The translations under genes were made by a program, and so were the position numbers. The notes under the pieces are model-generated. The model saw only the letters and a list, made by a program, of their open reading frames with translations. It was not told where the DNA came from and did no database searches. A stretch of 64,000 nucleotides of DNA from contig JAYXKI010000017.1 of the NCBI GenBank assembly GCA_037892935.1, forward strand, positions 496,001-560,000, written 5' to 3'. This document shows positions 1 to 64,000 of this stretch, piece after piece; the first letter of the stretch is position 1; every line of letters begins with the position of its first letter. Source of the DNA: Phlebopus portentosus. Lineage: Eukaryota > Basidiomycota > Agaricomycetes > Boletales > Boletinellaceae.

Positions 1-262
1 CCTTGAGAGCCACGCGTCGAAGAAATTCACCACCATTTTCCATTTATTTCGAACCATCATCGTGTAATCGATGCAAAGATATGACCATAGTTTTCCATTT
101 GCAAGTGCTAGAGACCGCCAACCCCGACAGACTTGCGAATGTAGAGAGGCACAGATATTGATGCTTCATAAGGAGTATAAAGCTTGTCAAGCTTGAGTCT
201 GGCAGAGACTGCAAGAAGATATCGTAGAGGATCTCGGGAGGAAGTGACTCCATGATGGCCAT
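1..262 (-). pseudogene. F-box protein fragment, frameshifted, runs off the left edge
   Basis: Read on the minus strand, the fragment opens with MESLPPEILYDIF, a typical F-box helix. The reading then has to change frame to continue with an LDKLYTPYEASISVPLYI stretch, and again for CRGWRSLALANGKLWSYLCI followed by KWKMVVNFFDAWLSR. These segments match the N-terminal part of the agaric F-box-like family, which acts as substrate receptors of SCF ubiquitin ligases. Two frame changes within 250 bp, with no plausible intron between them, point to a decayed copy. The C-terminal part, if present, lies outside the window. A related fragment lies at 3912-4489 on the same strand. Confidence 0.6.
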
Positions 263-824
263 TCGAAGTAAGATTTATTTTGGAGTAAACGATCGAACAG
301 GAAATCCTGCAAACTTGGTTACATGAGCTCGCTCACCATGAACGTATGCGAAATTACGAGTTGGTGTGGAATTTCACTTGAGTTGTCCAACATATGCACA
401 GTCGAAGGTAGTCAGACGTAGGTAAGGACACATGTAGATTACGTGATCAACCATCGCATTTTCCGATAAAATGAGCTCGGCAACATACCTGTACATGATT
501 TTTGTACAAGGGGTACCTGATAAGCTGCTACTCACCGGTCAAAATGTCTAGATTAACTGACTCCAGGCTTTCTGGCAAGGTACATGGATTAGAAGTGAGT
601 AACCTCCTTAATCACAGGTCTGGATTAGATTTCATGCTATATTACTGAAGTTCGTGATAGTAGGTGACGATGGTCATTCCGTCCATAAACTTGATTTTGT
701 TATCCCCCAAAATCAGTTCCAACGACGTTCCATATTACCTTGACTGCACGTTTTCTTAGCTCTGCTCCTAGATACCATTATCAAAAAATATTTTGTACTA
801 TAAATAATAGCAAACAGTTTCTGC
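263..824. other. Intergenic, no gene recognised
   Basis: Between the F-box fragment and the tannase stop codon. No homologous coding segment or repeat was recognised. Confidence 0.5.
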
Positions 825-2683
825 TTAGTCTGAATGAAGCGATTGACCGGTTTGAGCTCCGATCGCCTCCTTCGCGCACATCCATCGATTGCCATCCCAT
901 TGACTCTTCCATGGATACCGGCAATGTTCTCGAGTCGTCTTTCCATCGTCCGATATGCCGATTATCGTATCTGGTGCGCGGCCATTTTCAACCCAATCCA
1001 CTAACGACAAAAGGACATTACTGGGCTGCGTTCCGGGAACCTGGAAATTTTCTTGAGAACTCTCCTTTAGCTTCGTTTGTTTCTCGTCAGTATGTTGCAA
1101 TCTCGATGACCCGATAGATTTTCTTTGTCCGAAGTTCACCGCTCCTTTTCCGCCAATACAATGCTCCATGCCTGGGACAAGGAAGAGCCTGTAAAACTCG
1201 TCAAGCGTCGATGGTTGCAGGCTTAGCGTGCGGGATATGAGGTTGTACAGCGACTTTGCGTTTCCCGACGGGACGAGCTACACCAAGACGATTAATATGA
1301 GCATATAGGGGAAAACCTTGCGGGAGAGCCCTCAACGATACGTACGTTATCGGCTCTACCATGATAGGTGATAATTTTTCCTCCGCGAGCACGGAAAGCG
1401 GATAAGTCTCCATCGAAGGTTGAGATGTTTTCTGGATCAATGGCTTGCATGCGGGCTACATCTGCGAGGCCGAACTGAGAGAAGTCGTAGCTCGAATCGT
1501 TTAGCACGACATATTTCATCCAATCCTAGAAGATAGTTATTGTCTGTAACGGCCTGGAGATCTATGCAAAGGGGGACCCACCTCTGTATAGGCAAATGGC
1601 TTCCCGGAGAACAAGGCCCATTTACCGAAAGATGCATTCTCGGCACCCGGGTCGAATCGCGGGAAGAGGTGATCGCCACCTAAGCCGTACAACGGCGAAT
1701 AGACCTTGCGCAACGCCTCTACTTGGATCTTCGACAAACAGTTTTCGTTGCTTCGTCCTTCACACAAAAGCGTTTCTGGAACGAAGTCGCAAGCATCTGG
1801 CTCTGTAATGATCCCGTCTATTACGCCGTCCAGACCATCGCATTGGCGAAAGATCTCCTCTGAAACTAAGTCCCAAAGGTGCGAAGGAATAAAATTCGCA
1901 CTTTTGTCTCCGTGAGGAGCTCCAAGATATTTTGTTATCATGCCGCTCCAGCCCATCAGGTGATTGAAGTTGGTTACAGGCGCGCCGGCAAGTACACCAT
2001 CGAAGTCCGATGGATAGTGCAGTGCGGCGTACATTCCTTGTCGACCGCCCGTTGAGCAGCCCATGTAGTAAGAACGACGCGGACGGCGTTCATAGTAGGC
2101 CGCGACAAGCTCTTTCCCGACAGCAGTCTCGACGTGGATAGCACGAGATGTGAAATCTTCAAGAATTTCGCTGTTATTTGCAAATAGAACACCAGAATTT
2201 CCATCGTGTCCATTGTTTGAAGCAATGGATGCGAATTCAAGTGAAGAACCGTAGTCTAGGTTGATGTAGTCTATACCTGATAAGCGAAACCCCGTTAGAT
2301 GAGGCGCGATTTCGAGAGCAAAGTATAGACATACAACCACCAAGGCCGCCATTTCCTAAAGCCAGAAACCTGCCACTCCATGACGTAGGAAGCCATGCTT
2401 CCGCCGTGACCGCAGACACGCTCGACGTGTTCACGACGAATTGGACTCGACACAACGGCTCGCTTATTTGGGCAATCGGGGTACAGACTCCAAGCGTTTC
2501 GACTTCCGTCGCATTTTCATAGTAAGTTGCATTCAGGATAATCGCGCTAATACTCGATAGATCGATTTCGCGCAGAGAATTACAAGCAGCCGCTGGATCG
2601 ATTTCATACTGACTGGGAGCTAATAAAGATAGAGCTGGAGCCAGAAATCGCCACTTCGACGCTGCCTGACGTAGGAAAGACAT
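825..2683 (-). CDS. Tannase/feruloyl esterase family protein (intact copy)
   Basis: Secreted serine esterase family (tannase and feruloyl esterase) that hydrolyses esters of gallic or ferulic acid in plant material. The ATG is at 2683; the nearest upstream in-frame codon is only GTG. The N-terminus has a hydrophobic stretch (RFLAPALSLLAPS) consistent with a signal peptide. The nucleophile motif GCSTGGRQG is clear, and the C-terminal GMEHC-GG motif with the catalytic-region His and Cys is present. The tail CRYPWKSQWDGNRWMC is the usual family ending. Three introns restore the frame: about 2363-2287 (GLGG to IDYINLDYG), about 1579-1525 (FAYTE to DWMKYVV), and about 1353-1284 (GRADN to LVPSGNAKS). 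All key motifs are in frame. A broken paralogue lies at 38151-39780 in the opposite orientation. Confidence 0.85.
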
Positions 2684-3082
2684 CACTTGTGGAGAAGTTG
2701 CGAGAATCTAGTAATAAATGGAGTGCGATACAGCGGTGCGTGCGTTACCAAGGGTCATGCTGTTGTCCACGTAACGGTCTAGGCGAAGTCGAGTCGTATA
2801 GGGCTGCTTAGTAATCAAGTGCGTCTGAAAAGGATTCGTTCACATCACGTGCCCTTGTCTAAATGGTTGGTTTGGTTTTATTCAAACAAGCAATCGCAGG
2901 GGTAGTCTCGAAAAAGTCACCATGCCGCATTTGTGCAACGGTTCTGAGATGATCACAGTCGTATTTAATGTACTAATGTACGAATGCGAGGGGTACCCTT
3001 CGTTATTATAATATTACCCTGGAGCTACTGCAAGGCTACACAATGAAGGACTATTACTTGAAAGCTTAAACACAGAAACGTA
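2684..3082. other. Intergenic, promoter side of the tannase gene
   Basis: About 400 bp upstream of the tannase ATG. No coding match was found. It should contain the tannase promoter, but no clear TATA element was identified. Confidence 0.4.
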
Positions 3083-3496
3083 TCAGGCCCTGTTCGGAGG
3101 ATCTGGAGGGAAGCAATTGCAAAGCACATAATTCTCATCTCTAGCTATCAATTGCTCCTTTCTGACCTCGAAACATTGCTGCAATACCTCTGTATACCGG
3201 CCGATATCGGACACGTCGATTATAGCAGACTGAGCAGAGGTGGGAATGTCAATGTCAAGGTAGCCAAAGGTTCTCTTTCCGAACGACTTTTGAATTGTTG
3301 CCCGGAGCCTCATCATATTTATCAATGCTCCTATTACACTCGTTGGCTCCTTTGAGAGGTATAAGACTGCATAGATGAAGAATCTTGAGTTCGGGGCCGA
3401 TGCAACGCTCGACGGGCCACTTTGTTCTCCTCGTTCTCTCAAATTCCTATCACAAGCTCGGGAAAGAAGCATTCCGATATAAATACGTTCGAGCAT
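3083..3496 (-). CDS. Hypothetical protein, function not recognised
   Basis: An open frame on the minus strand ends at 3083. The first ATG inside it is at 3496 (MLERIYIGMLLSR) and the frame stays open upstream to 3535, so a 5' exon may be missing. The protein is about 138 residues with alternating hydrophobic segments (SRFFIYAVLYLSKEP, SVIGALINMM) and ends CNCFPPDPPNRA. I do not recognise a family. It lies between the tannase gene and an F-box relic and may itself be a relic. Confidence 0.3.
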   Translation of the reverse strand: MLERIYIGMLLSRACDRNLRERGEQSGPSSVASAPNSRFFIYAVLYLSKEPTSVIGALINMMRLRATIQKSFGKRTFGYLDIDIPTSAQSAIIDVSDIGRYTEVLQQCFEVRKEQLIARDENYVLCNCFPPDPPNRA

Positions 3497-3911
3497 CGTA
3501 TATATCCCAGATACGGCGACAGTCGTAGTATTCAAATGACTTGCCCTTCCTCTGCCTCTGTGAAACTATCGTATACCCAAACATATTAGGGGCAGCTTCG
3601 AGCGCTGGGAAGAAATTGAATCATATTCCCTCTTCGACGGGCTTGAATAGTATAATGCTTCTAGACATGGTAATGCCACATGATCAATGATTGTCGCCGG
3701 AACTTCTCTGTCTTCCAGCTTGAGAGCTCAGAGGCAAGGCAAAATAAGATGAGGATGATGGCCATGTCGATCCGAAGAAACCAAGTCATGCCAGTGCGTA
3801 AATTTTGGAATCAAATTTCATGAGGAACGGGGTATTTTTAGAAATCCAAACTTATTTCGACTACGACTTTCAGTACATCCATACCTGGAAGAAAACTCAG
3901 AATTTCTTCTG

Positions 3912-4489
3912 CTAAACAGGCACGACGGTTTTCCGATAATTTATAGATCGGAATTGCTGTAGAGTTCGAGGCTCTGTAGGTGCGAGAATTGCGCGATATT
4001 GATAGTAGCACTCATTGAAAGGTTGACACGAAGGGGGAGTTAAACCGGGCATCTTGGTCATATCTAGTCCTAAAACCTTGTCGAAAATATCCATGCCGTA
4101 CAAGGCAAAATTCACATCCCATCGCCGGTACTGTTATGAAAGCAACTTCCTGATCATGTACTCGACGCGACGACGATCATCGACACTCACTCAATGAATA
4201 GTGAAACAAATAGGAGGTCGGAGGTCTTTTTGAACTGGAGAGCCACGTATCGAAAATGTCTACCAGCATCTTCCATTTACACAACTGTCCGACAGAAACG
4301 AAGAGAGATGCAAAGATGCGACCACAGTTCCCCAAACGACCAGGCCAGAGATCTCCAAGCTCGGCAGACATGCAAGATGTAAAGAGGCGTGGAGATTAAT
4401 GCTCTATAAGGTATGTCGAACTTATTAGTCAAGAGTGGCGAAGGCCGCAAGAAGATATCACAAAGGATTTCAGGAGCAAATGCCTCCAT
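3912..4489 (-). pseudogene. Truncated F-box protein gene, one frame break
   Basis: The minus-strand ATG at 4489 gives MEAFAPEILCDIFLRP, then the F-box-like family stretch ISTPLYILHVCRAWRSLAWS and ELWSHLCI. The frame must then shift by one to read CKWKMLVDIFDTWLSSSKRP, near 4290. An intron of about 60 nt (donor GTGAGTG near 4190, acceptor before 4130) joins this to a last exon that begins YRRWDVNFALYGMDIF and stops at 3912. The product would be short for this family, whose members usually carry long LRR-like C-termini. The frame break and the short length suggest a pseudogene or a truncated paralogue of the 1-262 fragment. Confidence 0.55.
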
Positions 4490-4829
4490 ACTGACCGTTC
4501 AAAACAAGGGTATGTTTCAGGTAAACGACGGATGGAAAGATCTTGCAAGCATCTCCGTACTCACTAAGAATAACTCTGTACTTACACCAGACCTAAGGTC
4601 ATAGACGATTACGAAATTGCGTCAGGTATAATTGCCAAATGGACCCTTTATGTAATAATCTTTAAGCCTAATCCTTATTTACGGATTACTATTGTTACTG
4701 TAACTCTTTATTGAGGGCGCTTGTGAATGCAACAATGGTTCTGAACATCTACGGTTCCGAATAGGGTCTCCTAACAGTACCTCAGGACTGGTGAGCCAAT
4801 GACTATCCATATTAAATAGGTGAATGAAT

Positions 4830-6874
4830 TCACGGAATCTCCAATAAATCCTGTGCGAATTTCTCAAGCCCGACAATCCGGAATCGATCTCCATAAGGCC
4901 CGTCCAACTTGACCTCCACGTCTGTTCGCCCATTTCCGGCGGTGCCTCCGACAGAACTGGTAGTCCCAGACCCACCGAACTCTTTGACCCATGCCTTACT
5001 TAAACCATACTCCCACGCGTACAATTCCACTCGCCATCCTTTCTTTAGAGCAGTACGCACAGCGCCGAGGAATCCATCTGCATTGAACTGTCCTACATTT
5101 CCATCCCCTGTGGCAAGCACAATAGTTGAGCCGGAGGGAGGAGGTGAGTCTGCGTCTGCGAGAGCTTGATGTAGTTTTAATTGCAAGAGCTCGTCGACAC
5201 CTTGCTCACGATACCGAATGCGACCTGCGCTTCCGCTTCCGGCTCCGCTAGCGATGGGAGCCAACGATGACGGCCCACTAACTGGTGCATGAGTGTACAC
5301 GCCCGAACCCCTCTAGTAGCCGTTGTTAAAGACGAACTTCGCGAGTGGCCGTTTGCATTCTTTGCAGCAGAAGGAGGGAGGGCCGGACCTGGGTCAGAGT
5401 CAGCGCTACCTGTCGCAGTACCCGAACTCATGGCGCCGCCACTTCGCTTGTTCTTAGCAACAACTTCTCGGGCGACTGCACGATCAAGTCCGTCACCGAG
5501 GTCCGGAACACGTGCGTACACACGCACTTCGTATCCAAGTCGTTCTGCACCGTCCATCGGCTGATACAGCGGAGAGGAGGTCGCAAGAACGCGCCGCGCG
5601 ATGGGCCGACCACGTTCTAAGATGAGCGTTAGAGCTGCATGCGACAAATGGGTTTTCGAACGTCGGGAAGGATGAACAGGGAACCTTCGAAGGTGATTGA
5701 GGAACCCGATCAGGATGTTAGAACTGTGATTGTCGATAGATAAGATACAAGCAATTAAACTCAATGCTGTGACTTACTGATCAACGAAGACATGGATGAG
5801 TGGATCGTCAGCGCCTTCTGGCGGCCGACCGCGCGGATCAATGAATCCATCTTCTCCAGGAGCATCGTTCAATAGGACGGAGGACAGATACCGTGCATCT
5901 TCAGTAAATAGCATGCGCAATTTCGTGGCGAGAGTCCGAAGACGAAGAACACGAGCATCAGGCGGTGTCGGAATAGTGACTCGGAGACTGGGAGTTGAAC
6001 GGCTATGGCTGAGTTTCGGATGTACTGGGATAGTCGCAGAGGTACCAGGAATTGTCACGGTCATCGGATCCTTCCTTTACCTTTGCTAGCAATGTTGCGC
6101 AAGCGACGGCTAGTACCATGCGGAGGAGTGGCAGGCACGGACTTGCCATGAGACCAATATTCTCCAGACGAAGAGCCGTCAAGGGCATCTCCGACCGGCG
6201 TAGCCACACCCTCAGCATCAGCTTCACCATCTCCGTCTGCATCCAAATCGACATTCGCCCCGCTTGTACTAGCACTCATACTCGATACGTGGTTCTTGTT
6301 TCGTTTCCTCCGACGTCTTCGGCGAGGTTCAATAACATGTCGCCAAGCACTCTCGCTTGTCGAAGCCTGAGATTGGCTAGATTGACCACCCTTTAGGCCA
6401 GCTTCTCTCTGAGCGGTGAGCTTGGCTCTTTCTGCGGCAAGAAATCCAAGCACATCATCAAGATACCCGAGAGAGGGTTGATCAATTCCATCCTTAATTT
6501 CCGCATTGTTACCGAAGTAATCGCCTTCACCATCGGAGTCGGAATACGATACAGAGCCGGATTTCGTCCAGACTGTTCTTGACTCCTCTCCGTCGGAAGG
6601 AGATACCACTAATGATGAGGTAGGGGTGCCGACTCGAGGAATGACAGGGGCTTGGCCGCGAGGCTGAAATTCCTGACGCAATACTTCAAAGACAGCGGAA
6701 AGTTGTCCAAGATCCGCCGGTTCTATACGAGATACTATCAGTCTTCCTAAAAGAATCATATGCTAAGATGCACTCGCCATCAGACGTCTGTCCTTCACTT
6801 CCAAATGAGTTACTCGACGAGAACGGACTGAAAGGCGTCGGTGAGAACGCAGTAGTATCTGAGTTTCTGTCCAT
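4830..6874 (-). CDS. NYN (PIN-like) domain protein, putative RNase
   Basis: Five exons on the minus strand. The ATG at 6874 has a good context (G at -3 and +4). Exon 1 ends at 6774, exon 2 is 6722-6081, exon 3 is 6024-5778 and exon 4 starts at 5723. A further intron, not resolved here, lies near 5430-5290, and the stop is at 4830. The NYN fold is visible as IHVFVDHSNILIGFL (first acidic site, created by the 5777-5724 intron), YEVRVYARVPD, then VDELLQLKLHQALAD, STIVLATGDGN and GWRVELYAWEYGLS. The TGDGN segment holds another metal-ligand Asp. NYN proteins are predicted metal-dependent endoribonucleases. The first 280 residues are low-complexity, rich in Ser, Gly and Asp, with a basic run PRRRRRRKRNKN that may bind RNA or direct nuclear import. 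The domain call is confident; the substrate is unknown. Confidence 0.8.
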
Positions 6875-9800
6875 AGCAGTCCTATGCTTTGCACATAGTA
6901 GACTCAATGCAGTGATCCAACCCGTTGTTGCCTTAGGTGATGGCTGTTGGAAAGAAAGAGACGGCGTTCATCGTTTGCAAGTTAAACGGCTGTCGGACAC
7001 GCCTTCGCCTCGCGGGATCAGCATCCAAGGGGACATGACCATATAAGGAAATAGAGTTCGGTTATTTGTTCCGGGTACCGGCATTCGGATCAAAGACTCG
7101 GATGTCGATTTTGCTCCCGCCTCATAACTAGCGAATCCAGACAGTGCCAACTGGTGAGTATATCTCTCAGAGATGCAGTATTCGCGCTGCTAATAGTGAA
7201 TCGTTGGTTTATCCATCTCGCTGGAATCATGTATTCGTCCAATTATATCTAAAGCATTCCCGGAAAGCCATTCACTTTCATTCTCGATACCTTCGTAGAG
7301 TCTCGATACTCAAAGCATGATAGCATGCACGGCTTTAGCGTGCTGATACATGACTTTTCAGTACAGTTATAAGGACTATGGTACGCTAATCAAGTATCCC
7401 CAGTTTCACTCGAAATGCATACCGACAAATGCTTCGTTACCGGATAAGAAGAACGCAGCAATCAACTCGTGCCAACAAGTTCCTGGAGGACCAATAGTTC
7501 CAGTGTGCGCCAAGACGTATCTAAGTGAGATAACTGATAATTCCTGTGGAAAAGGTCTTAATTATACTGATTTGGCGTGAACGACTATTCCAGAGGGTCC
7601 GCGTAAGGCATCAACACATAAGACTAGACGTCCCACTCTCTCACTCTCTAGTTCGACTCTGAAAATCGACTGTCGGCCGATTAGGTACAGTAGTCCGCGA
7701 TTATGTATTGTTCATCCGAAATCTGATTGGACTAGGCTGGACTGCGCAAACATCTACGAGTAAACCTTTGGGCGCCCTCAACCTTCCGTGGAAATCCGAA
7801 CTCCACCACCCTCCTTGCCTTCTGGTATTCAAGGTGAATAATGCCGCGATGCTTGCTATACTTGTCAGCGACCGTTGGCGTAGGTCCTTCGGCTCACTCC
7901 GTGGTTGTGCTTGACTACGACTTTGGATGCTCGTTCTCATCAGGGCGAGTAGTCTGGTACAACGATCTGCGATCACTTGCTCTGGGAATGGCACTGCGTC
8001 CGCGTCGGGAGTCTATAGGCCCTTTGGACCGCAGGACCGGCTCATCTCGTCCTCCGTCCTTGTCGTTGCCCTCTCCTTGTCCGGCATGCGAAGATTACAG
8101 GAAAAATGACAACTGTTCAGTGTCTTTCATGATCCGATAACAAGGACGAATGAATGCCCCTCTCGAGAAGACCAAATTAAATTGACTTGCTTTCCGTACT
8201 TTGCGGCTGGATAAGATGGTCGCTGGAGATGAAGATAATGATCGTTGCGTTGATCAAGGAAAATGACACGCTGATTCTGGGGCCTGGTCTTTATCAACGA
8301 TCGCGATTCCTGTATCTAACAATACAGCAAATTCTACTTTGAGCCATTAACGCTCTTCATATTGTCCAGCGAGCGGGCAAAAGCGAGGCGATATCAACAG
8401 TACCGAGATCGGGTAAGTATCTTTCGCAAAGCGCCTTACGCGACCTTGTAGTATTGTCTTCAAATGCTATGGCCTTGAGGTTTGCGGCTAAGATATCTCG
8501 TACAGAAAAACCTGATGCAAAAGTAGGTAGCCACTTGGGGAAAAGCAATTGAAACATACGCTACCTCGCCTTTACGGGGGCTCTAAAGCACATCACGTCG
8601 CATGTTCCCGCGCTTTTCAAGTTCTGAAGGCTGCTTATTGTTTATTCGACTATCCTATCTTCCGAGCGCTCAAACTCGTTGTATCCTCAATCGATCTCTC
8701 CGGAGATTCTGGAGAGCCTACGTTTCGAATTTTGACAGCAACCGTCATGCAGGCTCGCAAATCATTGTAGGTTTCATTTCTAGTCGATTTTCAAAAGCTC
8801 ACTTCGGAGCGCCTTTACGGAGCGAATCTCAAACCTCGTCTGCGGGTAGACTCGGCTTGTAGTATCGCAATGATTTAGTCTTGTTATATGCCGAGAAATG
8901 GTCACGAAACTGTTCTCGATCCATCGTTAATGACGGCCGACAAGAGGCGATTTCGCATTGGATAGTGGTAGTCTATTGAGTGCCACATTACCTTTCGCCT
9001 CATTTCACGCGGCTCCCGTCTCTTTACCGAGATGTTCTGAATTCTGTGATAGCAGCTAAATTGAACACAACTGATTCAAGTATGTATGGAAGAACCAATC
9101 TCCGAATCTCTTTGTATTGATATTTCCAATAAATGCAGCGATGGCTTAGGACTACATACAGATATCTTCAATATCAATCTGTTGCGCTGCTAAAATACGT
9201 ATTCTAGGACCCGTTCTTCGGCTCGAACGAGAGCTCTCATTCACCGAGCCCGCCGAAGGCACTTTCTCGGACATCAAAGAACAGCCGGACCAAGGCACAT
9301 GCACTCAGATATAACACGAAATGACCGAAGAAGCTGATTATAGTCCTTGCTTTCTGCTTTCTTTGCGTTTACATCTCCCTGTCGCCAAGGGCCCCAGATT
9401 TCCGGTGCAGAGCATTTCAAAATCGGAATGATCATATGGCTCTATGCTTTATAAAGCAATGTTAGTGGCTAAGTCTTCTTCGCATCCATCTGGGGATTTC
9501 CGTGCCGTGAATGCACAGCTCGATCGGACTCTTGCAGCCAAGTTTGTTAAGTCGAATATGAAGTTGATTCTCGGTAGAAAAACCTGACTCTCCCCTCTTT
9601 TTGGACTCCTCATTTCTCTGGCGTTGATGCGCGTATTGGCGAGAGTCTTGTAACTCATTTCTATCTGGAAGTGGCACTATCCTCCTGGCACACAACTTGC
9701 GAAAGCCGCGTTGTTGATTTACGAGACAAGGTGGACAGCGCCCATGTTGTCCAGCTTCCGCGTTTCCCTTTCTTAGCAAACGAGTCTGCCACGGCGTATT

Positions 9801-10581
9801 TCGATATCCGTAAATTCGTGGCAAGGCTCTATCGGTGACCAGTATTGTCCGAGGCTTTTCCCCTAACCCCGACTCAGGCTCGATGGTCTTGTCGAGCGCT
9901 GGATTCCTAGTACTCGAAACGATTTGTATTTTGTTCTCGTACTGACTGACTTGCCGATGATGTCCTTCTCTTCATCATGAAATCAATGCAAACAACCGAG
10001 ATCGCCCTCATTTTACCCTTTGTCCAGGATGCGCGCCATCACCCGGTAGATCAGTGTTGCGAAAACCCTATTTAGCGTTCCTATTCTACGAGCGTGCACC
10101 GTTATGCATTTGACCCTGATGAACGGTTGCAGATCTATACTTACGATTCGTACGACCATCAATATGAATTCTTGTCCTTACCACATCCGCTGCCAGAGGT
10201 TTGTTTTGAGCCGTGGTCCAATCATTTTGTAAAACGCGTTTGATGTTAAAGTTATACTATAATTTATTACGCACATTGCTACACGGAGGAGGGGTAAGAA
10301 CATTTTAGCCGAGTTGTTCTGTACAGTAATGAGAATGACACGATTCAGATCGTAATGATACAGAGCAACTTGTGGTCCACTAGTCTAAATTTGAACGTGC
10401 AGTTCACAGCTACAAATACAGTGATTAGGTAGCTACAATGGAGATGGTCAGAAGAGCGCTTGAGATCAGAAAAACAATCAGGTTCTGTTGAAAGAATGAG
10501 ATGGAGATGTTGTAGATGTGATTTGAGAAGACATGAAAGCGAAGTTCCCTCCTTTCGGTAGACTAGGGAACGTTTAGAGTA
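6875..10581. other. 3.7-kb stretch without a recognisable gene
   Basis: Several open frames of 60-120 codons occur on both strands (for example 7350-7580 and 7841-8140 on plus, and 9462-9824 on minus). None shows a family motif or a coherent exon chain. The plus-strand stretch near 7927-8109 (MLVLIRASSLVQRS) faintly resembles a hydrophobic fungal membrane-protein segment, but I could not extend it. The region may hold eroded genes or mobile-element remains. Confidence 0.5.
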
Positions 10582-13500
10582 CTACCTCCTGTGATACTGT
10601 TCAACGCGGATGATACTCTTCTTCCTTCGATATCTAGGACGAGCCATGAGCTCCGGTGAGGGACCTGAAAACAAACAAGCGAACTCACTGCCGATGGCGA
10701 AAACAGTTCCGAAACGTTTCAAGCTCGACTCCAGGATGTTGATTTCAGAAACTAGATTGGCTTTGGCCGAAGGCTGAGAGACGGCGCAAATGCGTCTGAG
10801 CTCCCGTAGCAGAACATCACTCGCAAATGTCCAACATGGCTGTCGAGTCAACACTGATCAGCAACCAAGAAGAAGGGGACGATAAGCAAATCACTTACAG
10901 CGATAATTGGCTCCAGAAATGGGAAGTCGTCAGGAGCAATGCAACTCGCTATTTTCGTGACCTCGCGTGCGGATGATAGGCATCTATCAGCCGCCGCGCA
11001 TGCCATGCCCGCGAACCCAACAGGTGTCTGGTCCGTCTGGTTGAAGTCTACGTCGGAGAATACGCATTCATAGCCAAGCAAGCCATCCATGATCCCCTGC
11101 ACCGTTGCTCCCGGGGAGTTCTTGATACCTCTGAATAGCGCGGTAGGATCATCGATGTATCCCTCGTTGTATGCCTTCTCCGCGAGTCTTTCGTAAAGAC
11201 GTATGTTGGCTGTATGTACAAGTGTGTGTGTCGTGAACTGGGATGCCTTCGAGAACGAAGCTGGGCCGAATCCGCGTTGAATCAAAGGAGGAAGCATCTT
11301 GATGAACATCGACAGCGTCCGCTGCAGCGTTGCAAAGGAAGAAACAAGGCCTTCATTGGGGTTATCTGAAGGATATTTCTTCGTATCAAGGTATCACTTT
11401 GCTCAATGGCAGAAGATACATACAAGGATCATGCAATGATGCTACACGAGAGGCCGCCTCGAATAGAGCAGTACTTTTTGCGCGTAGCTGAAGGACGGAT
11501 TGAGTCGGATGTCCGTCAAACCCGGAAAGGAAATCTTCTACAGGAGATCCAGAAGGGAGTAAGGAGGAGCCGTCATCCTGAGGACCCTCAAACTGAAGAA
11601 TAACGAGCAACAACTTCAGTCAGAAGACCGTCACAGATGCGTGGGACACGTACAAGTAATAATCCCCAGTCTCCCGGCCAGGCTGTGGTGGTTACCGTCC
11701 TTGAATCCTTGTCCATTAGTATGTTGCCAAGTTTCGAAGCGTCACTTCGAGCGGCTGCCCACTGCGAACTTGCTGCTGCTAACCGCCCAGCCCCGCTCCA
11801 CGCGCGATCAAGCACGAAAACGTTCCAAAATACGTGATGCCGCTCAAGCGCAGAGTTTAAGTTTGGTGGGTATGGAAGCAAATCCGTACCGGGGTTTGAA
11901 ACACGAGAAGACCGGGAGTCGAATAGGAGTCCAGCGCTACTGGAGGGCGAATCCCTCCATAGGCGAGGGTCAGGAGAACGATGGAGTCCCGCACATATCG
12001 CAAGTCGACTTGCCGTACTCGCATGATATGAGCCTTCCAATGTACGGCCTTCAGCGAAGAAATACGTCGCGAGCATCGTACTGATACTTATCGCAATCAT
12101 CATGTTATAGCGACCATCTCCAGTAGGGTCGGTTGCTGAACTTCTTTGGGAAGGCTGAAACTCTAAAGGAACAGCAAGAGGCGCGCTGAGCAAGGCAGGC
12201 AATCCCGCAAGTGTATCTCGCAAGAATTGATGCTTTCGTGCATTGATGGACTTGATAGGAGAGAAATGCGCCCCCCAAAGGAGAATGCAATTCATGGCAC
12301 ACGCAATGGACGAGCTCAGATCAGCCGCGTTGAAGGAGAGAATATCGACAATCCTTGAAGACAGAAGCGACAAGCCTGCTTGCTGTGAATGAGCAACAAA
12401 GAGGTCGATTCTGCCCGAACGGTCAGGAAAAACTACCGTGAAGGCATGTAGGAGGAATCGTGTGCTCACAAGTGCTCAAGCACGGCAGGAGATAGATCTC
12501 CATCATCACCGATATCAACTGTTTGAAATTCATCGGATGAATGACAAGATTTCAGGACTGTGAATGTGAAACTGTGAAACGCACGAGACGAATTTTGGGA
12601 AATACGATGCTGAGGCTCCGGGTGAACTGAAACGTTCTAGAAACAGAGCCATCAGCACGATGTTGTTTTCCATCATTGCCAAGCAACAAGCGTCCTACTC
12701 ACTTGCATTCCATGCGTAGGGACAGCCATCTCAAAATGAGACGTAGCATCAGGCGAGACACCTACAGAAATGTCGGTGTTCGGTACCATGTATGGTGAAT
12801 GTACCGTTGGGCTCTGTTGGTACCCGTACGTGAAAGCGTATTTCGGATGAAACGGGAGCTCCGTATGGGAAAAATCGCTAGTCGATGGCGTCGAACGGCC
12901 GGAGCGGGAACTGGAATGTGAGCTGATGGATATACTGGTAATGTCGAAAGGGCGGTTATTCGGGGTCTGCATATTGCTGCTCATCGCACTGACTCCTGGG
13001 TCGGGTGCTGCGTTTCCAGGATCATAATTGCTCAACGCAAAGCTATGGGCATTATCTTGACTGGTGACCGAGCTGGATACGTTCTGATCGTAAAATTCGT
13101 TGCCGTTAACCCTCGGCTGGGAATGCACCCGCTCGGGGGCAGAGTTGCTCCGCGAGAGGTTGACGTTGGAATTTCTGGTGCTTGAAGCTCTGCTCGTATA
13201 CGCGCGAGGATAGGACGGGGCTCTTCCATTTTGTCCGGTTCGCTTCGCTGCTTGAAGGTCCCGGTAACGCTTCTCGAGCATTGCAAGGCGCTCGTAAAGC
13301 ATCTGCGTGCTCGTCTTGTTGATGCCGTCATCGTACTCGCATTCATTGGCTCGCTCCGCCCGGATGCACTGAAAGCATGACGGCTTCACACCATCACATC
13401 GCTAGGCGGAATCAATAAAGCGTGATTAGCACATTGGCTCCACAACAGAATCTGTGATGAGAAAACGATGGAATGGCCAAGGAAGCCTAGGAATTCAGGG

Positions 13501-13695
13501 TTTGAATAAGAAGATGCTATCGCTCACCATCTTCCGGCGCCTGATTGAGGTCGGAGATGAATCAGCGCCGCTTCGAATAATAGAGTAAGTTCGGGAGACA
13601 ACGTACCGACAATGCAAGCATGCTTTGCTCCTACTTTTCACTCTGCGCGTCGAAGAGCCCTGTTCAAACTGAGAAAATTCGGCGACTAGCTGCAT
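10582..13695 (-). CDS. Zn2Cys6 fungal-specific transcription factor
   Basis: Nuclear DNA-binding regulator. Exon 1 (ATG 13695) ends in KACLHC plus two bases of Arg. A 13-nt microexon at 13528-13540 gives RRRKM, and the next exon supplies CDGVKPSCFQC and ANECEYDD. Together these form a complete Zn2Cys6 binuclear cluster with six Cys in the usual spacing. A coiled-coil-like linker follows (TSTQMLYERLAMLEKRYRDL), then a Ser-rich disordered stretch. The middle-homology (fungal_trans) region is at about 12470-11588, with the family signatures YFAEGRTLEGSYHASTASRL, AGLHRSPD and HHVFWNVFVLDR. The C-terminal exons continue through 11309-10848 and 10854-10582. The target genes are unknown. Introns are about 50-65 nt. 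Confidence 0.85.
13528..13540 (-). other. 13-nt microexon of the Zn2Cys6 gene
   Basis: On the minus strand the sequence reads tcaatcag|GCGCCGGAAGATG|gtgag. The exon completes one Arg codon and encodes Arg-Arg-Lys-Met between the second and third Cys of the zinc cluster. Both flanking splice sites are canonical. Confidence 0.8.
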
Positions 13696-16600
13696 GGCTC
13701 GCTAGACATTCCAGTGGTTCGTTAGACAGAAATATGATTGTGCAGATGACAAAATAACGTACGGCGCAATATATTCAATGCCTTCCAGATAAAGTGCTGA
13801 AAGTATCGAAACGTTGGTCAATGGTGAAGGAAGGATAAGGGTGGGGTGGAGGGATGCGTCAGACGAGAGCCAGAATGGAGACATGGCAGCGCCGAAGGGA
13901 CGAGGTTTATAAACCTGGTCAGCAGCACTGGTTGGTCGTTGACTTGAGATTAGATTAGCTTCCAAGAGGCGATCTCGGGTTTCAGTCCCCTGCTTCCCAG
14001 ATTATGTAAGCGGGCGTCTTCTTGTGTCCCCTGGACAGACATCACGCTTATACTGTATGCCTGATCGCAGATAAAATTACGCGAGGCTCCAGGGACACAA
14101 AAAAACTAGTTTGCCACGCTCGGACTTTCAACTCGAGATTCTGCCTGCCTACTGCCTGCCTTCATAGATAGATGAGAAGAGAATTATTGTGTTTCTTACA
14201 GCCTGAGCCTGAGTTACCAAACCAATGACTCGCGAAGTCCCCATAGTCCAGATAAGTATGGAGAATCAACGCCCAGAAACACGGATAGAACGTATACGAC
14301 ACAGCATAATCTCGACCTCTTCAACAGTGTTTTCTGTCAGTCAAAAGGGAACTGTGAAAGAGTGATGCCGACATTTTCTGGTGGTGGCAGTCCAGCGAAC
14401 CACGTGTGCCACGTGTTTGATCGACAAAAAAGCCAAACTTGGTAGTGCCGAGGCAGGCCGATGTGAGGTCCTGAACAGCTTGAGCCGACTTCAGATCTTG
14501 ATCACCGACGACCCGTCCTCCTTGCCGACAAGTAATGCAAGAAAGAACGAAAGAAAGACGAAGATACTCTACAGAAAGCTACGGTCATGACCTTTCGACA
14601 ATTTAATTTCGTATCTTTCTAACATTCCGTGCTCATCGCGATCAATTCATCTACCTCCGCGAGAATTTCTGTTAGCCGTAATTTGACTAGGCTGCTCTGA
14701 GATTCCTTTCCCGGCGCAAGAACGTAATTTCTCATCACAAACTCGTTCCGATCTGATTTGTAACGACCGGACAATGATTTGCTATCTACCTCCTGATGCC
14801 TCGTCGACGTCGGGTCGTCCGGGGTGAGGCTCAGGATGACGACGTGCAGCGATGCGTTTGGCGTTCATCCAAAACACAGCATTTGAGCCTACGTGCGTAC
14901 TTCCATGTGGCTGCTCAAAATGCCAAGTTAGCATTGACTAAGTCGCCTTTTACCGATACAGCAGATTCACTTTAGATCAGATCAGATCAAGGACGGGGTG
15001 GCCTAAAATCGCTAATACGCAGAGAAGAACAACAAGATCCAAAAGTGGAAATAACCCGACAATTTCAGAAATGATGGTGTTTTTGTCGATTTCTGCTGAT
15101 GAACAAGCGCATAGCAATGGGTGATTGAGGCTGGTGGTGGTCGGGTTCCTAGCGGCGGCGCGAAAACCTGTGCCATCAGTTGGTCGATCGTCTGCGATCA
15201 GATGGATCTTTGTCTCGTGGCGCCCCACTGCGGCACGCATCATTTCTGCGCGCCGACAGACTGGAGCCCTGCAGGTAAGTTCGTGAAAGTCGGTGCACTG
15301 TCGGTGTGTTTCGTCTCTTGTACACCCTAGAATGCAAAGTGTGGGTATAGGTACTCTTCGTGGAGTCATAAGACCATTTCTTGGTGTATCCCAGTCAACA
15401 GGGACAGAGAAACTGGATACTTTCAAGCAGGACATTCACTACTCCCGTTCCGTATTCTATCCGAGACCAGACTGAAACACGCCTCATGCTGCGTGCAGCC
15501 CTCTTAGAGCCCCTCTAACTGCGTCGGCACATGGAAAATAACGATGGTATTCATTCTTTTGAATTACTCTGAAAACTACCTGACTCGAGCTGACTGATTT
15601 TTTCCCCAGCGGTATTTTCTCTTGTCACCAGGATCTGCAATCGACCTTTACGATAGCACGGTCCAGTATCCGCTGTTCCGGTCCATCCGTCAGTCACTTT
15701 AGTCTCTCCGCATCGGCATCCTTCCCGCTGAAACACTGATTAGTCAGCTGATTACCTTCCCCACAAATCGGCATCATTCATTCACTCAAAAATCCAGACA
15801 TTTCTCTCGCTGCCCGCGTTCGCCGCGGTTACTATTTTGGTCACAACCGGTCAGGTACTCTATTATACCAACAACCTTTCTGGTCTGGTGTGCAGCATGT
15901 GTAAGCCAACTTCGGGCGTCGGGGCAATGCAAGAGTCGGTGTCGCACGGAACGTTTTCCTATGCCTTCATTCGTTGCGCCCGCGCACCCCTGAGTGGCTT
16001 AGCATTTCTCACCGACGGGAAAGCTGGGGTCTATTCATTAAGAGTGGGAGCTGTGTGTGTGTCTCGGATAGTCTGGGCGCAGACGCTTTTCTCATCAGCA
16101 CCTTGGCGCTGACCGCCTCGTATGCCAAGGACTTTGACTCATTGCGGTTACAAGTTACGATCATAATTGCTGGTGCGGATTAGTAAGTACAGGCAAGTAA
16201 AAATTTCAAGAAGTGTATAAGGTAACTTATTCATTCTTGGCTCTTTGCAGAGATGTCAGCTTGCTCACTCCGTAGTCTGGCTGACATTGCGTAATATGGC
16301 CATTACGACCCCTTGTTACGGCGGATTCCACCTCAACCCGATCCCTTGCGGGTTTCTAGTCTGCGGCGAGGGCTAGTTCAGATTCACGGTGATCCTGGGA
16401 ATATTCAGGATATCATTTCAGGGAGTCAATCTTTGAGCCTGATCTGCGGCCAGCGTGTGGCCATCCCACCGTTATGATCCTAAAGCGTCAATCTGAAAGG
16501 ACTGCGAACTTTACAATCTCAGTCGCACAATCGCCGAGTCATATCTTAGTTTGCGGTCCCGCCGGCACAGCCGAAATGCAAGCTGCGTCACCAAAATCTA

Positions 16601-16917
16601 TCTTGCTGAAAGCCTATCCAAGAAGGAAAGTGGAAGCAAACTTCTCTTGATGCTTTGCACCTTGTCTTCTCAGACTAAGATGCGGAGTGCTACTCTCGCG
16701 TTTCGTCTCCCTAGGTGTGATGGGTAGCTTCGAACTTTGGATTTAAGATAGCAAAGAGCTTTGTGCTCAAAATAACTCGGTCTTGGTTTGAGCCGAAGAT
16801 GCCTTGGACTACCTTTCTAAGGCAGGCCAGGGTGTTCTGTTTTATCTTGACGCGTAAATAAATTTAAGACGCAGGTGCGCACTTTTGGAAGACTCTGGAA
16901 ATAGGCTGACGCCTTTG
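13696..16917. other. Gene-poor 3.2-kb interval
   Basis: No coding match was recognised. Open frames at 14977-15435 (minus) and 15837-16183 (plus) show no family motif and no exon continuation. The first few hundred bases should contain the promoter of the zinc-cluster gene. Confidence 0.5.
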
Positions 16918-17409
16918 CTATCTGCTTTCGGCGTATAGACGATGGAGTGGTCTACGTAATATATCGAACGCGTCCTCCAGGAAGTTCTTCATTCTGCTGT
17001 ACATCGAGACTTCTCTTTCCAAGGCATCCACTCTGCTCTGCTCTGCTTTTCTCCCGTTGGCTCTTTTGGACGACGAGTCCTTCAGCATGCTCAACAAAGA
17101 CAAATCTCTGTAAGACTTGTAGTTCCGACTCGGTTTAAGGCATGTCTTCACGATGCATCTCATAACTGTTGCCCTCTTGGGTTGCTCGATACAGTCCGTG
17201 TTCGTGGAATGAGTACTCTCAAGGGTACCTTTTGTCATTGCCTCAACTCCGCTTGAGCATTGTGCCGAAAGCCTATCATTTATCAACATATTCCTGGCTT
17301 TGCTCCTTCTCATTCGCGCTGTATGGTGGTATGTGTCCCACCGGAATACCTCCGAAGGACCTGTCTTTTTAGACTCCGACAAAGCTGTGATCGTAGAGGA
17401 AGACGGCAT
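16918..17409 (-). CDS. Hypothetical basic protein
   Basis: A single open minus-strand frame with its first ATG at 17409 (MPSSSTITALSES) and stop at 16918, about 163 residues. It is rich in Lys, Arg and Ser. Its end, VDALEREVSMYSRMKNFLED, looks helical or coiled-coil. No family is recognised and there is no neighbour that suggests a role. The long open frame is the only support. Confidence 0.35.
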   Translation of the reverse strand: MPSSSTITALSESKKTGPSEVFRWDTYHHTARMRRSKARNMLINDRLSAQCSSGVEAMTKGTLESTHSTNTDCIEQPKRATVMRCIVKTCLKPSRNYKSYRDLSLLSMLKDSSSKRANGRKAEQSRVDALEREVSMYSRMKNFLEDAFDILRRPLHRLYAESR

Positions 17410-17667
17410 ATCACTTTCTTCATCCACTTATCCGTTCATATTTCCGCTGTTTATATCACAATCATTATTCGATTACGTCAAATCGAATAATAATTAAACA
17501 GTGTTGATGGCGTCAATGCAATCCATGACAACTACTAGCGGTTCAAATACGACGAAGTCTTCTAATATATATGTATGTTGGATCATATTTCGAGATATCT
17601 TGAGAGTTGAGGTTCGTGGTGGATGAACTAACTGCTTTCATTCACCATAAATTTGATTCCTGGCTGT

Positions 17668-17976
17668 CTAGTAGAACATACTGCAAGCGCCTTGTCGAAT
17701 GAGTGGTGCAGTGAACAATGGCATCATTGTATCTCGAATCAAAGTCGGGGTCAAATGAAACCCATTTAACCTTGTGCAACCCCCACTGGAACGAACCAAA
17801 CGAATAATGAACATGTATTGACCGAATGCATCATCTCCATCTTTTAAGAGAGAGAAGAAGCTTGGCGACTCAAAGTAATGGGGCGTAGCCGGGCTGCTTA
17901 GTTTTCTTCGCAGCAAAGTAAGTGGTTCATACCTGCTTGTCGGATGCAGGAGAGCTTCTTGAACAGCACATCTCAT
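17668..17976 (-). CDS. Hypothetical protein, weak
   Basis: A minus-strand frame of 102 codons from an ATG at 17976 to 17668. It includes a mixed stretch, PHYFESPSFFSLLKDGDDAFG. No motif is recognised and it could be spurious. Confidence 0.2.
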   Translation of the reverse strand: MRCAVQEALLHPTSRYEPLTLLRRKLSSPATPHYFESPSFFSLLKDGDDAFGQYMFIIRLVRSSGGCTRLNGFHLTPTLIRDTMMPLFTAPLIRQGACSMFY

Positions 17977-18740
17977 TCCAATTGTCCCAGATTTACTATA
18001 AGTGTCGATCCAAGACTTCGGACCACGCCTCTTAGGGAGAGAGGGAATACCAACAAATGAGGGGAAAAAGAAGACAAATAAACAAGTAAAACCTCGGCGT
18101 TTAGCAAACCTAAAAGAATATAATTTGGTCAGTCAAAGAACGAGCGGTGCGAGCAACTAGGAGATGGGGATGAAAGAGAAGAGAGGTATCAGAGAGAAGA
18201 TTCACCGAATCACGCACGAGCGAACCCGAACGCACAACCTCCCGCCCGCCCAGAGGGAGGAAGGAAGGAGGGTAGACGGGACCTCGCGTCAATTTTTTGC
18301 ATTGGGTGATACGTTGCCTTTTCATCATTTATCATTAAAGGAGAGAAAGAAGATAGAGTTGCTGAAGTGCGAAAGTGCAAAGTACGAAAGAGGAAGGAGG
18401 GGTGAAGAGAGGACGTACTGAGGTTGTGAGGCAGCTCGGATAATGGGTTCTAGCAGTCTCGGCACGATGAGATATCCGTACCAAACCAACGCCCGCTCAA
18501 AATCACCGAGACTCCCGACATTTAGTCGAAGGACGGACGCACTCCGAGACATCAAGCCGAACGACGACGACAATAAGAAAGCAACAACGGTGACTCTTTT
18601 CGTGCTACGGACTGCCGAGACTCGTGAGACATCCTCCGTCTCTGTTTCGTCCAATATATGTAAGGCGTCGTTTCGTCGGTCAGAAAGGTATCGTTGGATT
18701 TCATGGGGTCTATGGGTACATCCACCGTGCATGTTACGAA
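17977..18740. other. Interval downstream of TFB5
   Basis: Contains the likely 3' UTR of the TFB5-like gene. The open frames here on both strands have biased Ser/Arg composition and no recognisable domain. Confidence 0.4.
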
Positions 18741-19092
18741 TCAATCCAAGCTATACGTGTTCTTCTCCAACTGTACAAACCACTCTTTTTCAGCACTCGC
18801 TAGAGCCACAATGAAAAAAAGACTCACCTCGGTCTCCAGCTGCCTTCTAACTCTAAACTCCTCATCGGCCTTGATGACTAGATGGAAGTCGTCGAGATCC
18901 TCAATGATGAAGCTCTGTTTTTCGTTGAGTGTGAGGAGGATCTGCTTGACCGCTGCGTCACTGCATTCCGGTCAGTAAATTCGGGAGATGGATGAAAGGA
19001 TGACGTGCCATGTGAGAAGAATGCCTGCAAGAACGAATGGTATGAGTGGTAATATAAAATAAAAGAGATATCTGACCTCGAATGGCACGCAT
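18741..19092 (-). CDS. TFB5: TFIIH subunit Tfb5/GTF2H5 (p8)
   Basis: The small TFIIH subunit that stabilises the complex in nucleotide excision repair and transcription initiation, acting in the nucleus through the p52/Tfb2 subunit. It is missed by ORF finders because it is split into four exons. Exon 1 is 19092-19077 (16 nt, MRAIR), exon 2 is 19024-19009 (16 nt, GILLT), exon 3 is 18960-18828, and exon 4 is 18770-18741. The joined product is 64 residues, the normal size. It carries the family signatures: N-terminal MRAIRGILLTCD, central FIIEDLDDFHLVI and C-terminal LEKNTYSLD. Introns are 52, 48 and 57 nt. The second intron starts with GC instead of GT (TG|GCACGT) and is required to create the conserved Cys and keep the frame. 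The gene is head to head with RKI1. Confidence 0.9.
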
Positions 19093-19705
19093 GTTGCTGC
19101 GGTCGTGAGCTCACAACGCAACTCTCGCGGCCCGGAACGGATTGAGTCTGTTGCACGTGCGTCAAGACATGCTCAGCATTCTCGCCTCGCCACTCAAAGC
19201 AGTGGAACATCATATTTGCATGCTCTTTAGCTCTCATCATCATTTACTCATTGCACCTTGTACTGTACGTAGACTATCAGGACTTAGAAGTATATTCGGT
19301 ATGCCGTCACCTGCGACGAGGAAGCTGGATCAAGGGTCAGTCCTCCTTTCTCTGTCTCTGCTGGATCGGATGCTGCGAGACGAGATATTTTATTTTACTG
19401 ACTTCTCTTTTTTTTTGTGTTTCCTCGGTGTACTCTTCTCTGCCGAACGGACCAACGAACGGACGAATGAATGAACTGGACGAAATGAAATGCACCGGCC
19501 GCATCTCTCACCCTCTTGCTTATATTGACCGTCGGATCTACCTAATCCCCTCACCCTCTCCACTTCTCCAACACCCTCTCTTCTCCTCGTTTATCTAATT
19601 CTATTTCGTCTCCTCTTTACTTTTCTATTCTTCTCATTCACCCTCACCGCGACACACACACTAATTGACTCATACTAATACTCTACAAACAAACGAACGA
19701 ACGAA
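19093..19705. promoter_or_regulatory. Shared bidirectional promoter region TFB5/RKI1
   Basis: A 613-bp interval between two divergent start codons. Its RKI1 side (about 19520-19640) is strongly pyrimidine-rich (CCCTCACCCTCTCCACTTCTCC-like runs), as is common just upstream of fungal transcription starts. No TATA box is evident, as is usual for housekeeping genes. Control of both genes from one region is inferred from spacing only. Confidence 0.5.
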
Positions 19706-21397
19706 ATGGCCGCATCACCGCTAATCATCAGGCGCCGTCCCTCCATTGGCGCAGGCGCACTTTCACCTTCACCCCTCTCACTCACGGGGTTCCCGACCTC
19801 CTCCTCGAGTGCGACGCAGCAAGCTGGAATTACGACGGCGGCTGGGGGTGTGCCTGTAGCGGTCGTTGAACCTCCCGGTGCGTTCTGTTAGCACGCATGC
19901 CTTCTTGAGTCAAGCTGATCTGTGCGTGTATGCGTGTTGGATGTATCGGATGTGATCAGCCCCAGTGAAACAAGAACTTTCCGTCATCGAGAAGTCGAAA
20001 CGATTGGCGGCGTGGACTGCCGTGGACCACCATATTCACGAAGAGCACAAGGTCTGTTTTCTTGGCTTGGTTTGCTTCCGAAGGTTGACAATCCTCGGAT
20101 CGATCTCGGACTTCCGTCGCACGCACATCTTCTGTTCACCTCGTCCTGAACGTTTCGTGCAATTCACGATCTGATCGACACGATACCATGTTGGCTATTC
20201 CTCACGAATCCGCTATTTCGTGCGACGGAATTGAACATGTGTATAGGTCATCGGCATAGGTTCTGGCTCGACAGTCCCCTACGTCGTCGAGCGCATCGTC
20301 CAGCAGGGCGAGAAGCTCAACCACGAACGTGTCTTCTTGCCTACCGGTGCGTATACTCTTCACCGCGTGTATTTGCCTATTCTTCATTCGACGTGTACGA
20401 GCTGTCTGTATATCCAACGCTAATGCAATCTTGTAGGCTTCCAGTCAAAAGAACTCATCGTGAAAGCGAACCTCCGACTGGGCGACGTGGACCAGTATCC
20501 GAGTATTGACGTCACGATTGACGGTGCGGATGAGTGAGTATCGTCTCTCCTTCATTCCATTCTTGGCTTTCCTCACTCGACTACATAAACTACAAATCAG
20601 AGTGGACCACGATCTGAACTGCATCAAGGGTGGCGGGGCGTGTCATCTGCGCGAGAAGGTGCTTGCAGAGGCTGCAGAGACCTGGATTGTAGTGGCAGAT
20701 TACAGGAAGAACTCGGACGTCTTGGGCACGACTGTACGCATTTCCTTCCTCTCTTCCTTGCCCACCACCCACCCATCCACCTATCCATCCAACTTTTTTA
20801 TATTCCCCAACCAAGAAAACTGTACTTACTACCTCCGACAGTATAAACAGGGTGTCCCCATCGAAGTCGCGCCCTTCGCGTACGCCAAGCTCCTGCAGAA
20901 CGTGCACCTCCTGGGGAGCGAGAACGCCTGCTTGCGGATGGCGAAGGGCGGAAAGCCGGACCTGTCGTGACGGATAACGGCAACTTTGTGATCGATGCGC
21001 CGTTTGATGAGGAGATGATGCGGGATCCGCATGAGGTGCGTTCGCTGCTGCTGCCTTTTTTTTTTTTTTTTTTTGTGGTATTTGATATGGACTGATTGAA
21101 TTTTGGTTTTCGTGGTTTAGCTTCTGACGAAGGTCAAGATGCTCACCGGTGTGGTGGAAGTGGGGTTGTTCTGCCATATGGCGCAGGCTGCGTACTTCGG
21201 GAACGCGGTATGTTCTCTCTCTTCTCGTGTTTCTTCATCCCGTCACATTTGCCTCCATAATCTGATGAACTTTTTTTTGCTTCTGAAAATGACAGGACGG
21301 AAGCGTGACGATTAAATGGCACGACGGGCGCGTCGAGCAGGTCAAAGGAACAGAGTTGGACGAGAGTCCTGTCGATTCTAAAGCGAATGCGCAGTAG
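19706..21397 (+). CDS. RKI1: Ribose-5-phosphate isomerase (RpiA type), one frame break
   Basis: Interconverts ribose-5-phosphate and ribulose-5-phosphate in the cytosolic pentose phosphate pathway. Eight exons: 19706-19877, 19960-20051, 20247-20346, 20437-20533, 20601-20733, 20842-21035, 21121-21207 and 21296-21397. Family motifs appear in order: VIGIGSGSTVPYVVE (phosphate loop), SIDVTIDGADEVD (active-site Asp cluster), CIKGGGAC, YKQGVPIEVAPFAY, and AGPVVTDNGNFVIDAPF. Exon 6 is 194 nt although both flanking junctions are phase 0, and its frame changes between LRMAKGG and AGPVVTDN near 20945-20957. One base is therefore missing there. With every motif conserved, a sequence error is as likely as a real mutation. 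The start gives a Ser/Pro-rich N-terminus that is longer than usual. Confidence 0.9.
21057..21075 (+). repeat. Poly-T tract in RKI1 intron 6
   Basis: A run of about 19 T within the intron between exons 6 and 7. It probably lies close to the polypyrimidine tract and is prone to length errors. Confidence 0.7.
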
Positions 21398-21896
21398 ACG
21401 ACACTTTTGAGCGGTTTGATGAACTTTCTTTCTTGCGTGCTTAGCTTGTCACGCGGAAGAGGGAAAACTTTGCGCGTGACGTGTCGTCGTCTTAGAAGAG
21501 AGGAGTAGAACAGAATGGGTGGGTGGGGGAGCGGAAGGGGAGAGGAGGAAGGGACGTTCCACTTGAATAGACAGATAGCATTACTTATCATCCCAACTTA
21601 CGTATCTATTGTCTGCAGAATCACCGCTCTGTACTAGATCTGTATTAACTTATCCTGGACTTGTACAATAAACGATTAATTTCTACCATATATTTCCCTT
21701 CGTTTTGATGGATTGTTATCTATGTGTGTTTTGAGGGAAAGTGGTTCGTACCTTATCTTTTTTGCAACTTTCTATAATTTACTATCGTACATAAAGACTA
21801 TCTTCTTACAAGGATCGAAAAGACGTTCTTGAACCTGGTATGCATGCAAGGAGAAAGAGCATGGATGAACGGTTGGAGTCATTCCTTTCCTGTCCG
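21398..21896. other. Convergent 3' region between RKI1 and the APH-like gene
   Basis: The 3' UTR interval of two converging genes, about 500 bp. A purine-rich GGGTGGGTGGGGGAGCGGAAGG-like stretch occurs near 21515-21540. No gene was recognised. Confidence 0.5.
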
Positions 21897-22948
21897 TTAA
21901 TAGCAAGGAGCATTCTCAAGCTTCCGTACGATCTCTTTAATCCCTTCTACCTTCTTCTTCACAACGCCATTCTTCTTAGCACCTTTATCGTTCTCTGCGT
22001 CTCCGTCGCTATCCTCGAATAAGAACACCGCCAACGCCCTCAGTGCGGCGAACAAGTCATACCATAGCCTCTTCGTACGGTGCCTTGGCAAGACGATAGG
22101 TGTGGAGGCGTAGCCTTCTAGGAAGGCTTTGCTCGGCCATTCTAGCTTTCTTCCTTCGCCTTCGCCTTCTCCTTCTTGTTTACTATCACCCTTGATGGAA
22201 GAAGCAAAACAACCTTCGAGTAGTGGGTCGCCCCAGATGCAGGACTCGCAGCCTAGCAGGCCTGCGATCTCGGGTTCCTCTGCGTTGGCTGCTGGGTTGG
22301 TGATTTCTGATTTAGAGGTAGAGAGATAGAGGGAGGAGGGAGGGACGTACTATCGGAGACGAAGATCCGAGAGAGCCAGCCCAAGACGGACGGGCAAGGG
22401 TGGAATATGAGAGAAGGGACTTCGACGTCGTCGAATAGGAATGACCCGATCGCCCGACTGAGGAGTCGGTGGATGTCTTTCGTCGGTATCTCATCATCAT
22501 TATCAGCACCGGCAACGCCCTCACTTTCTGAGCTTGGGACTTTCGAGCTCGCTTTTTTCAGCAGCCCTTCAGCCTCCTCCAAGGCATTCTCAAGCAGAAT
22601 CGTAAACCCTTCCTGCCAACTGTAGCATTCCCCCCACTCTTTCTTGTTCTCCGCGTCTTCGCCTGGCGGACCGAACCAGTCGTTCTGGACGCGCTCGTGC
22701 AGGGTCTTTGTTAGACTACCGAGTTTGAGTTCGGTTTTTAGAAGGAAGAGGGCTTTGTCTGGGTCTCGATCTGAGTGAGGTTTGGTTTCGGACGAAGGCG
22801 GGGACTTGGGATAGAGATCTCTAAGAGAGACGCCGGAAGGGTGCGAGTATAGTGAGTATGGATGTGCGATTAAGGAAGTAGTGTCATCCCGCTTTAAGAG
22901 CGCTGGAAGCGGGATGGACGTATGTGACCTTATCGTTTGTGTAAAGCC
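21897..22948 (-). CDS. APH-like (aminoglycoside phosphotransferase fold) protein, 5' end unresolved
   Basis: Kinase-fold protein of the fungal APH superfamily, whose members phosphorylate small molecules; the substrate is unknown. The last exon is 22261-21897 and the exon before it runs from about 22948 to 22351. An 89-nt intron (22350-22262) joins SDS to LLGCESCIWGDPLLEG. The IWGDPLLE segment corresponds to the metal-binding part of the fold in related fungal proteins, and TPIVLPRHRTKRLWYDLFAAL is the usual following helix. Upstream, the open frame contains SLTKTLHERVQNDWFGPP and ECYSWQEGFTILLEN. A separate minus-strand frame from an ATG near 23087 (about 50 codons, KKAIITVASTAQSLDTIEAL) could be a first exon, but no clean splice joins it. 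Confidence 0.6.
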
Positions 22949-23621
22949 TCAATTGTATCGAGGGACTGTGCAGTGGATGCAACGGTAATTATGGCTTTCT
23001 TGTTATGATTAGATGAAGATGTGGATGTCTGGGAATAGATTGCGGTGTATGCCTTCACAGATGAGGTCCTAGATGCATGCATGCGTACGTACGGAAAAGT
23101 GAATAATCAACCCTTTATCATAATGTTATATACGACATACAAGTTCTCCCATTTGTCTAATCTGACCAGCTCGCCAAATTCATCGTCGTAAGCGCGTAAA
23201 ATATTGATAGTATCCTCATTGCTTAACTTCAGTCTCGACGCCATGGTCGTTTGAAGACAAGTTGCTGATCGGCGATGATCATCGATTGGCTATAAGTACG
23301 TGGATCACCGACACCGGATCAGTAGATCGCGGAACGGGAAGGGGAAAAGAACAGCCTCACCGACGGAAGCAAAAATTCCACATTTTCGGCAGTAGAATTT
23401 CTAGAAATTGTAGAAACCGACAATCATTTGTCCAAAGGACTGATCGTTCCTTCCTCGCATATCGGCGCGTATCACAACTGCTTAGTATTTTATTGATTCG
23501 CGAAGTCATTAATATTGTTTGATCTGATCAGTGATGGTGGACTTTGATCGCGTTGCTTTGACACGCCTCGAGTCCACTGCACGCCGTATGACTTCGCCTG
23601 TCCTACTCTTTCGTTTTCTTC
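22949..23621. other. Interval with possible 5' exon of the APH-like gene
   Basis: Includes the unassigned 50-codon minus frame near 23087-22937 and an ATGC-alternating stretch near 23072-23086. No other coding evidence was found. Confidence 0.35.
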
Positions 23622-24438
23622 CTACTCGCCATCCCTCGACGAAACTAAGGAGAGGCTGACGACATTAAAAGACGTAGAGTCGAGAATTGGTCGACCTTTG
23701 AATTTCATGACTTCTGGTGACAAGAATCTCATCCACGGTATAGGCTTTTGGATTTCGTAGACCTTTCCCTTGAATTGGCGATTCCCGCAAATGAACCAGA
23801 CCGGTATTCCGATCCGATACAGATGGTAGGCAGTATCACTCTGAGTAGTGAAAGCGCCACACACGTTCAAAATCTTGGAAGAGAAATCGATATCTGAGTC
23901 GATCCTGGGCACGACTTCCTTCAGAAACGTGTGCAGTCCGTGAAGCTCCAGCAACGCCCTCTGTGCATCGCGCCACGCAGACAGAGCCTCCCGCCAGGAC
24001 ATTCTGAGTGACTCCATACGCTGCAAGCTCAGCTTGTAAGTACGAATGCAAGTGAAAGAAATCGCTGAATGAGTCGCTGAAGATGCGATCGTAGTCGTCC
24101 GGACATGTCACGAAGTCCTTGCCTTGTACTGGATCGTAGAAGTGTATTTGCCAGTGTTTCGTAGAATTCCTCTCGACCGAACGTCCCATGTGATTGTCTC
24201 GTATTGAAGGTATGCAGGCGTGGTGCGAGAAATTTTGACAGTAAAACTGAGGCCACAAGGTATACTCGTGTCCGCCCCAAAAGCCATCATCGTGCTTGAC
24301 AATGCCATATTCGCCCAGCAGAGGATACTCGGGAATCCATTCCGCGTTCGGTGTGACGACGATGTAGTTGGAGTAGTTCATTTCTGCTGCAATTCGAGCA
24401 TCACAGGCACGAGCTTTTTCACCCTCTCCTTCAAACAT
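23622..24438 (-). CDS. Uncharacterised agaric protein, one frame break
   Basis: The ATG at 24438 opens a frame with MNYSNYIVVTPNAEWIPEYP, YTLWPQFYC and HWQIHFYDPVQGKD, up to LQAELAAYGVTQ near 24005. The protein then continues one base out of phase with MSWREALSAWRDAQRALLEL, YHLYRIGIPVWFICGNR and a stop at 23622. The two halves look like one protein of about 270 residues that I associate with unannotated families in agaricomycete genomes; I know no function for it. The change of phase within GVTQ-MSW is consistent with one extra base. The 5' part may be truncated. Confidence 0.45.
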
Positions 24439-25180
24439 CAAGAAACCATGTCAGTACTTCCTCGGTATTCTTGTTTATCTGCTTACGCAAATCGTGGGTC
24501 TTTTTTACCAAGGCACTCTGGTCTCCTACCTCATCCATCTTCCATCTTCACACCCGTCCACATCCTCGTCCTCCACTCTCATCGACATTTGCCCGTGGAC
24601 GTGCACTGATACTTTCTTCGATGCCATCCACCGTCGTTGCCGGCATGATTCGCACCCCATCCACCTCGATCGGCACGGTCGAGGAGTCTCTGTCTGGTCA
24701 GCCAGTTTGGCTCGCCAGTCGGTCCCATCATCTGTTTCATACAGCTGATGGGATGGGCTCTGAAGTTCAGTCCTTCAACTCGAAGGAAGAACATTTCTAT
24801 GCAGACATGTACGTATTGTCAATACTTGTGTGCGATGTAATAGCCCTAAATCGATCTTTGTGTAAGGAGACTACGCTGACAAGAAGTAAGCCCTCTCCTT
24901 CGGCTTTTAAATTTTTTACATACCCCTTTTCCAATATCTAAGCATCTCATCTCCGAAGTACTGATAGATATATAATACATGTATACGTGACACATTTAGT
25001 GTATATAGCTTTTGTTCCTGAGATTGGATCTCTCCATTTCACGCTTGCTGTACTGTATAGACTATACTAGTTATCATTTGCATTGTCAGGCTCGTGTGTA
25101 CCAGACAGACAACTTGAAGACATCATCATCGTTTCCCCCCCTTCCCCCCCCCGTGCTCTGTTTTTCTTATTCTGATCAAT
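24439..25180. other. Interval upstream of the Plavaka element
   Basis: Short plus-strand frames (24471-24941) have no recognised domain. Two C-rich runs at about 25133-25152 (ccccccc, cccccccccc) lie just before the transposase start. The left end of the transposon is probably in this interval, but I could not place its terminal repeat. Confidence 0.4.
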
Positions 25181-28100
25181 ATGTCCTCGACTTTAATGAA
25201 ATGCAGTGGAAGCAGCTGTTGGCAATACTTCTCAAACTATAAGGCTTTGCACAGGCATGAGGCGTCTTGTGACGAAGTTTCCCACGCGAAAGTGCAGCCG
25301 AATCCGGAAGTCAAGAAGCATATTTTTGAAAGAAGATTGGCGAGATTTTCTTCCCTACGAAAAACAGACAAAGAACCGCAGATAGATGTACGTTTTTTTA
25401 AGTGCGGACTAAATTATGTCCTAACAGCAAAAAAAGGTAGTCTCTGCCAGTATGAACGACGATGACATGGACTCGTCTTCGGGATGACACTCAAAAGTAA
25501 ATGAAGCCACTGTCCCCCTTTTGTCCGCTACTGGCCGACCTGTCTGACCTCGTATGTTACCGAAGTGATACCGCCAGCTTTCCCCACCTAAGAATGTCCA
25601 ACAGCGGGAGCCCGATCCAGAGGAAGATATTTTGGTGTGGGACGACTCGGATGCTTGCCAGTGCGCAGATTCGGAAAGTAATCAGGAGCCTCGATTCGAT
25701 GTTTTCCGGACGGACCGTGATAAATTCGGGCTACAAAAAGTTTTTCGTCGGGAGCAGCCACCCTCGTCATCGAATTCCGATACGGTATCTCCTGAGGCGG
25801 AGCATTGAAATCCTTATCACCCCATCCCGAATTACAGTGCATACAGAATGTTCAAGTGGTTCTTGTCAAATTCCGCTACTAAATCCTTTGCTGATTTTAA
25901 GCGTCTACAACTCATTCTGAGCGACCCCAAATTTCATGCTGAAGACTTCATCGACGTTGATTTAGCGATGGTCAACAGGCGACTCGCAGACAGCTCTCTT
26001 GACGATGACGGCTGGATCAAGGTCCCCGTGACTATCTCAGTGCCCTTGGGTCACCTCAGTGACGATGCGCCGAAGTCTGTTGACTTTCACGTCGAAGGAT
26101 TCATGTATCGGCCTTTAATTGCTGTCATACAATCTGTGCTGAGGAAAGACGACGCCACAAATTTCTGCTACGAACCGTACCAGATGCGATATACTCCTCC
26201 GGGTGCGGAGCACGACATGGGTGTTTATGGGGAAATGTATTGGTCAACAGCATTTCGAGACGCGTACGAAGAAGTCCATAATCTGCCTCGTTCCGAAGCA
26301 GATACAACGCTCAGAACGATGATAGCTTTGCTGTTTTACTCAGACAGTATGATGGCTGCCAAATTTGGCGAGGCAAAGTTATGGCCCGTTTACCTGCAAA
26401 TCGGGAACCAATTGAAGCGACAGCGATGTAGACCTGGATCTGGAGCAACGCATCTTGTGGCATTGATCCCTTCTGTGCATCGTTGCCTGACTATTCATGC
26501 TTTTTCCCGACAAAATCCACACAGTTACCGAAGAATTTCAAAAGCTTTGTGACGTGGATGGTGAAAGGGAAAAAGGTTACACCCGACCTGCTTGCTCATT
26601 GCCGACGCGAATTGGTGCAAGCATGTTGGCGAATAATGCTCGACGACGCATTTGTACAAGCATGGGCTACAGGGGTGGTCCAGACGTGTAAGGATGCAGT
26701 CCTTCGAAAATGGTATCCGTGGATTCTTGCGTATTCAGCAGACCTTCCGGAGAAGTACGTTCACGAGTTTCACTCGAATTACGTGTGATTTTCACTTCTT
26801 TTGCTTCGTATAACCAGATTCCTGATGTCATGCTTGCGAGTACTGGGCAGATTACCATGTCCTCGCTGTCTCATCCCGGCGAATGAAATTATATCGGTTT
26901 TAGGAAAGAAAAAAGACATGAAATATCGAACTAAGTATAGATGTATAGATGACGATAGGAATCGGCATGCTGTCGCGACGGCTCGCTCTTTCATCTATGG
27001 TCAACGAATGGGATTAGGCTCTGTCGCTGTCAAGAATCAACTAGACCCCTGTTCGCTAACCCCTACAGAGAATGCCTTCTCGAATCGGCTTTCGCATCTG
27101 GGATTCAATATCTACGACGTAATGGTTGTCGACGTTCTACATGAATGGGAGGTAGGCATTTGGCCGTCTATACTGAGACACCTCGTCCGTATACTAGCGA
27201 CGTACAAGGACGTTGATCGAGTTCAAGTTATGAATGAGCGGTGCGTGTACCTGACAGGTTACGCTGTACAACAATTAACGTCAACATTTAACGACATCAC
27301 AGGGTGCGCTTCACGCCAGGCTTTGGTGAAAGCCTTAGAACATATAAAGGCAACCTTTCCGAGTTCAATCAAATGACAGGATATAATTACGAGGACGTGC
27401 TGCAGGTAAATTCTTTGCTTCGGTCACGTTCGCAAATGCATATACCGTATTTACAGTGCGCATTACCTATTTTCGATGGACTCTTCGACGACCTGCACAA
27501 ATCCATAGTTCGGTCCTTAATTTATCGGATGGTGACAATGCATTCACTGTCGAAGCTCCACATTCACACAGACGCAATGGTTGCTGCTCTTCACGAGGAG
27601 ACGCAACGATTCGCAGACTCAGTGCGCAAATTCATAAATGAGACATGCGAAGAATTTCATACGACAGAACTGCGTTCAGAAATCGAAAAGCGCCTGAGAC
27701 GGCAGGCAAGGGCAAAAATGACGCAAACAAGCGGAGACTCGACGAACTCCAAGAGCTCAGGCGGAAAAAAGAAGTTCAATGCAAACACTGCGAAGTTCCA
27801 CGTCATTGGAGACTACCCACGATCTATTGTCGAAAGGGGGTCAACGGATTCATACAGCACTGCCAATGTCAGTGGAAATACTTCCATCGTCTGAAATTAC
27901 ATGTAACTCTTTCTCAGGGAGAATCGGAACACAAATTTACTCGCAACATGTACCTCAGAACAAATTGTGTAAATTACGTCGAGCAAGTCTCTCGGTTCCA
28001 GAGGCGACTGGACAGCGTGGGTCGTATTGACGAGAGGGATGGAAATCAGCGATCTGAAGCAGCAGAAGCAGATATCCAAAGCGCCGAGCATTTGAATCCT

Positions 28101-29260
28101 TTCATGCGCGACACTTCACTTGACGGGGACGGAGACCAGAAAATTCTGGAGAACAGCAGGTACTCTGTAGCGATGAAAGGCTCGGTCACTCTAGATCTTC
28201 CTTCGTGGTTGACGACGTATTGATTTGACCTAGCGGTGCAGGTACGTATGCGGAAAATAGACACTTAACACATTTGTAATATTTTTTCACACACAGAACT
28301 TCCATAGTGACTTAAAAGCTCATTTGTTTTCCCGATTGAAGGGATTAGATTCTGCGGACGACGACATTCAATACTCAGATTCGGAGAAGAATGACGTGGT
28401 GATCAAGAACAATAGATTGTACTGTCATCCTCGGATAACCATAAAGTATACCGCGTACGACATGGAAAGGGAAACAGACTCCATTGGACCGCAGGCCGTC
28501 AAAAACGACATCATGGTATTAGCAAGAGACAGAGAAGTCATTGATAATGCAGAGTCCCCGTTCTGGTACGCTCGGGTCCTACGCATTTTTCACGTTGATG
28601 CGCACCTTTTAAGCGACCCAGGCAGCGCACCGGCTCGAGTTGATTTCCTGTGGGTGAGATGGTTCGGACGTGCAGTAGAAGACAGATATGGAGATAATGC
28701 GTGTAGATTAGAACGCATCAGGTTCGTAACAGATGAGGATGGCACGTCCCCGTTTGGATTCGTAGATCCATGTCTCATCGTCCGAGGCGTGCATCTTGTG
28801 CCTGCGTTCCGCTACGGCCGCACGAAACAGTTTCTAAGGCCGTCTGTCTTCGTTCGTGCTAAAGAGGGAGCTGAAATTGTGGATGACTGGGAATCATTCT
28901 ATGTAAACAGGTGAGTTGCGCGAAACGAAACAGAGGCTCAGGAACTGACTTCGGTTCTTCAGATTTGCAGAAAGAGATCTCTTTATGCTGTTTCGTGGAG
29001 GGGGCATCGGACATACATGGAAGCATAACTCGTCCCGAGCGAACGCAGTACCAGCAGATTTATACAAGATGCTAGGAGTCGCATCTTCAGACGTGGACGA
29101 CGTTGACGAGGAGGAAGAAGTTCATGAGGAAATGGAGCGATCAGAGCCGCGAACGAACGAAGACGTTGTCGATTCTGCGGAATATGTCGATTCCGATTGG
29201 GATGGCGAGGAGTCTGAAGAGAGTGAGAACGAAGCAATGTCAGACATGGACCTGGATTAG
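25181..29260 (+). mobile_element. Plavaka-type DNA transposon, transposase gene with breaks
   Basis: Plavaka elements are DNA transposons related to EnSpm/CACTA and are abundant in agaricomycetes. The N-terminal zinc-finger-like part reads CSGSSCWQYFSNYKALHRHE. The core follows: PYQMRYTPPGAEHDM, FYSDSMMAAKFGEAKLWPVY, HCRRELVQACWRIMLDD, AYSADLPEK, PCPRCLIPANE, FNIYDVMVVDVLHEWEVG, TAKFHVIGDYPRSI and TDSYSTAN. The C-terminal domain is at 28324-29260, with PFWYARVLRIFHVDAHLL, WVRWFG and ERDLFMLFRGGGIGH, and ends in an acidic tail. Introns restore frame at about 26756-26818, 27242-27302, 27406-27461 and 27868-27918. An in-frame TGA at 28221 (SWLTTY*FDLAVQ) and an indel near 26475, between LIPS and LPD, suggest the copy is inactive. 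Terminal inverted repeats and target duplications were not found by eye. Confidence 0.85.
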
Positions 29261-29942
29261 TTCCACGTTCGGTTCGAGCAGTTATGACGTGTGTACCATG
29301 GTGCTTGTAAAGCATTCATGAGGTCGCTCAGTTCCATGAGAACAGCAAATACTACAGTGCGATAGCGCGATATATTTACAATTGTTTTCTTTATTGAAAT
29401 TTCGAAGGAGAAAAGGGGGAGGGAAGGAGGACGACATAAGTCGCAAAACATCGAAGTACCGCACGACGTCTATGTCCCGCACCTCTGCAGCGCTCGCAAG
29501 TGAACCACCCACTAACGGCGATCCCTTAACCGTCCCATCCTCCCTTCCCTTCATGCCCATCGCGCCGCGCTACGGACCATCGAGATCAAAGTTGGCGGGG
29601 CGCGGGCTCGACTTCGCGCGAAGCATCTTGTCGAATGGATCCATTGACATCAGTTCCGTTCGTATGTCGTTCAGGACAGACAGACTCACGGGGATGAACT
29701 TCACCACCCTCTCTTTCTCGACTTTGGTTTCGCGAGGACCGGTTTCGGTCTCGGTGACTGCTTCGTGCTATCGCCGATGGTCAGATTTCGACTACGTTAC
29801 GTTAAAAAAAAAGCCCTACATTGAACCGGGCGTGCGAGATCCGATCTGCGCGCTTGACTGCGGCGCGCACGCGTTTCTCGCGTGCTTTTCGGTCGCGGTT
29901 CTCGCGGCTGAGAGCGTTCCCCATGGTTGAAAGATCGATGAG

Positions 29943-29982
29943 GTCGACACGCTGCCGCCAGTACTGGCGGCAGCGTGTCGAC
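29943..29982. repeat. Perfect 40-bp loopless palindrome
   Basis: The left half GTCGACACGCTGCCGCCAGT is followed at once by its exact reverse complement. It has 20 bp per arm with no spacer, and is GC-rich against an ordinary background. It would extrude as a cruciform or fold as a hairpin in single strands. Confidence 0.95.
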
Positions 29983-30726
29983 GCTGTTGCCCGAAGCGGC
30001 GACGCTTCTCAAACTCAGACATGCTTCTTAATGATTTTTTAATGATTTTTCAGCAATTATCCTCAACATCAACACCAGGGAACCGATACATACCCTACAG
30101 TCGGACAACATTACAAGGCGACGCGCAGCAAGGTATGGGCACCGTTTGAATGCTCGATGGTCATGATTCCCGTTCCCTGAGGACTTCAGCGCTCGGGATA
30201 GGTATAGATTAATTGTCGGTTGATAACGAGACGTTTCGCAAGGATCTCGTGCGCGTACGATCCGTCTTGAAAGATAGGAATCGGGACAGACCGCGAAGGA
30301 TATGTAAGGTTCAAGATATCGCCCGATCGTAGATCCATTCTCATTTCTAGTCACCTGGCTGCTGCATCATCTTATTTCACGATCCAACAGCAAAAAAAAA
30401 ACAAATTCAAGATATGAAGTGCGTTCCAGTAGCCTGTGATATATAAAGTCGGAGAACTGACTGGATATTACCTTTTTTTTTTCTTTACTTGACGTTCGAA
30501 AAAGAAAATAGGGCTTTACTTTCGGACTGGCCGCGTCGCCAGGTACATTCACTATCTGTCTGCTAGACTGATCCAGATATGCTCTGTAGGTCTTGGCAGT
30601 GCTCCATGTGGGACTTACGATACTCTTCACGCACACGTGAAGAGTTGCGCGAGTCTGGTTTGGTTTGGTTGTCGACGTGGAGTTTGAATTTTGAAAGTTG
30701 CATCGCTTTCTTTTCGCCTGGAAAGA

Positions 30727-30733
30727 TATAAAA
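30727..30733 (+). promoter_or_regulatory. TATA box of the DUF6698-like gene
   Basis: TATAAAA, about 120 bp before the ATG at 30849, in the expected orientation. Confidence 0.5.
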
Positions 30734-30848
30734 CCCCATACTCTGACCTCTACACTCCAGCAGAGCACTCCGAACTGTTTTGTTACGCTTCCCCCATTTC
30801 TCTTCCTGTCAAGCTTATTCACTCCGAATCGATCTCTTCCTGCACAAC

Positions 30849-32216
30849 ATGCAGCCAGACACGATCCCCTCGCCCCCCTCCAGCGATTCCGACGAGACGG
30901 CCGCCTCTCGTGGACAGAAGCGTCCCCTAGAGGGAGTAGTCCTTGCCTCTGGTCGTCGTCGCATACCGTAAGTTGTCGACATTTTTCTAATGCACAACAT
31001 TACACTGACTAGCCTATTCTCAGGAGGTTCTCCGCCTATCCGTTGTACAACAGGGCTGGACGTCACATGGCACGTACCGAAGAGCCTTTTGATCAAGCAG
31101 GTGGTATAATCAATGCTGCCATTACCCGCTCGAACAACGAGCTGGAAAACCGAGTTGTCACCATTACGCCTGCGTACGTACCATCGTTTTATGTTTGATG
31201 CTCAACCTTTACGCATACGTTACAGTGAGCAACGTCGCCTGGATGTTTTTGACAGGACCCTTGGATGTGATCCTGTGATACACGAGGGCATCATGACAGC
31301 GAACCCGGAACAGCTGATTCATATTGTCGATGCAGTAAGTTGTATTTCATTGACGACCTCGAGGAATCGATCTTGTCACTCACCAATGCATTTCATAGAT
31401 TCGCCAGGGTCAGCAGCTGGCCCGTAGTGATGACACGATTCTGCTGAAGCGTCTCGTTACTACCTGGGTGAAGTATAAGTATGGTGAGAAGCCCCCTCAT
31501 CTTGATCGCAAGCACGAACGCGGCTTCAACAACCGCTCCATTGCGGAACTCTTGCGCCCCGTTGAAGTGATCCCTACTGAAGAGTAAGTCGTTTATTTCA
31601 TCCTTTCCTTTCCACTATCCACTTTGCCTTCAAGATATTACGCTCGTCTCAGGGATGGAACCGCGACTATTATGGATGAGGAGGAGGAGCGCCTCGTTAG
31701 CGGTGCTGATTATCGTGTTCTCATGTATGAAGGAGGACAATATAGTTCGGTCGAGCCGCTTCGCGGTTTTCTGAAAGGGCAACATCTTGTCAAGGTAAGC
31801 TGTTGTATTACTCTTTCTATACATAACTAACTTGTATTCACTCCAGGGATACAAAGCCGTCTTCACCTGCCCGTCGTCTGCTGACATTGAAGACCCTTCC
31901 CTTGCAAGGTCTACGAAACGTGGCAATGCTGCTCTCAATGACATGAAGCGCGTGACACCATCTTCCATAGCTTACATCACGATCCAGGTAAGTAGTTAGT
32001 TACTTTATCATCTCTTCTTTTGAACTTATGGATTCGTAGGTTTATTTCGCACTCAGCTCACGCACAGTCTTCTCTGTCACATGTGCCCCTGAGATACTTG
32101 AGATGTACCAGAGTATTGAAATTATTGTTGCAATATTTCATTCACTGTACAATTATTCTACAATTCTTGTGGAACTCTTCCGACTCTCTTGCATTCAGAA
32201 GACAAGACTTATGTAA
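30849..32216 (+). CDS. DUF6698-like agaricomycete protein
   Basis: Multi-exon gene with ATG in MQPDTIPSPPSSDSDE, a Ser/Pro/Asp-rich start. The following exons read EQRRLDVFDRTLGCDP, LLKRLVTTWVKY, RGFNNRSIAELLRPVE, EYYARLRDGTATIMDEEE, LRGFLKGQHLVK, then GYKAVFTCPSSADIED, KRGNAALNDMKRVTPSSIAYI and VYFALSSRTVFS, stopping at 32216. The order (long helical middle, a KGYKAVFT-PSSA segment, a TPxSIAY segment, then an FALSS-xVF segment) is that of the DUF6698 family found in large numbers in agarics. No biochemical role is known to me. The C-terminal end lacks some of the usual tail, so the last exon may be altered. Confidence 0.65.
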
Positions 32217-32386
32217 TTCTTCTGCAAGCCTTCCACACATTGAGAATGTCTAACTGACTGCCACATTGCTGATCATTTACAAGACTTTCATATATTTTTC
32301 TTCTGCTATATCTTCTAATGTCATATTAACACTTCTCAGACTGTTCCGAATTTCGTGATGGACGTCGCCCAGACTGGGCAATTCCA

Positions 32387-35300
32387 GTGGGTGCTTTCGG
32401 TCATCCTTCCATCCTTACAATCAAGTTCGCTAATCACCTTCTTTCACGTTCCAGGTTCTTGCACCTAAAAGGTAATAACGTTTCCTTTCAAGCTTCGAGA
32501 TACCAGTCTCCTGACAAAAGAGTTCATTGCTTCGAAGGCGTGGAAGTCACCTTCAAGAATAAGCGCCCAAGATATCCCGTCAAGATCAAGCTTATCGAAG
32601 GCTCGTCACGTACCGAGCCTAGATCAAAGGAGTTTGCAGACGAAAATGAGAAACGGAGTGGAAGCAATAGCGGGACTTCGTTGATGTGGGACACCGATGT
32701 GTACGTCGCCTCTCAGGTATATATTCACGAAGGCAGAATATTGAAGGAATGTCTTTATCTCATCTTGGATAGGCATCTGTCTTCTGTCTCATTTCTCGAG
32801 GTCGTTGTCAAGAGTCCAAAGTTATGAAGTTCCTTTCAAAGAAGGATTTTGCGTCGGTCCGATTTGAGGCGAAGGAGATCGGTAAGAAGGAAGAAATTTC
32901 AAAAGAGAGTGAGCAATATTGGCATTTATTTCTATTGGGACCCATCATGGACTGACCGTGACGGTGCAGACACCGACGGCCTAATATCTGTGAAATTGAC
33001 TTTCACACCTCCTTATCGGTACATAAATCTCTTTTATTTACGCACCTATAAGTTTTTCAATGACGGTCGGCGAGAAGGCAGGAGAAGTCGTCCGCAGAGA
33101 GGCCGAAGACGCAGAAAAGCTTCTGGAGAAGAAACCAGTCGCACTGCAGAGACTCGGACGAGCGCGTGAATTCATCGAAGTAGCGAGGAACTTCGGAGTA
33201 ATGGTGGCTGATGTGAGCTTTGCGAGCGGCAACTTAAATTACCAATGTTGCTTTGCATGCTGACGAGAGACCGATAAACAGATCCACCCAGCAGCAAAAG
33301 CTGCCATTATCGCTTTCGACATGCTGTGGGAGGTGAATACCAACGCGTCCTGAATATATCTTCACATTCTAAAATTTTTGGAACAGAAACTCAAGAAACA
33401 GGAAGAAATTCACGAAGATGCCGCCAATCTCCTCGAGGAACTGCAATTATTCCTTCCCTTCACAGAAGTTGTTGATCCCAAGAGCCTGACAAGCGAAGCT
33501 GCCAAAAGTGCCATCCGAGACTTTCTCGACCTCTTCAAAGAGACCTGCGAGCTAGTCGTCCAGTACTCAAGCACCGGCGTAATTGGTTCGTTGAGAGTTT
33601 TTCGTCTGTATCATATTACTGAACGATGCCTTGCCTGTGTAGGGGACCTTATATCAACGCAGAAACCGAAGATCAGCCAGCTCGAGAAGGATTTCAGGAA
33701 AGTCAAGAGTAGGTATGACTGGAGTATCAAGACGGACGTATGGAGAGCGACCCTCAAACTTGGTCAGTTGCTTTTGTCATAGCATATCAGTTAGAATATT
33801 TCTTATCGTCATGACAGAGAAACTGCAGGACGATGAGATACTCAGACTTCTTCAAGTTTCTTTCACCGGTCCCGCCGGAAAAGAATACTACAGAACCGAC
33901 AGATGTTGTTTGCCTGGTACACGAGGCGTCCTGCTTGATCAGATATCGCAATGGGCCGAGTTTGCCTCGGGTCAGAAGCTCTACTGGCTACACGGTATCG
34001 CGGGGTCCGGAAAGAGCGCCATCGCCAATACTGTTGCCCGCGATTTCGACGAACAGCGGCTCCTTGCTGGATGTTTCTTCTGCAAACGCGATGATCCTGA
34101 TCTACGAAACACTGACAAGGTCATTCCATCCCTGGCGTTCCACCTTTCGGTCTGGCACCAGCCGTATTCCGCTAAGTTGCTGGCAATATTGCAGGGAGAA
34201 GAGAAGAACAAGCTTGCGTCAAAGACCGTACAAGAGCAATTCGAATTGCTGATCAAGGGTCCTGCTTTGGAGCTCTCTTCAGACGAGCAAATCCAATCCC
34301 CTCGGCCTCTGATCATCATCATCGACGCTCTCGACGAGTGTGGAATCAACATGCGCCAGAGATTCCATCTTGCGCAAGTTCTTGTCCAAGTTGCACAACT
34401 TGTACCCTGGCTGAAGCTCTTCGTCACAAGCAGACCACTACCCGAATTCTTCCAGGCGTTTGAGGGAATAGGAGACGCACTCAAGAAGCTCCACCTCAAC
34501 GAAGCCGGAGATCCAACAGCCGATATCATGCTTTATACCAAGCACAGGACTGATATTATCGCTACGGAGAATTGCTTCGATGCGACCTGGCTGACCGACG
34601 AACAGATCGATGCATTCACGCGGATGGCACACGGGTTATTCATTTGGACTAGTACCGTTTTCAACTTCATCGAGGGCCAGGTCGATATTGATCACGCAGT
34701 CGCAGTTGTCTTCGCTGCATCGACCGACCGGGAGGACGAAAATCCCGAGGCAGCATTGGACGACATATACAGAATGGTTCTCCAGGAAGTTGGGAAAGGT
34801 GGCCCGCGCAATATGCTGCTCGTCAAGACTGTCGCGGGCGTCATCTTCGGCACTGCTCGAAACGTCCCTCTTCCCGTAGATGCAATCTCGAAACTCATCC
34901 CGCAGTTCGACGAAAAGGTGATTAGCCGAGTCATAGACCAGCTCCAGGCGGTGCTGTACAAGGATATCGAGCAGCAGAACGCTATTCGTGTTTGCCATCC
35001 TTCTTGGATGGATTTTATGAGCCTGGAAACTCGCTCAATCCAGTTCTGGACTCAGCCATCTGACATCGACCTCAAGCTCGCATCGAGATGCTTGCATGTG
35101 ATGAAAGATAGCCTGAGCTTCAATATTTGCCGTCTAGACACTTCGTATCTAGCGAATAAGGACATTCCAGACTTGCAGAGGCGCGTCGCCACCGAGGTCT
35201 CGAGAGTACTAAGTTATAGCTGTCTCTATTGGATGATGCATGTCCAGGGGACGGACCCGGCGAAGCAAGACGATCTTTCCGAGTTGATAGTAGAGATTCT

Positions 35301-37626
35301 GTGCAATGAGATTGCACTCTACTGGCTTGAAGTGCTCAGCCTCCTCGGAGAACTGAAGAAGGGCATCCAAATGCTATCGCAGGCGAGAGTCACACTCGTA
35401 AACGCTGATGCAAAGGCGATGGCCCTGGAGCTCTTCCGTTTTGTGTCTGCATTCCATGATGCGATGGCGACAAGTACCCCACACCTGTATTTATCCGCCC
35501 TCGCATGGCTTCCGACAGACTGTGTCATGGCTCAGAAAATTGCTGGCAAATTCAATGGCCAATTGCCCGTGAAACAGGGTAAAGGTATTAATTGGCCCAA
35601 TACGTTATTGACAATCACGGAGAGTAGCTTAGTCCGAGCAGTTGCGTATTCGCGAGATGGGATGCACATCGCCTCTGGACGACAAGATGGAACGATCTGC
35701 ATTCGCGATCCTCAGACAGGAAACCTCGATGGTCCTCCCTTGAGGAATCATACTGCCCAGATTACCTCGGTCGTATTCTCCCCGGATGGAAAGCTCATCG
35801 CGTCGAGCTCTCATGATAGCACGATTCAGATCTGTGATGTCGAGACTGGGGCACCAGCGCACGATCCGATTACACTTGACGCTTTTGCAACTTCTATCGC
35901 ATTTGCTGCTGATGGGAAGCGCCTCGCGTCCGGCTCTGACGATGGCAGTATCTACATTTGGGACGTCGAGACTGGCAGTTTATTGGGGAAGCTAGAAAAT
36001 GGTCGGAACGGAGGTATTAGATCAGTCGTTTTTTCGCCTCTTGATGGTCGATACATTGCATCAGCGTCAGAATCAAAAGTAGTCCAAGTCTGGGACACGG
36101 AGCGCGGACAGCCAGTTGGAGGACCGCTCGAAGGTCACACTAACTGGGTGGTCTCCCTAGCATATTCTCCTGACGGAAAGTATATCGTGTCTGGGTCATA
36201 TGACAAAACGGTGCGAATTTGGGATGCAGCAACAGGCGACTTGTTTTATGAACCACTCACGGGACATACCGACTATGTCAATTCGGTAGCTGTTTCTCCT
36301 GAAGGCGACGTTGTCGTCTCAGCTTCATCCGACAGGACCATCCGCGTTTGGGATGCTCGATCAGGGAAGCTGATAGGAAAGCCGCTGAAGGGACACACGG
36401 GATGGATCATGGGCGTGGCATTTTCACCTGATGGCAAGCACATCATTAGTGGTGCCCATGATGAGTCTGTTAGGGTCTGGGATCTCGAAGCGGGGAATTT
36501 CGGTGAAGACTCGCTACGCGGTCAGATCAGATCCGTCGCAGTCTCTCCGGATGGAAGGCATATAGCATCTGCATCAACCGACGCAATTATTCAACTATGG
36601 GATATTGGAACTGGTAAGATCGTCGGGAAACCATTTGAAGGACACACTCGTTGGGTCAATTCGATTGCGTTCTCAAAAGACGGCAAGCATCTTGCTTCTG
36701 GATCAGACGATACGACGGTGCGCGTATGGGATGTTGAGACACACGAGTCTAAGGGTGAGCCACTCAAAGGACATACAGGTTTCGTCAAATCTGTCGACTT
36801 CTCCGAAGACGGAACTAAAGCTGTCTCCGGATCTATGGACAAGACCGTGCGTCTTTGGGATGCTCAGGCTTTGAAGCAAATTGGATTGGCGCTTACCGAC
36901 AACAACGATTGGGTCAACACGGTCACATTCTCCCCTGATGGGCGATATGTCGCTTCTGGAGCGGATGATTCAACAATCCTGATCTGGGATACAGAAACAG
37001 GAGAACTTGCAGGAGAGCCACTTGCGGGTCAGGGCGCTCACGTTTTCTCGATAGCATATTCTCCTGACGGAAACTGCATCGCCGCTGGGTTCGCCGATGG
37101 AAGCATTCGCATCTGGAATATCGACTTTGATATGCGTATCATAGTTTTCGACTATAATGGAACATCTGGGTCCATTCGCTCAGTGGCGTATTCACCTGAC
37201 AGTACCATCCTTGTAACTGGCTCAGATGAACGGCTGATCGAGATCTGGGATGGACAGCAGGGAGAGGCAATAGGCGAACCATTGACTGGACATACTGCCC
37301 GCGTGGTTTCTGTGGAATATTCATCCGACGGCAGGCTCATCGTGTCCGGTTCTGAGGACGGAACCATCCGTCTGTGGGAAGCAGAACGCACACCAAGCGC
37401 ACATATTACGGAGATTGACGGGATTCCTCCAGCCTACGTTCCTGATGACGGTTGGATTAGGACATCGAACGGTGAATTGCTGTTGTGGGTACCAGTGGAA
37501 CATCGGAACGGTGTCTGTGATAGATCCTCGATGTGCATCCCTCCTGATGCTCTAGGCCATTTGGTTCGTGTAGATTGGGATAAGCTCCGACATGGTCCTT
37601 CTTGGGTGGATGTCAGGAAAACGTGA
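32387..37626 (+). CDS. NACHT-WD40 STAND protein (NWD type, fungal NOD-like receptor architecture)
   Basis: Signal-transducing P-loop NTPase of the STAND class, the fungal counterpart of NOD-like receptors. The N-terminal exons (32387-33780) encode a beta-rich domain (VEVTFKNKRPRYPVKIKLIEG) and a helical region (IHPAAKAAIIAFDML, LQLFLPFTEVVDPKSL) that I associate with other agaric NWD proteins. The large exon starts near 33819, where splicing gives ATLKLEKLQDDEIL. The NACHT domain follows, with Walker A GIAGSGKSAIANTVA and Walker B LIIIIDALDECG. The C-terminus has 14 WD repeats counted by their terminal dipeptides (from ICIRD near 35700 to IRLWE near 37380), enough for two seven-bladed propellers. 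They likely sense a ligand. The start at 32387 is provisional, and several small introns precede the main exon. HET-E and HET-D of Podospora share this architecture; a role in incompatibility or immunity is inference. Confidence 0.85.
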
Positions 37627-38150
37627 TGGTTGGACCTTGAGAGCTCGCCGCTGTCGCACGTTGTCAATGTTGTTTACTGTCTGGATGCATATACTAGAAA
37701 TCGCTGGAGTTAAACACGTAATCAGGAGCTTCCGCTCTGGCTCAGGACGCACTGCATTGTAAGAGTTGATGAGGTACAGCTTTTTAGTGCAGGGCGGGCG
37801 ATGGCGACTACTCTCTAGTGAAGGTACGCCGGGTACGAGAGGTATTTCAACACAGGTTCGTTTGGCTGTTCCCTCCCCGTCCCGATAGTAGCGATCGAAT
37901 GCTGTCTACGAATTAAATTTATGTGCGTATTAGTCCAAAAGCATCGAGCAGAGATGGACAGCTTGCTTGAAGAAAGTGTATTTATTCATAGTGGAGACGA
38001 CCACGTGATGTGAACGCGTTCGCGTTCGATGACTAATTTAATCTTATCGTTGACTGACGCGTCCGACGGCATTACCGTTAATAGTATAACCGAGAGTCCG
38101 CGCCCATGGCCATGTGGGTTCCCATCATCTTTGCACATCCAATTATTGCA
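37627..38150. other. Interval between the NWD gene and the tannase relic
   Basis: The 3' UTR of the NWD gene and the former promoter of the tannase relic. No gene was recognised. Confidence 0.4.
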
Positions 38151-39780
38151 ATGTCTTTCTTGCGCCAGGCAGCATCCAGATGGCAATTTCTGGCTCCGGC
38201 TTTGTCTTTATTAGCTCCCAGCCGGAATGAAATCGACCCAGCGGCGGCTTGTAGTACTCTGCGCGAAACCGATTTGTCGAATTTAAACACGACTATCCTG
38301 AATGCAACTTTGACAACGCGACGAAAGCCGAGACGCTTGGAGTCTGCGGACCAATTGCCCAAATAAGCGAGCCATTGTGCCGAGTCCAGTTCGTCGTGAA
38401 CACGTCGAGCGTGTCTGCGGTCACGGCGGAGGCATGGTTCCCTACGACATGGAGTGGCAGATTTCTGGCCTTGGGAAATGGCGGCCTTGGTGTCTGTAAA
38501 TCTATACTTTGTTCTCGAAACTGCGATCCATCTGACGGATTTTCGGTCATAAGGCATAGACCACGACAACCTAGACTACGGTTCTTCACTTGGATTCGCA
38601 TCCGTTGCCTCAAACAATAGACATGATGGAGACTCTGGTGTCCCGTTTGCAAATAACAGTGAAATCTTTGCAGATTTCACATCTCGTGCTATTCACGTCC
38701 AGACTACTGTCGGAAAGGAGCTCGTCGCTGCGTACTATGAACGATTTCTGCGTCGTTCTTACTACATGGGCTGCTCAACAGGCGGTCGACAAGGAATGTA
38801 CGTTGCGCTGCACTACCCATCAGACTTTGGTGTTGTGCTTGCCGGCGCGCCTATCACCAACTTCAATCACCTGATGGGCTGGAGCGGTATGATAAGAAAT
38901 ACCTCGGAGCTCCCCTCACGGTAACAAAAGCGCTAGTTTCATTCCTTCACATCTTTGGGACTTAGTTTCAGAGGAGATCCTCTACCAGTGTGATGGGCTG
39001 TATGGTGTAGTAGACGGGATCATTACGGAGCCAGATGTCTGCGACTTCGTTCCAGAAACACTCCTCTGTGAAGGATGAAGAACCGAAAAATGTCTATCAA
39101 AGAGTCAAGTTGAGGCGTTACGCAATGTTTATTCGCCGTTGTACGGCTTGGATGGCGATCTCCTCGTCCCGCGGTTTGACAGGACCCCTCTCAATGCCGA
39201 TAGAGTCCTGGGCCGAGAGGGACCCAAATTATCCGGATTTTTTCGGGCGCTTCGCGCCCGAACTATCCGGACTGGCACAGGCCTCGGAAATTTGGACCAA
39301 TTTTGTCCGGATTTCGGCCTCGGGCCTCGAGAACGTACCAAATTGTCCAGATTGGCCTCGGGCTGTCTGAAAATGCAAAAAAATCACATTAAATTCGCCC
39401 TCAGCATGATAAAAGTAGTGTAGACACCAAACAGTGTATTTAATCACCCGATTTGGTTTCTCAAATCTCTCTTATCATCTCAAAAATACAATATTACGAA
39501 TTGCGGCATGTCTACAATATATATTTCCTGCCCTGTAATCCTTGTGTTCGTCAAACAAACTTCAAACCACCTGATCGTGTCGAGACACGCTTCACGTGCG
39601 GACTCACACTTCCACAAAACCTTGTAGTACCCTTGGAAGGGTCAGTTGGATGGAAATCGACGGATCTGCGCGAAGGATGCGATCGCAACTCGAGCTGGTT
39701 AATCGTTTCCTTCGGGCTACGCAGAGATTGCTTGCTATTATTTATAGTAAAAGTATTATGATATTGGCCATCTATAAATA
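38151..39780 (+). pseudogene. Decayed tannase/feruloyl esterase copy with an internal replacement
   Basis: Begins with MSFLRQAASRWQFLAPALSL, almost identical to the tannase at 825-2683. It keeps CRVQFVVNTSSVSAVTAEAW, YYMGCSTGGRQGMY, HYPSDFGVVLAGAPITNF and VYSPLYGLDGDLLVPRFD, but these sit in different frames. The first intron has lost its donor (GTGTCTGTAAATC against GTGGTTGTATGTC in the intact copy). After 39183 the gene is replaced by about 400 bp of unrelated sequence. A relic of the C-terminal coding end, matching the 825-960 region of the intact copy, resumes near 39620. The catalytic His/Cys region is missing. It cannot make an enzyme. Confidence 0.85.
39184..39600. repeat. Foreign insert inside the tannase relic, with an internal hairpin
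   Basis: Unrelated to the intact tannase. It contains a perfect hairpin at 39243-39261 (8-bp arms TCGGGCGC and GCGCCCGA, loop TTC), with ATCCGGA-type words on both sides and several CCTCGG/CCGAGG words. It is compatible with a short non-autonomous element, but its ends were not defined. Confidence 0.5.
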
Positions 39781-40409
39781 GTGTCGAAATTTTGCCCAGC
39801 CCAGGTAGGATGTGGTTGGAATTGATCTTCTGGGATAATAAGATCCAGTTCATGAACGGAATGACTATCGTAATCTAGTGCCACGAGCCTTGGTATAGCA
39901 CCAGTGAGTAGCAGCTTATTAGATAGTAGATACTCTTTGTAGATTTTCAACTTTTGCGTTCGCGTCGTCGTATAGATGTTCAACACAAGTGCCGTGTGAG
40001 TCGACGTTCCCTTGAAAACCTCTATTGAACTTAAAATTTGTATATTATTTCATTGGGAACATTTAGATCGGAGTTTGAAACGCGACGCGTCTGATCACCT
40101 GATGGGAATCACCGCTCGCTCAAGACACACGTGTTGGTTGGGCGGTCCGCTCATATCCTCAGATACACAACGGATTTCTGTTTTCCGCTGCCATCACTTC
40201 TTCCTTCCATTCATCATGATATTCCTAATTGTCCGAGATATTTATGAAGTCATCTTCTTCTGTTTCTGTGTCATGAGATCCACCTACCGCATGAAAACCT
40301 CTATAAATACTTGCCGGCCCCGGCCAGTTCAATACGAGGTTGAGACGTTCTCTGCCAGACGTCCGGTCTTATCCCCTTTGACAACCCAGAGCCCAGGTGA
40401 AAAAGAGAA
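39781..40409. other. Promoter-side interval of GH95
   Basis: No gene was recognised. The last 110 bp hold a TATA element and the 5' UTR of the GH95 gene. Confidence 0.4.
40302..40309 (+). promoter_or_regulatory. TATA box of GH95
   Basis: TATAAATA, 108 bp before the ATG at 40410. Confidence 0.55.
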
Positions 40410-43400
40410 ATGCTGGCTCTGTCAGTCGCGCCTCTGCTGATCGGGGCGTATTTTGTAAAAGCCGCACCTTCGGGTTTTCCATCATCTGGAAATGGTTTGT
40501 GGTACAAAACTCCTGGAAGTATCTGGGCTAGACATTCTTTACCTGTTGGAAATGGCTTTCTTGCTGCTATGACACCTGGCGGAACGGTTCAGGAATCTAC
40601 GCAGCTGAATATCGAAAGTTTATGGACCGGAGGTGCTTTTTCTGACCCTGTACGCCAAATTACGTTACTTTTGGCAGTAACCCGGAATTAATGGAATAAT
40701 CAGACGTATAACGGAGGAAATAAACAACCAAGTGAACGAGAAGCGACAGCAGCTGCAATGAAGTCTTTGCGACAGAGTATCTTTACAAGCAAAAACGGCA
40801 CGATTGGCGGTATGCTTGGCTTGGAGTATCTGAAAGCAGATGGGAAATAACTCAGCTTTGGATTGTCTAGATGTCGATCCTCTGATGTCTCCTATTGGAG
40901 CGTATGGAAAGTGTTTTAACGCGTCAAGTCTCATACTATTACTGAAATCACGAACAGGCTCTTATTCAGGCGCCGGCTTCTTGGTTTCAACTTTGACGAA
41001 CGCATCGCACTCTAGCATCTCAGACTATGGGCGGTTTCTTGACTTGGATACAGGAATCGCGAAGACCATTTGGAATCAGCATGGCTTCCAATTTTCACGG
41101 TACGTGTTAACAAGTCTGCAAATTATTGCGTCCTGACAATTTCGTAGCGAAACGTTTTGCTCACATCCTGCACAAGTTTGTTTTCAGAACACGTCGACTA
41201 CCGACCCTGCGGGGTTTACGCAAAAATATGCCTTCACTGAGCTTCAGGGTCTTCCCACTCCGAATATTACCTGCACTGATAATTCGACACTCCGTCTATC
41301 GGGACTGGTAGCGGACCCTGGAATGGCGTACGAGATATTAGCGAAGATTTCCGTATCTCCCGGTGGCGTGGTCAATTGCATTTCCGCCCCAAGCGTAAAC
41401 ACAACGATATCGGCAGTCAATGCGACAATCGCCGTGTCAAACGCAACCTCGGCAGTCGTATCCTGGGTCGGCGGAACCAACTACGATATCAATGCAGGCG
41501 ACGCGGAGCATGATTTCTCCTTTCGAGGCCAGGATCCGCATGATAAACTTCGTTTCCCTACTCCGCGCCGCCTCAGAAAAGTCGTACTCGCAGCTACTCG
41601 ATGACCACGTCGCGGATCTCTCTGCGACTCTGCATAGCGAATTTTCTCTCAATCTCGGCCAGGTAACTAACGTGGATGTTCCAACAGACGAGCTCAAAGG
41701 AGCGTATGATGTTGACAAGGGTGATGTATACTTAGAGTGGCTACTTTTCAATTTTGGTAGATATCTCCTTGCAAGCTCAGCTCGTGGGGTGTTACCTGCA
41801 AATTTGCAAGGTAAATGGGCTATTGATGCAGCGAACCCATGGAGCGCAGATTATCGTGAGTTATAATTTATTTCGGAGATGGTAACGATTAACTTGCCTC
41901 TCAAGATGTAAACATCAACATTCAGATGAATTATTGGTTTGCGGAGGCAACAAATCTTGACGTCGCTCAGTCATTATTCGATTTCTTGGAGGTCCGCAAT
42001 TTTGAGCATGGTGCGAAGATGCCACTGAACGCTGACGTCTTATTCGATTACCTAGAAAACTTGGGCTCCTCGCGGCGCCTATACTGCACAAGTTCTATAC
42101 AATATCAACCAAGGTTGGGTTGGACACAATGAGGCAAGTAAAGTACGCCATACATCGTCTACTCAAGTTAACCTTGTTGACACATAGCTAAATGTAAGTA
42201 TGTCCCTTGTGATTACTACTATTTCTTCTAAATTCCTTCGAGATCTTCGGACACACTGGCATGAAGCAAGGCGAAGCCGAATGGGCAGATTATCCGGGTA
42301 TGTTAACTGTTCGCAATTCGTGATCGAGGGTAGTATCGATGGCTGAATATCTGCCTAGAATCTAATGCATGGATGGTAGGGCATTTGCTGCTGGCGCTCT
42401 TTGTTTCCTGATGAGTTGAAATCCAGATGATTCATGTCTGGGACCATTTCGACTACACGAACGACGTTGCGTGGTGGAAAGCGCAAGGCTACTCGTTATT
42501 GAAGGTATTCTGCTAACGCATGATATATACGTTTGACTCATACCAGGCTCAGGGCGTAGCCTCGTTCCATCTCGACAAGCTCATACCAGACGATCGCTTT
42601 AATGATGGAACTCTTGTAGTAGCACCGTGTAACTCGCCCGAGCAGCCGCCTATAACCCTCGGTTGCGCACATGCGCAACAGGTCATCTGGCAGCTTTTCA
42701 ATGCAATAGAGAAAGGAGCCGCCGCTGCAGGAGATGATGATGAAGCTTTCTTGGACGGTATGATCTTACATTCACTACAATGGGGAGGAGTATTCTGAAT
42801 ACTGACTATTGCTCGTTAATAGAGGTAAGGTCAAAGAAAGCTCAGATGGATAAGGGAGTCCACATTGGGTCGTGGGGCCAACTTCAAGGTATGGTTGGAG
42901 CAGGGTTAGATGATAAATGCTTTGAGATGAAGATTGCTTCTTCTAGAATGGAAAGTCGATATGGACTCTCCAACGGACACGCATCGTCATCTGTCGCATC
43001 TCGTTGGCTTCTATCCCGGCTACGCTTTATCAAACTACGATCCGGACATTCAAAATTCCAAGTATTCTGTGAACGATGTCCGCACGGCTGTACAAACGAG
43101 CCTTATACATCGCGGAAATGGGACTGGCCCTGATGCTGACTCCGGTTGGGAGAAAGCGTGGCGTTCGGCCCAATGGGCTCAGCTCGGCAACTCAAGCGAG
43201 TTTTATCATGAACTGACTGTAAGCCATCTACCCTGTAATTATCATACAGCAATCTCAGCTCATTAGAAGCCGTTTCCCTATAGTACCTTATCCAGCGAAA
43301 CTTCGCCGATAATCTCTTTAGTATCTATAACCCTTTCGATCCTGTGCCCATCTTTCAAATCGATGCGAACTTTGGATATCCTGCTGCGGTAATGGTAGGT

Positions 43401-43743
43401 GACCTCCAGCTCTTTAGCGTCGTGCCTGGAATAACAGTTTTCTTGTGGGTAAATCCAGAACGCGATTATTCAAGCACCGGACGTTGCAAGCACGGATATA
43501 CCGTTGACGATCACTCTTCTTCCGGCTCTTCCTCCCGCTTGGTCGAGCGGCTCAATAACCGGCGCCCGAGTTCGCGGTGGCATATCCGTTAATATGTCCT
43601 GGGATAATGCGACGCCTACGAATGTCACCTTGACAGTCGATGAGGGAGTTTCATCGAGACAAGTGAGGGTAGTCTATGCGGGATTGGCGAAGGACAACTT
43701 TACGACAAGCGGCGGCTTGGAGCGAACGATTGTGGACTTCTGA
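40410..43743 (+). CDS. Glycoside hydrolase family 95 (alpha-L-fucosidase type), one frame break
   Basis: Secreted enzyme that removes alpha-1,2-linked fucose (GH95 also includes alpha-galactosidases). The signal peptide is [18 protein letters not shown]. Motifs in order are [142 protein letters not shown] and [14 protein letters not shown]. At least a dozen introns restore the frame, including 40810-40870, 41992-42055, 42134-42187 (GC-AG) and 42194-42242. The last two isolate a 6-nt exon. The sequence 40907-40957 looks like an intron that lost its donor and is now read through in frame. One extra C at 41551 (DPHDKL to SLLRAAS) breaks the frame and is either an error or an inactivating mutation. 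Confidence 0.85.
40907..40957 (+). other. Probable exonised intron in GH95 (51 nt, in frame)
   Basis: The 51 nt fall between GAYG and [11 protein letters not shown], which are adjacent in the family. They start GAAAGT where GTAAGT is expected, contain a TACTGAA branch-point-like word, and end AACAG. The length is a multiple of three and there is no stop, so the gene now codes an extra hydrophobic segment of 17 residues. Confidence 0.65.
42188..42193 (+). other. 6-nt microexon (CTAAAT) of GH95
   Basis: acacatag|CTAAAT|gtaagtatg. Joined to GAG before it and ATCTTCGGA after it, the exon gives [13 protein letters not shown], the continuous conserved family motif. The intron before it has a GC donor in perfect consensus (GAG|GCAAGT). 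Confidence 0.85.
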
Positions 43744-44054
43744 CTGCAGGATGAAGTTCAATGGTCACTACAGCTGAAGCAAGAAACTGCATTCATGTCT
43801 ATAATCATCAGGCTTGCATAGTCCAGTTTCAATGAGCACATAAGCTGTGGTTAGTTACCATAAATGCTACATATTGCTATGTTGCGATGGAATGAAATGA
43901 ATGAACAGGGATGAGGCCATCGCGACAGCAAAGGCAACTAGAATTGCGACGGAAGAATATCTCTTAATGGGTATAATGGAGGAAACGGATTCGGTTTCGC
44001 TTGTGAGAACGGAAATGAGTTCCTCGATTTGCATGAACAAAAGTAGAACCTCAG

Positions 44055-45241
44055 TTACCTGCTGAATACGCGAACGTAGTTGATCTCAAAATACGCCGTA
44101 TCGTAATTGGAAGGCTCTTGGATCAAGTCTGTGCATGTTCCCGAACATGTCTCTTCGTAAACCGACGCACTCCCAGCGTAATTACCACATAATGTAATGT
44201 CCTTTGAATGCTGGTATCAATGTACAAGTCATGACTTTCGTAACGGAAAGCCTACAAGAGTTATGGTCTGAACGCCAAAGAACTGGGAAACGTCACACGA
44301 TGAGTTCGGCCAGTTGGCCGTTGGCGTAGTCCAGTTATCCGGATCCGGACTGTCCTCAATGTCGCTCGGAATGCTCGATCGGTTGAAGAACCACATCTTG
44401 ATACCATCATCATTCCATAACATGGCAAATACACCGCCACCGTTTTCATAAAAATCGTCGCCATAGGAAGTTGTTGAGGGGTCTTCGACTACGCAGCCTT
44501 GATTACCGTTTGTTGCATTGTAACAGTCCGTAGAGATCAGCGTGCCGGTCTCTATGGAGGTCGAACTTGAGTTGTCCGGATGTTTGCAGCCATCGGTGGT
44601 GTGTAGTGCATAGCGGTTGTATTGGGCGAGGTTCACATTTTCGAAGATATCGATCTCTCCGTCGACGGGCCAATTACTACCTTGCAGCCAAAATGCTGGC
44701 CATACTAGAAAGCAGATAACGTGAGTGAGCGAGTCTCAAGAGGTAGTCGGAATACTGTATACCTGAGCACTTAATGAAAACGTGTCAGAATAAATCAATG
44801 AGCAAGTTTAAATGACATACTCCGTAAGGCACATGAGTAGCGTCCAACACTACCAAACTTCCTTGAGATACAGTCTCCTCACTGTACAGCTTGACGCTAG
44901 AACGCCCATACGTGCTGTTTCCAGCACCACTAGTAGAATTGTCCACTTTGATAACAGCCTTTCCATCGCTAACGTAGGTCAGCTCGGACGACATTGCAGT
45001 CTCGCGTGTCTCAAAGTAAACATTTCCCGTAGTGTTTGTGTCCGTCCCTGAATAAAAGATCCATGCATCAAAACTGACCAGCACAGCTACCTTAGCAACC
45101 AAAGAATGACCAAACAAAGGATCCCGGACGTGCTTACAATGAACTTCCTTGATACTCGGTACGTAGAGACAGAGAGGTCGCACTAGCCGTCGGTAGCAAA
45201 AACAAAGATGACACTGCGAAGAGCACGCAGAGGCAGGTCAT
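44055..45241 (-). CDS. Glycoside hydrolase family 16 (endo-beta-1,3(4)-glucanase, laminarinase type)
   Basis: Secreted beta-glucanase of the fungal laminarinase type. The signal peptide is [21 protein letters not shown]. Exons read [12 protein letters not shown] then [37 protein letters not shown]; a 7-nt exon; then [19 protein letters not shown] with the GH16 catalytic motif DGEIDIFE (two Glu, as in E-x-D-x-x-E). After QTITL an intron leads to the last exon, [19 protein letters not shown] and [13 protein letters not shown], with stop at 44055. Introns are 51 and 58 nt around the microexon. All conserved segments are in frame. The gene converges with GH95 (311 bp between stops), so the two CAZyme genes form a tail-to-tail pair. 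Confidence 0.9.
44763..44769 (-). other. 7-nt microexon (TGCTCAG) of GH16
   Basis: Minus strand: cattaag|TGCTCAG|gtatac. It codes Cys-Ser plus the first base of Val and restores the family segment PYGCSVWPAFW. Confidence 0.85.
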
Positions 45242-46070
45242 GTTGCTAAAAGTGCTGTGCGAGCGAGGACGTTCGATGAAATCTTCTCGTACATGCACAC
45301 CTTTAAATCGGACATTGGAACCTCGGCAAATGCTGCGCACTATCCGCACTGCACAAATCGAGGGTCTATGCTTTGGACTCGAGGTCCATGCACATCGCAG
45401 TGGCACTTGGCGCATACTTCGGAAGCCGAAAGTGACGCTTCGGAGCCATCCGCAGCAAACGGCCGCCAGCATGCAAACGTGGTGCGCACCCGACAGATGA
45501 TGTCAACGCGAAAACGAAGAAGCATACCGGCGACGGCTTCAAATAAGAGCATAATATTCGCGATCCGATCCCGAAAGTATCTCCGGAAAAGACATATCGC
45601 AATTTAAATCACCATCATTTCCCATGCTCGTGCCTCTCAGCAATTGACCGGCTCTCAGCAATGGTGAATGGGTTGAAGCCTCATTGCTCGGCTCAAGGCT
45701 AGCGGCTGCGCTTCAACTTTCAAGTCCGGAATCATCGAAACTCCAGACCGAAACAGGGTTTACATGCGGGAGTGGCTGTGTCGGGGCACAAAAAGACATG
45801 TGCTGTGCTAGGCATGTAATTGTTTTCAGGAGGCACATAGTACCCATGTAACATGAAATCATCGAGCTTATGTTGGACCCCGAGAAAAGGTCGAATGTAT
45901 GCGCAAAGTCAGTCGTCGTCCACGAAGGTTCGCGCCCGGTGCTATAAGGAAACCTGGAGCCGACCTCAGCGTATAATAGTGCTCTTACGTGCCTACAAAT
46001 ACGTATCAGAGCAACAGATAAGCACTGGTTCGAAAACCCTGATGATAAGAGAATCCTGCCTTCCGAGGGT
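45242..46070. other. Interval between GH16 and the site-2 protease
   Basis: Promoter of GH16 and 3' UTR of the protease gene, about 830 bp. No gene was recognised. Confidence 0.4.
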
Positions 46071-48234
46071 TTAAAAAGGCCATGCCATTCCGACAACTGT
46101 AACACACATAATTGCTATAGTTGCATATTTGAAGGCTCGTTCGATGGTAGCCTTCCGCCTTCGAATACGTCGTCTCCAGCTCCACGTCCAGATGTGCAAA
46201 GCCTGAGAATAGTCATGGATCCAGCGGACAAGCGCTGTCGTTCCTGCCTGTCTAGCACGCGGTGGCACGTAATGGTTGCGCCTATCTCCAAGTTCGATGT
46301 CGTAGTCTTCCGTGAACCCGCTCTCATCCGAGTTTTGATCGCGCGAACTCCCGAGGTAGTCGAGCAGCGCTGATAGAAAATGAGAGCCGTCGAGGGAAGG
46401 TAAAGGGAAGAGGTTGAATATGTAAAGTGAGAACGAGAGAGTTGACAGATAGCTAAAGTACAAGGTGAATATAAGGATGACCATTTAGATGAATGGCTCA
46501 GACCTGAAAAATGTCGATAATGCATAAGGAAGCCAAACAGGTAAAAAACGATAGCGAGACGCCAGCGTGCCAACCTTGACTGTTTGATCGATTAAGGTTA
46601 GTCCAAGGAAGGAACAGATTTATGATGATCAGAGCCAACCTTGATCCCACACCTCCCCATTGGGCCCGCTCCACAACACAACGTTAAACCTGCCATGGTC
46701 AGTGTCATTCTCGTCGACCCTTTCCCATAATGGCGGAGAGACCGTGATACGAAGAAGCCGAGAGGTTGCATCAGGACGAATACATTCTTTAGCTTCTCCG
46801 GTGGTCTCGTTCGGCATGGGGTTCTCATTGCAATCGGATCCGGAGAAACATCTTTGACTATGCGGAGAGGCTAGAATCGAGACAGGATCAATACAATGCC
46901 CTTGGTTTCCGCCCTGCATGGGTTCGAAGCACGAAAGTTGGGCAGCGGGGGGATGGACGATTCGCCCTGTAGCATTTGCTTCACAGCAACTGGTAGGCTG
47001 GTCTATTGCAATGAATGGACTCAGTCAAACAAGAGAATGACGTTCAGAGCACAGCTAAACTGACTGAAGAAGACATTCGCGTCAATGCACCAGCCTTCCT
47101 CTGATGGAATCCTTGGTCCTAAAAGATATCGTGTCCATATTTCTTCCGAGATGTCTCCAGTGGATCCGAGGGGCATGTCATCAAGACTAAGGATAATACT
47201 CCCAGGGGAAAGATGGAATACGAGCGGAGAACTCTGGATTCATCAGCCACGAATCATCTAGAGTATGAAACCATCTCTTACCTCTTCGACCCCAAGAATG
47301 ACCATTCCCAAATCACTGACATTCTGCCAGCCAAAGGTTGCCCACACAGATTTTACGTTAGATAGTGAAACAAAGTAAAGTAGACCCCAAAGCACGAGAT
47401 TGTGCCAGGCACCTGACGAAATGACGCGCAATCGTCCAATAGTGGACAAAGTATCCAGAGGAGCGGCGAAGGCAACGAAAGCAGATGGAAGGATGATCGT
47501 CAGAGAAGCGCCGACCGAATGAACAGGTAGTCCTTCACTGAAGTTTAGAATGTTCGTCATCCGTGAGTTCGTTACGCAAAAACAAGTCACATACAGAGCA
47601 CCTGTTATCGCATGGCCTGCCTCATGAAAACATTGTGACATGAAAAGTGCAAGCAGGATCAAAGGAAAATGCGACCACGGGACAGTCACACCGGGTATCT
47701 TCTTGAAAATTAGTTCAAATCATCAATAACATAGGAATGGACAGCACGTACTATGGCGTTGACAGCAAACCCAGACCTTTGGGTTGTAACGGGCATGTCA
47801 ATGCTTCTTTTAACGAGACCACCGTCCTGAATTCTGCTATGCGGTAGAAGCATCTCTGTGAAATAGCTTTCGCAGCTATACACAAGTGCGCCAATACCAG
47901 CAAGAAATCCCAGAATCCCGAAAACGATTCCGACATTATAGAACACTCTGAGTAAGACCTTCAAACCTCTCATCATCCAGACCTCTTCAAAGCCCTGTCT
48001 CCAGAAAACAATCCATGCATCATGTAAGCTGTTCAACGCGCTCGACCGCAGTTCCAAGTGAAAATTCCGAACACTGAACTCTAGCCCACTGCTCTTCGTG
48101 AGTCTAAACTTCGAGCTGGGTCGCCTACTCGCAGCGACAGGAAGAAGGCTTTGAGACGAAGAGGAAGAGGCACATGAACGTATAGCGTAAATAAGGACCC
48201 AGAATACGGATACGGACCACAGAAACGTGTTCAT
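46071..48234 (-). CDS. Site-2 protease (M50B zinc metalloprotease, S2P family)
   Basis: Intramembrane zinc protease that releases membrane-bound transcription factors such as SREBP/Sre1. The ATG at 48234 (MNTFLWSVSVFWVLIYAI) starts with a membrane segment. A further hydrophobic helix (VGIVFGILGFLAGIGALVY) precedes SQCFHEAGHAI, which holds the HExxH zinc site. An intron then joins GAL to EGLPVHSVGASLTI. IILPSAFVAFAAPLD, AWHNLVLWGLLYFVSL and LDDMPLGSTGDISEE (PDZ-like region) follow. A Cys-rich lumenal stretch (about 46980-46700) contains SCCEANATGRI and RCFSGSDCNENP. The last exon has NLFPLPSLDGSHFL, the third zinc-ligand motif, and ends GMAWPF. All catalytic residues are present. A role in sterol or hypoxia signalling follows from the family and is not shown here. 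Confidence 0.88.
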
Positions 48235-49446
48235 GAGACTACCTGTTCATGAGAGAATGAGAGAGATGTCTTGACAAAGAAGCCTATCGTTTACATAAGC
48301 TTACATAAAAGGCATGTCGTGCCTGACGATCATGATATTTAAAATATCATTATGTATACTTCATGTATTTAACTATCTGACTTGCTCATATCGGCAAAGG
48401 TGAGGGATCTCCTCGTTTCGCTGTTGTTTATTTCCCAAAAAGGCATGCAAATTACCTTCCATAAATGGGGGGGCCGAAGACTTTTTGTACCCACCTGTAT
48501 CTGCTTTGATGATATTTTAATTATCAAATTGCATATCAATTCAAATATCATCATCAATGATATCCTTATTTGCCTGTTGTGGTTCAGCAAACATCCATGC
48601 TAGTACTTAAAGTTTCACTTTATTTGGAAAAATAGCATAGGTAAAAAATTAAAACCTAATAAAAATTAGAACTCTACATCCCACACTCCATAGTGCAGAA
48701 TGCCACTTCACTTCACATCAACTGTGCCGAGCCTGTAAATTTTTATTTTTATTTGTAGAATCTCATACAGGCAAATACTGGTCCTTTAAACACTACTATT
48801 CCTTTAAACACCTTGCATTTCTCCACTCAACTCTTCATTTCTCACCACAAAAAAATTATGGTGGGTGCTTAATGCACCAATTAATGTGTGTGTAAAATTT
48901 TAAAGAAAATGAGCAAGTTTTTGAGCCTGTAAAAATCAGATAGTCAATAAATTTTGGTATAGTTGGTATACCTAAGGCTAAAGACACCATACTCAAGCAA
49001 TATTTTTACATTTAATTGTACTTTTAAGCACTCTGTCCAATAATATAGTATTTCAACTGTCTTCACTCAAGTTTTCATAGAAAAGCATGCACACAATAAA
49101 TTAATACAAGATGGACAAGCAAAAAGTGTGACAGGTGGGTAAAGGATTCATTTACATAATGAGATCGGCATTTGTTACATGATTTGGTGAGAATAGCTGA
49201 TCTGTAATGTCACATAGTGTTCAGAGGAGTGGTACATTCTCTCTACTTTTTCATCTGTCCATATTTATTTTTTGCAGACATTTTTCTTCTCAAAAAAAAT
49301 CAGACATATAGATGACATGTAGGACTATAATTTAATGTATTAATATTGAGGGAAAGATGTGCACAGTAAGCTCATGTCATGGGGATCACCGGGATCATTT
49401 TTGGTCGTAGCCAACCTCACGAGCAGCCTTTTAGCGCGAAGGGAGG
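48235..49446. other. AT-rich island, no gene
   Basis: From about 48300 to 49340 the sequence is visibly much richer in A and T than its surroundings, with many A and T runs, and lacks coding frames. A hairpin-like word at 48872-48890 (GGTGCTTA then TGCACCAATTAA) recurs in the arms of the element at 55.3 and 56.6 kb. It may be a non-autonomous element or a relic of one. Confidence 0.5.
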
Positions 49447-52170
49447 ATGGAGGATCTCGAAGAAGCGATCTTGCTAGAACATGCGGCGCTGGAGCTTCGA
49501 CCGGAAGGTCATCTAGATCATTCTTCGTCATTGGCCGGTCTTGCGAGCAGCCTCTGGGCTCTCTTTAAGCATGGCGGGAAGATGGAGGATCTTGAGGAAG
49601 TGATCTCGATGAACGTGCTGCATTGGAGCTTCGACCTGAGCGTCACCCGGATCACTCTGAGTCGGTGGTTAACCTTGCGACCAGCCTTAGGACGCGCTTT
49701 GAGCACGGCGGAAGAATGGAGGACCTTGAGGAAGCCATCTCACTAGAACGTGCCGCGCTGGAGCTTCGACCTGAGGGCCATTCGTACCGTTCTTGGTCGC
49801 TGGGCAACCTCGCGAATAGCCTTAAGATGTGCTTTTGGCGCGACGGGAGGATGGAGGATATCAAGGAAGTGATCTCCCTAGAACGCGTTACGCTGTAGCT
49901 TCGACCTAGAGGCCATCCGTATCATGCTTCATCGTTAGGCAATCTGGCGAGCAGCCTTTGGACGCGCTTTGAGCAAGACGGAAAGTTGAAGGTTCTCGAG
50001 GAAGCGATCTCGCTAGAACGCGTCGCGGTGGAGCTTCGGCCGGAGGGTCATCCTGATCGTTCTTCGGCGTTTTTGGCTAACCTTGTGAGTAGCTTTAGGA
50101 TGCGCTTTGAGCATGAAGGAAGGATTGAGGATCTCGAGGAGGCGATCTCACTAGAACGCGCCACGCTGGACCTCCGACCGGAGGGCAACTTCTATCGTTC
50201 TTTGTCGTTGGCTAATTTTGCGAACAGCCTTAGAGCGCGGTTTCTGCGCGACGGGAGGGTGAAGTATCTCGAGGAAGCGATCTCGACGGTCCGCGCCGCG
50301 CTGGAGCTTCGACCTGAGGGTCATCCGGATCGTTCTTTGTTGTTAGCTAACCTTGCCGAGTTCCTCTACGATCGCCATGAGAAAGAAGGACATAAAAGAG
50401 CATCTCGAGGAATCCATCCGGTCTTTGAGGCTTGCCTCCTTTCACTCGTTCTCGAACTTTGCGATTCGTCTTGACGCTACATATAGATGGGCAACAGTGG
50501 CTCGATCCCATGATCATAACACTGTCATTGAAGCTCACAGAACGGCCATGTCTCTCCTTCAACGTGCCCTCACCACAAGACCTACTCGATTCGAACGACA
50601 CAAATCTCTCCGTAGCCATAGTCACTATCAGTCTATTGCGTTAGACGCGGCCTCACATACCATCAACAAGGGCGAATTCACTCTGACCATCGAGTTCCTT
50701 GAGGGAGAGCATTGCTTTGGTCATAGATGCGTGGATTTAGGACCTCTCTCGAGCAGCTTTCGGAAGTAAATAGAACGCTCTCCGAAATATTTGAGGCCCG
50801 TAACCGTCAACTTGAAGCTCTTATGACATTGTCTGGGTCACATATGTCTGTTCAAGTACGACTGCAATCGGTACTCATGGACACAACCCATTTCAGGAGC
50901 AACGTGCAACTGATGAGACGTTGGCACAGATGCGACGATTATCGGAAGAACAGGAAGTCAGTGAAATACGTCAAATACCCGGATTTGATGACTTCCTCAA
51001 GGCCAAACCATTCGATGCTATACAGCAAGCGGCCTCGGAAGGACCTGTCATTGTTCTCAATCACTCCAAGTATAGATGCGACGCGCTGATTGTTCTCGCA
51101 CGCGAGAACGATCCGTGTGTCTATGTTCCGCTGGATGAGCATTTCTACGCTGATTCTATCAATTTACATGAGGAGCTCATCCGAATCCGCCCCGAACATG
51201 GAGTAGGTTCCAGCGCATATGACGAGGTGCTTCGACGAGTAATGAAGACGCTATGGGAGAGAGTCGTATCCAAAATCATTCAAAATTCCTAGAACTCGGG
51301 ATTGTCGAGGCATCGCGCATTTGGTGGTGTCCCACCTCGGTGCTCTCTGCCTTCCCTTTTCACGCCGCAGGTCCATACAAGAGCTGGGACGGTAGTATCA
51401 AGTATCTCCTGGATGATTACGTATCGTCATACACTCCGACTCTCACGTCGCTCATGAATGCACGATCCGCTCTCCAAATCGGATGCTCTTTGTTGCTGGC
51501 ACGAAGCTTCCTTCGGCCGAGAAAGAAAGAAAGGCTATAAGTAGAACTCGCCGCTGTAAGGTTCTCCTTGATGATTCCGCAACCCCAGAAGCAGTGCTCG
51601 AGCAGCTTCAAAAGTCGCGACGGGTGCATTTTGTGTGCCATGGATCACTCGATGACGAACCTTTCAACTCCTCTCTCAAGCTTCCTGGTGGACGGCTTAC
51701 TTTACTAGACATCGCGCGAGCCAACCTCCCGAATGCAGAGTTCGCATTTCTTTCAGCTTGTCACTGCGGAACAAGGTCCTAATTTTGCACTGGACGAGGC
51801 GCTCCATCTAGCAGCCGGTGTGCAGTTCTGCGGATTCCGAAGCGTGGTCGGCACAATGTGGAAATTGCTTGACAAGGACGGTCCTTCTTTACCGGCGCCA
51901 TTTACGGGCACCTTATGAGCGAGCTAGAAGAGGGGGAAAGTAGATTCAAGAGGGTTGCTGAGGGGCCAAATGGAGAGGATGTGGATGTTATATGGGTCAA
52001 CCTTGTTCATATACGTGCCTGACTGTACTGCGGTGTACAAGAGGATCCGAAGGCATGGTATTAACGTTTTATTACATCTTACGCTCTTGTCTGACTTGAA
52101 GCGCAGTACATCCATGCAAAAGCTGCGAATGGGATCTAATGGAGCCAACTGGAGGGTTCTGAAAGCACGC
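49447..52170 (+). pseudogene. TPR-CHAT protein, heavily frameshifted
   Basis: CHAT is a caspase-like cysteine peptidase domain often preceded by TPR-like repeats, and it is common in agarics. The N-terminal half holds about seven repeats of roughly 42 residues, each of the form LEEAISLERAALELRPEGHP followed by ANLASSLRTRFEHGGRMED. The CHAT part keeps IWWCPTSVLSAFPFHAAGP, the catalytic His in VHFVCHGSL, the catalytic Cys in FLSACH, and ALHLAAGVQFCGFRSVVGTMW. The segments lie in changing frames: breaks occur near 49600, 50350, 50710, 50910, 51285, 51480, 51770 and 51895. There are nonsense codons at 49895 (TAG for GAG) and near 50735. So many breaks cannot be introns. It is a clear pseudogene. 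Confidence 0.88.
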
Positions 52171-52408
52171 GGGAGGTAGCGAGATGTTACGTAAATCGAA
52201 TGCCACTTATTGAAAACGAAAACGAAAATTTATAAATAATATATACATTGAACAAATCGAACCCGAAAGCATGCATTAACAAACAATTGCATCGTATAAT
52301 GTACGTCTATCGTCTATCATCTATCTATGCAAGCAAGAAAGAAAGTATCGTCAAATATCTACAACGTCCTCGTCCATGTGCTCCCCGCTCTGCCTACGCC
52401 ATAACCAA

Positions 52409-54663
52409 TCACTCTCGGCTCACATCACTGAATGATGGTCGAATTAATAACTGTCTTTAAGAGGATGGACAGAAAGGAAGCAGACGTACCGCCCGAAGAA
52501 CGTAACTTTCAGCCAATCGTTCGCCACTAGTGCACGATTCCGAAGCGAGAAGAGTGTGCTCAGGTATACGCTTCGCCAGAACAAGTAAGTCGCTACACCC
52601 CCTGAAGCAATCTGTGTCCGTGATGAGTATCATTCCACACAGGAAAAAAAGGGGGAAAAACGCACATTTCCATTGAACAGCGACAAATCCGCGATGGCCT
52701 TGTCCGACCCAATGTACGCCAATGATCCCTGATGAGAATAATGGAACGGCCTGATCTTCCTCGCCCTATCCAGCTGTTTCTCAAATTTCTTCACCTCCTC
52801 TGCAGGGACGGATGGTTCCGCATTCGTTCTTACTTCCGCCAGCTTAGCTTCTAACTGATCGCGCTTCGCCATTTGTTTGAATGCACGAGCGAGGTATGCA
52901 CCTTGCTGACTGGCCACTTGTGCTGTAGGAGCGTACGCACTGGCTGTGCAGTCTCCGATAGCGTAGATGTCACCCTTGGAACCCTTCATGAGGAGATAAT
53001 CGTCGACCGAAATTCCACGTTTATTTGCTTGCGCTTCGGGGAACTTGGCCATCAAGTCCAAAGAGATCTTGCGAGCCTTGTTCCCACCTGCCCAAACCAT
53101 CATACCATAAGGCATCTCTTGCAAGCTCTTATCTGACATTTGGAGCTGCACAGTCTGTTCTTTGACGCCCTTGACCATCGTCTTCGTTAAGATGTTGATC
53201 TTGGCATCCTTGAACGTTGACTCGGTATATTCGATCAACTGGCGGCTGAACATCGGTAATACGGTCGGAAGAGCCTCAATCAATGTGATCCGAACGTTCC
53301 CTGCCAGTTCGGGGTACCAAGTTCGCAAGTCATCCTCCAGGAAATCGTGTAACTCTCCTGCAAGCTCAACACCAGTGGGACCACCGCCAACGACAACGAC
53401 GTGTAAGAGTCGGGCGACCTCCTCAAGAGATTGGCCTGGAAAAGCCGCGGTTTCGATACAATCTAGGAACCGGCGCTGTGCCTCCTCGGCATCATGCAAC
53501 TCCTTCATGAAGCAAGCGTGCTCCTGCACTCCTGGAATACCGAAGGTCTGTACTTCCGCACCCACAGACATGACGAGGTAGTCATACGGGATCTCACGCG
53601 TCGAGACTTTTCCACGGACTTCTGAGGTGTCCTGGACGATTACGGTCTTTTTTACTGGATCAACATCTTGTGCTGCTGCCTCAATGACACCAACGATCCG
53701 CTTTTTATGTCTAGTTAAATGACGCGTAGCTAAATAGAGTCGATTCATTAGCGCTCAAGTCTGCGAAGCCTGTAGAGTAGATTATGCGAAGCTTACGTTG
53801 GCAAATTGACCGAGGCGTAATAGTGCCGACGGCCACCGAAGGCAAAAGAGGCGTGAAAAGGAAGTAATTCTTCGGACTAACGACGATCTGGAAGCGGAAA
53901 GAAGAGAAGTCGCGTCAGAACATCCTCGTGACAGCAAACGCAAACGTCATCAGGCAAAATTAAATCAAGAAATGTAAATAATACACGCGGGATCAAATCT
54001 CGTGACAGTAAAACGTCATCAGGCAAAATTAGATCAAATGTGCAATACCGCGGGATCAAATGCAATCTTCTCGCAGAACAGACCGAAAAGACCAGACCGA
54101 GCCCGCCCCTCCAGCGTCGAAAATAAAATAAAAGGTCGAATCAAGACGACTTACCACATTGTAATCCTCCGTGTCTAACGATCTTAAGAAGCTAGTGGCG
54201 CCCCACCCACTCCCAAGCACCACAACAGTCTTCTTTGATGGATCGAACGGAAGTTGCTCCCCAGGATGTTTGTCCTTCCAGGTAAAGTAGAAGAAGACAC
54301 CAGAGGTGGTGACGACGGTGAACAAGGTGACACGTCCGACGCTTTGAAGGAACGACCGCCATCTGCTGTTCTTGCCGTTCCCGTTCCCGCTGGTCGGCGG
54401 AGGAGTTGGAGCGGATGTTGTTGATGTTGACGTTGATGCCGACTGTCGAGGTATTCAGTATTACGCTTGTATGAGCGGAGTGCGTAAGGAAGACGTACTG
54501 GAGTTGCCTCAGCGAATAAGCGCGGGCTTGAGGAGAATTTTCGAGGCTGGACGACAATGTTCTTGCGTCCGAAAGATGCGGAGGACGACGGACGCGTCGC
54601 ACGGCGTGCTGCGGCGACCAGGCGAGCTATACACCGCAAATCACCTAAGTAACTACTCGACAT
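52409..54663 (-). CDS. NDE1: Alternative (type II, rotenone-insensitive) NADH:ubiquinone oxidoreductase
   Basis: Single-subunit FAD flavoprotein of the inner mitochondrial membrane that oxidises NADH and reduces ubiquinone without pumping protons. The ATG at 54663 ([16 protein letters not shown]) gives an Arg/Ser-rich targeting sequence; an in-frame upstream ATG exists at 54744. After an intron, [17 protein letters not shown] is a membrane anchor, then [20 protein letters not shown] is the FAD-binding motif. A long intron (about 320 nt, holding a direct repeat) leads to [20 protein letters not shown]. Next come [32 protein letters not shown] (NADH site), [24 protein letters not shown] and [11 protein letters not shown]. 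The last coding bases are in a small exon (DVSRE), with stop at 52409. External or internal orientation is not determined, so the symbol is provisional. All motifs are in frame. Confidence 0.88.
53927..54062. repeat. Tandem direct repeat, about 74-bp period, in the NADH dehydrogenase intron
   Basis: CGTGACAG-x-AAACG, CGTCATCAGGCAAAATTA and CGCGGGATCAAAT occur twice in the same order, starting at 53927 and 54001. The units are similar but not identical. Confidence 0.8.
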
Positions 54664-55021
54664 CACATCACGAATAAGAATGCCACTCACAGCGCGCGAG
54701 GTGCATGAGTGCGCGACGAGAAAGGGTAAGGAGCGGATAGGCAAGAAAGAGATGGGGAAAGCTGGTATGACGCCTGACCGTCGTCCGGTGGGACCGTAGG
54801 TTTTGTTTCGTAATGTAATTTTTACGGACCACGCAAATTTTGCGCATCCTTACCCGGATAACGAGCCGGTCGTGCCATCAGCTCATTGGTCCGGGATGCC
54901 GGGCGCATGTCCTCATTGGGCGATGCGTCACCACGGTGATTCGCAGTTCACTGGACGGACACGGAGTTTTGCGAGCGGAGAATGAGTGGCGAATGGAGGA
55001 ACCGCAATGATGAATATGTAA
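54664..55021. promoter_or_regulatory. Promoter side of the NADH dehydrogenase gene
   Basis: Upstream of the minus-strand gene. CCAAT-type words (ATTGG on plus near 54884 and 54915) occur, as is usual for respiratory genes, but their function is an inference. Confidence 0.35.
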
Positions 55022-55049
55022 AGGCACCGAGATAACTTTTGAGATGCAT

Positions 55050-55112
55050 GTGGGAATTTAAAATCTCATGATGTGTTTCTCCCACATGAGAGATTTTAAA
55101 TTTCCATGCTGG
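55050..55112. repeat. Imperfect inverted repeat next to the Pack-type element
   Basis: GGAATTTAAAATCTCAT is mirrored by ATGAGAGATTTTAAATTTCC after a spacer of about 20 nt. Confidence 0.7.
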
Positions 55113-55140
55113 AGGGATCTTCCTGGCCTTCAGAAGATAC

Positions 55141-55399
55141 CACAGGGGGTAGAATTACGTTTCGGAGCTGCTTATAAATGAAACAGAATTGGAAAGCTCA
55201 CCTCTGATTGGCTGGATTCCAGTTCCGGATCAAATATTTTAGGATCCGAAATAGGGTTTTGCCCCCTGTGTACTAAATCTCGGCCTAATGGAAATGAAAT
55301 CTAAAATTTAATTGGTGCATCTCGTAAGCACCGAGATTTTGATGCGATCGGTGCGCGATCAGAGCGCGACCATTGCGCGACCGCCGGCGCGCGATGAGT
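55141..55399 (+). repeat. Left inverted arm of the gene-capturing element
   Basis: Starts CACAGGGGGTAGAATTACGT and matches the reverse complement of 56578-56910 over its whole length, including AACAGAATTGGAAAGCTC, AATTGGTGCATCTCGTAAGC and the GC-rich inner end GCGCGATGAGT. It is shorter than the right arm by an internal gap of about 85 bp. Within it, the first 132 bp are themselves flanked by CACAGGGGG and CCCCCTGTG, like a nested MITE. Confidence 0.9.
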
Positions 55400-55551
55400 G
55401 AAGTCAGAGATGAGATATTATATTTTATGTCGCTAATCTTCGGTCCCCACGAACCAGTAACCACGAGAGACAAATGCTAACATTTATACTAGGTTATGTT
55501 GTATCAATTTGTCATGATATTTCACCCGTACATTGTCTCTTCAACTATCAG

Positions 55552-56477
55552 TAAGTCAAACCCTGCGTTCGCGGATACAATACGACTGGCTCGCGATCCA
55601 AAGCACCCCATGGCGGCAGTGTTGCCCTTTTGCAAAGGGAAATGGTATCCGAAGCTGATTCCTGAATCCCAATTCGACGGAGCCGGTGGTTCAGAGCGAC
55701 CCGAGGACCCAAACCGCGGCCATGGTGATCATGGACACGTTCAACCACATATTCGGAAGGAGCAATATAAAGGTCGAAGAGTGATGAGGATGAAGAGCTC
55801 AAGGTAGCACAACCGGATAAATGTCCCTTCATGCACGCCGAGGTCTTTAACGTTTTGGGAAAAAATCTCCGACGATGATCTTGCTTTACTCGAGCTATCA
55901 AATGATACGCGTGTCCAGACTGGATGATTCTTACGGTTCTACATGTTCCACCGACGTGGAGCCTTGCACAGTCAGGACGATTTGACGTGCAAATTGGGCG
56001 GCATCATAAAAGCGTCCGCGAATGTATTCGGATATGAAGAGGAAGGAGCTCGGGCCCATGTTATATCTGAGTTTGAGCAGTTGCTCCAGATAAGCAATCA
56101 GATATGTGGTAAGAGACCGCTTACCACGTTATGTCCGGTTCCATGTCTCCACATACGTGGACAATGACATTGCTGGGACACCTAAAGCTCTAAAAAAGTC
56201 TGGTCGATCTGTCAAAGCTATTCACGCTCGTTTGCAGTAACGGCAAGGAGGGTCATCTACGTGGTAACTTGATGGGAAAACGTGCCGATGCATTGTCATC
56301 ACCGGAGACCCAAACCTAGAACTTGACGAAGTCGGCGTGCCGAAGAGCATTGTCGTAACTCTCACGTACCAAGAAAGAGGTTAATAGGAAGAGCGTCTTG
56401 ATTGATGTGTGGTTTAAAACTGTTTGACAGTGACCCCGTACAATATCGCGTACTTACAAGAACTCGTGCGGAATGTA
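55552..56477 (+). pseudogene. Captured fragment of RPB1 (RNA polymerase II largest subunit)
   Basis: The plus strand reads, in broken frames: SNPAFADTIRLARDPK, then GHVQPHIRKE, then ISDDDLALLELSNDTRVQTG followed by a stop in place of Trp, and SQDDLTCKLGGIIKASANV with AHVISEFEQLLQ. After a short gap come [40 protein letters not shown] and VTPYNIAYLQELVRN. These are the clamp-core segments of RPB1 in their natural order, up to the conserved GNLMGKR and [12 protein letters not shown] region. An intron before VTPYNIAY is retained (56381-56432), so the copy came from genomic DNA. Stops and indels make it non-coding. The zinc-binding N-terminus and everything after LVRN are absent. Confidence 0.92.
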
Positions 56478-56577
56478 ATGAGAGGTTTAACTTCCGCAGA
56501 CTGTAAATCACGTACAAGTAAGGAGATCAACGCTAAAAAGTACGAAACTGAGGATGAGAGAAGCAACGAAGTAAATC

Positions 56578-56910
56578 ACTCATCGCGCGCTGATCGCGCA
56601 ATGGTCACGCTCTGAAAATGTCGGTGCTTACGAGATGCACCAATTAAATTTTACATCTCGGATCCAACGAGATTTATAATTAGCATCTCACGGAGGATTT
56701 CGGGCAGGCACATTGAGATCCAACAAAGAGATCCTAAATTTCATTAGCTAAATTTTTAGTTTCCGTTAGGCCGAGAGTAATACAGGGGGCGAAACCCTAT
56801 TTCCGAACCTGAAAATTTCGATCCGGAACTGAAATCCAGCCAATTGGAGGCGAGCTTTCCAATTCTGTTTCCTATATAAACGGCTCAGAAACGTAATTCT
56901 GCCCTCTGTG
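56578..56910 (-). repeat. Right inverted arm of the gene-capturing element
   Basis: The reverse complement begins CACAGAGGGCAGAATTACGT and follows the left arm closely. It carries about 85 bp more, located between the GGCCTAA and AATTGGTGC words. Confidence 0.9.
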
Positions 56911-57900
56911 CGCAAGTTATGTTATCACCGCGCTCTCCCATCCTAATCCTTTTCCTTCACCAATACCTGTTAACGTTGTCTTTGATTCCTGCAGGTGGGC
57001 TCTTTCGTGTGCTTTACTGAGTCACGAAAATCACTTGGTGAAGTGAAAGAGTTTTCTCTTGAGGTTTTACACGTACCTGAAATTATCATGCCTACATGAC
57101 GAGCGATTGCTGATCCCAAGATTATCATCAACACGTTACTTACAGTACGTACAGCCCAAAGTCTTACAATGTCTGCTGCAGTCGATGGCAGTACAGCGAG
57201 TCGCGAATTCGGTATGTTCGGGCTCACAGCTGTAGGATGGAATTGCAGTTAGTGCTATTGAAATGTAGTTGGACCTGATGAACAGTTTTCCTGCTTTCGC
57301 AACCTTCTATGGTACATGATCATCCGTGAGCGATGTCATGTAGGTATTAAGTATATGAATTAAATTATGCTTCAAGCTAGTAGACAGTTTTTCAGGGCCT
57401 TAGAGAATTGGGTGGAAAGTGATACCGCGACCTCGGTGTTGGCAAATTTGCCGTCCTTCCTTCTTGCCTCCTTGTTTTCCTGCATATGTAACTTCTGCTT
57501 CACGTTAGTACTTTCACAATAAAAAAGTTCTGAAATCGATGAAATGCGGCCGCTTTGACTGACGCATCTATAATTTCCCTGTTCGGACGTGAGGTGTTTA
57601 CGACCGTCGACCGCAGTGCGCCTTATACCCCATATCAAGTGTAAAGATGATCAACACCGTACGACTCACCGACCTACAACTGAGTGCCTTCAAAGCCGAG
57701 CAGTGCGCATCTTTACGCGATAGTACCTCTGTCGCAAATATAAAGCTCTCGAGTCAATCCAGTGAGGAAATCCCCAGTTCGGGATTTTCGGATTTTCGTC
57801 GAAGATTTTGGCCATTTGCTTCCTGACTCGTTCATTTCCACACTTTCCTCGTCCACAGTTCGGGCCTCGCTCCTGTAGAACAGTTCCGCGAGAGGTCAAT
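56911..57900. other. Interval upstream of ARO1
   Basis: No gene was recognised. A minus-strand frame at 57372-57638 lacks motifs. The last few hundred bases should be the ARO1 promoter, but no TATA box was seen. Confidence 0.4.
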
Positions 57901-63041
<5,141 letters not shown>

Positions 63042-63947
63042 AATGCCTTCCATTTCTCAATATCGATCGCCGGCGTGCGCGTTTTTGTTATCTTGGTGGA
63101 ATTGTCAAATTATTGTAGAAAGTGTGGACAAAGCGGCCTTTAAAAGTGGAAAACACCGCTGTAGAAATATAGATTGCAATTTCCGTCTTCTACGAAATAA
63201 GTAGCAGTCGGAGCAAAGGGAACATGCTCGTGAGAATTCCGCGTTGACCTCAACCGGCTGCCGGCTGATCATCCAATACAACTTGCTCTCAACCACGATG
63301 ATAACTGGCGATAGTGGCTTTCCCCCTAATTGATCCCGGTGATGTTATTCCGCGCAAAAGCCCAAAACATACGCACCGCCTTCTGTTTTCTTGGCAACGG
63401 ATATACTTGGAAGATGCTGGGGTATACTCGATCTGGAATCCGATATTACTTTCTTCGGCGTCTACTTTGCCCGTGTCTACAAAACGTGCTTGAAAACGTC
63501 ATGGTCCTCCGGTGCTGCGGCCTCGTGTTCGTAATCTGCTCTACTATGCGTTTCGTGTGTGTATTTATATGTGCTGCGCACGCTCTCGGCGTGTCTTTTT
63601 TGCCTACTCTCTTCATAACTGTTTCGTAACTCTTTTATCCGTCTCTCTCTGTTCCGCTCTTTAGTTGCCTATCTTTAATTTTCTTCGTTCTCGTTTCTCT
63701 TTGCTCTGAAGTCATCCTTGATCTCCGCTGCGGCCAGATCGCATATATTGCATCTTGTATTGAACTTTTATCCTTCTCCCTCTTACACCCCCCGCGCCCG
63801 CTCAAGTGCGCGCACTCTGCTACTCGTTCTCTTCAAACGTCCCTTTCGTTTGCTGGTGCTACTCGAACTCGTTCGTCTGCCCTATAGTTCCTCAACCCTC
63901 AACGACTATCTCGCTCTAAGCTGCCAAGCAGAGGTCACGCTTGAAGA
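63042..63947 (+). promoter_or_regulatory. Interval before the next gene, pyrimidine-rich leader
   Basis: No gene was recognised in 63042-63600. From about 63600 to 63940 the plus strand is rich in C and T (CTCTTTTATCCGTCTCTCTC, CTCCCTCTTACACCCCCCGC), as is typical of fungal promoters and leaders just before a start codon. Confidence 0.5.
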
Positions 63948-64000
63948 ATGAGTGCAACCATGGTGGATCCGTCTACAGTTACGGGCGTTACGGCTTCGAC
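63948..64000 (+). CDS. Start of a gene cut by the right edge
   Basis: ATG at 63948 after a CT-rich leader, followed by an open frame MSATMVDPSTVTGVTAS to the window end. It is too short to identify. Confidence 0.45.
   Translation, partial: MSATMVDPSTVTGVTAS

Follow-up and report, generated by a model that had tools for sequence, protein, structure and literature searches.

A probable EnSpm/CACTA-type transposon relic carrying part of an already broken RPB1 copy

How did part of the gene for the largest subunit of RNA polymerase II (RPB1) come to lie between two inverted arms, and what carried it there? The locus that raises this question lies in a window of 64,000 nucleotides (C17:496001-560000, the whole stretch of DNA that was analysed), with an NDH2-type oxidoreductase gene on one side and an AROM-type gene on the other. 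An initial annotation had taken it for a single transposon that had captured part of the genomic RPB1 gene. Having searched the genome (38.4 Mb, 23 contigs), we consider that the feature is probably a decayed non-autonomous EnSpm/CACTA-type transposon, in which part of a broken RPB1 duplicate travels as passenger.

The RPB1 fragment and its carrier

The host RPB1 gene is found within C1:4203000-4210883 on the minus strand; its 3' open stretch covers 1,215 codons, CTD repeats included, and its protein is 99% identical to RPO21_1 of Sanghuangporus vaninii, with 98% of the 1,002-residue query covered, which places the host in Sanghuangporus or very near it. The host counterpart of the window fragment is C1:4207553-4208614, minus strand. 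As had been noted from the letters alone, the RPB1 segments follow each other in natural order between the arms, and both a six-frame reading and alignment to the host gene confirm that they carry stops and indels. The two PF04997 matches inside the fragment (E 4e-5 and 4e-4) are both below Pfam's cut-off, so its identity is based on the DNA match. Retention of an intron had also been claimed, and this stands, except that comparison with the parental gene reveals two introns rather than one; since both introns of the stretch are kept, the duplication was at the DNA level. The RPB1 part ends downstream at about 56484, after which sequence common with a relative, L025, resumes. Profile searches between the arms (C17:551000-552910) gave no match to tnp2 or Plavaka, the two transposase families scanned, and six-frame reading gave broken frames only, in agreement with the earlier statement that a transposase is absent. 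Nothing testable gave any sign of a protein or regulatory role, and the window copy most likely belongs to a dead transposon that it merely accompanies as a passenger; we infer that it lacks function.

The inverted arms are genuine, with complementary blocks of 129 nt (86%), 52 nt (88%), 22 nt (95%) and 22 nt (86%) and a best self-match of E 1e-42, yet they are not the two ends of one element, as had been proposed. The outer 130 bp of either arm is a miniature CACAG...CTGTG element (MITE) with ends CACAGGGGG...CCCCCTGTG, and the two are separate insertions into the carrier's arms; in the case of MITE 1 this follows from a TAC duplication placed inside carrier sequence, which continues outside the element. 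Among 31 copies of the 130-bp element with unique flanks, drawn from the fetched loci and the window, the 3-base flanks are equal in 20; when the comparison is offset as a control, this holds for 1 of 31. A search pattern that covers the two types of end found 89 matches in the genome (by our count 15 with CACAGC ends and 74 with ends of the miniature element), and its reversed control found none. The initial annotation had suggested a search for empty sites, and L025 has one for MITE 1. Although MITE 1 and MITE 2 belong to different subfamilies, their places in the two arms nearly coincide and their orientations match.

The limits first given, 55141-56910, have to be revised on both sides. 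Leftward the carrier continues to about 54996, an extrapolated start, the first 8 bases being degenerate; the stretch that aligns with the L025 repeat, 55004-55127, is 79.5% identical over 132 columns (E 8e-28). The right end is lost, no matching right outer repeat being present within the window, and the target duplication of the window copy is thus unreadable. The carrier, which we call family A, is defined by L025, L026 and L030 (Table 1), relatives whose ends are intact. Their terminal repeats begin CACAGCGGGCAATGATGCATCTC, the family-A ends being CACAGCGGGCA, and two of the three have 3-bp target duplications. Their RPB1 parts correspond to host positions 2270-3463, 2270-3460 and 2221-3332, respectively. 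These relatives, with largely the same RPB1 stretch, long terminal repeats and short target duplications, bear out the claim of gene capture by a transposon that has no transposase of its own. The window copy and L022 are decayed members, and L074 and L075 are fragments with 190 and 38 columns of RPB1, the first interrupted by a sequence that we take from its reading frames to be Gypsy-like. Five further loci (L076-L080) hold solely pieces of carrier ends or interior, with RPB1 absent; all are partial, and among them no positive case of the arms flanking other cargo was found. A short near-palindrome (77%) lies at 55051-55106 in the carrier's left terminal repeat (L021 1152-1207), and a palindromic repeat of ~1.07 kb adjoins two family-A elements, being 85% self-complementary at L026 3001-4062 and 96% at L030 14-1091.

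Table 1. Features of the window copy and location of the intact-ended family-A relatives
Feature	Position (strand)	Remarks
Outer left terminal repeat of carrier (family A)	54996..55140 (+)	55004-55127 = L025 repeat positions 9-138
TAC, 3-bp target duplication of MITE 1	55138..55140 (+)	second copy 55271-55273; empty site AAGATACTAAATCTCGG in L025
MITE 1	55141..55270 (+)	130-bp CACAGGGGG...CCCCCTGTG element; 95-98% to L002-L008 copies
Inner left terminal repeat of carrier	55273..55382 (+)	–
RPB1 fragment	55466..56484 (+)	homologous to host gene 2270-3331; 81.6% over 1,079 alignment columns
First retained intron of captured stretch	56090..56138 (+)	= host 2931-2979; splice donor decayed
TGCAGTA, 5-bp frame-breaking insertion relative to host gene	56233..56239 (+)	TACAGTA in 5 of 8 insertion-bearing copies
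Second retained intron of captured stretch	56380..56430 (+)	= host 3227-3277
Carrier sequence 3' of RPB1 part	56497..56600 (+)	87.5% to L025
Inner right terminal repeat of carrier	56582..56776 (-)	outer part beyond absent from window
MITE 2	56781..56910 (-)	other subfamily: 95% to L042, 86% to MITE 1; no target duplication
L025	C8:1969039-1971357	477-bp terminal repeats, 94.5%; flanks AGG/AGG
L026	C5:2539015-2541171	396-bp terminal repeats, 88.9%; flanks AAG/AAG
L030	C8:1606311-1608144	444-bp terminal repeats, 90.8%; flanks ACTA/ACTA (4-bp repeat)

Genic DNA between terminal inverted repeats, the hallmark of Pack-TYPE elements, is found in the window copy, L025, L026 and L030. The annotation had named the plant Pack-MULEs as the well-known example of such capture, and like these the element holds a genomic gene fragment inside long terminal inverted repeats. 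Mutator elements make longer target duplications, of about 9 bp. Those of family A are 3, 3 and 4 bp, unlike a Pack-MULE, and we rejected that class; duplications of 3 bp and ends of the form CAC..GTG favour EnSpm/CACTA over Mutator. Helitrons have neither terminal inverted repeats nor a target duplication, and family A, which has both, does not fit them. CAC..GTG ends are present in 3/3 intact relatives and a 3-bp duplication in 2/3, both of which are given for fungal EnSpm elements in PMC12730594, and as far as sequence can tell, family A fits a non-autonomous element of the EnSpm/CACTA type. An EnSpm/CACTA transposase would then be its mover. The genome has 20 matches to tnp2 (PF02992, Transposase_21), and 36 to Plavaka. 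The same source gives Plavaka ends as TGT..ACA or CATCA..TGATG (PMC12730594); the ends here read CACAGCGGGCA, a Plavaka locus (L081) is without such ends, and Plavaka was rejected as mover. No autonomous partner with the same ends was seen around the transposase in the loci read (L081, L082), and the CACAGCGGGCAAAAATAGG match at L082 has no partner end within the 4.5 kb read. Elsewhere in the window, 25809-26549 is a Plavaka transposase reading frame (PF18759, E 2.8e-9).

Spread and shared damage of the RPB1 pieces

Searching with the interior of the element, we found RPB1 pieces at at least 39 non-host loci, the window included. This is a lower bound, the 45 matches coming from a search in which 40 of 61 candidates were scored; merging left out the host locus and second rows at C8:1607143, C8:1607478, C8:1970803, C5:2539446 and C4:1330818. 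The loci comprise ten long copies and 29 short ones, the latter about 180-320 bp in length. Of the short loci, 25 have an HSP70 match upstream, at a distance of 0-56 bp in 24 cases and of 409 bp in the remaining one; none of the 10 long loci has one. As the HSP70 search, in which 72 of 218 candidates were scored, listed at least 106 matches, the chimeras of HSP70 and RPB1 number 25 or more. Thus RPB1 is not the sole amplified gene; HSP70 is another. A comparable spread of the sister polymerase genes was not seen in control searches with two domains, PF04997 and PF00562. Of the 23 matches to the first, 16 fall on the ten long RPB1 copies, 3 on the host RPB1 gene and 4 on two places of C3 taken to be putative polymerase I and III genes; the second, one RPB2-family domain, gave 6 matches at 3 loci.

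The broken RPB1 occurs in at least three contexts, namely family A, a tnp2-linked repeat and the HSP70-RPB1 chimera. Two near-identical long copies, L027 and L028 (97.6%), have a tnp2 match 3.0 kb downstream, which near L027 lies inside a 565-residue open frame. A repeat at C20:237517 and C16:37439 onward is 99.6% identical over at least 9,484 bp and codes for WD40 repeats (PF00400, E 1e-9), the CAF1B/HIR1 models matching below cut-off. HSP70, RPB1 and WD40 pieces adjoin one another from C20:237517 onward (L071, L037, L072) and from C16:37439 onward (L083, L084). In the window itself, 33643-37623 is a long open frame (1,327 codons) with WD40 repeats. We do not claim a single giant element: the nearest tnp2 is 32.6-37.7 kb downstream in 8 of the 29 short loci, 4 on the same and 4 on the opposite strand. 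Finally, L024, L029 and L031, which cover parts of host 1535-4976, have no carrier repeat within 1.5 kb on either side, and a 130-bp element lies near L029.

It is the damage common to these copies that bears on their source. A 5-bp insertion at host 3073 is present in 8 of the 9 aligned copies covering the site, exactly as TACAGTA in 5 and as a variant in L031, and is missing from L029; this alignment left out L028 (97.6% to L027) and the chimera copies L033 and L035. TACAGTA resembles the footprint of a Tc1/mariner excision. Of six copies compared at a Cys codon, TGC, four have TAT, the window copy has CAT and L025 keeps TGC; the Cys, a zinc ligand, is present in three other fungal proteins (P0001-P0003). 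Three of six copies have a stop at host 2463. At 3217, where the host has Pro, 9 of 12 copies have Gln, all 4 chimera copies among them, and the remaining 3 have other residues; at 3847 Pro has become Thr in all four copies read. The RPB1 part of the chimera begins at 3088, 3' of the 5-bp insertion, so its tie to the other copies is via substitutions only. Because damage is shared (the 5-bp insertion, Pro to Gln), the sequences indicate that the copies descend from one broken RPB1 ancestor, and not, as the initial annotation had it, from the genomic RPB1 gene itself. At codon 2397, Pyrrhoderma, Coniferiporia and 4 of 6 copies have Pro, and the host and S. vaninii have Ala; the duplication therefore seems older than the change to Ala in the latter two. 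Unrooted trees are ladders in which the host gene stands among the copies, and they leave the root unsettled.

L025 groups with the host gene in one tree (99) and with L026 in two others (79, 86). Of 49 diagnostic sites, 11 in a row match the host in one tract of L025 (host 2524-2634, about 1820-1940 of L025; permutation p 0.0004). This tract is probably a gene conversion of the element by the working RPB1 gene; the ancestral state of the host at the Cys codon suggests that the direction was from gene to element. An earlier branching of L025 is a possible alternative. By a rough measure, the host gene being under selection, C-to-T type changes affect the CpG sites of the host sequence more often than its remaining C/G positions in 13/13 copies (27/157 against 21/339 in the window copy, 53/180 against 28/375 in L026), with the excess barely present in L027, L034 and L037 (9/95 against 18/221). 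The pattern is consistent with methylation of some copies.

Proposed history and its rivals

We propose the following order of events. Part of host RPB1 would have been duplicated at the DNA level, introns included, and stretches between 1535 and 4976 survive. This duplicate would then have been disabled by mutation, in part probably by a passing Tc1/mariner element with TACAGTA as its trace, after which a sub-piece (about 2221-3463) may have come between long CACAGCGGGCA terminal repeats and been spread by a transposase acting in trans. Further pieces of the same pseudogene may have entered the tnp2-linked repeat and the HSP70-RPB1 chimera, the latter now at 25 loci or more. In the window copy, one 130-bp miniature element would later have inserted into each arm, and the right end would have been lost.

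A different source is conceivable, in which the same region was captured repeatedly and independently from the working RPB1, as a capture hot spot. The place of the host gene among the copies in the ladder trees would suit this, as would the overlapping but unequal RPB1 stretches held by the carriers, and some shared states are ancestral (codon 2454 is Ala in 6/6 copies and S. vaninii, Val in the host). However, a working gene is no source of disabling changes such as the 5-bp insertion in 8/9, the two-base Cys to Tyr change and the stop, and Pro to Gln is common to different carriers. We consider this account unlikely, and a separate capture by each carrier was rejected, being largely refuted for the long copies by the shared damage. 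Quite unlikely, too, is a processed or segmental RPB1 pseudogene beside which the repeats lie by coincidence: the kept introns speak against processing, and three intact-ended copies with similar boundaries and short target duplications speak against coincidence. For L024, L029 and L031, which have no carrier repeat within 1.5 kb on each side, the coincidental reading may well be right; for family A the target duplications are against it.

What of the model of one Pack-type transposon, running from 55141 to 56910 with arms of 260 and 330 bp and ending at CACAGGGGG? The arms are indeed real and inverted and enclose the fragment, and the similar place and matching orientation of both 130-bp elements also speak for it. 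Against this, the 130-bp element is mostly solitary among the fetched loci, each of the two copies has its nearest kin in a different group (98% and 95%), they are 86% identical to each other, and their outer flanks are unequal, with TAC at 55138-55140 and CGC at 56911-56913. Together with the TAC duplication inside carrier sequence that runs on beyond MITE 1, this makes a single element highly improbable. The reading of a decayed EnSpm/CACTA-type carrier with a pseudogene passenger is the one that we retain.

Relation to known systems

The nearest parallel is histone H3 carried by a hAT element in Pseudocercospora fijiensis and its relatives, where hundreds of copies are inactivated by RIP (PMC6710886). 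There, as here, a housekeeping sequence was captured by a fungal DNA transposon and became many inactive copies, with the original intact (PMC6710886). Unlike hAT-H3, the present case has EnSpm-type ends, an RPB1 piece that was already broken and the same pseudogene in several contexts. Family A also resembles plant Pack-CACTA and Pack-TYPE elements in being non-autonomous, with CACTA-type ends and genic DNA between terminal repeats, and according to PMC8903248 cargo from more than one locus occurs in these; it differs in its fungal host, its terminal repeats of 396-477 bp and its pseudogene source. Fungal DNA transposons that carry TET/JBP share the EnSpm-type ends and duplications, with cargo that moves between lineages, yet their cargo is an enzyme gene (PMC12730594), and here it is a broken non-coding piece. 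The Helitrons of Pleurotus are likewise mushroom transposons with extra genes but, unlike family A, are rolling-circle elements (PMC4289320). In the titles and abstract openings of top-ranked, mostly non-subscription literature we found no account of RPB1 as transposon cargo. Amplification of a housekeeping gene in fungi is known (histone H3); the notable part is one pseudogene cargo common to different vehicles.

There is also a practical side. A 182-aa protein of Sanghuangporus baumii deposited as RNA polymerase II largest subunit (P0121) matches the L024 pseudogene piece at 98% identity and carries the Cys to Tyr change, and from its sequence it is probably a misannotation. RPB1 serves as a phylogenetic marker. 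It is very doubtful, though conceivable, that pieces of essential genes (RPB1, HSP70) are kept because they help the transposons: homology to a gene that the host must not silence would make homology-guided silencing of the element costly, and the broken RPB1 would for that reason be kept and passed between unrelated carriers. With one damaged RPB1 traceable by its scars through several carriers, the exchange of cargo between transposon families becomes directly traceable.
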